Source of the DNA: an uncultured Bacilli bacterium
GTDB lineage: Bacteria; Bacillota_I; Bacilli_A; RFN20; CAG-288
Assembly: GCA_944349335.1 (NCBI GenBank)
Contig: CALVMW010000001.1
Location: 206,309-270,308 of the forward strand
Direction: 5' to 3'
Length of the DNA: 64,000 bases
Shown piece by piece: positions 1-64,000 of the stretch; positions within the stretch are counted from its first letter, which is position 1, and each line of letters begins with the position of its first letter. The position numbers and the translations under genes are program-made. The notes under the pieces were generated by a model, which saw only the letters and a list, made by a program, of their open reading frames with translations, had not been told where the DNA came from and did no database searches.

Positions 1-1828
1 TAATTTTATCTACTTCATTTTTAGGAACCTTATGAGTAACTAATGCTACTTTTTCACCTCTTGATTGAAGCTCTTTAGTGATTTCTTCAGCTTGTTTATT
101 TGAATAGCAAACAATCATAGCACCAGTTGGCTTATCTTCACTTCCAAAGTCATGTATTTTCCTAAAAGTCTTAAAATCATCAGTTATATAATTAACCAAA
201 CTTTTTACATAAGTTGGATAACAATAAATATCATTTAAATCAGTAATGCCTTTCTGAATTAATGTTGTTTTTAAGCCTTGCAATTCATCATAAAAGGTTT
301 TAATAATTTCTTCACGCATTAATCTTAAAGTGCATCCATCAGCTATTGATTGATTATAAAAATATTTATGGATATAGTTTCCAAACAAATTTTTAGATTT
401 TTCTTCATCTTTACCTAAAATAATAGGAGTTCCAGTAAGACCAATTATTATGGCATTCTTATCTATGTTTAATAAATTACTCAAAAATTGACCATTCTCA
501 TCATAACTTCTATGGCATTCGTCAACAATTATAACAGTTTGATTATTAGTAGAATAATGAGTACTGGGTAATACTTGAGCTTCCTCAGAAATCTTTTGAG
601 TATTTAATACCATTATCTCCAAATTACCATCTTGACCATTAATACCACTTGGCTTTTGTATTGCCTCTTTAAATTGCTGTTTATTTGCAACAGTTTTAGC
701 TGAAAGCCCTCTATTAATAAATTCGTCTTTTGCTTGTTTAAATAAATCAATCCTATCAGGTATAAATAAGAACCTAGCGTTTAATTGTTTCTTACGATAA
801 AAGTAGTCTGTTAAAATCTTTACCAAATAAAAAGATAACTCTGTTTTACCACTACCTTGAGAATGCCAAATAATGCCTTTCTTTAATCCTTGATCTAATT
901 TATTTAAAAGTGCTAAAGATGCCAACAGTTGAGGATAGCGCATTATATGCTTACTGACCTTAACTATTCCGTCATCATCTTTCTCTTTTACATAACAAAA
1001 GCCATAATCTAATAGGAACAAAAAACGTTCTTTACTTAAAAGTGAAGTAACAATACGATTCGTTGGTGTTAACCCATTTAAGTTAGTTTTATATTCAAGG
1101 CTTCCAATAATAGCTTGAGCATTAGCCTCTTTTAAAACTTCTTTTTCAACTTCAGATGATATCTCTCTAGATGCCACTGTTTGTAGCAGTAAAGTGTCTT
1201 CTTCTCTAAATGGGCTAAATCTAAAATGATCTCTTTGAACAGTACTATAGAATGCTCCTTGAATTGGAACTAATATATCGGGATCATTGTCATATTCCAT
1301 ATTGTTGGAAAAAATCAAAAGTTGTAATTCATTAAAAAAATGTGAAAAAGCTGGATTTGCTAATCTATCATCCATTCTTCTTCTTTCACGTTCTATCCCC
1401 TCTTTATTGTTTGGAACTTTAACTTCAATGAATGCTAAAGGAATTCCATTGATATATATAGTAATATCAGGTCTAAAATCACTTCCTTCATGTTCAAATG
1501 GCATCTCGTAAGTGCAATAAAAATCATTATTATCTATATTTAAAAAATCAATAAATCTTATTCCATTTCGTTTTTGTAATTTTTTAAAGAACTCTTCACC
1601 TAAATCATCATTTTTTAATGTTGCTTTAAGGTCTTCGTAAACATTTTGTATATCTGAATCGCCTAAAGTCTTATTTATTCTTTTTAAAGCAATTTTAAAT
1701 TGTTCAACTAAAATATTGGTGTCTTTATCCCAATATAAGTTTCTTTTAGATAAGAATTTGTACCCTAGCCTACTAAGATGAAGTATCGCTGGTATTTGAA
1801 CTCTAGTTTTTTCTATAAAATCTGACAT
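1..1828 (-). CDS. hsdR: Type I restriction enzyme R subunit, C-terminus beyond window
   Basis: The motor and nuclease subunit of a type I restriction-modification system, which translocates DNA with ATP and cuts unmethylated DNA. About 609 N-terminal residues are visible and the frame is open at base 1. The order of parts is that of the family: an N-terminal HsdR_N nuclease region with an RPD...AFIEVK (PD-D/ExK) signature near residues 120-140, then a superfamily 2 helicase core with Walker A HSQGSGKTE, a DECH box (IIVDECHRS) and motif III GLTGTP. I placed the start at the ATG at 1828, which follows an AAGGTG ribosome site; another ATG lies 11 bases upstream out of frame. No hsdM or hsdS lies upstream, so the other subunits, if present, lie to the left of the window. 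Confidence 0.93.
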   Translation of the reverse strand, partial: MSDFIEKTRVQIPAILHLSRLGYKFLSKRNLYWDKDTNILVEQFKIALKRINKTLGDSDIQNVYEDLKATLKNDDLGEEFFKKLQKRNGIRFIDFLNIDNNDFYCTYEMPFEHEGSDFRPDITIYINGIPLAFIEVKVPNNKEGIERERRRMDDRLANPAFSHFFNELQLLIFSNNMEYDNDPDILVPIQGAFYSTVQRDHFRFSPFREEDTLLLQTVASREISSEVEKEVLKEANAQAIIGSLEYKTNLNGLTPTNRIVTSLLSKERFLFLLDYGFCYVKEKDDDGIVKVSKHIMRYPQLLASLALLNKLDQGLKKGIIWHSQGSGKTELSFYLVKILTDYFYRKKQLNARFLFIPDRIDLFKQAKDEFINRGLSAKTVANKQQFKEAIQKPSGINGQDGNLEIMVLNTQKISEEAQVLPSTHYSTNNQTVIIVDECHRSYDENGQFLSNLLNIDKNAIIIGLTGTPIILGKDEEKSKNLFGNYIHKYFYNQSIADGCTLRLMREEIIKTFYDELQGLKTTLIQKGITDLNDIYCYPTYVKSLVNYITDDFKTFRKIHDFGSEDKPTGAMIVCYSNKQAEEITKELQSRGEKVALVTHKVPKNEVDKI

Positions 1829-2075
1829 TCATTCATCACACCTTTTAAGAATTTAGATAATAAATTTTAACATAAAACAGATCTAAAATCGATATAAACG
1901 TGGGACTTTTACAAAATTTTTCTCATATGATACAATCGTTTATCTCCTGTTTCGGGGTGTTTCATTTTTCTAGTGGTCTAATCGTTTAACTAATCCCCTA
2001 ATCGTTGAGCAAATGGGTAAACTTTATTATTTTTGAGCTTTAAAAGTAGTCTAAACCACAAGTGGAACGATTACA
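1829..2075. other. Intergenic stretch upstream of hsdR
   Basis: Non-coding, AT-rich. It holds the hsdR promoter region and a few short repeats of the type AATCGTT, but I see no gene, no clear operator and no RNA gene. It ends at the terminator that follows tRNA-Leu. Confidence 0.5.
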
Positions 2076-2106
2076 AAAGAAAAAAGCCCCGTAAATACGA
2101 GACTTT
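2076..2106 (-). terminator. Intrinsic terminator after tRNA-Leu
   Basis: Read on the minus strand, AAAGTCTCGT and ACGGGGCTTT pair over 10 bp (two G-U pairs) around a short ATTT-type loop and are followed by a TTTTTT run. It sits downstream of tRNA-Leu and could end the whole leftward unit of the two CNNM genes plus the tRNA. Confidence 0.75.
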
Positions 2107-2130
2107 ATGACTAAATTTTGAAACAGAACT

Positions 2131-2153
2131 TTGTATCAAAATATAACTACAAT
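2131..2153. repeat. 23-bp repeat, copy next to tRNA-Leu
   Basis: A 23-base sequence beginning TTGTATCAAAATATAAC is present here and identically at 6078-6100. This copy lies 2 bp beyond the CCA end of tRNA-Leu; the other covers the last codons of the dead serine recombinase. Similarity continues weakly on both sides (ACAG before, ATG-TG after). It may mark the edge of an old insertion or a duplication made by the recombinase. Confidence 0.6.
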
Positions 2154-2155
2154 TA

Positions 2156-2241
2156 TGGTGCCCTCGGTGAGACTTGAACTCACATGGATGCACTCCGCAC
2201 GATTTTGAGTCGTGTCCGTATACCAATTCCGGCACGAGGGC
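2156..2241 (-). tRNA. tRNA-Leu (anticodon CAA)
   Basis: The minus strand folds as a class II tRNA: acceptor GCCCTCG with CGAGGGC, an anticodon stem CACGA/TCGTG around the loop CTCAAAA (anticodon CAA), a long variable arm typical of leucine tRNAs, a T-arm GTGAG-TTCAAGT-CTCAC, discriminator A, and an encoded CCA (2156-2158). It reads UUG. Confidence 0.95.
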
Positions 2242-2276
2242 AAGCTAGAGAATTGTAACATTTACTAGCTCTAATT

Positions 2277-3602
2277 TCAATCTTTATCTTCTGGGCTTTC
2301 TTTCTTAGTTACTAATATTTTATCGACTGCACCATTTTTATCAGTCGCTAATATTTTCATAGTTAAATCTTTATAGTTACAAATATCACCTAAATTAGCA
2401 AAGTGATCATCTAATAACTCGATAATAAAACCACCGATAGTAACATATTCTGTATCGATATCATCAAAGTCAAGATCAAATAAATCGCAGAAATCTTCTA
2501 ATGTTAATGAGCCATCAACAATATAAGAGCCATCTTTTCTTTGATGATAAGGCTTTTCTTTATTATCGCTCTCATCCCAAATTTCACCTACTATTTCTTC
2601 TAAGATATCCTCCATAGTTAAGATACCTTCAACTCCGCCATATTCATCCATAACAAGAGCAAAATGTTTCTTTTTAGTACGGAACATCTTCAAAATATCA
2701 TTTATCTCCATCGAACGAGGAACTCTTAAAGGAGTCTCTAAGATATCTTCAAGTTCAGGATTAACATTTTTGATCTTAGCGATCATTAAATTTTTAGATT
2801 TTACATATCCGATAATATTATCGATCGTATTTTCATAGACGGGAATACGAGAAAATTCATAGATTTCTGGATTATTCTTCGCTTCATCCATATCTTCGAC
2901 ATCAATAGCAAGAATATCGACTCTCGGAGTCATAATCTCGTAAGCTTCAGTATGAGTATATCGGATAGTTTCATGCAATAAAGTAGCTTTTTCTTTATCG
3001 ACCATACCTTGCTCTTCAATATCGTCTACCATCTCATGAAGATCATCTTCATTAATAACAACATCAGTAACTTTCTTTAAGAATGGTTTAGTTAATATAT
3101 CACCAAAAGATGAGACAACAAAAGTTATCGGCAAGGTTATATACGAGAATATTCTAATTACGCGGGAATAAAGTACGGACAATTTAAAATTAAATATTTT
3201 TCCAAAAGATTTAGCGATAATTTCACCAAAAATAATCTTGATAACTAAACAGATCATTGAAGCGATTAAACCCCATGTCTCTGATTGCAGTGTAGCTTGT
3301 TCAGGACTAGAGAGAATAAGGAAAGCTAAGTTGACACCGAGCATAGTAGAGACAGCATCTAAACCAGCGTTGACAGTGTCGTTTAATAATAAGATTGTTG
3401 ATATAGTTCTTCCATAGTTATCAGTTAATTTACGGGCATAAAGAAGACCTTTTTTCGAAGGATTTTTTTCTTGTTCACTATGCAATCTTAAAACATCCAC
3501 GCTCCCGTATGCCATATCAGAAGAAGAGAAAAAGAAAGAGAGGAAAAATAAAACTACTAAAGCGATAGAATAACCGATTATCAGAGCTAAATGACTATTC
3601 AT
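2277..3602 (-). CDS. CNNM/CorC-type membrane protein with CBS pair and CorC_HlyC domain
   Basis: A protein of 441 residues in the family long called HlyC/CorC or hemolysin-like, implicated in Mg2+ or Co2+ efflux and tolerance; the substrate here is unknown. Residues 1-180 form the DUF21/CNNM membrane domain, with hydrophobic segments starting at about 7, 85, 110 and 150. A CBS pair follows (MTPRVDILAID near 225; MDEYGGVEGILTMEDILEE near 320), then a C-terminal CorC_HlyC domain (DGSYIVDGSLTLEDF). The start overlaps the stop of its upstream paralogue by 8 bp, so the two are co-transcribed and perhaps act as a heteromeric pair. Confidence 0.9.
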   Translation of the reverse strand: MNSHLALIIGYSIALVVLFFLSFFFSSSDMAYGSVDVLRLHSEQEKNPSKKGLLYARKLTDNYGRTISTILLLNDTVNAGLDAVSTMLGVNLAFLILSSPEQATLQSETWGLIASMICLVIKIIFGEIIAKSFGKIFNFKLSVLYSRVIRIFSYITLPITFVVSSFGDILTKPFLKKVTDVVINEDDLHEMVDDIEEQGMVDKEKATLLHETIRYTHTEAYEIMTPRVDILAIDVEDMDEAKNNPEIYEFSRIPVYENTIDNIIGYVKSKNLMIAKIKNVNPELEDILETPLRVPRSMEINDILKMFRTKKKHFALVMDEYGGVEGILTMEDILEEIVGEIWDESDNKEKPYHQRKDGSYIVDGSLTLEDFCDLFDLDFDDIDTEYVTIGGFIIELLDDHFANLGDICNYKDLTMKILATDKNGAVDKILVTKKESPEDKD

Positions 3603-4722
3603 CTTCTAACTCCTTTGCTAAATCTTTATTCTCTTCATCTTTAATATTATCGACTAGCTCTTCTAAAACATCATCCATAGAGATAATGCCTTTATTGACA
3701 CCATTCTCCATTACGATACCTAAATGGACTTTTTCAGCATTCAAGGTTTTAAAACAATCATCTAAAGGAGTATCGATATTTATAAAAACAGGTTTTTCAA
3801 GTATCGATTGAATAGGAAAATGTTTATCTTTAGTATATTCTTCAAAATAAAGACGTAAAACTAAAATACCGATAATATTATCTTTATCATCTTCATAAAT
3901 CGGAATTCTCGAATAATCTTTTTCAATGATGACTGAGTTTATCGTTTCATAATCTAACTCATCGATACTTAAAGAAAAAACTTTCTCTTTAGAAGTATAG
4001 ACATCCCTCACTTTTCTCATATCAAAAGTTAAGACATTATCAATAATCTCTGTCTCATCATTTTCAAAAAGCTTTTCAGCTTCATTCTCATCATCAATAT
4101 TATCTTCATCATTGATAGCTTCACTAACCGACTGCATAAGCTGTTCTTTAGAAAGTAAGTTCTGATCTTTAACTTTGAATATTTTATGAACTAAAGCTAA
4201 AACCCCTCTAAAGAGAATCGTAATCGGAAATAGAATAATCGAAACAAAAGTGACAGGATAAGCTAAAAATATAGCCATTTTATTAGGTATTGTTTTAGAG
4301 AGGATCTTAGGAACTGTATCTGAAACAATATAGACTAAAGCCGCCATAACGATAGTCGATAAAACAGACTCAACACCTTCTGATAAACCAAATGCGAGAC
4401 ATATATTATAAAAGATCATCGCACTTAAAAAGGACATAATAGTCTGTACAATATTATTTCCAACTAAAACAGTAACTAATGTATTATCAAATTTATCAAC
4501 TAAGCGAGTTACTAATTTCGCTGTAAAATTGCCTTTATTAGCTAAAGACTGAAAATGATATCTATTACAATTTGTATAAGCATTTTCACTAGCAGAAAAT
4601 AATCCGCTAACAAGAAGAAGAACACAGATGACTATGATACATGCATAAAACGGCATGCCCCATATACTTATCTCATTTAAATCAATATTATTAGCTAGCA
4701 GGCTACATAGGTCAGGGTCCAC
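3595..4722 (-). CDS. CNNM/CBS membrane protein lacking the CorC_HlyC domain
   Basis: A paralogue of the next gene, 375 residues. It has the DUF21/CNNM membrane part (segments near 23-43, 95-130 and 160-190) and a CBS pair (FDMRKVRDVYTSKEKVFSL; GIVMENGVNKGIISMDDVLEELV). It stops shortly after the second CBS motif, so the C-terminal CorC_HlyC domain of its neighbour is absent. The start is a GTG at 4722 behind an AAAGGAG site. An acidic insert (residues about 205-225, rich in D, E and N) separates membrane and CBS parts. Family function is metal-ion homeostasis; the substrate cannot be read from sequence. Confidence 0.85.
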   Translation of the reverse strand: MDPDLCSLLANNIDLNEISIWGMPFYACIIVICVLLLVSGLFSASENAYTNCNRYHFQSLANKGNFTAKLVTRLVDKFDNTLVTVLVGNNIVQTIMSFLSAMIFYNICLAFGLSEGVESVLSTIVMAALVYIVSDTVPKILSKTIPNKMAIFLAYPVTFVSIILFPITILFRGVLALVHKIFKVKDQNLLSKEQLMQSVSEAINDEDNIDDENEAEKLFENDETEIIDNVLTFDMRKVRDVYTSKEKVFSLSIDELDYETINSVIIEKDYSRIPIYEDDKDNIIGILVLRLYFEEYTKDKHFPIQSILEKPVFINIDTPLDDCFKTLNAEKVHLGIVMENGVNKGIISMDDVLEELVDNIKDEENKDLAKELEDE

Positions 4723-4829
4723 TTGTTAATTCTCCTTTTAAGTCGATATTAAGTATAACAAAAAGTAAAAAAATAAATCAATATCTATCTAATACTATAT
4801 AAAATTACAAACATCATATCTCGTTTCTC

Positions 4830-4862
4830 TAATAAAAAATCTGATACCTATAAAGTATCAGA
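4830..4862 (-). terminator. Terminator of the eroded AlbA-type gene
   Basis: TCTGATAC and GTATCAGA make a perfect 8-bp stem around a 7-base loop; on the minus strand it is followed by ATTTTTTATT. It lies 130 bp past the stop of the relic at 4995-5222 and probably belonged to it. Confidence 0.7.
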
Positions 4863-4994
4863 CATAATTTCCATAATGTAGTGAATAGGCAAAAACTTAG
4901 TGTTCAATTATAATTGTTCAAAATATTGATTGTTGCTAGATTTTTGTGGTTATTAGTGCTTAGTTCTTAATGAATTTACAGCAAGCAAAGTAGG

Positions 4995-5222
4995 CTATTT
5001 TATGATTTTCCATACCCCCGTCTTATCTGAACCACTTCTTTCGAGATACCCTTTATCTTGTAATGCTTTTAAGTAGCGTTCGATAGTTCTCTTGCTCTTT
5101 TTAATCATTAATGAAAGCTTATCTGCAGTCAATGTCGGATTTTTTAAAAGTTCTTCTAGAATCTTTTTTTCTGTTTCGTTTACACCGACATTTACACCGA
5201 CATTTGCACCGACAGAATAATT
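4995..5222 (-). pseudogene. Relic: C-terminal winged helix of an AlbA/ATPase-type regulator
   Basis: Only the C-terminal end of a gene remains. The minus frame reads a VGANVGVNVGVN stretch (a 12-bp tandem repeat), then a winged-helix segment (ETEKKILEELLKNPTLTADK ... RTIERYLKALQDKGYLER) ending at a TAG. The same plan, a 4-residue repeat followed by a helix-turn-helix, ends the intact gene at 6272-7639, so this is a truncated paralogue. The frame is closed by a stop just upstream and there is no start codon. Confidence 0.75.
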
Positions 5223-5304
5223 TTATAAAAGTAGGCAAAATATTAACTGCTTAAATTAAAGCAAAGACAAAAAGCCCAGATTTATTGTGTTTTGAGGTGA
5301 TAAT

Positions 5305-6093
5305 ATGCCAGATAAGAAAGTAAGAGTAATAGCGCCTATTCCAACTTTACCAAAGCTTTATATTTATGTGGTTATTTATGTAAGAGTATCTACTCCAACT
5401 GAAGAACAACTTAGAAGTGCATCTAATCAGGTATCTTATTTTGTTCAGATGATAAGTAATAATTATCATTATCACTTAATAGATGTTTATCTTGATTTTA
5501 AAAGTGGAGCTAATAAAGAACAAAGAAGTGAATATCAAAGAATGCTAAATGATGCTGAAAATAATAAGTTTGATCTTGTCTTTACTAAAAGTATCTCTAG
5601 GTTTGGTAGGAATGTTGAAGAAATATTAAGAGCAACTAGACTTCTAAAAGAACATAAAATAGGGATCGTCTTTGATGAAGAACATATCAATACTTCTACT
5701 ATGGATAGTGAGCTTCTTCTTAGTTTTCTATCTGCTTATGCTGAAAATGAAAATAAAAATAGAAGTTAAAATGTCTTATGTGGTATTGAAAAAAGATTAA
5801 AAGACGGAACTTCTAAACTATATACGAAAGCCTGTTATGACTATAAAAGAAATAAGGATGGCATTCTAGAAATAGAACCTACTGAAGCTACTATTGTTAC
5901 TGATATTTATAATCTTTATCTTTCAGGTAATAGTGTTGTAGGAATAATTAAACAACTTGAAGAATCTCATATTCCTTCTCCATCAGGCAAAGATAAATGG
6001 AGCAAAAGAAGCGTTGAAAATATCTTAACTAACGAAAAATATATTGGCACTTCTATACTTAATTTCGACACAGCGGATTGTATCAAAATATAA
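5305..6093 (+). pseudogene. Serine recombinase (large resolvase type), broken
   Basis: The first 154 codons encode a resolvase catalytic domain: YVRVST near residue 27 (the nucleophile serine) and the family motif KSISRFGRN near 95. An in-frame TAA at 5767 interrupts it exactly where the recombinase domain should begin (SAYAENENKNRS, then the stop). The same frame stays open for 107 further codons that read as the Recombinase domain (GIEKRLKDGTSKLY, ... RSVENILTNEKYIGT) until a TAA at 6091. The zinc-ribbon and coiled-coil C-terminus is missing. A nonsense mutation plus 3' truncation makes it inactive unless the stop is read through. It lies beside another relic, so this is a decayed mobile-element site. 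Confidence 0.85.
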
Positions 6094-6100
6094 CTACAAT
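6078..6100. repeat. 23-bp repeat, copy at the end of the recombinase relic
   Basis: Identical to 2131-2153. The truncated recombinase frame ends inside this repeat, so the repeat is probably the junction at which the 3' part of the gene was lost. The 170 bases that follow (6101-6271) contain GCACACCC and GACACCCCTAG strings like those bounding the fold-back repeat at 7785-7979, but no gene. Confidence 0.6.
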
Positions 6101-6271
6101 GATGCTGTGGTTATTTCTATTCGATACTTTGCACACCCTTATACTCTTACATGACACCCCTAGAAAGTACGCATTTTGTCGATATTTTCAATATTTGCAA
6201 TTACTCTTTTGCTCTTTGAAATGTTGAAGATAACTAACTATTATAAGCTAGGTGGCATTTAATATTTTAAT

Positions 6272-7639
6272 TTAATCTTCTTTGCCTTTTTCTGCTATTT
6301 CCCAATGACCACTTTTTGAAGAGCCTACATATTTGATATGTGGATTGTCTTTTAAAATTCTGAAAATTGTGCTTACAGATTTGCCTAATTTAATGGCCAT
6401 TTCTTTCCTAGTTATTTTAGGGTTCTCTTTAATTAGTTTAACAATTCCTTCTTGCAGATCGTTTTTTAGAGGTTCATTTTGAGGTTCATTTTGAGGTTCA
6501 TTTTGAGGTTCATTTTGAGGTTCATTTTGAGGTTCAAACCCTAATCCGGTACTATCTATCGGGTTTAGATTAGGAAGATTCACAATGAAACAATGCTCCA
6601 TATTGAGAAGCTGGGCTTTTGAGGCAGATTTATCATAGGCGCTAATAATTCTTGGCAACCCGCTACCATAATTTTCAATAAAACCTAACATATATAAAAT
6701 TCGTACAACTCCTGGATTCCTAAAAGATTGCTGACCAGCTAACACTTCTTCCAAAGTATATTTGTATATGGAACCAGGATTAGAAATCCTACAGTGTGTA
6801 GGAAAAAATTCAATTTTAATATTAGATGGAAAACTGTAGTCGGCATGACAAATTGCATTCAAAATTGCTTCTCTCAAACTTTTACCAGGATAAGAAACAT
6901 ATTCGATTCTAGCAGCTTGATATGGAACGATTTTCGCTGATGTAACATTAAATGCTTCTGCTTGATTAATTACTTGATCGGCAATATAACAAAGTGAGCC
7001 GGTGTATTCTTTTTTAAACAAAAAATCAATATTTTTATCATATTTAGCAAACTTAACTTCAATCGGATTTTCATCAGAAAACAATAAAGCAAGATTAGTA
7101 AATTTACCGTCTTTATTAATAAAACCCAATGTTAAATATTTGCTTTCATCAAAAGGAATATCTTTCCCTTTAAAATAAATCGACAAAAAAGAAAAGTGAA
7201 GACTTTGATTTTTGCTTTCTTCTTTCTCCCAAAGCCAACCACTGCTGTCTCGAATCATCGTTAATATTTCATCGTCATTGGCAGGTCTTTTACTTCTTCC
7301 CACTCTAATGTATGTGCCACTTGGCTTAGGACCTTTTTCAGTCAAGTAATAAGGCTTGGAGTCACCTTCTTTTACATGAATTTCAAGAACACCATCTTCA
7401 TTAAAAGAAAAGTCAACTTTATTTCTACTATTAGGTTTAATGTTATTAGTAAGAATCGCAGAAACTTTTTCATCATATTCGTCTCTCAATTCTTGAGCTA
7501 TGCCTACTACATTTCCATTATCTTCAACGCCAATATAAATAGTTCCTCCATGAGTATTTAAAAAAGCGATAATTTCCTTATCTAAATCTTTTATCATTTC
7601 TCGCTTAAGTTCTACTCTATCGCTTTCTTCGTATTTCAT
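6272..7639 (-). CDS. AlbA_2 / HATPase_c_4 family putative transcriptional regulator
   Basis: A protein of about 455 residues. It has an N-terminal AlbA_2 (AAA_4) domain (ESDRVELKREMIKDLDKEIIAF ... GTIYIGVEDNGNVVGI), a middle ATPase-like domain with LREAILNAICHADYS (the N-box region of GHKL-type folds), and a C-terminal winged helix (ITRKEMAIKLGKSVSTIFRI). The last two are joined by NEPQ repeated five times. The family is often annotated as ATP-binding or transcriptional regulator and is common near mobile elements; the target is unknown. I chose the ATG at 7639, where the conserved part begins, over a TTG 48 bases upstream. Confidence 0.8.
   Translation of the reverse strand: MKYEESDRVELKREMIKDLDKEIIAFLNTHGGTIYIGVEDNGNVVGIAQELRDEYDEKVSAILTNNIKPNSRNKVDFSFNEDGVLEIHVKEGDSKPYYLTEKGPKPSGTYIRVGRSKRPANDDEILTMIRDSSGWLWEKEESKNQSLHFSFLSIYFKGKDIPFDESKYLTLGFINKDGKFTNLALLFSDENPIEVKFAKYDKNIDFLFKKEYTGSLCYIADQVINQAEAFNVTSAKIVPYQAARIEYVSYPGKSLREAILNAICHADYSFPSNIKIEFFPTHCRISNPGSIYKYTLEEVLAGQQSFRNPGVVRILYMLGFIENYGSGLPRIISAYDKSASKAQLLNMEHCFIVNLPNLNPIDSTGLGFEPQNEPQNEPQNEPQNEPQNEPLKNDLQEGIVKLIKENPKITRKEMAIKLGKSVSTIFRILKDNPHIKYVGSSKSGHWEIAEKGKED
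6470..6536. repeat. 12-bp tandem repeat in the AlbA_2 gene
   Basis: AGGTTCATTTTG is repeated five times plus a partial unit, with no mismatches, and encodes (NEPQ)n between the ATPase and the winged helix. Unit changes keep the frame, so linker length can vary between strains. The relic at 4995-5222 has a different 12-bp repeat at the same place. Confidence 0.85.
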
Positions 7640-7712
7640 TATAAAAATACCTGCTTTCTTAGCTATGCTAATTATACTTGAAAACAAACTTATTTTCTAG
7701 ATTCTAATATAT

Positions 7713-7749
7713 AAAAAAGACCACCTAGCTCGATAAGGACCAGATGGTC
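7713..7749 (-). terminator. Terminator downstream of tRNA-Pro and the fold-back repeat
   Basis: On the minus strand GACCATCT pairs with AGGTGGTC over 8 bp (one G-U) and is followed by TTTTTT. It would end a leftward transcript covering tRNA-Pro and the repeat at 7785-7979. Confidence 0.65.
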
Positions 7750-7784
7750 AATCAATATTGTTAAAAAGGATAGGGTGTGCAGTT

Positions 7785-7979
7785 GTCGTTGTTAGGGGTG
7801 TGCAAAATAGTGGTCGCCGTGTAATAGTGTACCCCTGCCGTTTCAAAGTGAGCCTTAAAAATGATGGTTTTTCATTGAGTTTTAAAGATTTTTGCTCTCA
7901 CTATTACAACGGCGTAAATTTAAAAAGTGGCCATTTAAGCCTAAAATCAAAAAAAGTCTGCACACCCCTAGTCAGCGAC
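7785..7979. repeat. Fold-back (MITE-like) repeat of about 195 bp
   Basis: The ends form an imperfect inverted repeat of about 21 bp whose inner 12 bp are perfect (TAGGGGTGTGCA at 7793-7804 against TGCACACCCCTA at 7959-7970). A second nested pair, CGCCGTGTAATAGTG (7815-7829) and CACTATTACAACGGCG (7899-7914), differs by one base, and further arms lie inside. A partial direct copy of the left end (TAGGGTGTGCA) sits at 7771. No protein is encoded. It could be a non-autonomous transposon relic or a long structured RNA read leftward after tRNA-Pro. Confidence 0.55.
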
Positions 7980-8009
7980 TAAGTTTGTATCAGACATGTT
8001 GTTCTTTTA

Positions 8010-8086
8010 TGGTTGAAGCGATGGGATTTGAACCCATGACCTCTTGGTCCCGAACCAAGCGTGCTACCAAGCTGCACCACGCCTCA
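8010..8086 (-). tRNA. tRNA-Pro (anticodon CGG)
   Basis: On the minus strand: acceptor TGAGGCG with CGCTTCA (one G-U), D-arm GTGC/GCAC, anticodon stem CTTGG/CCAAG around TTCGGGA (anticodon CGG), T-arm ATGGG-TTCAAAT-CCCAT, discriminator A and encoded CCA (8010-8012). It reads CCG. Confidence 0.95.
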
Positions 8087-8151
8087 ATAAAGCGAAAAAA
8101 TTATACACATTATCGACTTAATTTTCAAGTATTTAAAATACTTATCACTTA

Positions 8152-8183
8152 TAAAAAATCCCTCTAATCTTGCGACTAGAGGG
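8152..8183 (-). terminator. Terminator of the repeat-containing membrane protein gene
   Basis: CCCTCTA and TAGAGGG form a 7-bp stem; on the minus strand it is followed by a run of six T. It lies just past the stop codon at 8190. Confidence 0.8.
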
Positions 8184-8189
8184 AGATTT

Positions 8190-10466
8190 TTATTCTTTAT
8201 CGTTACGCTTAGATTTAAGAAGTTCACGTATCGATTTAGCTTGCTTCTTATCAGTGGGAGCAGAAATAGGTTTAGTAGGTTTTATAAGTTTGCCAGTATT
8301 TACTGAATAATATCCTTCCTTTAAAGCTTGCTGGCGATTGTTAGTAAGAGTATCTTGCTTCGAATTAAGGAAGATAGGATTAACGCTTGATTGAACTTTA
8401 GTTACGGCTTTTTCAAAAGCTTCTTGAGCTGTCAAATTACCTTGATAGACTCTTATCTTATGCTTCTTTACATCGAAACTAACTTTTTGAGGATCGATAG
8501 CTTTAATATCTTTATTGCGAGCACGGATAGGATGTAAAGGTCCACTAATCTTCTTAGGAGCTTGACTCTCTTTTTCACTAATCTCAGCTTTCTCAGCTTC
8601 TTTCTCTTCTTCTTTAATCGGCTCAGCTAAGACAAACTTATCAGGTCTAATAGGCTCTTTCTTCTCTTTAATAAGAGGTTCAAGAGGTTTATGAGCTTCT
8701 CTAACTTCAGAAGTGACCTCTTCTTTATCTTGAGTAGTAACCTTCTCTTCCTCTTTAACTTCAGGAATATCTATAGTACTACTCTTAACTTCTCTAGGCT
8801 CTTCTTTAGTCTTCTGATCACTAGGACTTATAACTTCTTCAGGTTCAATAGGAGCAATATAAGTTTCCTTAGTGTAATCTTTTCTTTCACTTAAGTCATT
8901 AACTGCTATAAATTCAACATATTCACTTCTATCACTAGCTAACTCTTTAACTTCTTTTTCATGCTCTTCTTCTTGCGGTCTTAAGCCATCATTTAGTGAA
9001 GAATTGATGGCAACAACATGAGTCTCTTTAGGAGCAGTATAAGTTTCCTTAGTGTAATCTTTTCTTTCACTTAAGTCGTTAACTGCGATAAGTTCAACAT
9101 ATTCACTTCTATCACTAGCTAACTCTTTAACTTCTTTTTCATGCTCTTCTTCTTGCGGTCTTAAGCCATCGTTTAATGAAGAATTGATTGCAACAACGTA
9201 AGTCTCTTTAGGAATAGTATAAACAACTTTAGAATAATCTACTCTCGTATTTAGATCGTTGATAGCAATAATTTCTAAATAATCTTTTCTATCAGATAAG
9301 GTTTCTTTTAATACGTAAGGATGAATCTCTTCTTGTGGTCTTATGCCGGTAATAAGAGGAGCATTGATAGCGATAATAGTAACTAATTGTAGAGGTTCTC
9401 TCTCTTCAATAATAATCGGTTTACTTACTTCTTCTTTACCTAATTGAGTAATATCTTCTTTCTCTCTAACTACATCGATGAATGGGTGATCATTTAAATC
9501 ATCTAAGCCAGGAAGATAATCAGGTCTCTCATATTCACTACCTAAAGAAATGTAGATCTCATCAGCTAAAACATTCTCTTCAGGTAAGAAACGAATCTTA
9601 GGTAGATTATTAGGATCTAAGGATTCAATTATTTTTTCAACGTCGCTCTCTTCTAATAAAGGAAGAGTAAAGGGACCTTTATCTTTTAATCCTTCAAGAG
9701 AATCTAATATTTTAACTTCACGATAAGTAGGTAAGATAGCTTTGCCTAGTTGCTCGACTTCTTTTACTTCAACTTCCTTTATTACCTCTTCATTAGGTTT
9801 ACTCTGTTCCTCAACTACTTTAACTTCCTTTTTCCTCTTTTTAATCATAGCTAAAATATCGATAAGCCAAGAAACTATAAGAACTATAGCTAAAAGATAA
9901 ATAAAAGCAGAGAAGTATTCAGTACCATAAGGGATAGCAAGAGAAGCAAGTACACCACTAGAAGCAAATAAATTAGCTAATTGATTTAAAGGATTAGTAA
10001 ATAGAATGATACCTTGACTAGATAAGACATTCATTACAATAGCAAAATCATAGAAGAGAAGGAAAGCTAAGACTAAAATAGCCGATAAAATTAAAAAAGT
10101 ATAACGGAGAGGACGAACTTTTCTTTCAGAGGATTTAATTCTCCCGATTAAGACAAAAGGTAGATAGAAGAAGAAAAGTAGAATGATAGTAAAAAGGTAA
10201 TAGCAACAGAAGAAAATAAATGATCCATACTCAAAGGAAGAAAATAGATCAGGGACTCCTAAAGCGCTTTTAAAATAGAGGATTAGATTATCAAAAATAT
10301 CTTTGAATTCTGAAGAAGGAAAGATAGATTCAGCAGCAGGAGTAAAAGCAACTACTAAAAGCGCTACACCAACCAATAAGAAAATTAGCCAAACGACGAA
10401 AAAGACAAGGCTAACTACATGCCTCTTCTTTCCGCCACCAGGCTCTTGGGCTACATTTTTATTCAT
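8190..10466 (-). CDS. Membrane protein with three 60-residue repeats, function unknown
   Basis: 758 residues. The N-terminal 210 carry four or five hydrophobic segments (about 15-45, 65-95, 108-140 and 188-212). The rest is a long charged, probably cytoplasmic region. At about residues 358-540 come three tandem 60-residue units of the pattern VVAINSSLNDGLRPQEEEHE ... ELIAVNDL; the last two are almost identical and the first is more diverged. A proline- and glutamate-rich stretch follows, then a conserved-looking basic end (KIRVYQGNLTAQEAFEKAV). The start at 10466 has a GGAGG site. I do not recognise a family. A membrane scaffold or cell-division accessory is conceivable, but nothing in the sequence decides it. 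Confidence 0.8.
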   Translation of the reverse strand: MNKNVAQEPGGGKKRHVVSLVFFVVWLIFLLVGVALLVVAFTPAAESIFPSSEFKDIFDNLILYFKSALGVPDLFSSFEYGSFIFFCCYYLFTIILLFFFYLPFVLIGRIKSSERKVRPLRYTFLILSAILVLAFLLFYDFAIVMNVLSSQGIILFTNPLNQLANLFASSGVLASLAIPYGTEYFSAFIYLLAIVLIVSWLIDILAMIKKRKKEVKVVEEQSKPNEEVIKEVEVKEVEQLGKAILPTYREVKILDSLEGLKDKGPFTLPLLEESDVEKIIESLDPNNLPKIRFLPEENVLADEIYISLGSEYERPDYLPGLDDLNDHPFIDVVREKEDITQLGKEEVSKPIIIEEREPLQLVTIIAINAPLITGIRPQEEIHPYVLKETLSDRKDYLEIIAINDLNTRVDYSKVVYTIPKETYVVAINSSLNDGLRPQEEEHEKEVKELASDRSEYVELIAVNDLSERKDYTKETYTAPKETHVVAINSSLNDGLRPQEEEHEKEVKELASDRSEYVEFIAVNDLSERKDYTKETYIAPIEPEEVISPSDQKTKEEPREVKSSTIDIPEVKEEEKVTTQDKEEVTSEVREAHKPLEPLIKEKKEPIRPDKFVLAEPIKEEEKEAEKAEISEKESQAPKKISGPLHPIRARNKDIKAIDPQKVSFDVKKHKIRVYQGNLTAQEAFEKAVTKVQSSVNPIFLNSKQDTLTNNRQQALKEGYYSVNTGKLIKPTKPISAPTDKKQAKSIRELLKSKRNDKE
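8851..9390. repeat. Three tandem 180-bp repeats inside a coding region
   Basis: Units begin at about 8851, 9031 and 9211 with exactly 180-bp spacing (for example GGAGCAATATAAG, GGAGCAGTATAAG, GGAATAGTATAAA). The first two are nearly identical in DNA, which indicates a recent duplication. The unit is 60 codons, so copy-number change keeps the frame. Confidence 0.85.
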
Positions 10467-10804
10467 TGAAGAAACCTCCGTTTATAAATAGTAAAATCGA
10501 TAGTTTCCCTTAAATCATCTTTATGATACTACCTAAAGAAGGAATCTGCAAGATAATTTGATAATTATCATATAAAAATTAAGAAACAACTTTATTGAAA
10601 TATATGGTGTTTTCATATTTCTTTACAAAAGGAAAACCCGCTGGTTGATGAATAATCCAGCGGGCAGCCTGTGTGCTATTCAATAGAATTTGATTGGCTA
10701 AATAACGAATATAATTTACATTATTTATCAAAAAAATGCAATGATGATTTGAATTTAGTTATCATTATTGTCTATAAATGTTAAAATCTCTACGGAGGAT
10801 AATT
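10467..10804. other. Divergent intergenic region with an isolated 8-bp hairpin
   Basis: It carries the promoters for the two diverging genes. CCCGCTGG (10637-10644) and CCAGCGGG (10657-10664) form a perfect GC-rich stem. On the minus strand it is followed by TTTTCCTTTT, so it could end a short leftward transcript starting around 10730; no gene is visible there. I see no recognisable riboswitch. Confidence 0.5.
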
Positions 10805-11542
10805 ATGAATAATTCAAATAAAGCAGTTTTCTTCGATTGTTGGGATACAGTTATTTCCTTCCAAGAAAGAACGCCGAGTTGGAATGTGGAACCGCTTAAA
10901 AAACACGCCTTAAATCCTGAAGAAATTAATTTTAAAGCGGTTGAAGATTACTCTGAACGTTTCTTACGTGACTATATGAATTCACGCATGTTTTATGAGA
11001 TCGATGCCGTTCAATTCTATAATCTTATGGTTTACAACTTTAATATTAAACTCGATTGCACTACTAAAGAATGTATCCATGAGATCCTTAATCATTTAAA
11101 TCCCGAACCTTTAGAAGGTATTATGGATTTTCTTAAAAGATTAGAGAGAGATAATATTTACTATGCTATCCTTTCTAATACGATCTATGATGAAGATGAT
11201 ACCTTTGCAATCATTAAAAGAAAGTTACCTGATGCTCACTTTAATTTTTTCTTAGGGTCATCAAAAATAGCTGTAAAAAAACCCTATGAATTATTTTTTA
11301 ATACCGGTTTAAATTTAGCTCATAAAAGAAAAGAAGATTCTATCTATATAGGTGATTCATTCTATGCTGATATTTATGGTGCTAATAACTCCGCTTTTAA
11401 TAATTGTATCTACTTAAATACTCACCATAGAGATAAGAATAGATTCTCTTTTATTCCTGGCTTTGATAATCTTCGTTATGAAGAATGTTTTTCTTATAAA
11501 GATGTCATTAAACTTTATGATGAAGGTAAATTATGGAAATAA
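10805..11542 (+). CDS. HAD-superfamily hydrolase
   Basis: 245 residues from the ATG at 10805, which follows CGGAGGAT; an in-frame ATG 27 bases upstream has no such site. The HAD motifs are visible: I FFDCWDTV (nucleophile and acid aspartates), II ILSNT, III the lysine in VKKPYELFF, and IV IYIGDSFYADI. The cap region (about 30-115) is helical. Phosphatase or related hydrolase; substrate unknown. It overlaps the thioesterase gene by 10 bp and is first in an operon reaching comFC and perhaps further. Confidence 0.85.
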   Translation: MNNSNKAVFFDCWDTVISFQERTPSWNVEPLKKHALNPEEINFKAVEDYSERFLRDYMNSRMFYEIDAVQFYNLMVYNFNIKLDCTTKECIHEILNHLNPEPLEGIMDFLKRLERDNIYYAILSNTIYDEDDTFAIIKRKLPDAHFNFFLGSSKIAVKKPYELFFNTGLNLAHKRKEDSIYIGDSFYADIYGANNSAFNNCIYLNTHHRDKNRFSFIPGFDNLRYEECFSYKDVIKLYDEGKLWK

Positions 11543-12276
11543 AAGATATTATTCCTTCAAAGCTTTATCATTGTGGCACATTTTCACTATCAAAGATTGA
11601 TAGTGAAGGTAATCCTGATCTACAAGAATTATTTTTAATATTTCAAAAATATGCTACTAAACATGCTGAAATATTATCGATAGATAAAGATTTTTATGAG
11701 CCTGAAAACTTACTTTACGTATTATTAAGAATCAAAGCCATTCTTTTAAAACGAATGAATACTACTGAGAAATATCGCATAGTAACTTATGCTTTATTCC
11801 CACAAAAAATACAGTTTTATCGTGAAGCATATATAGTCAATGAAAAAAACGAACCAGTTTGTTTAATCTCTTCCTTATGGGTACTAATAGATGGTTTTAA
11901 AAGAAGATTAGTTACTACTGATAAACTGATTAAAAGGTTAGAGCCTCTTTCTAGTGAAATGAAAAAGCTCGATTATTTATTCGGTAGAGAATTAAAACCT
12001 CTAAGCGATGAAAAAGGCGAGTTTTGTTTTAACTATCAAGTTAAAGAAGAAGATATCGATAATAACAAGCACATGAATAATACTGTCTACTTTAAACTGA
12101 TTCAAGAAGCTAAACTTAGTTCACTTATCAGCAGTATTGAAATTAATTTTGAAAAAGAATCCTTTTTATCTGATACCTTAAAAATCATGAAAAAAGAGGA
12201 AGATTACGGCACTTATTATTGTGGAATCAATAAAGATGATAAAATTTCTTTTAAAGCTTATGTAACATATAACTGA
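11533..12276 (+). CDS. Acyl-ACP thioesterase
   Basis: 247 residues, the usual length of a bacterial double-hotdog acyl-ACP thioesterase (Acyl-ACP_TE family), which releases fatty acids from acyl carrier protein. The second hotdog starts with the family signature EEDIDNNKHMNNTVYFKL near residues 173-190, whose Asp, Asn and His are the catalytic positions in the plant FatA/FatB relatives. The first hotdog opens with a sequence like SKIDSEGNPDLQELFLIFQ. Translation probably couples to the HAD gene through the 10-bp overlap. The C-terminal half is shorter than in plant enzymes, as is normal for bacteria. Confidence 0.85.
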   Translation: MEIKDIIPSKLYHCGTFSLSKIDSEGNPDLQELFLIFQKYATKHAEILSIDKDFYEPENLLYVLLRIKAILLKRMNTTEKYRIVTYALFPQKIQFYREAYIVNEKNEPVCLISSLWVLIDGFKRRLVTTDKLIKRLEPLSSEMKKLDYLFGRELKPLSDEKGEFCFNYQVKEEDIDNNKHMNNTVYFKLIQEAKLSSLISSIEINFEKESFLSDTLKIMKKEEDYGTYYCGINKDDKISFKAYVTYN

Positions 12277-12295
12277 TTCATCTCAAATATTATTG

Positions 12296-13432
12296 ATGAG
12301 TTATATATGTCCCATTTGCAAAAACAACGATGAAAAATATATCGGCTATTTCAATTCTCAACCTTATTGTAGACTATGCTTAGATTTTCAAGGTAGAAAA
12401 GCCGATAATAATTATCAAGTAACAAAAGATATTATTTTTAATTTAGAATATCCTTTAAGTGAAAAACAAGAGAAACTCTCTAAAGATGTTTATAGTAATT
12501 TAAAAGAAGGTAAAAATGTTCTAATCAACGCTGTAACTGGAGCAGGTAAGACAGAACTTATTTTTTTAAGCATGTATGAATATTTAAAAAGAGGATTACA
12601 TGTCGGCTTTGCTACTCCCCGAAAAGATGTGATTATTGACCTATTTCCGCGCTTTCAAAAAGCCTTTAAAAACTTAACTATCGCAACTGTATATGGAGAA
12701 CATACTAATAAATTAAACGCCGATATCATCCTTTTAACTTGCCATCAACTTTATCGATATCCTAATTATTTTGATTTATTGATATTAGATGAAGTCGATG
12801 CTTTTCCTTACTATAATAATGCTATTCTTCACAATATTTTTTATAATTCCATCAGAAAAAATTTTGTGATGATGAGCGCAACTATCGATGAACAATTAAA
12901 AAATGAAATCATCTCTAATAATGGCGTTATCCTCTCTTTATATGAAAGATATCACGGCGGTAAACTCATTGTTCCTAAGGTGATCAAATGCCCTTACTGC
13001 TTTATGCCTTTAATAGTAATCAACCTTTTATATAAGTTTATCAAATCTATGAAACCAGTCTTCATCTTTGCTCCTAAAATAGAAGATGGTAAACAATTAT
13101 TTAAACTTCTTCATTTACTATTTAAAAATGGTGAGTTCGTTTCTTCAAAAGAGGAATATAGAAGTATTTTTATCGATAAATTTAAAAATAAAGAACTAGA
13201 TTACTTAGTTACAACCTCAATTCTTGAAAGAGGAGTTACTGTTAAAGATTTACAAGTTATCGTCTACATGGCAGATGATGAGATTTATAATGAAAAAACA
13301 TTGATTCAAATAGCTGGAAGAGTAGGAAGAAAAAGTGATGCAAAAACTGGTGAAGTCTATTTTCTTGCTTGCGAAAAAACAAGAGATATATGCTCATGTA
13401 TAAATACTATCGATGGCTACAATAAAAGATAA
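12296..13432 (+). CDS. comFA: ComFA-like DNA helicase of competence
   Basis: 378 residues. An N-terminal zinc-binding knuckle pair (CPICKNND and CRLC) precedes a superfamily 2 helicase: Walker A NAVTGAGKTE near 80, DEVDAF in the DEAD position, MSATI as motif III, and a C-terminal motif VI around QIAGRVGRKSD. This is the plan of Bacillus ComFA, which helps drive transforming DNA inward. The ATG at 12296 is preferred to the TTG one codon earlier. There is no clear ribosome site, so translation may depend on the upstream gene 20 bp away. Confidence 0.88.
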   Translation: MSYICPICKNNDEKYIGYFNSQPYCRLCLDFQGRKADNNYQVTKDIIFNLEYPLSEKQEKLSKDVYSNLKEGKNVLINAVTGAGKTELIFLSMYEYLKRGLHVGFATPRKDVIIDLFPRFQKAFKNLTIATVYGEHTNKLNADIILLTCHQLYRYPNYFDLLILDEVDAFPYYNNAILHNIFYNSIRKNFVMMSATIDEQLKNEIISNNGVILSLYERYHGGKLIVPKVIKCPYCFMPLIVINLLYKFIKSMKPVFIFAPKIEDGKQLFKLLHLLFKNGEFVSSKEEYRSIFIDKFKNKELDYLVTTSILERGVTVKDLQVIVYMADDEIYNEKTLIQIAGRVGRKSDAKTGEVYFLACEKTRDICSCINTIDGYNKR

Positions 13433-14036
13433 AATATGTCTCTCATGTTTAAAACCTCTCTCTATCTCTCCTATACGAACAATCATAGAGAAAGAACCAT
13501 TTATTTGTGATTCTTGTCTTAAAAGTATCGATTATGCTCTTTATAAGAAAAGAATTTTTAATGTTGAATTTTTCTTTTTGTATCGCTATTCAAATATCAC
13601 AAAAAGGTGGCTGATCAATTTTAAAGAAAAAAGGGATGTCGCCTTAGCTCCCGCCTTTCTTTTTACAACTCATACTCTCGTAAAATTATATTGCTTTAAT
13701 AAGAGCATACTTACGATTCCTTCCACAAACAAAAATATGGAAAGAAGAGGGTTTAATCATTTAAAACTTATCCTTGATGCCTATAAAATCAATTCTTATT
13801 CCAATTTAAAAAAATCAGGTGAAGAAGAGCAAAAAAATGCTGATTTAGTGACAAGAAAAAGTCTTCAAAATATCTTTTCAGATGATATCTCTTTTTTAAA
13901 AAATAAAGATATTGTGCTATTTGATGATGTTTTAACAACGGGAACTACGATAAAATCTACCTTAAACTATTTAAAGGACAAAGTAAAAAGTGTAAAAGTT
14001 TTAATAATGATGGATAATTTTAGTAATTTAAAATAA
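13413..14036 (+). CDS. comFC: ComFC / phosphoribosyltransferase-like protein
   Basis: 207 residues, overlapping comFA by 20 bp as in many Bacilli. Two N-terminal CxxC pairs (CLSCLKP and CDSCLKS) bind zinc, and the C-terminal phosphoribosyltransferase fold carries the PRPP loop DDVLTTGTT near residue 170. The middle has the family run STNKNMERRGFNHLKLI. ComFC/GntX proteins are needed for DNA uptake in competent species. Together with comFA it suggests a late-competence module, although no com pilus genes are in this window. Confidence 0.88.
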   Translation: MATIKDKICLSCLKPLSISPIRTIIEKEPFICDSCLKSIDYALYKKRIFNVEFFFLYRYSNITKRWLINFKEKRDVALAPAFLFTTHTLVKLYCFNKSILTIPSTNKNMERRGFNHLKLILDAYKINSYSNLKKSGEEEQKNADLVTRKSLQNIFSDDISFLKNKDIVLFDDVLTTGTTIKSTLNYLKDKVKSVKVLIMMDNFSNLK

Positions 14037-14076
14037 TATTATTTAATTATATAATATATAAGCCCTAGGAGGACTT

Positions 14077-16080
14077 ATGTACGCACTTCTAAAGAAACAG
14101 AGAATTTTTCTTATTATCATATTCATCGTCGAGATGCTGACGATCGCAACAATCTTAACTTTATATTATCTTCTTCCAACTTTTGATAATTACTTAATCA
14201 TTTTAGCGATACTTACAGCTATCTTTTTCTTACTTGATTCTCTTAGTGTTCTTATCTTCAATGTAAAAATCAATAAGAAAAAAGGCGAAGTAGAATCAAA
14301 ATCTGCTGACATCCTCGGTGAAGATATTGATGCCGCCTATGAATTTGGTGAGATAGGACTTGCAGTCTGTGACAAAAATAATGTTGTTATGTGGGTAAAT
14401 AAGTTCCTTTCAGATAGAATTCACGATCTAGTTGATCAAAACATTTTAGGTGTTTTACCTGAGTTACAAAAACTTATCAATGATGATAAACCGATATCTA
14501 TCATGCATGAAAGACATAATTATCAAGTCGCTTTAATGAAAGAGGCGAGACTTTTCATCTTTAAAGAGACTACTGAATACGAAAGCATCCAAAAACTTAA
14601 TACTAATAATGCCCCTGTTGTCGGTTATTTAGCTATCGATAACTATTACGATGTTCAAATGGCAATCTCTGATGATTCTAAATTTTCTGATGCTGTCGCT
14701 AAAGTCAAGATGATAATTATGCAGTATGCATCCAAAAATCATATTCTTATAAGACAAATAAAAGAAGATAGATATATCTTAATCACAACCAAAGAAAATT
14801 ATGATAGTATTCTAGCTAATAGATTTTCTGTTGTAGATGATGTAAAAAATAAATTAGATGCTGGATTTACTATCTCCTTAGGTTTCGCTCATGGTTTCCC
14901 TGATTTTTCTAAACTTTCTGAAGATGCTTCCTCCGCTCTTGATGTTGCATTATCCCGTGGAGGTGATCAGACAGTTGTTCAGCCTTATGGAAAAACGATG
15001 AGCTATTATGGTGGTAAAACTGAATCTAAGCCTGATAGAAACCGCGTTAAAATGCGCACTATGTCTAACTCATTTCTCGCTACTCTCCGCGGCTTTAGCA
15101 AAGTTGTTATCGCTGGTCACCAAGATGCGGATTTTGATGCGATAGGTGCTTGTTTAGGTATTTATGCTATCGCTAAAAGAGCAGGTATTGAACATCCTAA
15201 AATATGCTATGAGGAACAACAAGTAGAAGAAAATTGCCGCACAGCCATAAATACAAAATTTACAGCTCACGATCAAAGCATCCGCTTTATCGATATGAAG
15301 AGCCTTGATGCCTTTATCGATGACCGTACAATCTTGATCATGGTTGATCACAATAATCCTAACATTTCTATTTTCCCCAATATCGCTAATAAATTTAAAA
15401 ATATTGCCATCATAGATCACCATAGACCTGGTAATTTCAAAGTAGAGAATCCTAACTTCTCAAATATAGATCCTTCAGCTTCTTCAACTTGTGAACTTAT
15501 CACTTCTTATATCAAATATGGTATGGAGAATATTCCTTTAGATAGCAGAACAGCTACCTTTATGTTAACTGGTATCTGCCTTGATACTCATTTCTTTAAG
15601 TCTAAATCTTCCTCTGCAACTTTTGATGCAGCTAGTTACCTTATTGATGAAGGTGCTGATGAAAATGCCGCTGATGATTTCTTAAAAGAAAACATTCAAG
15701 TTTATCAACAAAAGATCGGTTTGATGAATAAGATGGAACCTATAAATAACGATATCATCATAGTTTCCACACCCGATACTGAAGAATATTCTGATGTTAT
15801 GCTTTCAATAGTAGCTGATGAAGCCTTAACTATAAGAGGAGTTAAATGTTCCTTCTCTATCGGTAGAGTTAATAGAAATACTATTAAATGCTCCGCTAGA
15901 TCTGATGGAACCGTTAACTGTCAATTATTGATGGAAAAATTAGGTGGTGGCGGTCATCTAAATATGGCGGCTGCTAGTTTTAGAGATACGAGCGTCGACG
16001 AAGTAAAAAATAGATTGAGAGTCGTCTTAAAAGATTATTTAGAAGACGCTGGATATAACAATAAAGGAGATAAAGCATGA
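14077..16080 (+). CDS. gdpP: Cyclic-di-AMP phosphodiesterase GdpP
   Basis: 667 residues. Two membrane helices (about 10-58) are followed by a PAS-like domain, a degenerate GGDEF region, and a DHH-DHHA1 phosphodiesterase module. In that module AGHQDADFDAIGA (near 345), VDHNN and IDHHRPG supply metal ligands, and GGGGHLNMAA (near 623) is the DHHA1 signature. It cleaves c-di-AMP to pApA and so affects potassium and cell-wall homeostasis. An AGGAGG site lies before the ATG. It overlaps rplI by 4 bp, the conserved gdpP-rplI-dnaB order of Firmicutes. Confidence 0.96.
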   Translation: MYALLKKQRIFLIIIFIVEMLTIATILTLYYLLPTFDNYLIILAILTAIFFLLDSLSVLIFNVKINKKKGEVESKSADILGEDIDAAYEFGEIGLAVCDKNNVVMWVNKFLSDRIHDLVDQNILGVLPELQKLINDDKPISIMHERHNYQVALMKEARLFIFKETTEYESIQKLNTNNAPVVGYLAIDNYYDVQMAISDDSKFSDAVAKVKMIIMQYASKNHILIRQIKEDRYILITTKENYDSILANRFSVVDDVKNKLDAGFTISLGFAHGFPDFSKLSEDASSALDVALSRGGDQTVVQPYGKTMSYYGGKTESKPDRNRVKMRTMSNSFLATLRGFSKVVIAGHQDADFDAIGACLGIYAIAKRAGIEHPKICYEEQQVEENCRTAINTKFTAHDQSIRFIDMKSLDAFIDDRTILIMVDHNNPNISIFPNIANKFKNIAIIDHHRPGNFKVENPNFSNIDPSASSTCELITSYIKYGMENIPLDSRTATFMLTGICLDTHFFKSKSSSATFDAASYLIDEGADENAADDFLKENIQVYQQKIGLMNKMEPINNDIIIVSTPDTEEYSDVMLSIVADEALTIRGVKCSFSIGRVNRNTIKCSARSDGTVNCQLLMEKLGGGGHLNMAAASFRDTSVDEVKNRLRVVLKDYLEDAGYNNKGDKA

Positions 16081-16535
16081 AAGTATTAATGAAAAAAGAT
16101 TTGCGCAAAGTAGGTAAAAAAGGAGAGCTTGTCGAAGTCTCCGATGGATATGGCGCTAATTATTTAATTCCAAATGGTTATGCTGTTCTCTTTACTGAGA
16201 AGGCAAAAAAAGATTACGAAAAAGAATTAGAACTTGAAAAAATCGCTGATGAAAAAAGAAGAGAAGAAGCTTCATTATTAGCTGAAAAATTAAAAAATAT
16301 CACTTTAGAATTTGAGGCTTATGCTGGAAGAAGAGGAGAGATGATCGGTACTATCTCTTTTAAAGAGATCATCGAAGCTCTCAAGAAAAAGGAAAATATC
16401 ATCATCGAAAAGAAGATGATTGTTGATAAAGATATGATTATCAACGGTTTTGGAAATACTAAAGTAAAAGTTGAACTCTATAAAGGAGTCTTCGGATTTA
16501 TCAATATTCATGTAAGTCTGAAGGAGAAGAAGTAA
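16077..16535 (+). CDS. rplI: 50S ribosomal protein bL9
   Basis: 152 residues. The N-terminal domain begins MKVLMKKDLRKVGKKGELVE and includes the conserved GYGANYLIPNGYA. A long helix rich in K and E follows, and then a C-terminal domain. Normal length. It overlaps gdpP by 4 bp and abuts dnaB (TAATG). Confidence 0.97.
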   Translation: MKVLMKKDLRKVGKKGELVEVSDGYGANYLIPNGYAVLFTEKAKKDYEKELELEKIADEKRREEASLLAEKLKNITLEFEAYAGRRGEMIGTISFKEIIEALKKKENIIIEKKMIVDKDMIINGFGNTKVKVELYKGVFGFINIHVSLKEKK

Positions 16536-17998
16536 TGGCCGATAAAAATGATTCTTCTCTTAATGAAAAAGCATTATTAGGCTATATTCTTTCTCAAGAA
16601 TCGGGAGATGCACTTTTAACTGCTTCTACTATTCTCGAAGAGAATGATTTTACCTTGCCTCAAAATCGTCTCATCTTTAAGACGATTTTAGACATGAGCA
16701 AGAAGAATATCAAAGCGGACTATGCTACTCTAGTTCAAGAGTTAGATAACCTTCATATTCTTGACACTGTCGGTGGAAGAGAATATATAAAATCTCTTCT
16801 TGACTCTATGGATGAATTCCCTTCTAATCCAGAGAATTATATCAATTATATTAAAGATCGCGCCTTATTAAATTCCTTCATCAAAAAATTAGGAGATATT
16901 CAAAAAGATGCCGAACAAAAGCCTATTTCCGACATCAGTTCTTTTATCGGTAAAGCTGAAAGCGACATCGTTTCTATCACTCAAAAAAGACGAGTATCTC
17001 AATTTTTAAACATGTCTGAGCTTTCTGATCAAATAGTTGCCACCCTAGTAAAACAGAGCGATTACTTTAATAAACATAAACATCGCGTCAATGGTGTCAC
17101 TGGTTTAGAAACTGGTTATTCTAATCTCGACCACCTTACAAAAGGCTGGCATGGTGGTAATACTATCATCATCGGTGCTCGTCCTTCCGTCGGTAAAACT
17201 ACTTTTTCTATAAACCTTCTCTATCAAGTTGCAAAAAGAGGTATTCCTGTTCTTTTCTTCTCTCTAGAAATGGGACCTGTCAGCATCGGTATGAAACTTC
17301 TTTCTTTAATCTCTGATCTTACTACTGATGAGATAAATGATCTTCAGTTCTTGCCCGGTTCTAAAAAAGAGCAGATTCAAGTATTAGCTAAAGATAATGA
17401 ACAAGTTAAAAATGTTAAAAAACTGCAGAGTGGATTAAATGAACTTGCTTCATTACCTTTCTATATCGATGATGATCGTTCTTCAAGAATCCTCGACATC
17501 ATTTCTAAATGTACAAAATTAAAGAATTTAGTTCCTGATCTCGGTTTAGTAGCTATCGACTATTTAGGAAGAATCACCAACGGCAAAGTTAACGATAGCC
17601 GTCAAGCCGAAATCGCTTCATATTCTAACCAATTAAAGCAGTTAGCATTAGATTTAGATATACCGATTATTATTCTTTCACAGCTATCAAGACTTCCTGA
17701 TCGTCGTAAAGAAGGACATAAGCCACAGATGTCTGACCTTCGTGACTCTGGCGATATTGAGCAAGACGCTGATATGATTTTGATGCTCTATCGTTCAGAC
17801 TATTACGATAATAATTCATCTGAAAATTTTGATAGTGCTGAAATGAATAACAACAATCCTATTTCCCAAGTTTTTGTCTCCCTTGTTAAAAATCGTAATG
17901 GACCTACTGGTCAGCTCAAGTTTATTTACGATCGTTCCCATAATTCCTTTATGGCTGCCGCTGATGATAGAGAGGATGCTCCATTCAATGAAGTTTAA
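16535..17998 (+). CDS. dnaB: Replicative DNA helicase DnaB
   Basis: 487 residues. The N-terminal DnaB domain starts NEKALLGYILSQE. The RecA-like motor has Walker A GARPSVGKTTFS near 215, FFSLEMG, VAIDYLGRI in the Walker B position, the conserved ILSQLSRLPDRR, and DLRDSGDIEQDADMI. The hexameric helicase at replication forks. Its last 11 bases overlap the start of walJ. Confidence 0.97.
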   Translation: MADKNDSSLNEKALLGYILSQESGDALLTASTILEENDFTLPQNRLIFKTILDMSKKNIKADYATLVQELDNLHILDTVGGREYIKSLLDSMDEFPSNPENYINYIKDRALLNSFIKKLGDIQKDAEQKPISDISSFIGKAESDIVSITQKRRVSQFLNMSELSDQIVATLVKQSDYFNKHKHRVNGVTGLETGYSNLDHLTKGWHGGNTIIIGARPSVGKTTFSINLLYQVAKRGIPVLFFSLEMGPVSIGMKLLSLISDLTTDEINDLQFLPGSKKEQIQVLAKDNEQVKNVKKLQSGLNELASLPFYIDDDRSSRILDIISKCTKLKNLVPDLGLVAIDYLGRITNGKVNDSRQAEIASYSNQLKQLALDLDIPIIILSQLSRLPDRRKEGHKPQMSDLRDSGDIEQDADMILMLYRSDYYDNNSSENFDSAEMNNNNPISQVFVSLVKNRNGPTGQLKFIYDRSHNSFMAAADDREDAPFNEV

Positions 17999-18749
17999 CG
18001 TTATTTCTTCTGGTTCAAAAGGTAATTGCACTTTAATAATCAATGGTGACAAAGTCATCGTTCTCGATTTAGGAGTAAGTAAAAAACGTATTGAAGAAGC
18101 TTTAAAAGGATACGGATTATCTTTTAATAATATTGAAGCTTATTTTATTACACACACTCACCATGATCATGCTTCTAACTGCTATCAAGCTGATATAAAT
18201 AAACTTTATGCCACCACGGATACTTTAGATAAAGTCGAAAATAAATTACCACCTACTCATATAATTAAACCTTTCTCTACTTTTTATATAGATGGTTTTA
18301 AAATTTCTTCTTTTCCCTTAAGTCACGATGATAAGGTTATAACTGTGGGATTCATCATCGAATGCGATGATGAAAAACTAATCTATTTAACTGATACTGG
18401 TTTTGTACCCGAAAAAACTATGCCGCTTTTACAAAATCCCGATTACCTTCTAATTGAAAGCAATCATGACCCCAAGATGCTTTGGCAATCATCGCGACCT
18501 GAATATCTTATTAGACGCATAATTTCTGATACTGGTCACCTCTCTAACTATGATTCAGGTTATTATATTGCTAATCTCATCGCTGACAATACTAAAGAAG
18601 TAGTTCTCTTACACCTCTCTGAAGAATGTAATACTAAAGATATCGCTTTAAATACAGTTAAAAAAGTAATTGTTGAACAATTAGGATATTTGCCTGACAT
18701 TATTTATAAAGCATCTTCGGCTGACAAAGAGACTAAAGGTGGATCATGA
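17988..18749 (+). CDS. walJ: Metallo-beta-lactamase-fold hydrolase WalJ/YycJ
   Basis: 253 residues from the ATG at 17988; the longer open frame upstream lies inside dnaB. It starts with the family sequence MKFNVISSGSKGNCTLI and has the metal motif THTHHDHAS, with further histidines at SHDD and in GHLSNYDSG. In Bacillus YycJ is a 5'-3' DNA exonuclease linked to the walRK operon and mismatch repair. Here it sits between dnaB and rlmH without walRK, so the link is to replication and ribosome genes. Confidence 0.92.
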   Translation: MKFNVISSGSKGNCTLIINGDKVIVLDLGVSKKRIEEALKGYGLSFNNIEAYFITHTHHDHASNCYQADINKLYATTDTLDKVENKLPPTHIIKPFSTFYIDGFKISSFPLSHDDKVITVGFIIECDDEKLIYLTDTGFVPEKTMPLLQNPDYLLIESNHDPKMLWQSSRPEYLIRRIISDTGHLSNYDSGYYIANLIADNTKEVVLLHLSEECNTKDIALNTVKKVIVEQLGYLPDIIYKASSADKETKGGS

Positions 18750-19207
18750 TACATTTTTTAATACCAGGTAAAATTAAAGATAATTATTTAAGAAATGGCT
18801 ATGATGAATATCTTAAAAGAATAAAAAAATTTACAAAAGCTGATATTATCTTGCTCAAAGAAGAAAAAATATATGATGATCAAATTGAGACAGCTCTTTT
18901 AAAAGAAGGTAAAAATGCGTTAAATTTAATCAAGAAAGACGATATATTGATCTTAATTGATATTCACGGAAAAATGTATGATAGCTTAGCTTTTTCAAAA
19001 ATAATAGAAACAACCACTCAATCGACTAATAATATTTTCTTCCTTTTCGGATCTTCATGCGGACTATCTGATATCGTAAGAAAAAGAGCAAACTATTCTA
19101 TTTCTCTATCAAACTTAACATTCACTCATTATCATGCTCTTCTCCTTGTTTTAGAACAAGTATATCGATCTTTTAAAATACTTTCTAACCAAACCTACAA
19201 TAAATAG
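18746..19207 (+). CDS. rlmH: 23S rRNA (pseudouridine-1915-N3)-methyltransferase
   Basis: 153 residues, a SPOUT methyltransferase that modifies helix 69 of 23S rRNA. It has the N-terminal pattern IPGKIKDNYLRNGYDEYLKR, a glycine-rich loop LFGSSCGLSD (usually FxIGGxxG), and the C-terminal knot THYHALLLVLEQVYRSFKI ending TYNK, close to the family's HQL..LLEQ.YRA...YHK. It overlaps walJ by 4 bp and ends the operon. No clear terminator follows. Confidence 0.93.
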   Translation: MIHFLIPGKIKDNYLRNGYDEYLKRIKKFTKADIILLKEEKIYDDQIETALLKEGKNALNLIKKDDILILIDIHGKMYDSLAFSKIIETTTQSTNNIFFLFGSSCGLSDIVRKRANYSISLSNLTFTHYHALLLVLEQVYRSFKILSNQTYNK

Positions 19208-19212
19208 AAATC

Positions 19213-19241
19213 TTGACTTTTATTTACTCATACTTTATACT
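19213..19241 (+). promoter_or_regulatory. Promoter of tRNA-Gln
   Basis: TTGACT (19213-19218), a 17-base spacer and TATACT (19236-19241). Initiation would be near 19248, seven bases before the mature tRNA. Confidence 0.8.
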
Positions 19242-19254
19242 TTTCAATTGCGAT

Positions 19255-19329
19255 TGGGATATAGTCAAGCGGTAAGACAGCAGTCTCTGAAACTGTGATT
19301 CCTTGGTTCGAATCCAAGTATCCCAGCCA
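19255..19329 (+). tRNA. tRNA-Gln (anticodon CTG), prophage insertion site
   Basis: Acceptor TGGGATA with TATCCCA, anticodon stem GCAGT/ACTGT (one wobble) around CTCTGAA (anticodon CTG), T-arm CTTGG-TTCGAAT-CCAAG, discriminator G, encoded CCA, then a run of eight T. It reads CAG. Its last 17 bases belong to the 36-bp att repeat, so the integrated element restores rather than breaks the tRNA. Confidence 0.95.
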
Positions 19330-19348
19330 TTTTTTTTGCTTAAAAAAT
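19313..19348. repeat. attL, 36-bp direct repeat in the tRNA-Gln 3' end
   Basis: A perfect 36-base match to 32217-32252. It starts TCCAAGTATCCCAGCCA (tRNA 3' end), continues with eight T, and ends GCTTAAAAAAT. The stop codon of the integrase lies inside it. This is the classic arrangement of a tyrosine-integrase element in a tRNA gene. Confidence 0.95.
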
Positions 19349-20320
19349 TGAACTTAATTTATCATCTAAAATAGCGCAAATCTTCGCTTTTTTCTCTTCT
19401 GAATCACCTATATAATAACGCTTTGTAACTTCAAAAGAATCATGACCTAAATAATCTTTAATAGATTCTTGTGATAAACCATTCTCTAATAAAAAACTAG
19501 CTTCACTTCTTCGAAAAGCGTGAAAAGTAAACTTATTTAAATTAGCTTCTTTAATACATTTTCTCATCATTCTATTGATTGTACTAGAACCAATAGGTAT
19601 ATCTTTACTTCTTTTAGAACAAAATAAAAAATTTTCTTTATGTAATTTATTTTTCTTAATATAAATATATAACCTTTTAAATAAAAAACCTGGTAACAAA
19701 ATAGATCTATTAGAATTTTCACTCTTAACTGATGTTACTTCAAACTTCCCTTTACCTATTTCTACAACTTGTTGATATATATATAATTCATGAGAATTAA
19801 AATCTACTGCATCAATAGTTATTCCTCTTGTTTCTCCTATCCTTAAAGCACAAACAAAAGCAGTTAAAAACAATAATTTAAATCTTTCTTCATTTAAACA
19901 ATCATAAAACCTTTTAAAATCACTAATCGATAAAAAATATTTTTTCTTCTTAATTTTCTTAATAGAATAATCTTTTGGAACATAAAGTTTTTTATATTCA
20001 ACATTATGTAAACCATAATATAAATCTAAAAATTCAAAAATACCTTTTAAATCACTTTTAATTCTCTTTTTTACATAAGAAGAACACTTTAATCTATTCC
20101 ACCAAAAAATTAAGATTGAATAGTCTATTTCACTAACATCAATATTAGGTAATAACCTCACATATTTATTTATTCTATTATATGCACTATAAAAAGATGA
20201 TTCTTTAATCCGATTTTTTAAATTCATAAAATAAAAATCTATTAAATCATAAAATTTTAAATTTTTATTTTTAAATGAATAAATTAATTCATCTTCGCTT
20301 TTGTTGAGATAATTTTTCAT
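19340..20320 (-). CDS. int: Tyrosine integrase of the element
   Basis: 326 residues. An N-terminal SAM-like arm-binding part (about 1-120) precedes the catalytic domain, with the first catalytic arginine in CALRIGETRG, the HxxR in HAFRRSEASFLL, the histidine in YLGHDSFEVT and the nucleophile tyrosine in KRYYIGD. It integrates and excises the element at tRNA-Gln. It overlaps the end of rep by 32 bp, so it is translated from the same message. Its stop codon lies within attL, so excision changes the sequence just after the coding end. Confidence 0.94.
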   Translation of the reverse strand: MKNYLNKSEDELIYSFKNKNLKFYDLIDFYFMNLKNRIKESSFYSAYNRINKYVRLLPNIDVSEIDYSILIFWWNRLKCSSYVKKRIKSDLKGIFEFLDLYYGLHNVEYKKLYVPKDYSIKKIKKKKYFLSISDFKRFYDCLNEERFKLLFLTAFVCALRIGETRGITIDAVDFNSHELYIYQQVVEIGKGKFEVTSVKSENSNRSILLPGFLFKRLYIYIKKNKLHKENFLFCSKRSKDIPIGSSTINRMMRKCIKEANLNKFTFHAFRRSEASFLLENGLSQESIKDYLGHDSFEVTKRYYIGDSEEKKAKICAILDDKLSSIF

Positions 20321-21551
20321 AATTGCATCCCATAGAAACTAAAGTATTTTTAATTAAAGATAAAACTTCTTCATCACTTAAAATTTCACCAGTAATACCT
20401 AAAAAATAATTCTTAATCTGAAATATAATTTTTTCTTCTATACCATGTTTATCCAAATATTCTTCCATGAAGGATTTTAAATAACTATTAAAATCACCAG
20501 TTGCCATAGTTTTCAATAATGTAGACATCCAGTAATCTTTAATCCAAGTAAAAGATTTAGTAATACTTTCTTCAATTTTTGATTGATCAGATGGAACTCT
20601 TACTTTTTCGACACTACCTAAAAATTTCAAATAAGATTTCCAAGTAGATAATTTTGACATATTCTTATTTACATCTCTTTTATAAGAACCATTAACTTTA
20701 AAATCAATTAAACCATATAAAACAGATTTTGATAATTTACCAAATTCATTATTTAAAAAAGCCTTTTTTAATAATACTTTACAAAAATATTCACATTTTT
20801 CTTTTGTTAAAGAAAATTCAAATCTAACCCAAGAACTAACACCAGATACTATATTTTTAGAAGAGCGTTCAGCTTTTTTATCATATATATTAAGCAAAAT
20901 AGAAGATGATCTACTACCAAAAGTGCAAGTATAACCAGCTCGAGTATCAAAAATATGTGTTTGATTTCTCTCATCTAAATCATCTTCATATTCTTCATCT
21001 AAAGACAAAGAATATTTTTCATCACCAATTTTACCATTAACTTTTTTACCACGAAAAACAGAAGTAAAATTTTGCTTATATATTTTATCTTTAATATCAT
21101 CAATATTCAAATAACCATCAATATCATCACAGGCTATATCAATTCTTTTAAACCTGCATCGAACTTTATCTGAAAGAAAAAACAATAATTCTTTCCAAGA
21201 ACCACCTCTCATTTCAAAATGACGACAACCAGAACCAGATATTTCAATTATAAACTGATACTTTTCACCTTCAACTCTACCAGAATCTTCAACATCAATA
21301 CCTACTTTTAAATCTTCATTATAAATTAAAGTTTTTCGATACTTTAAAGTTCTCAAATCATTTCTTTCAGATTCATAATATGAATTAATATCTAACTTTA
21401 AAATATTAAATAATTCTAATAACTTACTAGATGGATTATTTAAATCAAAATTTTCAAAAACAACAAATCTAAACCAATCAATTAAAACAGATTGAATATT
21501 TTTAGATAATACTTCATTTTGTAAATCAGTTTTTGAGAAATTTTTTTTCAT
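20289..21551 (-). CDS. Rep_trans-type replication initiation protein
   Basis: 420 residues from the ATG at 21551, spaced 8 bases from AGGTGG (a GTG 12 bases upstream falls inside that site). It shows the Rep_trans (PF02486) order: VLIDWFRFVVF, ISGSGCRHFEMRGG, RFKRIDIACDDIDG, TCTFGSRSSSILLNIYDKKAE and WVRFEFSL. The family includes CTX-phage RstA and Gram-positive rolling-circle initiators. It should nick the double-stranded form at the origin, most likely in the GC-rich interval just upstream. A catalytic tyrosine could be in the YDKKAE segment, but I cannot prove it by eye. Confidence 0.85.
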   Translation of the reverse strand: MKKNFSKTDLQNEVLSKNIQSVLIDWFRFVVFENFDLNNPSSKLLELFNILKLDINSYYESERNDLRTLKYRKTLIYNEDLKVGIDVEDSGRVEGEKYQFIIEISGSGCRHFEMRGGSWKELLFFLSDKVRCRFKRIDIACDDIDGYLNIDDIKDKIYKQNFTSVFRGKKVNGKIGDEKYSLSLDEEYEDDLDERNQTHIFDTRAGYTCTFGSRSSSILLNIYDKKAERSSKNIVSGVSSWVRFEFSLTKEKCEYFCKVLLKKAFLNNEFGKLSKSVLYGLIDFKVNGSYKRDVNKNMSKLSTWKSYLKFLGSVEKVRVPSDQSKIEESITKSFTWIKDYWMSTLLKTMATGDFNSYLKSFMEEYLDKHGIEEKIIFQIKNYFLGITGEILSDEEVLSLIKNTLVSMGCNYEKLSQQKRR

Positions 21552-21599
21552 ACTCTTTACCACCTAATTTATTGATAACTATCGAATTATTTAAATAAA

Positions 21600-21835
21600 T
21601 TTTTTAAAAAATTTTTACGCGCTAGAATGGGTATTACATATTCCCTTCCAATGAAGATTAACGACTAATCTTCGAAAAATGTAAAGACAAATAACGGATT
21701 TTGTCAAGTGCGCCGCGCTAAGCATTCGCTTGCTACGGCGCTTTTCATTTTACCGCCTTATTGTTGTCAAGCGTTGCCCTAACGGCGTCTCGCAAGCTTG
21801 CCGCTTGACAACGGCTTAATTTTGCGACTAAACAA
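21600..21835. promoter_or_regulatory. Presumptive replication origin / packaging region of the element
   Basis: An interval of about 300 bp between rep and the ATPase gene, clearly richer in G+C than the rest of the element. It holds three hairpins: GAAGATTA/TAATCTTC (21653-21673, loop ACGAC); GCGCCG/CGGCGC (21710-21741) followed by TTTT; and a perfect 11-bp pair GTTGTCAAGCG (21763-21773) and CGCTTGACAAC (21802-21812). TTGTCAAG also occurs at 21701-21708, so it appears three times counting both strands. Position beside Rep and structure fit a rolling-circle double-strand origin, with a packaging hairpin possible. Confidence 0.6.
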
Positions 21836-21857
21836 ACATTTCATCTTTCACCTCCTT

Positions 21858-23291
21858 TTATCGTTTTAGCTTAGTTTTGTTCTTATCCAGAACAGAGCTA
21901 ATAAACATTTCAAAATTTTTATCATCTATATCAGGCACTTTTTGACTATCAAAATCTATATCATCATATAAATGAGATTCTGATTCGTTAACTAGATAAT
22001 CATGTAAAATTGAAAAATTATAAGTATCTGAACTTCCGTAACAAAAGCACAAAGGAAAAATAAATTTCTCTTTAAACACATTTGAGGAATAATCACTTTC
22101 TGATCTTTCAACATCATCAGGATTAGTAAAATATTTTCCCTTATAACTAATGAACCCATCAGCAAATATCTTATTCTTCGCATTATTTAAAACAGACAAT
22201 ATCTTTTTAATCTTGCTTTCTTTTAAAGAAGATAATCTACTATACTTCTCAAAATTAGCATTTAATTTATCTGGAATAACTAAATCATAATTCTTTAATG
22301 ATTCGATCTTCTTATTAATAGATGATAAACGAGCTTGACCGATTGAATTTAATATTCCTAAATAAAAAATTTGATAACGTTCTAAAAAATCAATTGCAAA
22401 ATCGATAAACACCGATTTTAAAGAATAGCCTAAATGTTCTTCTCTCTTTTCAATATAGAAAACACCAGTAGCTAATTCTCTTTCTTGTTTAACAATACGA
22501 GTAAAATCTTGAGCAGTGATAATTGTATGTATTGTTCCTTTTCCAAAATGGCGAATAAGGCGATAAAAAACATCTGCTCCACCATCCTCTCGAGCTACCG
22601 CAAAAGCCTCAGTAGAAACTTTACCCGTGAGAGCTTTTTCATCTTCAAAAATAGTTGTATATCTTAAAATAGAATAATCTTTTTCAAGAGATCTATTTTT
22701 AATATCAATCATATCGGGATTATATGGCATTGCCCAATTTTTTGTACTATAACAATAAAACTTTCGATTCCAAAAATAACAATAATTATTTCTTAATACC
22801 GCTAAATAAGCGTCAATGTAATCTCTTAATAATGAAATATATGAAACTGGATATAAACCAGCGTCATAATATTTATTTAATAGCTTATCTCTTAGATCCT
22901 TATGATTTTCTAAAAGATAATTTAAAAGAAGATTTGAATTATTTATTTTTAATTCTTTAAAAGCGACTGAAATAAGAGAATCAATCTCATTAAAATCAAC
23001 ATTATTAAATATAATTCTAATATCATCTATCTTTTTCAATGCTTGCTCTTTCTTGATATCAGCTAATATATTTACTAATCCAGATGAACATGTAGTCTTT
23101 CCACAACCAATATTTCCGCATACATAAGTAATCAATCCAAAATAAGGAGATGCAACAAAATTCTTTGTATTTAAAACTCCTTTAGCGTATCCATATCTTT
23201 GAAAATAAGTAACAACAGGAGAAAAGATAAAAAAATAAGTTAAAGCATAGATAGGAATTAATGCAACTAACAAAATTTGAACATTACTCAT
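21858..23291 (-). CDS. Zot-like (pI) morphogenesis ATPase, membrane anchored
   Basis: 477 residues from the ATG at 23291 behind AAGGAGG. A membrane helix lies at about 3-27, then Walker A YVCGNIGCGKTT near 60-70. A Walker B-like strand ending in acidic residues (TTIFEDEKAL) lies near 205, and RHFGKGTIHTIITAQDFTRI near 248 resembles the conserved H-G-D-TQ segment of Zot proteins. Zot/pI ATPases extrude filamentous phage through the membrane. The C-terminal 150 residues are less conserved. A HerA/FtsK-type DNA pump for transfer is the alternative. It overlaps the small membrane protein gene by 8 bp. Confidence 0.7.
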   Translation of the reverse strand: MSNVQILLVALIPIYALTYFFIFSPVVTYFQRYGYAKGVLNTKNFVASPYFGLITYVCGNIGCGKTTCSSGLVNILADIKKEQALKKIDDIRIIFNNVDFNEIDSLISVAFKELKINNSNLLLNYLLENHKDLRDKLLNKYYDAGLYPVSYISLLRDYIDAYLAVLRNNYCYFWNRKFYCYSTKNWAMPYNPDMIDIKNRSLEKDYSILRYTTIFEDEKALTGKVSTEAFAVAREDGGADVFYRLIRHFGKGTIHTIITAQDFTRIVKQERELATGVFYIEKREEHLGYSLKSVFIDFAIDFLERYQIFYLGILNSIGQARLSSINKKIESLKNYDLVIPDKLNANFEKYSRLSSLKESKIKKILSVLNNAKNKIFADGFISYKGKYFTNPDDVERSESDYSSNVFKEKFIFPLCFCYGSSDTYNFSILHDYLVNESESHLYDDIDFDSQKVPDIDDKNFEMFISSVLDKNKTKLKR

Positions 23292-23508
23292 CTTTATCTT
23301 CCTCCTTGCTACCATTTAGATCTCTTTCTTCTTTACTAAAATGTTTTGAATAATATCTAATTAAAGATTTTTTAGATCTAAATGGAGAAAACAACAATAC
23401 TAATCCATAAATAGGAAGATAAATAATATAAAAACATAGAAAGAATATCCAATATAAAGGCATAAGAATGATAGGAAAATAATCTGGTATAAATTTTAAC
23501 TTTATCAT
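23284..23508 (-). CDS. Small membrane protein, candidate coat or assembly protein
   Basis: 74 residues. Residues about 9-43 are continuously hydrophobic (long enough for one or two helices) and the C-terminal 30 are strongly charged (SKEERDLNGSKEEDKDE at the end). There is no obvious signal peptidase site. In filamentous phages the gene just before the ATPase is often a minor or major virion membrane protein, so this is the best coat candidate here, but the match is positional only. A decayed copy of the same gene lies at about 32520-32600. Its start region overlaps the -35 box of the rightward promoter at 23508. Confidence 0.7.
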   Translation of the reverse strand: MIKLKFIPDYFPIILMPLYWIFFLCFYIIYLPIYGLVLLFSPFRSKKSLIRYYSKHFSKEERDLNGSKEEDKDE

Positions 23509-23536
23509 TGACTTTACTCCTTTCTATTAATATACT
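23508..23536 (+). promoter_or_regulatory. Rightward promoter of the small RNA at 23543
   Basis: TTGACT (23508-23513), exactly 17 bases, TATACT (23531-23536), on the strand opposite the structural genes. The same promoter, also with a 17-base spacer, recurs in the relic at 32598-32626. Confidence 0.75.
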
Positions 23537-23542
23537 TATATC

Positions 23543-23625
23543 AATCAACATTCTGTTGAGCGTGATTAGGTGTGTCGAAGTCCCTAACATTGTGACCGGG
23601 TGTGTCGAAGTCCCCGGCATTTTTT
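23543..23625 (+). ncRNA. Candidate phage small RNA with twin identical hairpin loops
   Basis: From the predicted start (about 23543) the RNA folds as CAACA-TTC-TGTTG, then two hairpins with the same 12-base loop TGTGTCGAAGTC, then a T run at 23620-23625. The stems are TTAGG/CCTAA (23566-23587) and CCGGG/CCCGG (23596-23617): three of five base pairs differ but all stay paired. The last hairpin with its T run is an intrinsic terminator. The unit fills the whole gap between two leftward genes. No known RNA family is recognised; repeated loops suggest a binding or sponge role. Confidence 0.65.
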
Positions 23626-23977
23626 ATTTATAAATTATTTTTAAATATTTATAAGGTAATGAATCAATTCTACTATGCTTTCTTTCTTTTAAAGTAGATT
23701 CGCAAATATTAATATCTCTACTATCAATACCAGACCAATGTTCATTACCTAGAACATTTTTATTTAAAGGAAATATATCTCCATTCTTTGCTCTTTTTAA
23801 AGCATCATAATCATATCTATAACAACGTCTACTCCTATCATAATGTTCCAAACTAGTAATTGTTTTAACTCTACACTTTTTATTTTTCCTATTATGATTC
23901 AAAACAACTACATCATGACTAGAACTAATTCCTAAATCATTTCCTGATACATTAAAAACTTTTTCTACATATTTCAT
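23624..23977 (-). CDS. Small basic protein of the element, unknown
   Basis: 117 residues, start with GGAGGATT upstream. Rich in R, K, H and Y, with no membrane segment. It contains VVVLNHNRKNKKCRVKTITS, then LKRAKNGDIFPLNKNVLG. The pattern of a hydrophobic strand followed by H-x-KNxKK recurs in the 103-residue protein at 28706 (LTLMHSPKNGKKKNYLL), so the two may be distant relatives. A nucleic-acid-binding or regulatory role is possible. Its stop coincides with the end of the small RNA on the other strand. Confidence 0.65.
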   Translation of the reverse strand: MKYVEKVFNVSGNDLGISSSHDVVVLNHNRKNKKCRVKTITSLEHYDRSRRCYRYDYDALKRAKNGDIFPLNKNVLGNEHWSGIDSRDINICESTLKERKHSRIDSLPYKYLKIIYK

Positions 23978-23994
23978 AGTTAATCCTCCTTTAT

Positions 23995-26256
23995 TTATTC
24001 AAACAACCATATACGAGGAATCTCTTCTCCTCTTATCTTCTGAATGATTGCTAACCACCACCAAACAAGAATGAAATAAATAATAGTAAATATTACTTCT
24101 AATACTTTAACTAAAACTTTAAATACGACTTTAACTGCGCTAAATATAACTGGGAAAAAGATTCCTAAAATACCTAATACTAATACTAAACAAGCTATTA
24201 CTATCAAAGTGATTGCCCAAGTAGGTAATGAATCAGCTTCGCTATCTGGTATTTCTGGTGTTCCAGATATAGTAAATGGATGAGATGCTACTGGTAATAT
24301 AAATGTTTCATCTTTTTCATTTTTAAAAGTAAAATCGATAAATTGAAAATCAAAAATAACATCAGTTTTACTTACTGCTATTGATGATCCAGTCCATGTT
24401 CCATCTTGACCGACTGATGATTCTGAATAATTTTTACTCGCAGCAATATAGGTATTTGATAAAGCATAATCATAAATCATTCGATATATTTTTTTATCAT
24501 TATTTAAAGAATCATCAATAAATTGATTTAATGTCATCTTAGTAGATCCAACACCATCATCATCAATGATTTCTTGCCCTCTACGTAAAAATTCATCTTC
24601 AATACAACTATAAATAAAATCAGATTGATAATCATTAGTTACATTTTTTAAACTTAAATCTTTTGTTCCATTAAAATAAGGATAATACTTACTTAAATTT
24701 AAATCATTTTCATACGCTTGTCTAAATATATCTCCTAAACTAATTTTAGAAGTATCAGAATAATCAGCGTAATCAAAACTAATATAATCAGATGATATTC
24801 CTAAAAGAATCTTTGAATAATTATAAATATAAGGAAATCCGTTTAAATAATCTGATACTTGATAATTTAATAAATCTGTATTAGTTTGACTTTTCTTAAC
24901 ATATCCATATTTAGTTGATAAACTATCTGTTTTGGGAGCATAAAAAAGATCATTAGTTATTGTTCCATTTAATCTAGGTAAATTATCTGATTCATCTAAA
25001 TCATAATTATTTTCTTCATACCATTCTAAATAATCTAATACTTCTGAAGAAGTAATATGAGAATCTTCTAAATTACCATTATTATAAGCATCTTCAGATT
25101 TATCAAAAATCCAATCAGGATTATCAATTCGAAGCTGATGGTGACCGCTATCATCTCTGTTGTTATAAAAATAACTATATAATGGATAGCCATCAATAGT
25201 ATTAGTTGATGAATTATAATCTGGATCGCTCTTATCAACTACTCTACTTTCTAAATTATCATATTCAGCAAAGCCAGAAAATTTAAAACCATAATTTGGA
25301 TTTGCTCCTGTATATTCAAAATTAGTATTTAAATTTTTTCTATTAAGAAAATTTAAAGCTGAATTATATGTTGACTTATCACCATATGAAACCATCCAAT
25401 CGGTTCTATACTTATAATAATTATAATCTACTTTATATAATTCTCCATATTCATCATAATTATTATTAAAACTAAAATAAACACCAAATAAGTCAAAATT
25501 TAATTCGAATGGTCTTGTTCCAGAAGCTAATAAACCAGCTGATCCAGTAACACAAGCATCACCAGTTACTGAACCAAAATCTGCTATAAATGGATATGTT
25601 CTTACTCTAATAACATCAAAATCAGATTCTGATACTGCTAATGTTGAACTATCGATACTACCATTCGTTGAACAAAAGCCTGAATAATTCATTCTTCTTC
25701 CAATATCAAAAGTACGTGATGAATTATTTTCTGTGAGTGTAATTGATGAAACTAAATAGGATCTAGTTTCTTTACTATCATCAAAACGATGATAATAATC
25801 AGAAGCTCCTGCTACACGATACTTAATAAACAAATTATCGTAAGTACGATCACATTCAATAAGTGAATGGACTTCATAATCACCAGTTGAAGGAATTTCA
25901 GCATCAGATACTGATCCAGATATAAACTTCATAGTACAAGTACCAGTATTATCCCAATCAGTTCCAGAGCGATTATATATATAAATATAATATGAATATT
26001 GACCTACATAAGCATCATCTGTATAAAACCACTCAACACCAGTTAAAAATTGTGGAGTAGCATTATCAATTTTTGGATATAAATCATAATTTATACCCAT
26101 ATCATTCAAATCTTCTTCAATAGAACGACCATCAAAATCTAAAGTATCAGATTGAACTTTTAATACTAAAGAATCATTATTCTTAATAATAGGCTCACTT
26201 AAAGGAGCAAAATAACTAAATAATGCAAATAAAGATAATACTAATTTATTTTTCAT
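23995..26256 (-). CDS. Large exported protein with C-terminal membrane anchor (adsorption-like)
   Basis: 753 residues. There is a signal peptide at 1-24 (KLVLSLFALFSYFAPL), then about 640 residues rich in D, N, S and Y that look extracellular. Near the C-terminus come two hydrophobic segments (WAITLIVIACLVLVLGILGIF and VLEVIFTIIYFILVWWWLAII), then a short basic tail. Long exported proteins held by a C-terminal helix and encoded just before the assembly ATPase match the position and form of the pIII-type adsorption proteins of filamentous phages. No domain is recognised. It could also be a surface protein expressed by the lysogen. Confidence 0.72.
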   Translation of the reverse strand: MKNKLVLSLFALFSYFAPLSEPIIKNNDSLVLKVQSDTLDFDGRSIEEDLNDMGINYDLYPKIDNATPQFLTGVEWFYTDDAYVGQYSYYIYIYNRSGTDWDNTGTCTMKFISGSVSDAEIPSTGDYEVHSLIECDRTYDNLFIKYRVAGASDYYHRFDDSKETRSYLVSSITLTENNSSRTFDIGRRMNYSGFCSTNGSIDSSTLAVSESDFDVIRVRTYPFIADFGSVTGDACVTGSAGLLASGTRPFELNFDLFGVYFSFNNNYDEYGELYKVDYNYYKYRTDWMVSYGDKSTYNSALNFLNRKNLNTNFEYTGANPNYGFKFSGFAEYDNLESRVVDKSDPDYNSSTNTIDGYPLYSYFYNNRDDSGHHQLRIDNPDWIFDKSEDAYNNGNLEDSHITSSEVLDYLEWYEENNYDLDESDNLPRLNGTITNDLFYAPKTDSLSTKYGYVKKSQTNTDLLNYQVSDYLNGFPYIYNYSKILLGISSDYISFDYADYSDTSKISLGDIFRQAYENDLNLSKYYPYFNGTKDLSLKNVTNDYQSDFIYSCIEDEFLRRGQEIIDDDGVGSTKMTLNQFIDDSLNNDKKIYRMIYDYALSNTYIAASKNYSESSVGQDGTWTGSSIAVSKTDVIFDFQFIDFTFKNEKDETFILPVASHPFTISGTPEIPDSEADSLPTWAITLIVIACLVLVLGILGIFFPVIFSAVKVVFKVLVKVLEVIFTIIYFILVWWWLAIIQKIRGEEIPRIWLFE

Positions 26257-26285
26257 GATATGACTCCTTTATTTCCTTACATAGA

Positions 26286-26307
26286 GGGAGAGAATTTAAT
26301 CTCTCCC
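26286..26307 (-). other. mRNA hairpin after the long Ig-like gene
   Basis: GGGAGAGA and TCTCTCCC form a perfect 8-bp stem with a 6-base loop, with no T run on the minus strand. The equivalent gap after the paralogous gene has an 8-bp hairpin of similar but not identical sequence (29042-29064). The paired position suggests message processing or stability rather than termination. Confidence 0.5.
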
Positions 26308-26344
26308 CTAGAAAGGAATGTTCAATATGTACTAGAAATAATTA

Positions 26345-28594
26345 TCACTCTAATCCAAGTTCGGCATTTGTGTACCATCCTCTTCCACATAGCCAGTTCC
26401 ATAAACACTGGAATCCATCGATCCACCACTTACAGAAAGCAGACCACCAATCTAATTCATCTTCAATATCTTCAACTTGATCACCTTGAACTCTTAAGGT
26501 AAATGATTTTCCAGTTGAACTTTCTTCAACTCCTTCTTCGTTTAAATAATCATAAGAATAAGTAACTATATAATCACCAGCTTCCGTAGGAGTAGCTAAA
26601 TAAGATTCGGCGTCATAATATAAAGTAGTGATGTCATAATCAGAAGCTAATCCATTCACAATTACTTTTTCAATTTGAGAAGAAGATAGAGGATTATCAG
26701 TAGAAGCTAAAACTAAAGCATCTCCTAATATAAATACTGGAGGAACATCAGCTAAAACTTCAACTTCAACAGTTAACGAACCAAAATTACCAGAATCATC
26801 ATGAGCTTGTAATTTAACAGTATATTCTCCAACATGATTTTCGATAAAATCACCATTAACATCTAATGTATCAGATACATCACCATCGACATCATCAGTA
26901 GCCTCAAACAACTGACAAAATTCTTTTTCAGTTAAATTTAAAACTTTACTTAAACCAATCTTTATTACACCTTCACCAGCATCTTTTCTCGATATAACAG
27001 GGGCATCTTCATCTAATACTTCAATATTAAAAGTTAAAGAACTATCATTTCCAGAAGAATCAACTGCAGTAACTACTAATTGATGAACTCCAACATCAGA
27101 ACTCTTAAATGTTTTTGAAGTTAAATTTGAACCATCTAATTTAAATGATAAAGTAGGATTTTCATCATAATCATCACTCACAGAAAAATATGTTGCTAAA
27201 TTTACTGATGAAATAGTATCACCAATAGAATATTCTTCTTTAAAAGTATCCAAATTTTCAATTTCAGGCTTAACATCATCATGAAGAATAAATCTTAAAT
27301 TAACATTAACAAAATTATCATCACAAGAAACAGCAAAAGAACTTGTGGTAATTTTATTTAAAGAACCATCTTTTTTAAACATATTTCCCCATGGAAAATT
27401 TTCCTTACCAATTTCAGAACAATTTAAACCAAAATATTTTGTAGGATCAATATTTAAATCAGAATAAATTTTCTCATCACTATAAGAAGTATAATAATCA
27501 TATACTTCTAAAGATTCCATCCCTTCATAAATATCACCAATAACATAATCTTTATCTGTGTAAATAGTAACTTTTAAATTAGAAAATGAATTAGAAGGAG
27601 CCAAAGATTCAACTTTAGGTCCATATGAAAAAATTAAATTTCTTATATTTAAAAATTCTGAAATTTCACCAAAAGTTTTTAATAAAACACTATAATCAGC
27701 ACCATCAGTAAACCTTTCTCTATTTTGAACTTCATTTAAAGCACCACACTCTACATTATCAGACCAATAATTAACATCTTCTATAAAAGTATTAGAAGAA
27801 AAAGTAGAAACAACAGGATTATAATGTAAACCTGAATAAGAAAAATCAACTTTTAAATATTTAACTTCATTAAAATTTAACAAAGAAGAAGAATTAAACT
27901 TAAAACAAAAACTACCTAAATTACCATTACTAACAACATTTAAATAATCATTTTCAGAAATAATTTGTGAAACATCATTCCAATTATCTGCCTTAAATTC
28001 TTCATTTAAAATAACTTGTTCCTTATATTCAGTTAAATCAACTGAATCACTATCAGAAATAGAATTATTTATCCCTAAATTATAAAATGATAAATTACAT
28101 GGAGTTGATACACAATTTCCTTCCAAAACAAGAGGTAAATTAGAATTAATGAATGAATCTTTAAAATTTTCAGGTGAAATAAAAAGAAAATGCTTTGTTG
28201 CATCTAATATTCCACATTCAGTTATAAAAGTACTTTGACTATCATCAAAAGTATATTTATCACAATATAAAATAAAATAATCAGTATCAACATCTATTCC
28301 TAAATCAGTAAAAATATCAGTAACACCATCAGAAGACTGTATAGTAAATACAGTAGAATCTGTTGGAGAAGAATAATTATAAATTAAAGCATCCTCAGAA
28401 TTAATAGTTTTAACATAAAATTGATCATTCAAAATATCTAAATCTGATATATTAATATCTAACCAACTTTTATTATTAATAAAATTATTAAAATCTTCTT
28501 TTAATAAATAATTATAATCTAAAGATTGATTAATAGGACTCATGGCTAATAATGCTAATGATCCTAATAAAATTTTCTTCATACTTCTTTTCAT
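26345..28594 (-). CDS. Exported Ig-like repeat protein with Trp/Cys-rich tail (long paralogue)
   Basis: 749 residues, AAGGAG before the ATG. Signal peptide (KKILLGSLALLAMSPINQ), then an unfamiliar 430-residue region. Next come two or three Ig-like domains of the HYR/DUF5011 type (GVHQLVVTAVDSSGNDSSLT; GEYTVKLQAHDDSGNFGSL). A 37-residue tail (ELDWWSAFCKWWIDG ... NAELGLE) holds seven Trp and three Cys. From the last Ig domain to the end it closely matches the 446-residue paralogue, and the tail is identical. A receptor-binding or tip protein whose tail sits in the membrane interface is plausible. Surface adhesion for the host is the alternative. Confidence 0.75.
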   Translation of the reverse strand: MKRSMKKILLGSLALLAMSPINQSLDYNYLLKEDFNNFINNKSWLDINISDLDILNDQFYVKTINSEDALIYNYSSPTDSTVFTIQSSDGVTDIFTDLGIDVDTDYFILYCDKYTFDDSQSTFITECGILDATKHFLFISPENFKDSFINSNLPLVLEGNCVSTPCNLSFYNLGINNSISDSDSVDLTEYKEQVILNEEFKADNWNDVSQIISENDYLNVVSNGNLGSFCFKFNSSSLLNFNEVKYLKVDFSYSGLHYNPVVSTFSSNTFIEDVNYWSDNVECGALNEVQNRERFTDGADYSVLLKTFGEISEFLNIRNLIFSYGPKVESLAPSNSFSNLKVTIYTDKDYVIGDIYEGMESLEVYDYYTSYSDEKIYSDLNIDPTKYFGLNCSEIGKENFPWGNMFKKDGSLNKITTSSFAVSCDDNFVNVNLRFILHDDVKPEIENLDTFKEEYSIGDTISSVNLATYFSVSDDYDENPTLSFKLDGSNLTSKTFKSSDVGVHQLVVTAVDSSGNDSSLTFNIEVLDEDAPVISRKDAGEGVIKIGLSKVLNLTEKEFCQLFEATDDVDGDVSDTLDVNGDFIENHVGEYTVKLQAHDDSGNFGSLTVEVEVLADVPPVFILGDALVLASTDNPLSSSQIEKVIVNGLASDYDITTLYYDAESYLATPTEAGDYIVTYSYDYLNEEGVEESSTGKSFTLRVQGDQVEDIEDELDWWSAFCKWWIDGFQCLWNWLCGRGWYTNAELGLE

Positions 28595-28610
28595 AATTTT
28601 CTCCTTTTTA

Positions 28611-28639
28611 TTGACAATAATTTTTTATTTTTTTATAAT
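28611..28639 (+). promoter_or_regulatory. Perfect consensus promoter of the small RNA at 28646
   Basis: TTGACA (28611-28616), 17 bases, TATAAT (28634-28639): both hexamers and the spacer match the sigma-70/SigA consensus. It points away from the gene whose ribosome site lies 3 bases before it on the other strand. Confidence 0.85.
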
Positions 28640-28645
28640 TAGTTA

Positions 28646-28707
28646 GTGCCATTTTTAATTGAGCTAATGACTCGATGGGGTTAGAAATAACTGAATGGCA
28701 CTTTTTT
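28646..28707 (+). ncRNA. Candidate 60-nt phage small RNA with three-way junction
   Basis: Starting 7 bases after the TATAAT, the transcript begins GTGCCATT and ends AATGGCAC followed by six T, so the ends close an 8-bp stem that doubles as the terminator. Inside are ATTGAG/CTCGAT around the 7-base loop CTAATGA, and GTTA-GAAA-TAAC, a GNRA tetraloop hairpin. A diverged copy with its own promoter lies at 32366-32427 and keeps the CTAATGA string exactly. It fills the gap between two leftward genes and is antisense to the leader of the 749-residue gene. No known family is recognised. Confidence 0.7.
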
Positions 28708-29017
28708 AATGAGTAAATTTTCTAAATTTATTTAATATATATTCTCTATCTTCAAAATTACTTATCTGTAATTTTGGCCTAGAAACACCATAAGTAGTTT
28801 TATCAAAACATCTAATACGATTTTCTAAATAACTTTTTCTATTATCTTTTAAACTAGGATTTTTCTTTAAAAGATAATTCTTTTTTTTTCCATTCTTTGG
28901 GGAATGCATTAATGTTAATGAAGCATATCTTCTATTACTTTCAGCTCCTACTAATGTATTATGTTTAATCTTCTTATTAAATCTAAAATGCAAGGGAACA
29001 GGTCTAAATACTTCCAT
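28706..29017 (-). CDS. Small basic protein of the element, unknown
   Basis: 103 residues, AAGGAGG before the ATG. Very rich in K, R, N and Y with no signal or membrane segment. Contains RRYASLTLMHSPKNGKKKNY and DNRKSYLENRIRCF. It lies between the two Ig-like paralogues, so it may have been part of the duplicated block. Resembles the 117-residue protein at 23624 only in the H-x-KNGKK pattern. Nucleic-acid binding is a guess from charge. Confidence 0.65.
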   Translation of the reverse strand: MEVFRPVPLHFRFNKKIKHNTLVGAESNRRYASLTLMHSPKNGKKKNYLLKKNPSLKDNRKSYLENRIRCFDKTTYGVSRPKLQISNFEDREYILNKFRKFTH

Positions 29018-29041
29018 TTTTTATATACCTCCTTACTAATA

Positions 29042-29064
29042 GGAGAGGACTATACATCCTCTCC
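29042..29064 (-). other. mRNA hairpin after the short Ig-like gene
   Basis: GGAGAGGA and TCCTCTCC form a perfect 8-bp stem around CTATACA, at the position equivalent to 26286-26307 after the other paralogue. Stem sequences differ between the two while pairing is kept. No T run on the minus strand. Confidence 0.5.
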
Positions 29065-29107
29065 ATGTTCAAAAATTAAATAGAGTATTTTGTAATAGAA
29101 TTTATTA

Positions 29108-30448
29108 TCACTCTAATCCAAGTTCGGCATTTGTGTACCATCCTCTTCCACATAGCCAGTTCCATAAACACTGGAATCCATCGATCCACCATTTACAAAA
29201 GGCAGACCACCAATCTAATTCTTCTTCTTCCTGTTGTTCATCTCCAACAACATCAACTTGTAATATTCCTGATTCTTCCTCTTCTTCGTGTGTTTCAGCA
29301 GAAACATATTTAATCTGATATGGAACTGCGTAAGTACCAGCTTTTAATTTACCTTCTTGATATTCTGTATCATCAAAACTAAGTTCATTGACTGTATCAT
29401 TAGAATAGATACCATTCACTATTACTTTTTCAATCTGATCAGAAGAAAGAGGACTATCAGTAGTAGCTTGAATTAAAGCATCAGATAAAATGAAAACCGG
29501 AGGAACATCAGATAAAACTTCAACTTCAACAGTTAAAGAGCCAAAATTACTAGAATCATCATGAGCTTGTAATTTAACAGTATAATTACCAACATGATTA
29601 TCAATAAAATCACCATTGATTGCTAAAGTATCAGAAACATCACCATCAATATCATCTTCAGCTGTAAAGAGATCTAAAAAATCTTGTTGCTCCATGCTTA
29701 AGACTTTACTTAAACCAATCTTTATAACACCTTCTCCAGCATCTTTTCTAGAAATGACAGGTGCATTTTTATCCAAAACTGATAAATCAAAACTTTCTAC
29801 TGTTTCATTTTCAGAACTATCAGATACTGTTACTTTTAAAATATGAGAACCAACATCAACTGATGTTAATTCAAGTTCTGATAAAGGAGAATCGTCTAAT
29901 GTGAAAGTAGGTTCACCAATAGTACCACCTTTATCAGTTGCATTATCAGTAATAGTAAAATAAGTTTTTAAGTTTTCAGCAGTCAAAGAATCACCAGGAA
30001 CAAACTCTAATTTCTTTTCAGCTCCTAAAACTACAACAGGAGCGACAATATCAATAACTTGTATATTTAAATAACAAGTAGCTTGTTGACCGTATGTATC
30101 AGTTGCGGTCACTGTTATTAAATAAGTACCTAACTGATTAGGATTATACTTTTCTCTTTCTTCTGGTGAACATTCAACTTCTACTGCTTCACCTAACAAA
30201 TCTTCAGCTGTGATTTGAGAAAGAATTTCATCGATTGTAGGAGCTGAATCAACATTGACAGGTATATCTACTGTTTCACCATCCTCAACTCGATGAGGAT
30301 CATCTTCATCACCTTCAGCTAAAGTAACTGCATTTACTGGTTTTACATCGTTATAAACGAATTCAACTTGATTATTAACGTTAGGTGCATTTAAAGAACC
30401 TAAAGATAACAATGTCATAAATCCTAAGAATAATCTTCTCTTTTTCAT
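29108..30448 (-). CDS. Exported Ig-like repeat protein with Trp/Cys-rich tail (short paralogue)
   Basis: 446 residues. Signal peptide (RLFLGFMTLLSLGSLNAP), a region rich in D, E, V and P, then three Ig-like DUF5011/HYR-type units (GTYLITVTATDTYGQQATC; GSHILKVTVSDSSENETV; GNYTVKLQAHDDSSNFGSL). The same 37-residue Trp/Cys tail as the 749-residue protein follows. The DNA of the last 110 coding bases differs from the paralogue at only about three positions, although the N-terminal halves are unrelated, so the tail is under strong constraint or recently converted. It overlaps the upstream 62-residue gene by 1 bp. Confidence 0.75.
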   Translation of the reverse strand: MKKRRLFLGFMTLLSLGSLNAPNVNNQVEFVYNDVKPVNAVTLAEGDEDDPHRVEDGETVDIPVNVDSAPTIDEILSQITAEDLLGEAVEVECSPEEREKYNPNQLGTYLITVTATDTYGQQATCYLNIQVIDIVAPVVVLGAEKKLEFVPGDSLTAENLKTYFTITDNATDKGGTIGEPTFTLDDSPLSELELTSVDVGSHILKVTVSDSSENETVESFDLSVLDKNAPVISRKDAGEGVIKIGLSKVLSMEQQDFLDLFTAEDDIDGDVSDTLAINGDFIDNHVGNYTVKLQAHDDSSNFGSLTVEVEVLSDVPPVFILSDALIQATTDSPLSSDQIEKVIVNGIYSNDTVNELSFDDTEYQEGKLKAGTYAVPYQIKYVSAETHEEEEESGILQVDVVGDEQQEEEELDWWSAFCKWWIDGFQCLWNWLCGRGWYTNAELGLE

Positions 30449-30636
30449 TATTTTTTATCTCCTTTATCTTCTACATACTTAATTTCATATAAACCGAAAT
30501 GCTTACCTAGATGTCTTCCATCTTTTACGAAAGAACTATAATTCATATAATCTTTTGAATTGTAAGTTGATTTAGCATTTGGAAAAGTAATAGATGCAAT
30601 GATTTTTTTGTGATTCCTTTTTAATTTTTTACTCAT
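30448..30636 (-). CDS. Small basic protein of the element, unknown
   Basis: 62 residues, CGGAGGA before the ATG. Basic, with KKLKRNHKKIIASITFPNAK at the start and no hydrophobic segment. It overlaps both neighbours by 1-4 bp, so it is translationally coupled. No family recognised. Confidence 0.6.
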   Translation of the reverse strand: MSKKLKRNHKKIIASITFPNAKSTYNSKDYMNYSSFVKDGRHLGKHFGLYEIKYVEDKGDKK

Positions 30637-30971
30637 AAATCCTCCGTGAATAGAAACGAACCAAACTCTTTTCTAAAAACAATGTTTTTAAAACGATCTA
30701 ATTTTTTTTGATAAATTAAACAAAGATCATATTTTTTTGAACCAATTAAAACATTCTCTTTATCCTCCACTTTATATATTTCATAACCAAAAAATAAATC
30801 ATTGAATGGTCTATATAAATCACTACATAAATCAATTCTCTTATCAAAAAAACTATTTAAATAAAAAATAGCATCATCAAAATTATTTACAACTTTAGAT
30901 CTACAAGTTAATCCAGATGGATAATCATTATCTTCATATAAACATTCTCTAACTATATATTTTGATTTCAT
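30633..30971 (-). CDS. Hypothetical protein of the element
   Basis: 112 residues, TAGGAG before the ATG. Starts MKSKYIVRECLYEDNDYPSG and contains several aromatic strands (FFGYEIYKVEDKENVLIGSK). Soluble, mixed charge, four Cys. No recognised domain. Early position in the leftward operon suggests a replication or regulation accessory. Confidence 0.6.
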   Translation of the reverse strand: MKSKYIVRECLYEDNDYPSGLTCRSKVVNNFDDAIFYLNSFFDKRIDLCSDLYRPFNDLFFGYEIYKVEDKENVLIGSKKYDLCLIYQKKLDRFKNIVFRKEFGSFLFTEDL

Positions 30972-30985
30972 ATACTTCTCCTAAA

Positions 30986-31180
30986 TTAACAATAATCATT
31001 AATTTGAATCATATTTCTAATTAAACTTTGCAAATTGTAAGAATTAAACCAGTAATAATTAGTTTTACCATCATGGCAAGTTATCTCAAGAATCTTGCGA
31101 TGATTAATTAAATTTACTTTTTTGATTTTTTTGATTGTTGGAGCTTTAATAAATAATCTTATTTCTTTATCTATATACAT
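30986..31180 (-). CDS. Hypothetical small protein of the element
   Basis: 64 residues, weak AAAAGGT site. It reads as alternating beta strands (KVNLINHRKILEITCHDG; TNYYWFNSYNLQSLI). No signal or membrane segment and no family recognised. Same operon as its neighbours. Confidence 0.5.
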   Translation of the reverse strand: MYIDKEIRLFIKAPTIKKIKKVNLINHRKILEITCHDGKTNYYWFNSYNLQSLIRNMIQINDYC

Positions 31181-31214
31181 AATTTTTACCTTTTAATTAG
31201 GTTAGGGAATATCC

Positions 31215-31712
31215 CTAACCTAAATCGTCAAAATAAGATATTGATTCTGAATTTACCTCCTCTGAATCAGCGACTAAACCTCTATCAACAATATTATTGA
31301 ATGAATAACAAGAAACTAAATCTAATTGACTACCTCTTAAAAACGAAGAAAGATAAACTTTCTTATCTTTAGGAGAGCCAAAGCCTTCGATATAGTAATA
31401 TTCAAATTCCTTACCTGTATTTTTAGATATACCTTTAGCTTTAACTAAACGATAAGGGAAAGAAACAACATATTCACCTTTAGCAACTAAAGAAGGATCT
31501 ACATTTCTTAATTTAGCAATAACAAAATAAGAAGCTCTATCTAATCTGAATCTAACCTGTAACATATCATCTAACAAATTCAAATAAGCATTAAAAGAAC
31601 GAATTTTACGATATTCGTTATATTCTTGTTTAACGATTAACTTCCCCCTTTCTAAACTAAGAATCTCCTCTACACTCATCTCAGATAACTGCTTGAACTC
31701 GACCTGTTCCAT
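31215..31712 (-). CDS. First gene of the element's leftward operon; possible ssDNA-binding protein
   Basis: 165 residues, AAAGGAT before the ATG. Predicted mostly beta (KGEYVVSFPYRLVKAKGISK; EFEYYYIEGFG), with an acidic C-terminus ending SYFDDLG. Size, beta content and acidic tail would suit a single-stranded-DNA binding protein, which a filamentous phage needs in amount, but no motif proves it. It starts just after the operators at 31728-31776 and faces the HTH gene, so it should be the first gene turned on when repression ends. Confidence 0.6.
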   Translation of the reverse strand: MEQVEFKQLSEMSVEEILSLERGKLIVKQEYNEYRKIRSFNAYLNLLDDMLQVRFRLDRASYFVIAKLRNVDPSLVAKGEYVVSFPYRLVKAKGISKNTGKEFEYYYIEGFGSPKDKKVYLSSFLRGSQLDLVSCYSFNNIVDRGLVADSEEVNSESISYFDDLG

Positions 31713-31727
31713 ATTTTAAATCCTTTC

Positions 31728-31776
31728 TGTTTGGATATTCCAAACAACTAATATCATTATATTGGGTTATAACCAA
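31728..31776. promoter_or_regulatory. Operator region between repressor and leftward operon
   Basis: Two palindromes with a shared TTGG...CCAA theme: TGTTTGG-ATATT-CCAAACA (31728-31746) and TTGGGTTATAACCAA (31762-31776, perfect core GGTTATAACC). A half site ACCAAACA lies at 31802. On the minus strand a TATAAT overlaps the space between them. Divergent promoters with paired palindromes beside an HTH gene are typical of a lysogeny switch. Confidence 0.65.
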
Positions 31777-31827
31777 AAAAACAACAAAAATTTTTATATA
31801 AACCAAACATTTTTTTAAAATATACAC

Positions 31828-32199
31828 ATGAACCAAATATTAGAAACAATAAAAAAGATAAGAAAATCAAAAAAAATTTCACTAAGAAAAATGGGAGAAC
31901 TAATTAATGTTTCATATTCAACATATAATGATATAGAAACTGGAAAAATTAGACTCTCGTTAGAAAACTTTTTATTGATATGCAAGGTACTTGAAATCAA
32001 TCCTCTTAGCTTATTAACTAATGAAAACTATATTATCCTCTCCAATAAAGACATTAAAGAAATTGATAATATGATTTATACTTTACAAAAAATAAAAAAA
32101 CAAATTTTAAATAAAGAAGAACCAGAAAACATAAAAATCGAAAATTCCTTTAACAATTCAACAAATACAAACATTAATATAGGAAATAAAAATAAATAA
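31828..32199 (+). CDS. XRE-family HTH repressor of the element
   Basis: 123 residues. The N-terminal Cro/C1-type helix-turn-helix (KKISLRKMGELINVSYSTYN, residues about 12-32; then DIETGKIRLSLENFLLICKV) is clear. The remaining 50 residues end in an Asn-rich tail (NNSTNTNINIGNKNK). It is the only rightward gene of the element and faces the leftward operon across palindromes, so it is probably the immunity repressor. No clear ribosome site precedes the ATG. It ends 17 bp before attR. Confidence 0.85.
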   Translation: MNQILETIKKIRKSKKISLRKMGELINVSYSTYNDIETGKIRLSLENFLLICKVLEINPLSLLTNENYIILSNKDIKEIDNMIYTLQKIKKQILNKEEPENIKIENSFNNSTNTNINIGNKNK

Positions 32200-32216
32200 A
32201 AAGAATAACTTTATCT

Positions 32217-32252
32217 TCCAAGTATCCCAGCCATTTTTTTTGCTTAAAAAAT
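32217..32252. repeat. attR, 36-bp direct repeat
   Basis: Identical over 36 bases to 19313-19348. It duplicates the last 17 bases of tRNA-Gln but no tRNA body precedes it. Beyond it begins relic sequence related to the element. Confidence 0.95.
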
Positions 32253-32605
32253 AGAATTTATATAAAAAATCATCTTTTAAAATTACTGTACTTATCTTCA
32301 TACTTTTCTTCATAATTTTCTTCTTTTTATTGAAAATATTTTTTTTACTTTTTTATAATTAGTTATTGCCATTTTTAGATGACCTAATGACGCGTTTGGG
32401 TTAAAAATAACTTGGTGGCACTTTTTTTGTGGAGCATTTACAGTTAAAATATCTAATTACTCATAATTCTTTTTTATTTATTCTTTAAATTTTATTCCTC
32501 TTTATTAAAATACTTTACATAAAATCATAAAAAGAATATCAAATATAAAAGTATATAAATGATAGATGGATAACCTAGTATGAAGGTTAATTTATCATTG
32601 ACTTT
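32253..32605. pseudogene. Eroded remains of a second, related element
   Basis: Directly after attR the minus strand reads a decayed integrase end (VILKDDFLYKFYF against AILDDKLSSIF), joined to the start region of a gene like the 749-residue protein (a start codon with KKSMK and its AAGAA leader, near 32318). Next comes a diverged copy of the 28611-28707 promoter/RNA unit (32330-32427). Then, at about 32500-32605, comes a copy of the small-membrane-protein start region, where the frame reads MIN and then a stop. This is what a related prophage at the same tRNA would leave after internal deletion. Confidence 0.65.
32366..32427 (+). ncRNA. Diverged copy of the 60-nt small RNA, probably relic
   Basis: Promoter TTGAAA (32330-32335), 18 bases, TATAAT (32354-32359). 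The transcript has TTGCCA near its start and TGGCAC plus seven T at the end, keeps the CTAATGA string, and keeps a GTTA-AAAA-TAAC hairpin. The arms beside CTAATGA no longer pair at two inner positions, so the fold is weakened. Useful as an evolutionary comparison for 28646-28707. Confidence 0.5.
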
Positions 32606-32626
32606 ACTCCTTTCTTAATATATATT
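32598..32626 (+). promoter_or_regulatory. Rightward promoter in the relic, cognate to 23508-23536
   Basis: TTGACT (32598-32603), 17 bases, TATATT (32621-32626). The surrounding sequence from ATCATTGACTTTACTCC onward matches 23504-23520 closely. Confidence 0.75.
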
Positions 32627-32632
32627 CTAATC

Positions 32633-32719
32633 ATCAAAAAGCTTCTAGCAATTTATCGAGCTTTTTCTTCCCCTTAACCTAGGAGGCTAGTTCCTAGCAA
32701 GCAGTTAAGGGGGTTTTTC
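32633..32719 (+). ncRNA. Candidate small RNA with two terminator-like domains
   Basis: Starting 7 bases after the TATATT. AAAAAGCT (32636-32643) pairs with AGCTTTTT (32659-32666). Then CCCCTTAAC (32670-32678) pairs with GTTAAGGGG (32704-32712) enclosing CTAGGA/TCCTAG (32679-32697), and a T run follows. The promoter is homologous to that at 23508 but the RNA body is different, so position and promoter are conserved while the RNA has been exchanged or has evolved fast. The structure is intact, so this may still be expressed. Confidence 0.55.
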
Positions 32720-32722
32720 TTT

Positions 32723-33092
32723 TATTCATAATTATTCTAAATGCTTTAATACTAGAATTATTATTTATAGTATCAATAATATTTTTCATTTTTATAACAC
32801 GTCATAATATAAAAATAAGAACCTTTATTAAAACAATAATATACAGCTTGTTTTTTATAATAGATAAAAGATGAAACAAAATGAGTTAGGAAGTGAAAAT
32901 AAATCATCAATAATAATCTAATCTCTTTTATATATTTAAATAATAAAAGAACTTTAATGTAACTTAATATAATTTATTCTTTAGATATATATTTTATTAA
33001 ACCAAACAATCAACCTATTTTATATTAATAAAATTGTTTTTTATTCACTAGAGTCAATTTATATGTGACATTTATTGTTCATCTATTTTTGA
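32723..33092. other. Non-coding AT-rich stretch before pcrA
   Basis: Very A+T rich, with no gene, RNA gene or further att copy that I can see. It ends in the pcrA promoter. Confidence 0.5.
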
Positions 33093-33098
33093 TATAAT
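33093..33098 (+). promoter_or_regulatory. -10 box of pcrA, leaderless arrangement
   Basis: TATAAT ends 7 bases before the pcrA ATG, so transcription would start at or one base before the start codon. No Shine-Dalgarno is present. Confidence 0.55.
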
Positions 33099-33105
33099 TA
33101 TTGTC

Positions 33106-37349
<4,244 letters not shown>

Positions 37350-37398
37350 GTCTTATGATATATTATTAGATGCTATTTTTTCTATTAAGGAGCAAATG

Positions 37399-37719
37399 AT
37401 GATCAAAGTTACTCGCGAGATTATCGATCAATGTGCAGAAAATCTCATGTTTCATCTTACTGACGATGAAATAGAGATGATTTATGATGATTTTGATTCT
37501 GTTTTAGTCCAGATCGATTTTTTAAAGTCAATTAAAGACGTCGATACATATGAACCGATGACATTCCCTTATAAAGAACATCAAAAGGTGATGCGTGATG
37601 ATAAACCTTCTAAACCTTTAAGTGCTAAAGATGCTTTAAAGAATTCTAAGACAGTCTTAGGTACTCAAATTAAGCTTCCGAAAGTTGTAGGTAATAAAAA
37701 TGACACAATTGATGAATAA
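37399..37719 (+). CDS. gatC: Asp/Glu-tRNA amidotransferase subunit C
   Basis: 106 residues from the ATG at 37399, six bases after AAGGAG; a second ATG at 37396 is also possible. It shows the GatC plan: an N-terminal helical region (REIIDQCAENLMFHLTDDEI) and a C-terminal stretch with VDTYEPMTFPY. GatC stabilises the GatA-GatB complex. It overlaps gatA by 20 bp. The upstream extension of the open frame covers the end of ligA and is not coding. Confidence 0.9.
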   Translation: MIKVTREIIDQCAENLMFHLTDDEIEMIYDDFDSVLVQIDFLKSIKDVDTYEPMTFPYKEHQKVMRDDKPSKPLSAKDALKNSKTVLGTQIKLPKVVGNKNDTIDE

Positions 37720-39160
37720 AAGTATTGGTGAACTCCACGACCTTCTTGTAAAAAAGAAGGTGACAGCCAAAGATTTAGTTTTAGCCTGCATCGAGGAATG
37801 CAAAAAAGATACTTGTAATTCTTTTGAGGCTACTGCTTTTGAGGAAGCTATCAAAGCTAGTGAAAAGATTAAAGAAGTCAAAGATGAAGAATACCTTAAA
37901 GGCATACCTTTTTTAGCTAAAGATAACTATTCAACTAAAGGTATAGAAACAACAGCTTCTTCTAATATTTTAAATGGTTATATTCCCTTATTTGACGCTA
38001 CTGTCATCGAAAAGTTAAAAAGAGCTGGCATGATTTTAGTCGGTAAAACAACTATGGATGAATTAGCGATGGGTGGAACTGGAACAAGCGGACATAAAGG
38101 CGTCACTACTAATCCTTATGATCACACTCGTATTGTCGGTGGTTCTTCTTGCGGTAGCGCTAGCTCTGTCGCCTCAGGTATCGTTCCTTTTAGTTTAGGT
38201 AGCGACACTGGTGATTCAGTTAGAAAGCCTGCTTCCTACGCTGGTATAGTCGGTTTTAAACCTACATGGGGAAGAATTTCTCGCTTTGGCTTATTCCCCT
38301 TCGCTCCCTCTTTAGATACAGTCGCTTATTTTACAAGAAATGTTAAAGATGCCAGCTACATCCTAACCTGTTTAGCGGGAAAAGATAAAAAAGATATGTC
38401 CTCTTCTTCTAGAAAGAAAGAAAAATATCAGAATTATGTCCTTTCTCACAAAACTTTAAAGAGGATCGGCTGTTTTAAATCTGTCTTAGATAGTATCGAA
38501 GAAAAAGCTATTAAAGATGCTTATTTAAATGTTTTAAATGGCTTAGCTAATAAAGGTTACGAGATTATTTACTATGACTTCCCTCAATATTTATTAGATA
38601 GTCTTTATCCTACTTATATGATCATCTCATGCGCTGAAGCTACTAGTAACAATGCTAACTTAGATGGTATTCGTTTCGGTCCTAAAGCTGACAACGATCC
38701 TCAAACATATATCGAATATATGAAACAGTGCCGTACTAAAGGATTCTCATCAATAATTAAAAGACGCTTTGTTATCGGTTCTTTCTCTCTTTTAAGCGCT
38801 AATCAAGATGAGATGTTTACTCGCGCTCAAAAAGCTAGACGTATGATAGTTGAAGAGATGGAACGCTTCTTTGATAATATCGACTATCTTCTTGTTCCTG
38901 CTTCTTATTCTAAACCTAAAAAAGTTGAAGATATCAATTACTCTTGGTCTAAGAAGACAGATTTCCTTGAAAATATTATGACTATCGGTAATTTTGGTGG
39001 ATATCCTTCCTTAACTGTACCTCTTACTTTCATCGATGGTTTACCTTGTGGTGTAAATATTACTGGACGCACTTTTGAAGATGGCTACGTTCTTTCTTTA
39101 GGTCAAGAAATAGAAGGAATAACAGGGTTAAAGAACCTTGTTGCTAATAAAGGAGAATAA
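37700..39160 (+). CDS. gatA: Asp/Glu-tRNA amidotransferase subunit A
   Basis: 486 residues. Amidase-signature enzyme with the catalytic lysine in FLAKDNYSTKG and the Ser-cisSer pair in GGSSCGSASSVASG and GSDTGDSVRKPASY. It hydrolyses glutamine and feeds ammonia to GatB, giving Gln-tRNA(Gln) or Asn-tRNA(Asn). Presence of gatCAB suggests that at least one of these tRNAs is charged indirectly, which fits the tRNA-Gln in the window. Confidence 0.97.
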   Translation: MTQLMNKSIGELHDLLVKKKVTAKDLVLACIEECKKDTCNSFEATAFEEAIKASEKIKEVKDEEYLKGIPFLAKDNYSTKGIETTASSNILNGYIPLFDATVIEKLKRAGMILVGKTTMDELAMGGTGTSGHKGVTTNPYDHTRIVGGSSCGSASSVASGIVPFSLGSDTGDSVRKPASYAGIVGFKPTWGRISRFGLFPFAPSLDTVAYFTRNVKDASYILTCLAGKDKKDMSSSSRKKEKYQNYVLSHKTLKRIGCFKSVLDSIEEKAIKDAYLNVLNGLANKGYEIIYYDFPQYLLDSLYPTYMIISCAEATSNNANLDGIRFGPKADNDPQTYIEYMKQCRTKGFSSIIKRRFVIGSFSLLSANQDEMFTRAQKARRMIVEEMERFFDNIDYLLVPASYSKPKKVEDINYSWSKKTDFLENIMTIGNFGGYPSLTVPLTFIDGLPCGVNITGRTFEDGYVLSLGQEIEGITGLKNLVANKGE

Positions 39161-39162
39161 TT

Positions 39163-41726
<2,564 letters not shown>

Positions 41727-41727
41727 T

Positions 41728-42774
41728 ATGAACTTTGATTATGATATTTATTCTTTAGAATCCTATGATTATGATCTTCCTAAAGAGCGCATCGCTCAAT
41801 CACCGAGTGAACAAAGAGACCATTCTCGACTTTTAGTTGTCGATAGAAAAAATGGTGAGATGAAAGATGAACAGTATTTCCATAATATCATCTCTTATCT
41901 ACAACCCGGAGATGTTTTAGTTAGAAACAATACAAAAGTTATTCCAGCAAGACTTATAGGAACTAAAGAAAAAACTTTAGCGCATGTCGAACTTCTCCTT
42001 CTGCAAGAAAAAGAGAAAGATACCTATCTCTGCCTAGTCGGCAATGCAAAAGTTGTCAAAAAGGACACTGTCATTATTTTTGGTGACAAATTAAAAGCTG
42101 TCTGTACTGAAGTTTTAGATGAAGGATTAAGAAAATTCCATTTTATTTATGATGGCATCTTCATGGAGATATTAGATGAGTTAGGAAAGATGCCCTTACC
42201 TCCATATATACAAGAACAATTAGCCGATAATTCTCGTTATCAAACAGTTTATGCTAAAGTAGCCGGCTCTGCCGCTGCTCCAACTGCTGGTTTTCATTTT
42301 ACAGATGAGTTATTAGATGAACTAAAGAATAAAGGTATAACTATCGTCGACATAACTTTACATATCGGATTAGGTACTTTTCGTCCGGTAAAAGTCGATG
42401 ATATTAGACAACATAATATGCATTCAGAGCATTATTTTATGGATAAAGAGACAGCCTCTATTCTTAACCAAGCTAAAAAAGAAAAAAGAAGAATTATCGC
42501 AATCGGAACGACAGTGACAAGAACATTAGAAAGTGTCTATCATAAATATCATGAATTTAGAGAATGTTCCGATGATACTTCTATATTTATTTATCCTGGT
42601 TTTGAGTTTTTAGCAATCGATGCTTTAATCACTAACTTCCACCTTCCTAAGTCAACTTTAGTCATGTTAGTTTCAGCTTTTGCTTCTCGCGATATTATCC
42701 TTAATGCTTATAAACATGCTATTGAAAATAATTATCGTTTCTTTTCCTTTGGAGACGCTATGTTTTTAAAATGA
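41728..42774 (+). CDS. queA: S-adenosylmethionine:tRNA ribosyltransferase-isomerase
   Basis: 348 residues from the ATG at 41728, which follows AGAGG; the longer open frame overlaps tgt and lacks family sequence. Starts with the typical [20 protein letters not shown] and contains [18 protein letters not shown] and [15 protein letters not shown]. Converts tRNA-bound preQ1 to epoxyqueuosine. It overlaps queH by 4 bp. Confidence 0.96.
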
Positions 42775-43427
42775 TCGATTACAATAAAGAATTAAAAGAT
42801 ACTCTTGAAAAAATAAAACAACTAAATAAAAAACCTAAACTTCTTCTCCACGCTTGTTGTGGACCTTGTTTAACCTATCCTTTATCTTTGTTGCTCGATT
42901 ATTTTGAAATCACTATCTCTTTTTATAATCCGAATATCCAACCTTATTCTGAATATGAGAGAAGATTATTTACCGCAATTAAATTTATTCAGCAATATGC
43001 TAAAGATAGAAATGCTGAGATTTCTTTTGTCTTACCAAAAGAAGATTTTTCTCATTATCAAGAAGTGATGAAAGGGCGGGAAAATGATAAAGAAGGCGGA
43101 ATAAACTGCTTAAAGTGTCACGCTTATCGTTTATTTTTAAATTATCATTATGCTTATACTCATCACTTTGATTATTTCTGTTCAGTTATGACTGTCTCCT
43201 CTAAAAAGAAAAGTTCTGAGATAAACGAAGTTGCTCAAAAATTAGAAAAGATGTTCCCTGAAGTAAAATACCTTTACTCAGATTTTAAGAAAGAAAATGG
43301 TCAATTAAAAGGTATTTTACTTGCTAGAAAATATAATTTATATAGACAAAATTATTGTGGTTGCTTAGTCTCTTTAAATGAGCGCCTTTCAATAGCTTCC
43401 ATGCATTCTCTTGCTAAAGAAGCATAA
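42771..43427 (+). CDS. queH: Epoxyqueuosine reductase QueH
   Basis: 218 residues, the DUF208/QueH iron-sulfur enzyme that does the last step of queuosine synthesis in place of QueG. Conserved cysteine motifs: [14 protein letters not shown] near 25, NCLKC near 115 and CGC near 200. tgt, queA and queH together complete the pathway from preQ1; no queCDEF genes are visible, so preQ1 may be salvaged. Its last 76 bases overlap the convergent parA. Confidence 0.93.
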
Positions 43428-44158
43428 GCTAAAGCTCCTTGAGAAGTCGGTTTATATTCATTAGCCGGCAAAGATTTACTTATCGCTTCAACTAAAGAGA
43501 TATTGCGCGGAATAACTGTTGTAAATACATGATCTTTAAAATTCTCACGGAGATTTTGTGCTATTTCTAATGAGATTTTAATTCTTGAATCAAACATCGT
43601 CATCACTAAACCTAAAACACCTAAGTGAGGATTAGAAGTCCTTTGAACCTTTGTCACTGTTCCTAATAAATTGACTAAACCATCGACTGCAAAATATTCA
43701 CACTGAACAGGGATAATAATATCATTTGCTAAGTTCAAAGCGTTTAGTGAAAGGAATCCTAAAGATGGCGGAGTATCTATAATAATAAAATCATATTGAC
43801 TAAGATTTTCTTTAGCTAATTTATCCCTTAAAAGAGTATGTTTATTTTCTTTAGCGATATCATTGATTCTCTCCTCGACTAAAGCGAGCGATAAATTAGC
43901 AGGGATTAAAAATAAATTAGAAAAATTAGTGCGCTTTATAGCTTTTTTTAGCTCACATTGACCTAAAAGATATTCGCTTAAAGTCTTCCTTGTTAAAGTA
44001 GGATCAATACCTAAGGAACGAGAGAGGTTTCCTTGAGGATCAAGATCTATTAAAAGTATCTTTTTGTTATACTTTCTTAAGCTTGAAGCTAAGTTACAAG
44101 CAGTAGTCGTCTTACCGACTCCACCTTTTTGATTAGTGATAGCAATAATTTCGTGCAT
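43352..44158 (-). CDS. ParA/Soj-type partition ATPase without adjacent ParB
   Basis: 268 residues from the ATG at 44158, where family homology begins (HEIIAITNQKGGVGKTTTAC, the deviant Walker A). Walker B-like DFIIIDTPPSLGFLS and a final EAISKSLPANEY are standard for Soj. A longer start at 44194 has AGGAG but adds 12 unconserved residues through a TATAAT; I prefer the leaderless ATG six bases after that box. parB normally follows but the message runs into queH on the other strand. Chromosome segregation or another ParA-like positioning role. Confidence 0.88.
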   Translation of the reverse strand: MHEIIAITNQKGGVGKTTTACNLASSLRKYNKKILLIDLDPQGNLSRSLGIDPTLTRKTLSEYLLGQCELKKAIKRTNFSNLFLIPANLSLALVEERINDIAKENKHTLLRDKLAKENLSQYDFIIIDTPPSLGFLSLNALNLANDIIIPVQCEYFAVDGLVNLLGTVTKVQRTSNPHLGVLGLVMTMFDSRIKISLEIAQNLRENFKDHVFTTVIPRNISLVEAISKSLPANEYKPTSQGALAYASLARECMEAIERRSFKETKQPQ

Positions 44159-44164
44159 AGGGTA

Positions 44165-44170
44165 ATTATA
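44165..44170 (-). promoter_or_regulatory. Extended -10 box of parA
   Basis: On the minus strand TGTTATAAT (a TGn extension plus TATAAT) ends six bases before the ATG at 44158. An inverted repeat GAGAA-CTCTA-TTCTC lies just upstream of it. The promoter lies inside the longer alternative reading frame. Confidence 0.55.
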
Positions 44171-44324
44171 ACATAGCGAGAATAGAGTTCTCATCTTTTC
44201 TCCTAACTAGATGTTCAAAATTAAATTAAAAAAACATTTGGACATAGTTTGTATTTTAGTAAAATCAAAGCATCAGTTAAATAAGAGGTTTATTTTATTT
44301 ATAAATTGTGAGATAATTCTAATG

Positions 44325-44436
44325 TTTCATCAAAAAGATGAAATAACCCACTACTAAAGTTTTACTTTTCAGGAAAATTGATAAAGCTTTTCTTGAAAAA
44401 ATAGAAGTAAACTACTATATTAGTAAGGATATTTTT
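44325..44436 (+). promoter_or_regulatory. Structured leader upstream of the lipoprotein operon
   Basis: TTTCATC-AAAAA-GATGAAA (44325-44343) is a perfect 7-bp hairpin. A long imperfect stem follows: TACTAA/TTAGTA outside, AGTTTTACTT against AAGTAAACT, and TTTTCAGGAAAA against TTTTCTTGAAAA inside (44352-44425), then a T run ATTTTTTG at 44431. It could be an attenuator or a message-stability element of the lipoprotein operon. It matches no riboswitch I know. Confidence 0.4.
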
Positions 44437-44468
44437 TGTGGGCATGCTATTCAATTAGGAGGACACAT

Positions 44469-46463
44469 ATGATTAAAGGTATGAAAACTATGCGTTTTGT
44501 ACTTACAATCGGTACAATCGCTAGTGTCTTGACATCCTGTTCAACTGAAGAGTATAGCTATCCTGATTATAATTGGCAGGATGGTCTCATCGTTACAATA
44601 GGTGGCAAACAATACACATTCGAAGAAGTTTATCAACTTATGGAAGGTAGCCAAGAATCCGCTCAAGCTCTCTATTCAACTGCTAGAGATATCCTCGCTC
44701 AATTAGCTACTCCTGCTACTGATTCTATGATTTCTGTCGTCGACAATGAAATTACAGAATTAGAAAATACTTGGAGAGAAGATGCAAGAACTAACGGCAC
44801 CTCTTATAAAGAAGAGATGGAAAATTATCTTGATGAGCAAGGCGTCGATGATGAAGATGAACTTCGTCTTAAGATGATTTCCGAACAACAGATTCAAAAT
44901 AATAGCGACAATTTCTATCTCGACCACGATGGAACAACTGATCCTTCGTATCTCTATTCTATCTCTGAAGAGATGACTAAGAAGTATGTTGAAAAGGAAA
45001 GACCTTATCATGTCTCCCACATCCTTGTTAACGTCGCTGCTTCTGATGTCTCAGCTGATAGTACAGCTTATTATAATGGTCAGATCTCTTCTGATAATGC
45101 TAGAAAGATTTCCCAGACTGTCACTCAATTAGCTTCTAGTGCCACTTTCGGCGATACAGCTATGCTTCTTTCTGATGATGGTTCTAAATCTACTTACGGT
45201 GAACTCGGCGGTGATTCTTCTAACGCTAGCATGGCTGTCGGTATGCAAAAATCTACAAGCTATGTCAATGAGTTTAAGCTCGGTGTCTATGCTTATGATA
45301 CTTTCTTAAATCCTGACACTAAGAATACTGAAGGCATCAGAGATTCTTTACAGATTCCTGGTTATGATGAAGATAATGCTAATGCTAGCTCTTTAAATTC
45401 AACTGAAATTGCTCAAGGCCACGCTTATGGTATACCTCTCTCTGTCGCTTTAACATTAGGCGAAGTCTATAATCAAGATAGAGCAGATAGCGGTCGCCCT
45501 GTCGCTTTCACAGATGATACTCAACTCCCGAGAAATATTCTCTTCAACAATTACTTCAATAATCATGGTGTTTCCTTTATCTATGATGATAGTGACACTT
45601 ATGACAGCACATTCTTAGCTAATATCCAAGCTGTCGATCCAGAAATTACAACTATAAGCGGAACATCAACTACTTCCGTTGAAGTTAAATATCCTAGCCG
45701 TTATGAAGAATATCTTAACGTCAAATCCGCTTTAAATAATATCGACTCTGATAAGTTCGCTACTGTTGAAGGTGTTTCTGATTCTTTAGTCGCTTATACT
45801 TACGACAATGAATCTCAAGAGACTACAATCTCTGATGTCAGTGGTTCTAGAAGAATTTTAACTGATGAGAGAGGAAACCCCATCATCGTTGTTAGAGCTG
45901 GTACAAGCGGCGATAGCTCCTATCAAGGTATCCACTTTATCGTAGTCAATCATGATCCTTTCGAAGATCCTGAAAATGACTATGTCTATTGGAGAGTTAA
46001 CATCCCTGAAGAAGGTTCAACAGGTGCTACTTCTACTGATTGGTTAACTGATCCTTCTTATGTCAACTTCATTAATGGTGATCCTAACTCTAACACCGCT
46101 TATGATACTCGTATCGCTAATATTCAAAGAGCTGTTCGCGGTTATGACTCTAACATTGAATTTGAACTCTTCGAAGCTAATTTAGAGACTGTTACAAATA
46201 GACTTAACATCAGTGCTGAAACATTATTCACTGCTGATTATTGGAACATTATATCTTCATATATCGAATATAAAAGAGCAAGTTCTGATAAGACTGCTAC
46301 TGATTCTTTAGATAGCAGTTGGGAAACTTATGTCAACGTCTTAAATCTCCAACAAGATATTGCTCCTAAGAGAGTTGTTCCGACTGTCTGCGTCACTTAC
46401 TATCAGAATGGTCAGTACGGTGAAAATGGTGAAATGGAGGAACTTTGCCATGTTGAAAGATAA
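44469..46463 (+). CDS. PrsA-like lipoprotein with parvulin-type PPIase domain
   Basis: 664 residues from the ATG at 44469 after AGGAGG. A lipoprotein signal with the lipobox VLTSC puts the lipid cysteine near residue 23. A SurA/PrsA-like helical N-domain follows. The parvulin signature starts at YHVSHILVNV near 180 and continues through FGDTAMLLSDDGSKSTYGEL. An odd insert of about 200 residues separates this from the final QGIHFIVVNHDPF, where the parvulin fold should close. Foldase for secreted proteins on the outer face of the membrane. It is about twice the usual PrsA length. Overlaps the next lipoprotein by 14 bp. Confidence 0.8.
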   Translation: MIKGMKTMRFVLTIGTIASVLTSCSTEEYSYPDYNWQDGLIVTIGGKQYTFEEVYQLMEGSQESAQALYSTARDILAQLATPATDSMISVVDNEITELENTWREDARTNGTSYKEEMENYLDEQGVDDEDELRLKMISEQQIQNNSDNFYLDHDGTTDPSYLYSISEEMTKKYVEKERPYHVSHILVNVAASDVSADSTAYYNGQISSDNARKISQTVTQLASSATFGDTAMLLSDDGSKSTYGELGGDSSNASMAVGMQKSTSYVNEFKLGVYAYDTFLNPDTKNTEGIRDSLQIPGYDEDNANASSLNSTEIAQGHAYGIPLSVALTLGEVYNQDRADSGRPVAFTDDTQLPRNILFNNYFNNHGVSFIYDDSDTYDSTFLANIQAVDPEITTISGTSTTSVEVKYPSRYEEYLNVKSALNNIDSDKFATVEGVSDSLVAYTYDNESQETTISDVSGSRRILTDERGNPIIVVRAGTSGDSSYQGIHFIVVNHDPFEDPENDYVYWRVNIPEEGSTGATSTDWLTDPSYVNFINGDPNSNTAYDTRIANIQRAVRGYDSNIEFELFEANLETVTNRLNISAETLFTADYWNIISSYIEYKRASSDKTATDSLDSSWETYVNVLNLQQDIAPKRVVPTVCVTYYQNGQYGENGEMEELCHVER

Positions 46464-48174
46464 AAGAAAATTTGTCGCTTTAGCTGCTTTAGCTATCTTC
46501 TCTTTAACTTCATGCGACACTGATTATGTCCGTTATCCTCTCGATTACTCTGATACTCTCTATCCTCTTCCTGAAGGTGAGAGCGTCTATGGTAACGACC
46601 GTGAAAATTACTATTCTAACGTTATGACTGGTGATACAGTCTATGAACATTTAGTTGAGAAGATCATTCAAGATATCGCTAAGATCGCTCATAATAATAC
46701 TGGCGGTAATTCTGGTAGCGATGTTAGCCATATCATCGACGATACCTATAAAGGCTCCGTCCAAGATGGTGAGATTCCTACTGGTGAATTTGATAACTTA
46801 CTTACTAGAGGTAAAGAGACTCTTCTCTCTAACGCTCGCTCTTCCACATATACAGAAGATAACCTCTTCTATGAAGAGAATTTTGTCCGCTCCTTACAAG
46901 AAAACTTCACCTTACCTATCGACTTTGATGAAAGTAAAGTTAATCAAGAAGGTATATTAGTAACTCCTTTCATGGACGTTGAAGATATCTTCGGTGCTGA
47001 CTATACTGAATATTTAGAAAAACAAGTTTATCCTGATATTATCCATCAGTACTTAACTAGTGAATTTATCTATACAAAGACTTTCTCATCTATCGGTAAT
47101 ACTAATGCTAGAAACATTCAAGCTATCGCTTTAACTGATAGAAGTGATGCTCCTGGTTCTGCTAGACGCTTACTTGAAGCTTACATAGGTGACTATATCC
47201 GCGGTGATGGAAATCATCCTGAACTTTGCGGAACTGATCCCGAATTTGAAATCTTAAGTAAACTTTGGAAAGGTATCACTAAAGAAGCTGTCGATTCTAT
47301 TGTCAATCCTGACGATTATGAAGGCGGTGAAAGTGATCCTGCTTATTTAGATGACATCGCTTCTTATGAAGCTAGATACGCTACTGTCATCCTCACTGAA
47401 GAAGAAGAAAACTGGTTAAAAGAATATGGTATCATCACTGATACTTCTTCCTATACCTTAACTGGTGATATTCTTAATGATCAAAAGATTTTAGAGGATG
47501 GTATTGAAAATCCTGACTTAGTCGATTCGAGTATTGAAAGTGAATATACTGGCACTTATACTTACGATTATCAGACTGGTATCCGCTTAGCTTACGATTC
47601 TATTGCAACTAGAGATTTAGTTACCGATGGTATCTATTTAAGCAGTGATACTTCTCTCTCCTTACCTTCTGCTCTTACTGAGCGTCTTTTCTCTACTTCC
47701 TTCACTACTGATAAAGATGATATTGCTCAGATGAAAGCTGATGGTCAAAATAATATCAATAGCCGTATCGATATCACTACTTATCAAAAAGATGGTAGCC
47801 GTTATTTAACTACTGCTAACACTGTCGCTTCTAATGCTGATTCCATCATCTATTATGATGCTGACTCTTCTACTTATTACTTAACACGCGTCTTAGATGT
47901 TATCACAACCGATGCTTTAGGTCGTACAGCTGGTACACCTAACGCTAATTCAGTTTATGATACAGCTGAAAAGCAAGAACAGATCGCTAGAGAGGTCGCC
48001 TATAAGATGTCGACAACCGGCACTTATGCAAACGATTCTCTAATCTATTGGTTAAGAAGAACTGAGATTGATTACTCAGATGAAAACTTCTTAACTTATA
48101 TGAAAACAAATTATCAAGATCTCTTCCGTACCGAATCAGCCTACGACGGAGATCCAATCATCACATTAGAATAA
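46450..48174 (+). CDS. Large lipoprotein of unknown function
   Basis: 574 residues from the ATG at 46450 behind GGAGG; the longer open frame overlaps the previous gene. Lipobox FSLTSC at about residue 19. The mature part is soluble and rich in D, Y, S and T. Like its neighbour it begins with a D/E-Y-rich stretch (YVRYPLDYSDTLYPLPEG) and has an early helix VYEHLVEKIIQDIAKIAHN like SurA/PrsA N-domains. No parvulin signature is visible. It may be a partner or a derived paralogue of the foldase. Confidence 0.75.
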   Translation: MLKDKRKFVALAALAIFSLTSCDTDYVRYPLDYSDTLYPLPEGESVYGNDRENYYSNVMTGDTVYEHLVEKIIQDIAKIAHNNTGGNSGSDVSHIIDDTYKGSVQDGEIPTGEFDNLLTRGKETLLSNARSSTYTEDNLFYEENFVRSLQENFTLPIDFDESKVNQEGILVTPFMDVEDIFGADYTEYLEKQVYPDIIHQYLTSEFIYTKTFSSIGNTNARNIQAIALTDRSDAPGSARRLLEAYIGDYIRGDGNHPELCGTDPEFEILSKLWKGITKEAVDSIVNPDDYEGGESDPAYLDDIASYEARYATVILTEEEENWLKEYGIITDTSSYTLTGDILNDQKILEDGIENPDLVDSSIESEYTGTYTYDYQTGIRLAYDSIATRDLVTDGIYLSSDTSLSLPSALTERLFSTSFTTDKDDIAQMKADGQNNINSRIDITTYQKDGSRYLTTANTVASNADSIIYYDADSSTYYLTRVLDVITTDALGRTAGTPNANSVYDTAEKQEQIAREVAYKMSTTGTYANDSLIYWLRRTEIDYSDENFLTYMKTNYQDLFRTESAYDGDPIITLE

Positions 48175-48175
48175 T

Positions 48176-48202
48176 AGAGAAGGCTTGATGCCTTCTCTTT
48201 TT
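48176..48202 (+). terminator. Terminator of the lipoprotein operon
   Basis: AGAGAAGGC (48176-48184) and GCCTTCTCT (48190-48198) form a perfect 9-bp stem with a 5-base loop, then T. Confidence 0.9.
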
Positions 48203-48224
48203 ATCATAAAAAGGAGATTAACTT

Positions 48225-48635
48225 ATGGATAAATGCATATTTTGTAAAATCGCTTCAAATGAAATTAAATCCTATAAAGTCTATGAAGATGATTATGTCA
48301 TCGCTTTCTTAGATTTAAATCCTGCAAGCCGTGGCCACACTTTAGTTGTCACTAAAGAACATTTTGATAATTTTACCACTGTCCCTAAAGATATCCTTAA
48401 TCACACTATGAATGTTGCTCAACTCATCGCTCAAGCTGCTATTACTAAATTAGGAGCTAAAGGTATCAACATCATCACTAATGTTGGTAAAGCTGCCGGT
48501 CAGTCTATTATGCATTTCCATGTCCATGTTATCCCTAGATATGAAGATGATGGATTATCTTTAACATTCCCACCTAAGCAGATTGAGGATAAAGAACTTC
48601 TCCTCATCAGCGATTCTATTAAGAGCGGAATGTAA
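48225..48635 (+). CDS. HIT-family nucleotide hydrolase
   Basis: 136 residues, AAGGAG before the ATG. Starts MDKCIFCKIASNEIKSYKVY and carries the histidine triad HFHVHVIPRY near 97-106. The HIT (Hint-type) family hydrolyses adenosine phosphoramidates. It stands alone between the lipoprotein terminator and suf. Confidence 0.93.
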   Translation: MDKCIFCKIASNEIKSYKVYEDDYVIAFLDLNPASRGHTLVVTKEHFDNFTTVPKDILNHTMNVAQLIAQAAITKLGAKGINIITNVGKAAGQSIMHFHVHVIPRYEDDGLSLTFPPKQIEDKELLLISDSIKSGM

Positions 48636-48699
48636 TTTATCATATAATTTGCACTGATATTTCTTTTTCTATAAAATAACTTTGTTTTTAGGAGGGCAT

Positions 48700-49506
48700 A
48701 TGGAGCTATTAATATCTAATCTTTCTTGCCAAGCAGAAAATGAAAACATTTTAAACGGAGTTGATCTTGAAGTTAATAAAGGCGATTGCCTTGCTCTTTT
48801 AGGTCCTAATGGCCATGGTAAATCAACTCTTTTGAATGTCATCATGTCTTCACCTAATTATAAAGTTACTGGTGGCTCTATCACTTTTGAAGGAGAAGAT
48901 ATCACTTCTTTATCAGCGGATCAAAAAAGTAAAGCTGGTATCTTTTTAGCTTTTCAAAATCCACCCGATGTACCTGGTGTCATCACTATGGACTTCTTTA
49001 AAGCGATGATCAATTCTCATCGTGAAAAACCGATCTCCTTATATGAATTCTATAAATTGACAACCGAAAATTATCAAAAAGTCGCTTTAGATTCTTCGAT
49101 GGCTTCTAGGCATTTAAACGAATCATATTCAGGTGGTGAGAAGAAGAGAAATGAAATTTTGCAGATGCTCTTATTAAAACCTAAACTTGCTTTATTAGAT
49201 GAAATCGATTCAGGTTTAGATGTCGATGCTTTAACTATCATCGCTAAAAATATCGAAGAATTAAGAAAAGAAGGAACAACATTTATCATCGTTTCTCACT
49301 ATGATAGATTATTAAACCTTTTAAATGTCAATAAAACTGCTGTCATGGTCAATGGTAAAATCGCTTTAACTGGCGATAAATCATTAGCTGATCGTATATC
49401 TAAAGAGGGATACTCTTTCTTAAGTGAAGAATATAATATCGATCTAAAAAAGAAAAAAGAAGAACCTGTTTCAATAGGTGTCTGTGCTACTAGGGTCACA
49501 AAATGA
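48700..49506 (+). CDS. sufC: Fe-S assembly ATPase SufC
   Basis: 268 residues from the ATG at 48700 after GGAGGG. ABC ATPase with Walker A LLGPNGHGKSTLL, signature YSGGEKKRNEI and Walker B ALLDEIDSGLD, the SufC-specific form. Energises the SufBCD scaffold for iron-sulfur clusters. First gene of sufC-D-S-U-B-mnmG; overlaps sufD by 4 bp. Confidence 0.96.
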   Translation: MELLISNLSCQAENENILNGVDLEVNKGDCLALLGPNGHGKSTLLNVIMSSPNYKVTGGSITFEGEDITSLSADQKSKAGIFLAFQNPPDVPGVITMDFFKAMINSHREKPISLYEFYKLTTENYQKVALDSSMASRHLNESYSGGEKKRNEILQMLLLKPKLALLDEIDSGLDVDALTIIAKNIEELRKEGTTFIIVSHYDRLLNLLNVNKTAVMVNGKIALTGDKSLADRISKEGYSFLSEEYNIDLKKKKEEPVSIGVCATRVTK

Positions 49507-50159
49507 GCTGTGGAAAAGATAATATCAGTCTTTTAAAAGGTAAATTAGAAAAAGATACTTCTCTTCTTCTTCTTGATAACCCTTTGGAAGATATTTCTAT
49601 CGATCTCGATGAAGGCGAAGAATTAAATTTGACTATCGTCGATTTTTCATCTTGCTCATATGATGTAAAACTTATCTTCAATCTTCAAGAAAGAGCGATT
49701 TTAAATATCTATATCGCTTCTTTATGTTTAAATGACTCTATGAAGATACTCAAAGTCGATGTCAACCATAAAAAGAAAGAGACGACCTCTTTTGTCTCAT
49801 TTAATGGAGTCAATCTCTCTTCTCATCCTTTTAGATTTTTAGGTTCATCCTATATTGAAGAAAATGCTCTAAAATCTAAAACAAGGCAAGAAGGAAAAAT
49901 AACTAATCTAATTAAAGAAGCTAAAAGCGAAGTTTCCCCTGCTCTCTATATCAAAAATAATGATGTTGAAGCGAGTCACGGAGCTGCTTTAGGAGCCTAT
50001 AACGAAGACCACCTTTTCTATCTTACTTCACGTGGCATCAGTTTAAGTGAAGCTAAAAAACTTATCACCTATGGCTCATTATATCCCACTATACTTAAGC
50101 TCAAAGACGAAAATCTTATCAATTTAGCAAAATATCGTCTGGAGAAAGAAAATATATGA
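49503..50159 (+). CDS. sufD: Fe-S assembly protein SufD, short form
   Basis: 218 residues, about half the usual length of SufD (400 or more). The C-terminal beta-helix end is clear: DVEASHGAALGAYNEDHLFY then LTSRGISLSEAKKLI, with the His of ASHGA. The N-terminal helical region and part of the beta-helix are lacking. Frame and ribosome site are intact and both ends overlap neighbours by 4 bp, so this looks like a compact functional form rather than a broken gene. It forms the SufBCD complex with the full-length SufB. Confidence 0.85.
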   Translation: MSCGKDNISLLKGKLEKDTSLLLLDNPLEDISIDLDEGEELNLTIVDFSSCSYDVKLIFNLQERAILNIYIASLCLNDSMKILKVDVNHKKKETTSFVSFNGVNLSSHPFRFLGSSYIEENALKSKTRQEGKITNLIKEAKSEVSPALYIKNNDVEASHGAALGAYNEDHLFYLTSRGISLSEAKKLITYGSLYPTILKLKDENLINLAKYRLEKENI

Positions 50160-51388
50160 TCGATGTAGAAAAAATAAGAAAAGACTTTCCGATGTATAAT
50201 GAACATCAAGGTCTTTTTCAAGGAAAGAAATTAATCTATCTTGATAATAGTGCAACGACTTTTAAACCCTATCAAGTTATCGATGCGATCAATCACTATT
50301 ACAAAGATATTACTTCTAACGTCAGAAGAGGTGACTACTCTTTAGCCCATGAAGCTGATGTAGCCTATGAAAATGCCCGTAAAAAAGTCGCTAAGTTTAT
50401 TAATGCTGATGAAAGTGAGTGTATCTTTACTAGCGGTGACACGATGGGTTTAAACATGATAAGCTACTTCGCTTTAAGCTTTTTAAACGATGGTGATGAA
50501 ATAGTCTTATCATATGAAGAACACGCTTCTAATGTCTTGCCTTGGTTTAAAATTGCTAAAATAACTAATGCTAAAATAAAATATATCCCTTTAGATGAAC
50601 ATGGTAAGATCACTGTTGAAAACTTTAAATCTGTTCTTTCTAGTAAGACAAAGATTGTCTCCCTCGCTACTGTCTCAAATATCTTAGCCCATCCTGTTCC
50701 TACTAAAGAATTAGTTAAACTTACTCATAGTGTCAATGCTATTTATATCGATGATGGTGCTCAAGCTGTCCCTCATATGAAATATGACGTAAAAGATCTA
50801 GATTTAGATTTTTTAGTCTTCTCAGGACATAAGATGTTAGGTCCGACCGGTATCGGCGTCCTCTATGGTAAAAGAGAACTTTTAGAAAAGATGGATCCCT
50901 TATTTTTTGGGGGTGAGATGAATACGCGCTTTAAAAAAGATGGTTCATTTTCCTTAGAAGAATTACCTTGGCGTTTAGAAGCAGGTACTCAAAATATAGC
51001 CGGTGCTTTAGGTTTAGCTGCAAGCATCGATTACCTTGAAAATATAGGCTTTGACAATATCGAAAGACATGAAAAAGAATTAAAGAAAAGAGCTGTTGAA
51101 CTATTAAAAGAAAATAAAAATATCATCATTTATAATCCTGAGGATGATTCTCCAATCCTTTCCTTTAATGTTAAAGATGTTTTTAGTCAAGATGTAGCTA
51201 CATACCTCTCATCAAAAGGTATATTTGTTCGTTCTGGTAATCATTGTTCTAAACTTATAAACAACGTCTTATCTGATGAGATGAGCGTCAGAGCCTCATT
51301 TTATATCTATAATTCCTTAGACGATGTAGATGAACTTAGTAAACATTTAGAACATGCGGAGGATTTCTTAGATGCCTTTTTCCTTTGA
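50156..51388 (+). CDS. sufS: Cysteine desulfurase SufS
   Basis: 410 residues, class V PLP enzyme that takes sulfur from cysteine. IYLDNSATTFKPYQV at the start, SGDTMGLN, the PLP lysine in FSGHKMLGPTGIG near 225, and the persulfide cysteine in VRSGNHCSKLI near 360. Overlaps sufU by 17 bp, matching the known SufS-SufU partnership. Confidence 0.96.
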   Translation: MIDVEKIRKDFPMYNEHQGLFQGKKLIYLDNSATTFKPYQVIDAINHYYKDITSNVRRGDYSLAHEADVAYENARKKVAKFINADESECIFTSGDTMGLNMISYFALSFLNDGDEIVLSYEEHASNVLPWFKIAKITNAKIKYIPLDEHGKITVENFKSVLSSKTKIVSLATVSNILAHPVPTKELVKLTHSVNAIYIDDGAQAVPHMKYDVKDLDLDFLVFSGHKMLGPTGIGVLYGKRELLEKMDPLFFGGEMNTRFKKDGSFSLEELPWRLEAGTQNIAGALGLAASIDYLENIGFDNIERHEKELKKRAVELLKENKNIIIYNPEDDSPILSFNVKDVFSQDVATYLSSKGIFVRSGNHCSKLINNVLSDEMSVRASFYIYNSLDDVDELSKHLEHAEDFLDAFFL

Positions 51389-51821
51389 CGATCCTTTGAT
51401 CCTGCGCGAGATCATCATGGATCATTATAAAAACCCGCGCAATTATCAAGAAAATATCGATCCTTCTTATAAGATGATCCATATGGATTCATCCTCTTGT
51501 ATCGATGATATTTATTTTGCTGTCCTCTTAAAAGACGATAAAATAATCGACTGTAAGTGGCATGGTAAAGGCTGTGCGATCTCTATGTCGAGCACTAGCA
51601 TACTTTCAGAGATGGTTATAAATCATACTTTAGAAGAATGCTATCAGATGATAGATGAATTTTCAAAAATGCTCGATGAAAAAGACTTTGATCACGACTT
51701 ATTAAAAGAAGCCTGCGCTTTTCAAAATGTACCGAGGCAGCCAGCAAGAATCACCTGTGCAAACATCTCTTGGAGAGGTTTAAAGAAGATTTTAGACAAG
51801 GAGAAAGAAGATGGACGATAA
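51372..51821 (+). CDS. sufU: Zinc-dependent sulfurtransferase SufU
   Basis: 149 residues. An IscU-fold protein that accepts sulfur from SufS. The zinc ligands are visible: Cys and Asp in [10 protein letters not shown], Cys in [12 protein letters not shown] and Cys in [14 protein letters not shown] lies nine bases before the ATG. It overlaps sufB by 11 bp. Confidence 0.94.
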
Positions 51822-53217
51822 GAAAATCACTGACTTTGATATTGAAAGAGAAAAATATGAGTTTAAAGATGAAGATATTTCTCTTTTTAAAACTCCTAAG
51901 GGTCTAAATGAAGATATCGTTAAAGAAATAAGTGAAATTAAACATGAACCGCAGTTTATGAGAGATTTTCGTCTCCGCTCTTTACAAGAATTTTTTGCTC
52001 ATAAACAACCTTCTTTTGGTCCTGATCTCAACTTTATAAATTTTCAAGATTATACTTATTTTACAAGAGTTGCTGATAAAGTAGAGAAAGAGTGGGATAA
52101 AGTACCTGAAACTGTTAAAAATACTTTTGATAAGCTCGGTATACCTGAAGCTGAACAAAAGTTTTTAGCTGGTGTTACAACTCAATATGAAAGTGAAGCT
52201 GTCTATCATAACATGTTAAAAGAAGTTACTGATAATGGCATCATCTTCCTTGATACCGATACTGGTTTAAAAGAATATCCGGAAATATTTAAAAAATACT
52301 TCGGTAAATTAGTCCCTCCTACTGATAATAAGTATGCTGCTTTAAACTCTGCTGTCTGGTCAGGTGGCTCTTTTATTTATGTACCCAAGGGTGTCAAATT
52401 AGATAAACCCTTACAATCTTACTTCCGTATCAATAATAAACGTTCTGGACAATTTGAACGCACTTTAATTATCGTCGATGATGACGCCGAATTAAATTAT
52501 GTTGAAGGCTGCACCGCTCCTATGTATTCAGAAGAGTCTCTTCATGCTGCTATCGTTGAAATCTTTGTTGGTAAAAGAGCAAAGATGCGTTATACAACAA
52601 TTCAAAATTGGTCAACATCGATCATTAATCTCGTTACACAAAGAGCAAGCGTCGATGAAGATGGACTGATGGAGTGGGTCGATGGCAATATCGGTTCTAC
52701 TCTCTGTATGAAATATCCGTGCTGTGTCTTAAAAGGTGATAGAGCTAAAGGGTCAGTTATCTCAGTCGCTGTCGCTAGCAATAAACAATATCAAGACACT
52801 GGAGCAAAAATGATTCATATCGGTAAAGATACTTCTTCTACTATTATTTCTAAGTCTATCGCCCGTAATGGAGGTGTCGCTAATTTCCGCGGTCTGATCG
52901 ATATTAAAAAGCAAGCGACAGGTTCGAAAGCTCACGAAGAGTGTGATACTTTAATCCTAGATGACCACTCCTTCTCTGATACTATTCCTCATAATTATGT
53001 TTATAACTCCACTTCCTATTTAGAACATGAAGCTAGCGTCTCAAAAGTTAATGAGGAACAATTATATTACCTTATGTCACGTGGACTAAGTGAAAAAGAA
53101 GCGACAGAGATGATTGTTATGGGATTTTTAGAACCATTCAGTAAAGAATTACCGATGGAGTATGCAGTTGAACTTAATCAATTAATCAAATTAGATATGT
53201 CAGGTTCCATAGGATGA
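51811..53217 (+). CDS. sufB: Fe-S cluster scaffold SufB
   Basis: 468 residues, full length. Family runs include [47 protein letters not shown] and [17 protein letters not shown]. Core scaffold on which the cluster is built with SufC and SufD. Overlaps mnmG by 4 bp. Confidence 0.97.
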
Positions 53218-55124
53218 TTATAAAAAAACCTTTAGATTCTTATGATGTTATCGTAGTCGGCGGTGGACATGCTGGTGTTGAAGCTTGCCATGCTGCTTAT
53301 AAGATGGGGATGAAGACTCTTCTTATCTGCCTAAATTTTAAGATGGTTTCTAATATGCCTTGTAACCCTTCAATAGGCGGTTCAGCTAAAGGCATAGTTG
53401 TTAGAGAGATTGATGCTTTAGGCGGTATCATGGGTAAGATCGCTGATTTAGATACTTCTTTATTACAGATGAAAGTTCTCAATACTTCAAAAGGTCCTGG
53501 TGTCCGTTGCCTTCGTGCGCAAGAGGATAAAAGAGCTTATCCTCGCAATATGCAAAACTATCTTCTTTCATTAGAAGGATTAGATATCTTAGAAGACGAA
53601 GTTAAAAAAATTGTTGTTGAAGATAAAAAAGTTAAAGGAGTGATCATCTCCGATTCTTCCTATATAAAAAGTAAAGCAGTCATTTTAGCGACTGGTACCC
53701 ATATGGAGAGTGTAATTCTAAGAGGAAAAGTGATAAAAGAAGAAGGACCAGATGGTGAAAAACCTTCTCATGGACTTTCTCATTCTTTGATGGACTTAGG
53801 ATTAAATATCATCAGATTAAAGACTGGAACACCGCCAAGATTAGACCCATCTTCTATTGATTATAGTAAAATGGAAATTGAATATGGCTCTGATGGTGAA
53901 AATGCTTTTTCATATGATACAACTACGTTTAAGAAAAAAGAAGATATGATAGTATGCCACCTTTTATACACTAATAAAAGGACCCATGAAATCATTAGAG
54001 AAAACCTTTCTCAATCTGCTATGTATGGAGGAATCGTAAAAGGTATCGGACCTCGTTATTGTCCTTCCATCGAAGATAAAATTGTTCGTTTTAAAGATAA
54101 AGAAAGGCATCAATTATTCTTAGAACCTGAGTCAAATGAGTTTGCTTCTATCTATCTCCAAGGTTTTTCTACTTCTATGCCTATTGATATTCAAGAAAAG
54201 ATGGTTCACTCTTTAGAGGGACTAGAAAATGCGAAGTTTTTAAAATATGCCTATGCTATTGAATATGATGCTATTGAACCGACACAACTAGATCATACAA
54301 TGATGGTTAAATCTATCGAAGGATTATATGTTTCAGGTCAAATCGCTTGCACTTCTGGTTATGAAGAAGCTGCTGCTTTAGGATTAATAGCTGGTATCAA
54401 TGCTTCATTAAGAATTAAAAATCTCCCTCCTTTTACCTTAAGAAGAGATGAAGCTTACATCGGAATCATGATCGATGATATCGTCACTAAAGGTACTAAA
54501 GAACCTTATAGACTTCTTTCAGCTAGAAGTGAATATCGCCTTTTAACCCGTTCTGATAATGCTGATGTTCGCCTATTAGAAAAAGGCTACAAATTAGGTA
54601 TGAACAGTTTAGAAAGATATGAGAAGTTTAAAAAGAAAGCTGAAAGAATCAGTTTTGCTATTAATCAATTAGAAAATAAAAAGATCGCTTCTGATAAGAA
54701 TATCCGCAGTTATATCTGCTCTTTAAATTTCCCTGATCCTAATGGTAGTGAGAATCTTAAGCAGACTATGAAGAGGCAAAATGTAACTTATGCTGGCCTT
54801 AGACAATGCTGTCCTGATTTAATTGAACTTACTAAAGAAGAAGAATTAAAATGTGAAACTGAAATTAAATATGAGGGTTATATCGCCGCTGAATTAAAAG
54901 AAGCTGAAAGAAGAAGAGAATATGAGAATCTCTTATTACCTTTAGATATCGATTATAAACATTTAGATGGTTTATCTTTAGAAGCTAGAGAAAAATTATC
55001 GATAATTAAACCTAAAACTTTAGGAGAGGCAAGCCGTATTACAAACGTCCATCCTTCAGATATCGATGTCCTCTCTTTCTATGTCCGCCATCTTAACAAA
55101 GAGGACCATAAAGAGAAAAAGTGA
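53214..55124 (+). CDS. mnmG: tRNA uridine-34 carboxymethylaminomethyl enzyme MnmG
   Basis: 636 residues. FAD-binding [17 protein letters not shown] near 12, [31 protein letters not shown] and [19 protein letters not shown] are all typical. With MnmE it modifies U34 of several tRNAs. It is translationally coupled to sufB, an unusual place; in Bacilli it normally sits near rsmG and the origin. Its last 32 bases overlap the convergent acetyltransferase gene. Confidence 0.97.
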
Positions 55125-55593
55125 TAAAAGAAGAAGAATCAGGTTGGTACATATCATCGTGAAAACCGAGACGATATAATAAATTCTTACTCTTTATATT
55201 ATTTTTATCGACTACTGCTCTTACATTTAAAAGTGGAAAATCCGTATCAAGTTTCTTTAAAAGCGCACTCAGAATTTCATAAGCATAGCCGTGCCCTTGG
55301 CACGACTTTTTTAATGCATATCCTAAAATAAAAAAATTGCTCTTCTTTTCTAAATATATTTCTCCTACTAATCTATCACTTTTTAAATAAGAGACAGCAT
55401 AAATATAAGCACCTTGGTCAAGAAAAGAACGATTCAGTGATCTCTCAATCATAAATGCGATATCTCCCTCTTTAATATCACCCCAATACATATATTTCCC
55501 GATATCTTTATCAAGGTAAAAAGAGAGGAGTGTATTCTTTTCCTCCGGCTTAAAATTCCTTAACCTTAATCTCTTTGTCGTTAATAATTCCAT
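55093..55593 (-). CDS. GNAT acetyltransferase, RimJ/RimL type
   Basis: 166 residues. Starts with the family pattern ELLTTKRLRLRNFKPEE. The acetyl-CoA binding region is KKSCQGHGYAYEILSALL near 95-112, and VRAVVDKNNIKSKNLLYRLGFH is a standard end. Substrate unknown: ribosomal N-termini, or other amines. It starts within the stop of the LOTUS-DUF3825 gene (TGATGG), so it is translated after it. Confidence 0.87.
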   Translation of the reverse strand: MELLTTKRLRLRNFKPEEKNTLLSFYLDKDIGKYMYWGDIKEGDIAFMIERSLNRSFLDQGAYIYAVSYLKSDRLVGEIYLEKKSNFFILGYALKKSCQGHGYAYEILSALLKKLDTDFPLLNVRAVVDKNNIKSKNLLYRLGFHDDMYQPDSSSFITFSLYGPLC

Positions 55594-57395
55594 CAGTCTT
55601 CAATCTCAGAAGCATTTAAGTATGTACTATCTAAAGAGGAGATGATCCTTGAATTAACATAACATTGTTTTAAAGTTAAAATAGTCTGCCCTTGATAATT
55701 ACCTGACGGCATCTTTTCAATAAGGAGAGCGGCTTGAACTTTATCATCATCCTCATCAAAGCTTAAAGGTAACAATATAGATAAAACATTTCTAGTAGGG
55801 AAGAAGGAAGGAAGAGCCTTTCTAAAATCATACTTTATCATTCTTACTCCCTTATTTATAGCCATTTCTAAAGAGGTTCTTATCAAAGAGTAGAACAATT
55901 GGTTTTTATCAAGACAAGCAACTAATTGATGGAATAATCTTCCCCTTTGAAAATCACTTTTTTCATCGATAAGTTGTAAAACCAATTTATGTTCATAATT
56001 AAAAGGAGTTGATATTCTATCTAAAAAATCTAAAGGGAATCTATCCAAATTATCGTGAATAATATGCTGATAATCAGTATGGGGAACATCTCCTATAAAC
56101 TTAGGAACAAATTCATCGAATGATTCAAAATAAGTCGCTTTTTCTGGAAGAGGATTAAAATGTTCGACTAAAACTTTTCCTAATCCTTGGGTTCCAGCGA
56201 TTGTAAAGCCTTGGAATATATATTTATTTTTTATCGTCTCATCCTTATTTACCATCAACAAAGCAAATATCGCCTCATAGTGATCATCAACTAAACCTGT
56301 ATTAAAAGCGACAAATCCTGATAATTGATCAACAAATATCTTCTTCTGAACAAAAAGGCGATGATAAGTATATTGAAGATAGATCTTTAATATAAGAAGA
56401 GGATCTCTTGAATGCTTATAACACCAGCTTTCCTCTCTTGCTAAATCTTTTAAATCCTTCAAGGCCTCATCATAATCTTTAAAATAGACTTCTCTCTTCA
56501 TGAGATCTTTTGCGCGCTCTTTATCAGTTCCGACGTAGTTTAAATAGTATTCATAAGCATTACCAGCATCGGCTTTTTTTATCGCACCTATCATATTCTC
56601 ATCATTTTTATTTGAGAAAGATAAAGGAAAAACTAAGCCCTCTTCCCTTTTTTCAATAGTTTCATCATGAATCGCTCTTGCATAATCATTTTGAATCGTT
56701 TCAACTATCGAATGATCATCTAATCCTAAAGCGGCCATCTCTTTTACAGAAAGGATAAGTTTAGGCGGAATATAAAAGTCATAGATATCTTTTTTATTCT
56801 CAATTATTTTTTTATTTTCAACTGTTTTTTTATTCTCAACAACTTTCTTTTCTGGTGTTTTTTTCTTTACTTCTTTTATACTCTTATTTTCACCTAATAA
56901 AGTTATAAGAGGCTGTTTAACACCATTTTGCTCAACTTCTCTAATCTTAATATTATTTAGAGAAGAAAGCATCGACTTCATCTTACTAAATCCATAATCG
57001 TGGAAGTCGATACCATTATCAAAAAGAGTTTTAGAGATTGAAGCTAAAGGATATTCTTTATTAAACTCATAGTGCCCTTCTTTTAATAAAACTGACTGCA
57101 CTTTCTTTTGGAGTTTTTCTCTTTTGAGGCGATTATCATAATCTTTAATCTCCTCATAATCATGAATTTTTACAATTTTGATTTTATGTCCTTGCTCATC
57201 TATCGAGTTAGATAACGTCAAGAATTCTTTCAAATCTTCTATCAAAGATTCAATTTTTGAATAACCGAATTCTTGATAGGCTAAACCATTTTTCTTAAGG
57301 AAATTTCTAAAGTCCTTTAATAAAATGGGCTGCCCTTTTTTATACTCGCCTAGAAGCAAGGAATAAATATCTTGACGATTTTTATTAGTTAACAT
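55593..57395 (-). CDS. Tandem LOTUS (OST-HTH) protein with DUF3825 domain
   Basis: 600 residues, GAGG before the ATG. Two N-terminal segments read as LOTUS/OST-HTH units (about 5-55, YKKGQPILLKDFRNFLKKNG ... FGYSKIESLIEDL; about 93-140, YPLASISKTLFDNGIDFHDY then GFSKMKSMLSSL). A Lys/Glu linker with ENKK repeats follows, then a 390-residue region matching DUF3825: FVAFNTGLVDDHYEAIFALL, and the end SILLPLSFDEDDD then GQTILTLKQCYVNSRII. LOTUS domains bind RNA (G-rich or G4 RNA in eukaryotes). The DUF3825 activity is not established. It is co-transcribed with a GNAT enzyme. Confidence 0.78.
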   Translation of the reverse strand: MLTNKNRQDIYSLLLGEYKKGQPILLKDFRNFLKKNGLAYQEFGYSKIESLIEDLKEFLTLSNSIDEQGHKIKIVKIHDYEEIKDYDNRLKREKLQKKVQSVLLKEGHYEFNKEYPLASISKTLFDNGIDFHDYGFSKMKSMLSSLNNIKIREVEQNGVKQPLITLLGENKSIKEVKKKTPEKKVVENKKTVENKKIIENKKDIYDFYIPPKLILSVKEMAALGLDDHSIVETIQNDYARAIHDETIEKREEGLVFPLSFSNKNDENMIGAIKKADAGNAYEYYLNYVGTDKERAKDLMKREVYFKDYDEALKDLKDLAREESWCYKHSRDPLLILKIYLQYTYHRLFVQKKIFVDQLSGFVAFNTGLVDDHYEAIFALLMVNKDETIKNKYIFQGFTIAGTQGLGKVLVEHFNPLPEKATYFESFDEFVPKFIGDVPHTDYQHIIHDNLDRFPLDFLDRISTPFNYEHKLVLQLIDEKSDFQRGRLFHQLVACLDKNQLFYSLIRTSLEMAINKGVRMIKYDFRKALPSFFPTRNVLSILLPLSFDEDDDKVQAALLIEKMPSGNYQGQTILTLKQCYVNSRIISSLDSTYLNASEIED

Positions 57396-57616
57396 AGTCT
57401 GTCCTCATATTTATTCAATATCAATTATACACTCACTTATTACTATTGCAAACTTTTAAGCACGAAAGCGTTTTTATGGACAAAATAAAAACTAAAATAA
57501 GATTATTTCTTATTTTTATATATTTATAAGTAATAAATCTTATAACTAGTCTATGAATAAAGGCTGTTGAGTGATAAAATAAACAGGTATTATCTAAAAA
57601 TAAAAGAGGTCATTAA

Positions 57617-59818
57617 ATGTCAAAAGAAGTATTCACACTTGACTTCTACGGTAAACATCTCTCTGTCGAAGTTGGAGAGATAGCTAAGCAAGCTGATGGT
57701 AGTTGCTTAGTTAGAATGAATGACACAGCTATTCTTTGTGCTGTTTGTGGTGCTAAAGAAGCTAAGCTCGGTCAAGATTTCTTCCCGTTGACAGTCAATT
57801 ATTTTGAAAGGCAGTATGCTGTCGGTAAAATCCCTGGTTCTTTCTTAAGAAGAGAAGGTAGACAATCTTCTAGAGAAACTCTCTACTCTCGTCTTATTGA
57901 TCGCCCCATCCGCCCTATGTTCCCTGAAGGTTATGTAAATGAGACTCAAGTTACTGCCATGGTTGTCTCCGCTGATCCTACTGGTTCAACGGAAATGACA
58001 GCAATGTTCGGTTCTTCCTTAGCTCTCTGCATCTCTGATATCCCCTTTGAAGGTCCTATCGCTGGTGTTAGAGTCGGTAGAATCAATAATCAATTTGTTA
58101 TTGATCCTAGTGAAGAAGAATTAGAGCATAGCGATATTAATCTCGCTGTCGCTGGAACTTACGAAGCTATAAATATGGTTGAAGCTGGCGCAGATGAAGT
58201 CAGTGAAGACGATATGTTAGAAGCTTTAAAGTTCGGCCATGAAGCGATCAAGATTCTCTGCCAGTTCCAAAAAGATATCGCTGCTAAAGTCGGCAAAGAA
58301 AAACGTCCTTTAAATATTTACAAAATCGATGAAGAATTCTCTTCATTCTGCCGTAATTATGTTAAAGAAGGCCAAAGTGAAACAACTGAGCAGAGGCTTA
58401 TTAAAGCTGTCTCCATCTATGATAAGCTCGAAAGACAAAACACAATCGATGCTATCGAACAAGAAGTTATCGATATCGTAGATGCTAGAGAATATAAATC
58501 TGAAAGGCTCCACGACATCGCTGTTAACGAAGCGAAAGAAAGCTTAGAGCAAGTCGTAAGAGATGAAGTTAGAAGACTTATCACTATCGATAAAGTACGT
58601 CCTGATGGCCGTAAAGTCGATGAGATCCGTCCTTTGGATGCTCAAGTCTCACTATTACCTCGCGCTCATGGTTCCGCATTATTTACAAGAGGTCAAACTC
58701 AAGTCTTATCTGCTTGTACTTTAGGTCCTTTAGAAGATGCACAAATTATCGACGATATCACAGGTGACACAACTAAGAGATGGATGCACCATTATAACTT
58801 CCCTCCTTATTCTGTCGGTGAATTAGGTAAGATGGGTTCTCCTGGTAGAAGAGAGATCGGTCACGGTGCTTTAGGTGAAAGAGCACTCTCATATGTTATT
58901 CCTAGCGAAGAAGAATTCCCTTATACAATCCGCTGTGTCGCTGATGTTTGTGAATCTAATGGTTCTTCTTCTCAAGCTTCTATCTGCGCTTCCTGCATGG
59001 CTTTAATGGATGCTGGTGTCCCTATTAAAGCTCCTGTTTCTGGTATTGCGATGGGCCTTATCACTTCTGGTCCTTTAGATGGAAATCATCCTTATACTAT
59101 CCTCACTGATATCCAAGGTATGGAAGATCATTTAGGAGATATGGACTTTAAAGTCGCTGGAACTCCTAATGGTATCACAGCTCTTCAGATGGATATTAAG
59201 ATTAGAGGTATTACTTTTGAAGTCTTAAAAGAAGCTTTAGAAAGAGCTAAACCTGCCCGTAAGCAAATTTTAGAAGTTATGCTTAAAGCTATCCCTGCTC
59301 CTAGAAAAGAACTCTCTCCTTATGCTTTAAAGATGAAGAGATTTAATATTGTTCCTGACAAGATCAGAGAAGTTATCGGTTCTCAAGGTAAAGTTATCAA
59401 TTCGATCATCGATGAGTGCAATAAGGATGTTAAGATCGATATCAATGATGATGGAAGAGTCATCATCTATTCAGTCCATACTGAGATGATTGAAAAAGCT
59501 GAAAAGATGATTCTCGCTATCGCTAAAGTTCCTGAAGTCGGTGAAGTCTACGATGCCAAAGTCGTAAGAGTTGAACCTTATGGTGCTTTTGTTAACCTCT
59601 TCGGATCAACTGATGCTCTTTGCCACATCTCAAAACTCGATTGGAAGAGAGTTGAAAAAGTTGAAGATGTCACTCATTTAGGTGAAACATTAAAAGTTAT
59701 CATCACTAATATCGACTCTAATGGTAAGATCGATGTCTCTCACCGCGAGTTTGTCCCCAAACCTAAAGACTATGTTGAGCATGTAGAAAGACCTAAAAAA
59801 CCTTTCAATAAACATTAA
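57617..59818 (+). CDS. pnp: Polyribonucleotide nucleotidyltransferase (PNPase)
   Basis: 733 residues. Two RNase PH cores (FFPLTVNYFERQYAVGKIPG then REGRQSSRETLYSRLIDRPI; the second with RAHGSALFTRGQTQ and FPPYSVGELGKMGSPGRREI). Then a KH domain (IREVIGSQGKVINSIIDECN) and an S1 domain (VVRVEPYGAFVNLFGSTDAL). Degrades RNA 3'-5' with phosphate. AGAGGTC precedes the ATG. It stands alone, with a terminator after it. Confidence 0.98.
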   Translation: MSKEVFTLDFYGKHLSVEVGEIAKQADGSCLVRMNDTAILCAVCGAKEAKLGQDFFPLTVNYFERQYAVGKIPGSFLRREGRQSSRETLYSRLIDRPIRPMFPEGYVNETQVTAMVVSADPTGSTEMTAMFGSSLALCISDIPFEGPIAGVRVGRINNQFVIDPSEEELEHSDINLAVAGTYEAINMVEAGADEVSEDDMLEALKFGHEAIKILCQFQKDIAAKVGKEKRPLNIYKIDEEFSSFCRNYVKEGQSETTEQRLIKAVSIYDKLERQNTIDAIEQEVIDIVDAREYKSERLHDIAVNEAKESLEQVVRDEVRRLITIDKVRPDGRKVDEIRPLDAQVSLLPRAHGSALFTRGQTQVLSACTLGPLEDAQIIDDITGDTTKRWMHHYNFPPYSVGELGKMGSPGRREIGHGALGERALSYVIPSEEEFPYTIRCVADVCESNGSSSQASICASCMALMDAGVPIKAPVSGIAMGLITSGPLDGNHPYTILTDIQGMEDHLGDMDFKVAGTPNGITALQMDIKIRGITFEVLKEALERAKPARKQILEVMLKAIPAPRKELSPYALKMKRFNIVPDKIREVIGSQGKVINSIIDECNKDVKIDINDDGRVIIYSVHTEMIEKAEKMILAIAKVPEVGEVYDAKVVRVEPYGAFVNLFGSTDALCHISKLDWKRVEKVEDVTHLGETLKVIITNIDSNGKIDVSHREFVPKPKDYVEHVERPKKPFNKH

Positions 59819-59823
59819 AAAAT

Positions 59824-59852
59824 AGAGCTGTTGCTTAGCGACAGCTCTTTTA
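59824..59852. terminator. Bidirectional terminator between pnp and the sigma-like gene
   Basis: AGAGCTGT (59824-59831) and ACAGCTCT (59841-59848) pair over 8 bp. TTTATTTTT follows on the plus strand and ATTTTTT on the minus strand, so it can serve both convergent genes. Confidence 0.88.
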
Positions 59853-59856
59853 TTTT

Positions 59857-60528
59857 TTACTTAACTTTATATCTTCTTTTTAACTCATCGAGCATCAAAT
59901 ATACTTTATGGGAAACGCTAGATAATGTCATACCTAAAATCTCTGCTATCTCTCTAAACGATAATGATAAGGAATAAAGATCTAATATTTCTCTTTCCAG
60001 CGGTGTTATCTCCTTTTTATATTCTTCAATATCGATCTTAAAAATTATCTCATCTTTTTTATCATCAATTTTTACAGCATTATCATATAAATATGAAATA
60101 TGTTCTTGATTTTGAATTCTCTTTCCAAAATATTTGATGTCGGCTGCGTGTTTTAAGGCGACGGCTTTGGTTTTATATAAAAGAGAGATTTTCATCATTC
60201 TTCTTAATAGATTTATGACATGTCCTCTTTTAATATCATAAATCTTAATACATGCTAAACAGGTATCCTCTAGTGTCGCATATATTTCAAAGAGATCAAT
60301 ATAATTTCTTTTTTTAATAAAACACTGAGCCTGCAATTCTATTTCATAATTTACTCTCCTTAAAAATTCATTTTTTGCTTCTTCATTTTCTTTACCAACT
60401 ATTGCAAGCTCATCTAAAGATAATCCTGAAAATAAAAAGTTATTTTCATCAACATGTCCTAAATTCTGGCTGATTTTTAAAACAAAAGGGGAAATTCGTG
60501 TACAATAAAACTCTCTTTTAATTCCCAT
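59857..60528 (-). CDS. SigH/ComX-like RNA polymerase sigma factor
   Basis: 223 residues, AGGAG five bases before the ATG. The C-terminal part is a region-4 helix-turn-helix (LEREILDLYSLSLSFREIAE then ILGMTLSSVSHKVYLMLDEL). The N-terminal 140 residues are helical and resemble region 2 only loosely. It directly follows rlmB, as sigH does in Bacillus, which supports a SigH-type (stationary phase or competence) identity. It could drive comFA/comFC in this window. The -10 recognition region is diverged, so a LuxR-like regulator is the alternative. Confidence 0.7.
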   Translation of the reverse strand: MGIKREFYCTRISPFVLKISQNLGHVDENNFLFSGLSLDELAIVGKENEEAKNEFLRRVNYEIELQAQCFIKKRNYIDLFEIYATLEDTCLACIKIYDIKRGHVINLLRRMMKISLLYKTKAVALKHAADIKYFGKRIQNQEHISYLYDNAVKIDDKKDEIIFKIDIEEYKKEITPLEREILDLYSLSLSFREIAEILGMTLSSVSHKVYLMLDELKRRYKVK

Positions 60529-60549
60529 ATGCTCTCCTACTTACTGTAA

Positions 60550-61272
60550 TTACTTATATAATGACTTGATCTTAGCAATCAAGATACTACATGCGATACT
60601 AGCATTTAAAGCTCTTATAGGCCCATCTAAAGGTATTTTAGCAACAAAGTCTGAACTTTCTAAAACTAGACGTGAAACTCCATCCCCTTCTGAACCAATA
60701 ACAAGACATATTTTTGATGGATAATCAATCTCATTATAATCTGTCGCCCCATGATCAGAAGTTGAGATGATCCAATAACCTAGTTTCTTTAATTCTCTGA
60801 TAGTCGAATTTAAATTAGTAACTTTAACTATCGGTAAAAATAAATCTGCACCTGTCGCAACTTTTGAAACTGTCGGAGTAACTAGTACTTGATGATTTTT
60901 TGAGATGATCATCGCATCGAGATTAAAAGCGCAACTAGTACGAATCATCGACCCTAAATTAACTGGATCATTAATACCATCAAGCATGATTATTAAAGAA
61001 GGATCTTTATCTAACGAACGGATATAATCAAAAGTGTGGTAGGGGAAGGATTCTAAAATAGCGACCACTCCTTGATGATTAACTCCACCAGCTATTTTGT
61101 TCATTTCATTTTCGCCTATTATTTTGTAGGCGATACCCTTTTTTGAAGCTAAAGACTGGATATCTTTAGAAATATCTTCTCTTTTTAAATAAAGTGTTCT
61201 AACTTTACTATCTGAAAGCAGAGCATTTTTTACAGGTATTTTTCCATAAACTAAGACATTTGAATTTTGCAT
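60550..61272 (-). CDS. rlmB: SpoU-family 23S rRNA 2'-O-methyltransferase RlmB
   Basis: 240 residues from the ATG at 61272 after GAGG; a GTG two codons earlier lies inside that site. N-terminal substrate-binding domain, then the knotted SPOUT core: motif 1 LDGINDPVNLGSMIRTSCAF, motif 2 VIGSEGDGVSRLV and motif 3 IPLDGPIRALNASIACSILI. RlmB normally has SLNVSVA in motif 3; the substitution is mild. Modifies G2251 of 23S rRNA in relatives. 21 bp before the sigma-like gene. Confidence 0.92.
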   Translation of the reverse strand: MQNSNVLVYGKIPVKNALLSDSKVRTLYLKREDISKDIQSLASKKGIAYKIIGENEMNKIAGGVNHQGVVAILESFPYHTFDYIRSLDKDPSLIIMLDGINDPVNLGSMIRTSCAFNLDAMIISKNHQVLVTPTVSKVATGADLFLPIVKVTNLNSTIRELKKLGYWIISTSDHGATDYNEIDYPSKICLVIGSEGDGVSRLVLESSDFVAKIPLDGPIRALNASIACSILIAKIKSLYK

Positions 61273-61485
61273 ATTCACCTCTAGACATATAAAAATATAA
61301 TCGAAAAAGATAAAAGAGTAAAGTTTGCTTTATTCATAAAATAAGAAAAAAACTCAGAATAATATTAAAAATCGAATAAATTACATTATCTGTTAAAAAG
61401 AAAGGACTATTTTTTCATTTTTTAGTTAGACAAATTATCGATATGTAAGAAGTATATTTTAAAGTAAAGTTAGGCTAATTTAAGG

Positions 61486-61491
61486 TATAAT
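61486..61491 (+). promoter_or_regulatory. -10 box of dnaE, leaderless arrangement
   Basis: TATAAT ends exactly six bases before the dnaE ATG, so the predicted transcription start is the A of the start codon. No Shine-Dalgarno is seen. The rest of the gap from 61273 is AT-rich without other features. Confidence 0.55.
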
Positions 61492-61497
61492 CATAGT

Positions 61498-64000
61498 ATG
61501 GATTTTTATCAACTAAATACATTATCGACATATTCATTCGGCGATTCGATAGTAACTATTGATAAATATTGTGCTGAATGCGCTAATAAAGGATATAAAG
61601 GGGTCGCTATCTCTGATAAGAATATATTTGCTTATCCCTCGTTTGAAGTAGCATGTAGAAAATACGGGTTAAAACCTATATTTGGTTTAAGAATAAAAAT
61701 ACCTACTCCTTATAAGCCTTTGGAAGGCTCTTTATATATAAAAGATGAGCAAGGGTATCAAAATATCTTATCGATCTTAGCTAATAGGGAGATGACTTTA
61801 GGTACTGATTATCTTTCTTCAATATCAAAAGGATTAATCCTAGTGATCGATTGCCAAGATATAAGATTTTATAGTAAAAATTATTTAACCTCTCTCTCCC
61901 CTTTATTTACTACTTTACGAAAAATATTTAATGATGATCTATTCTTTGGTATCACTTTAAGAACAAGCGATGATAAAGATAATGTAGTTAATTTATATGA
62001 ATATTTAGATGATAATGAATATCATTCTTTAGCTTTCCCCTTAGTAACTTATCTTCATAAGGATGATTATCATGCTTACCAGATCATTAATTATTCAGCG
62101 AGAAAAGAGAAGATAAAAGAAACGATTTTAACTGGTCCAGACTTCCTTCTTTCTAAAAAAGTAGTCGGCGATTTATATAGAGAAGCTGATATTGAAAACG
62201 AAAACATTTTAGCTGATAAATGTAACTTTACACTTTTAAAACGTAGAGGAAAATTGTTATCTTTTTCTAATGCTGATAGCATACTATCTGACCTAGCCTA
62301 TAAAGGCTTAAGTAAAAGAGTTATTAACTTTGATGAAAAATATAGTCAACGCCTTTCTTATGAACTAAATATTATCACTAATATGCAATTTTCTTCTTAT
62401 TTCTTGATAGTTGCTGACTATGTAAATTTTGCTAAATCTCAAAATATAAAAGTTGGTCCGGGAAGAGGATCTGCTTGCGGTTCTTTAGTCGCTTATAGTT
62501 TATCGATCACTGATATCGATCCTCTTAAATATGACTTATCATTTGAAAGATTTTTAAACCCCAAAAGAGTATCGATGCCTGATATCGACATAGATTTTGA
62601 AGATGTGAGAAGAGAAGAAGTAATTAGTTATATTAAAAGAAAATATGGAGAGGAAAATGTAGCAGATATTATTACGTTTTCTTCCCTCAAACCTAAAAGT
62701 GCTTTAAATAAGATAGCTGATGCTTTAGATATTCCTTCTAGCAGAATTAAAAAATTGACTGATACTATTCCAGATTCTGCCTCTAATTTTGAAGATTGCA
62801 AAAATGATAAATATCGTTCAGAAAGATTTTTATCTCTCTATCAAGATGATTATTATAGAAGTTTAATAGATTTAGCAGAAAAACTGCTTTCAGTTATCGT
62901 TAATTCTTCTAAGCATGCTGCTGGTCTTATTATCTCTGATAAGAATATTTATCAATCATGCCCGATGAGTTTAGGTAAAAGAGGAACAGTTCAATTTGAA
63001 TATGCTTATATGGAGAGCATGGGATTTTTAAAAGTTGATATTCTCGGCTTAAAAAATCTCTCATTTTTAAAAGAGATTGAAAAAAATATTCCCCAGAAGA
63101 TTGATATAGAAAAACATTTAGATGATGCACAAGTTTATAAATTAGTAAATAAATTAGACCTAGCCTATATCTTTCAATTAGATAGCTATCTGATGAAAAA
63201 AACAATAGAGATTATAAAACCGACTTCTTTTAAAGATTTAACTGCAATTATCGCAATCAATAGACCTGGTCCAAACAAATATATCCCTCTTTATTCAGAA
63301 AGAAAAAATAAAGAAGTTCAAGTTACTTACTCTCACCCGATCTTAGAAGAAATATTAAAAGACACTTATGGCATAATCATCTACCAAGAGCAAGTTATTA
63401 AAATCGCGCAAACGTTAGGTGGACTAAGTAAAGAAGATGCTGGCTTATTTCAAAGAGCAATATCGAAGAAAAATGAAGATAAAATTCTCTCTTTTTCTAA
63501 AGCATTTATTAATGGCTGCTTAAAAAATGGAATGAGTGAAGAAGAGGCTAATAAATTATTCGAAGATTTAAAGAGATTCGGTTATTTTGGATTCAATAAA
63601 TCTCATGCTTATGCTTACTCCCTTCTAACATTTACTTTTTTATACTATAAAACTTATTATGAAGAAACTTTTTATTTAGCGGCTTTGAAAGAATCTTCTT
63701 TAAATTCTGATGAAACTTATAATGTATTAAAAGAATTATATAATAGAGGATATTCTCTCTCCTCTTGTAATATAAATTATTCTTTAGCTGATGATTTTCT
63801 CTTTAGGGATAAAAAAATATACATCCCATTAAATAGAATAAATCAGCTTGATCATCATCTAGCTGAAATGATTATTCAAGAAAGAAAAAAGGGAAGATAT
63901 ACCTCAATATATAACTTCTTTAAAAGAATAATACCTTTAGTTGATGATAAAGTCTCCTTCATTCCTTTAATCGATAGTGGCGCCTTAGATGATTTATGCG
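61498..64000 (+). CDS. dnaE: DNA polymerase III alpha subunit DnaE, 3' end beyond window
   Basis: 834 codons are visible and the frame is open at the edge; some 150-250 residues should be missing. C-family polymerase motifs: VGPGRGSACGSLVAYSLSI near 320, catalytic aspartates in MPDIDIDFED near 362-366, FQLDSYLMK, YGIIIYQEQV, RAISKKNED and FGFNKSHAYAYSLL. The helix-hairpin-helix part begins at the edge (IDSGALDDLC). The N-terminal PHP domain has lost its metal ligands: the usual HxH is replaced (FYQLNTLSTYS) and TDH reads SDK, so no PHP proofreading is expected. Probably the lagging-strand polymerase alongside a PolC elsewhere. Confidence 0.95.
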   Translation, partial: MDFYQLNTLSTYSFGDSIVTIDKYCAECANKGYKGVAISDKNIFAYPSFEVACRKYGLKPIFGLRIKIPTPYKPLEGSLYIKDEQGYQNILSILANREMTLGTDYLSSISKGLILVIDCQDIRFYSKNYLTSLSPLFTTLRKIFNDDLFFGITLRTSDDKDNVVNLYEYLDDNEYHSLAFPLVTYLHKDDYHAYQIINYSARKEKIKETILTGPDFLLSKKVVGDLYREADIENENILADKCNFTLLKRRGKLLSFSNADSILSDLAYKGLSKRVINFDEKYSQRLSYELNIITNMQFSSYFLIVADYVNFAKSQNIKVGPGRGSACGSLVAYSLSITDIDPLKYDLSFERFLNPKRVSMPDIDIDFEDVRREEVISYIKRKYGEENVADIITFSSLKPKSALNKIADALDIPSSRIKKLTDTIPDSASNFEDCKNDKYRSERFLSLYQDDYYRSLIDLAEKLLSVIVNSSKHAAGLIISDKNIYQSCPMSLGKRGTVQFEYAYMESMGFLKVDILGLKNLSFLKEIEKNIPQKIDIEKHLDDAQVYKLVNKLDLAYIFQLDSYLMKKTIEIIKPTSFKDLTAIIAINRPGPNKYIPLYSERKNKEVQVTYSHPILEEILKDTYGIIIYQEQVIKIAQTLGGLSKEDAGLFQRAISKKNEDKILSFSKAFINGCLKNGMSEEEANKLFEDLKRFGYFGFNKSHAYAYSLLTFTFLYYKTYYEETFYLAALKESSLNSDETYNVLKELYNRGYSLSSCNINYSLADDFLFRDKKIYIPLNRINQLDHHLAEMIIQERKKGRYTSIYNFFKRIIPLVDDKVSFIPLIDSGALDDLC

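Follow-up and report, generated by a model that had tools for sequence, protein, structure and literature searches.

The RNA gene at positions 32598–32718 of the window (the whole 64,000-nucleotide stretch of DNA from an uncultured Bacilli bacterium that was analysed here) is best read as an orphan left over from an RNA/protein module whose protein partner has gone. The module seems to represent a type of RNA-controlled toxin-antitoxin (TA) system not described before, present in many versions in uncultured gut-type Bacilli, on filamentous-phage-like elements as well as on chromosomes. In these modules, the RNA gene has a sigma-70-type promoter and an intrinsic terminator of its own and lies opposite a protein gene of about 105 aa, usually tail-to-tail. 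We estimate a probability of roughly 60% that the RNA is the antitoxin of a toxin with MazF-type fold, in a layout unlike that of known type III systems, and that the gene at 32598 (RNA gene beta) is the orphan RNA of such a module. According to this proposal, the protein would be a toxin-like endoribonuclease, and the structured RNA, expressed from its own promoter, would be the cognate antitoxin, binding and neutralising the protein directly as in type III systems despite the other genetic layout. Phages and chromosomes would swap whole RNA-protein modules, so that each RNA type pairs with its own protein type. Since the RNA would be harmless alone and would shield its carrier from incoming modules of the same type, selection would keep RNA genes in relics after loss of the protein.

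An inovirus-like prophage and the relic beside it

Two intact modules are found in the window (23508–23977 and 28611–29017; Table 1). They are carried by an intact inovirus-like prophage of 12.9 kb, which encodes a tyrosine integrase (PF00589) and combines the two features by which inoviruses are recognised, a rolling-circle Rep (PF02486) and a Zot-like ATPase of the pI/Zot morphogenesis type; the ATPase, for which no Pfam match was obtained, was assigned by alignment alone. The 74-aa gene next to zot, whose homologues occupy the same site in other elements, encodes a putative pVI/Ace-like protein, judging by position and hydrophobicity only. The second cassette of the prophage is located before a 749-aa gene (26345–28594), the product of which has an Ig-like and C-terminal region in common with that of the 446-aa gene (29108–30448); the two are apparently paralogous surface or coat proteins. 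All prophage genes are on the minus strand except an HTH repressor-like gene near the right end (31828–32199), which is probably the lysogeny regulator. Searching viral contigs with Zot and Rep returned nothing.

Table 1. Features of the intact prophage and of the adjoining relic, in window coordinates.
Feature	Position	Strand	Evidence or remarks
Left attachment repeat, 3' end of tRNA-Gln	19313..19356	+	44 bp
Tyrosine integrase	19340..20320	-	PF00589
Rolling-circle replication protein	20289..21563	-	PF02486
Zot/pI-like P-loop ATPase	21858..23315	-	family alignment, G..GKTT motif
74-aa putative pVI/Ace-like membrane protein gene, directly upstream of zot	23284..23508	-	source of conserved flank
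RNA gene alpha	23508..23625	+	TTGACT-N17-TATACT, three small hairpins, T-run overlaps 117-aa gene stop codon
117-aa protein gene, HP...THS family, alpha partner	23624..23977	-	HMM E 2.6e-7
RNA gene kappa, intact copy	28611..28707	+	TTGACA-N17-TATAAT (consensus), closed three-way RNA
103-aa predicted MazF-fold protein gene, kappa partner	28706..29017	-	AlphaFold pLDDT 96.9; listed Foldseek PDB matches all MazF
Right attachment repeat	32217..32260	+	42/44 identical to left repeat
RNA gene kappa, relic copy (orphan)	32330..32428	+	TTGAAA-N18-TATAAT, RNA 32366-32421, T-run
Putative pVI-like 74-aa gene, decayed 5' end (frameshift, early stop)	32519..32600	-	82% to 23428-23534; sequence
RNA gene beta (orphan)	32598..32718	+	-35 TTGACT 32598-32603, -10 TATATT 32621-32626
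Structured beta RNA	~32633-32713; T-run 32714-32718	+	fold and sequence

The relic comprises the 845 bp from 32260 to a uvrD-like gene at 33106 and carries two orphan RNAs (32330–32428 and 32598–32718). By BLASTN, two of its pieces resemble the intact element, namely 32292–32427 and 32519–32622. The first contains a second copy of kappa and is 86% identical to 28573–28707 of the prophage, where the T-run of kappa overlaps the stop codon of the 103-aa gene; in the relic copy, the outer stem is retained and one inner hairpin is eroded. The sequence-only reading had recognised the promoter-RNA unit at 32598 but had not tied the one at 32330–32428 to the relic.

The second piece leads into beta. 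When the two stretches were compared by BLASTN, 32519–32622 matched 23428–23534 at 88 of 107 positions (82%, 3 gaps, E 5e-26), and the match stopped at the promoter, with no alignment further downstream. On the plus strand, the promoters read TTGACT-N17-TATATT at 32598 and TTGACT-N17-TATACT at 23508. The beta RNA (32633–32718) has a folding energy of -27.6 kcal/mol versus -18.6 ± 2.9 for shuffles (z -3.2), and its fold consists of two hairpins followed by GUUUUU. These results agree with the earlier claims that 23508 and 32598 have matching promoters and flanks, that the RNA bodies downstream of them are unrelated, and that the beta RNA forms two hairpins ending in a T run. One correction concerns the conserved flank, which is mainly the 5' coding end of an antisense gene, with its ATG and AGGAG ribosome-binding site. 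The promoter of beta overlaps, on the opposite strand, the ribosome-binding site of the decayed 74-aa gene. A reading of the flank as nothing but a promoter was rejected, since this putative pVI-like gene has its start and ribosome-binding site there. As beta was found in a single copy, its structure stands without covariation support, and no recognisable remnant of a protein partner was detected in 32720–33105.

A BLAST comparison of the whole 12.9-kb element with its own genome yielded three relic pieces only, all of which include an RNA unit or the promoter end of one. The third (L021 9688–10012; C2:181687–182011 of the same genome) is 325 bp long, directly adjoins a tRNA-His gene, is 91% identical to 23328–23653 of the window, and contains nothing beyond the alpha RNA gene and a portion of the 74-aa gene. 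Hence, while the bodies at 32598 and 23508 do differ, the 23508 body is not confined to that site but recurs in this relic. In the second alpha copy (L021 9868–9985), the first hairpin stem exhibits compensatory changes (TTAGG/CCTAA to CCAGG/CCTGG). For the alpha RNA of the window, the fold is no more stable than that of shuffles (z -0.26); together with the erosion of relic kappa, this suggests that some orphan RNAs may simply be in decay.

Several weak DNA matches to the cassette (in L022, L051, L052, G156 and G217) were discarded as chance AT-rich similarity or, in L051 and L052, as a host S10-type promoter. The ribosomal-protein operon promoter at these two loci (in G158 and G048) shares the string TTGACTTTACT...TATACT with the alpha promoter, which suggests that the string is a strong promoter type.

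Exchange of RNA and protein genes as one unit

The genomes used for comparison are uncultured and metagenome-assembled. In one of them (G017, an uncultured Bacilli MAG, CALVKB01), a pattern search and BLAST located cassettes at the equivalent position on contigs C45, C46 and C47, in two copies on C5, in an isolated relic on C48 and in an array on C10; contigs C45 to C48 could come from more than one strain. In the prophage-like contigs C45, C46 and C47, the flanking 74-aa gene is about 92–95% alike and the RNA bodies and small genes are unrelated. The comparison of C45 with C47 delimits the exchanged segment: conservation reaches as far as the 74-aa gene's ribosome-binding site, is lost throughout the RNA and the small gene, and resumes at the ribosome-binding site of the small gene. 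Thus, the unit of exchange is the RNA gene plus the small gene. Collecting homologous loci through the flank, the check suggested with the sequence-only reading, in this way disclosed three unrelated RNA bodies at one site, as modular exchange would produce.

That reading had also proposed specificity or immunity determinants of competing phages. Exchanged specificity modules were indeed found; no sign of superinfection immunity was seen, and immunity to phages is unproven. In its explicit form, this explanation would make the RNA a superinfection-immunity or incompatibility RNA of inovirus-like phages, which blocks pVI-zot-rep of an incoming phage of the same type, the relics then serving as resistance genes. 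The position upstream of pVI-zot, the exchange of types and the presence of same-type relics in the same genome are all in keeping with it. However, host chromosomes carry the same RNA/protein pairs at sites away from phage genes, the second cassette of the same phage stands before the 749-aa gene, and the exchange unit contains the small gene too, so that we regard an immunity RNA as improbable. Because the RNA travels with a MazF-fold gene and arrays are present on host chromosomes, a TA-like pair fits better; phage-to-phage competition is a possible use of such modules.

The association of the RNA with the small gene holds well beyond the prophages. An opposite-strand RNA was found for 43 of 44 family genes inside the order and for all 12 outside it, always with its own promoter. 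A hairpin (dG <= -8) and T-run abutting the stop codon on the opposite strand accompanied 39 of 44 non-redundant family genes versus 63 of 220 control ORFs, and in 4 of the 5 genes missed by this count the RNA overlaps the gene end. For the 12 genes from other orders of the class, judged by eye, the RNA is tail-to-tail in 8 and head-to-head in 4, the latter constituting one subfamily (in G590, G524 and G529).

This geometry bears on a type I-like antisense mechanism, in which the RNA would pair with the 3' region of the small-protein mRNA (in the phage also with the pVI-zot leader) and lead to its degradation, the different bodies being antisense specificities. A convergent layout with contact of the 3' ends is usual in Gram-positive type I systems, and the phage RNA is by construction complementary to the message upstream of zot. 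Pairing with the 3' UTR of the protein gene would be open to tail-to-tail units but not to head-to-head ones, and in the head-to-head modules (L214–L216) the RNA would not be complementary to the 3' end of the gene. Moreover, stems covary and loops are conserved between orders, as recognition by a protein would give, orphan RNAs are retained far from any target message, and the protein has a predicted MazF-type fold instead of being a small membrane peptide. In view of the predicted fold, of loop conservation and of the head-to-head modules, an antisense mechanism is less likely than action of the RNA on the protein.

In the RNA class that was sampled best, the cloverleaf class, covariation was strong. 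Across its 11 units, scored for nested structures only, changes on both sides were seen in 13 of 20 pairs, and the proportion of cells that pair was 91.8% versus 25–55% when slid. The corresponding covariance model matched 33 places in 14 genomes, including genomes not used in model building, mostly on the opposite strand beside a family gene. The loop GCUAAUGAC is common to kappa of the window and to RNAs of G229, G225 and G441, the last of another order, and the closing stems differ. Rfam gave no match in 20 module loci and, within the window, matched tRNAs alone.

In 50 RNAs, sequences just before the closing stem had on average 2.68 mismatches to TTGACA/TATAAT versus 4.95 at AT-matched positions, and the smallest average reached by any of 10,000 null sets was 4.4; the RNAs were curated by hand and some are related, hence they are not fully independent. 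Curation of the RNA starts by hand was necessary because automated unit finding gave several spurious long folds. In this curated set, the closing stem starts a few bases past the -10 box.

RNA similarity was correlated with protein similarity at protein identities below 60% (r 0.51; permutation maximum 0.22), the correlation falling to 0.27 below 45% identity and to none below 35%. Linked inheritance alone can account for the remaining correlation.

At several chromosomal loci, the RNA units form arrays of 2–5, each with its own promoter and terminator, and the last unit meets the protein gene; the neighbouring genes were read from their sequences as probable udk, metK and def. These arrays also bear on a function at the DNA level, that is, a single-strand (minus-strand) origin or a packaging hairpin of a filamentous phage. 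Intergenic hairpins in a probable single-stranded DNA phage would suit such a function, and a promoter can prime synthesis of the complementary strand. Nevertheless, the identical architecture is found on chromosomes with a linked protein gene and without phage genes, up to 5 promoter-RNA-terminator units are arrayed together, and phages have two to four units with terminators at gene ends, which renders a DNA function highly improbable. In one chromosome region each of two further genomes (L130 and L142, in G258 and G267), three complete RNA-protein modules stand in tandem.

A protein family with a predicted MazF fold

The small genes beside the RNAs encode proteins of 117 and 103 aa in the window; those of G017 have 109, 130, 105 and 82 aa, and those of G019 have 100 and 107 aa. 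They align around a His-Pro that is nearly invariant and a Thr-His-Ser motif. With a family profile, members were detected in 56 of the order's 279 genomes and, outside the order, in eight of the genomes sampled. No convincing match to the family was obtained in Pfam, NCBIfam, PHROG, PADLOC or PDB sequences, and two family proteins searched against phage and plasmid records gave none.

AlphaFold, provided with a 33-sequence alignment, predicted a barrel with a C-terminal helix (pLDDT 96.9). All 50 PDB matches listed by Foldseek were MazF-type toxins, with a best probability of 0.99 and TM of about 0.55–0.6, at weak E-values (best 0.083), and PemK/MazF names came first among the matches in a viral structure library. 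The fold assignment rests on the family alignment, since modelling the 117-aa protein from its sequence alone gave a poor result (pLDDT 40.6). Taken together, the predictions point to the fold of MazF toxins; in the MazF active site, the probable counterparts of the conserved His-Pro and Thr positions are Arg-Pro and Thr. The type II systems MazEF and PemIK have the same protein fold, but here a structured RNA takes the place of the adjacent protein antitoxin gene. No protein antitoxin gene was found next to those family genes whose surroundings were read, the neighbours in the window and in G017 being genes for putative phage coat and pVI-like proteins.

The known systems closest in parts are those of type III (ToxIN, CptIN, TenpIN, AbiQ). 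They likewise consist of a structured RNA and a protein of MazF/Kid fold, their RNA and protein types co-vary, and they occur on chromosomes and mobile elements with multiple RNA units. The modelled fold also agrees with the ToxN/Kid/MazF type, all listed PDB matches being MazF-type, though with E-values of 0.08 or higher. Their defining layout is nevertheless different: a single promoter serves an operon in which the antitoxin repeats precede the toxin gene on the same strand, and a terminator separates the two (PMC5086642), whereas the RNA units described here are each equipped with a promoter and a terminator and are encoded opposite the protein gene, either tail-to-tail or head-to-head with it. 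The protein family is also shorter (~105 aa) and matches no known family; neither ToxN, CptN or TenpN nor ToxI gave a match in Pfam, NCBIfam, PADLOC, PDB sequences or Rfam. Type III antitoxins are, in addition, tandem repeats processed by the toxin and form H-type pseudoknots; the tandem units seen here, in arrays of 2–5, have separate promoters and terminators.

Type I toxins are small hydrophobic peptides, and the family proteins, about 105 aa, basic and with a predicted barrel fold, are of another kind. Similarity to type I exists in the arrangement: in yonT/SR6 of prophage SPbeta, too, a small RNA is convergent to the gene, the 3' ends meet, and the site is a prophage. SR6 of Bacillus subtilis is described as overlapping the 3' end of the toxin gene and the next gene (PMC5848175). 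The modules described here differ in the MazF-type fold predicted for the protein, in the conservation of RNA structure and loops, and in that some RNAs lie 5' of the gene.

The carriers of the window modules are inovirus-like prophages with Zot/pI, a PF02486 Rep and a tyrosine integrase. The open-access literature searched contained no description of RNA-protein modules in inoviruses, nor of the module layout. If the RNA neutralises the protein, the modules would constitute a widespread, unlisted RNA-protein TA family, with a layout of no described type III system and a new fold-sharing branch of the MazF superfamily. They also offer natural, closely matched RNA/protein pairs for the study of diverging RNA-protein specificity.

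RNAs that outlive their protein genes

RNA genes persist without a functional protein gene in several genomes. Beside metK, the protein gene present in G046 is absent in G225, and the flanks are 93% and 85% identical and the RNA unchanged. In G132 (L173), an intact RNA stands next to a frameshifted protein gene; contig C10 of G017 has four RNAs with decayed genes, and G232 and G223 have orphan RNA arrays. The reverse was essentially never seen among the 56 family genes examined, one weak match at a locus edge being a doubtful case. RNA without protein repeatedly, and protein without RNA in no clear case, is what a toxin and its antitoxin predict.

The same asymmetry weighs on the view that the RNA and the MazF-fold protein form a regulatory or defence ribonucleoprotein with no addiction relation. 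A shared fold is no proof of shared function, toxicity is a property that we infer, and varied RNA arrays beside one gene look like a repertoire. The one-sided losses nevertheless match antitoxin and toxin, and a ribonucleoprotein of this kind is rather unlikely.

Persistence of antitoxins as a guard against addiction modules after toxin loss is a long-discussed idea, for which the many orphan RNAs, among them the one beside metK that a clean loss of the protein gene left behind, provide a test. Under the toxin-antitoxin reading, beta may have been retained for protection against modules like those of the neighbouring prophage; RNA survival in relics could also be due in part to chance deletion endpoints. 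More tentatively, and with considerable doubt, arrays of orphan antitoxin-like RNAs in the cells and phages of this bacterial class may represent a heritable repertoire against MazF-fold modules of competing elements, with relics trimmed to their RNA units and arrays recording past encounters. Immunity to addiction modules would then be conferred by RNA, in a manner distinct from CRISPR as well as from the type I and type III systems known so far.

An otherwise compact phage (L059) carries promoter-RNA-terminator units at 3967–4102 and 8313–8394 without a recognisable MazF-fold partner, possibly phage-borne antitoxin-only RNAs. The array on contig C10 (L102, ~28–31 kb) consists of four different RNA cassettes in tandem, with decayed phage genes between them, and ends beside a UvrD-like helicase gene, comparable to the position of the window relic before the uvrD-like gene at 33106.
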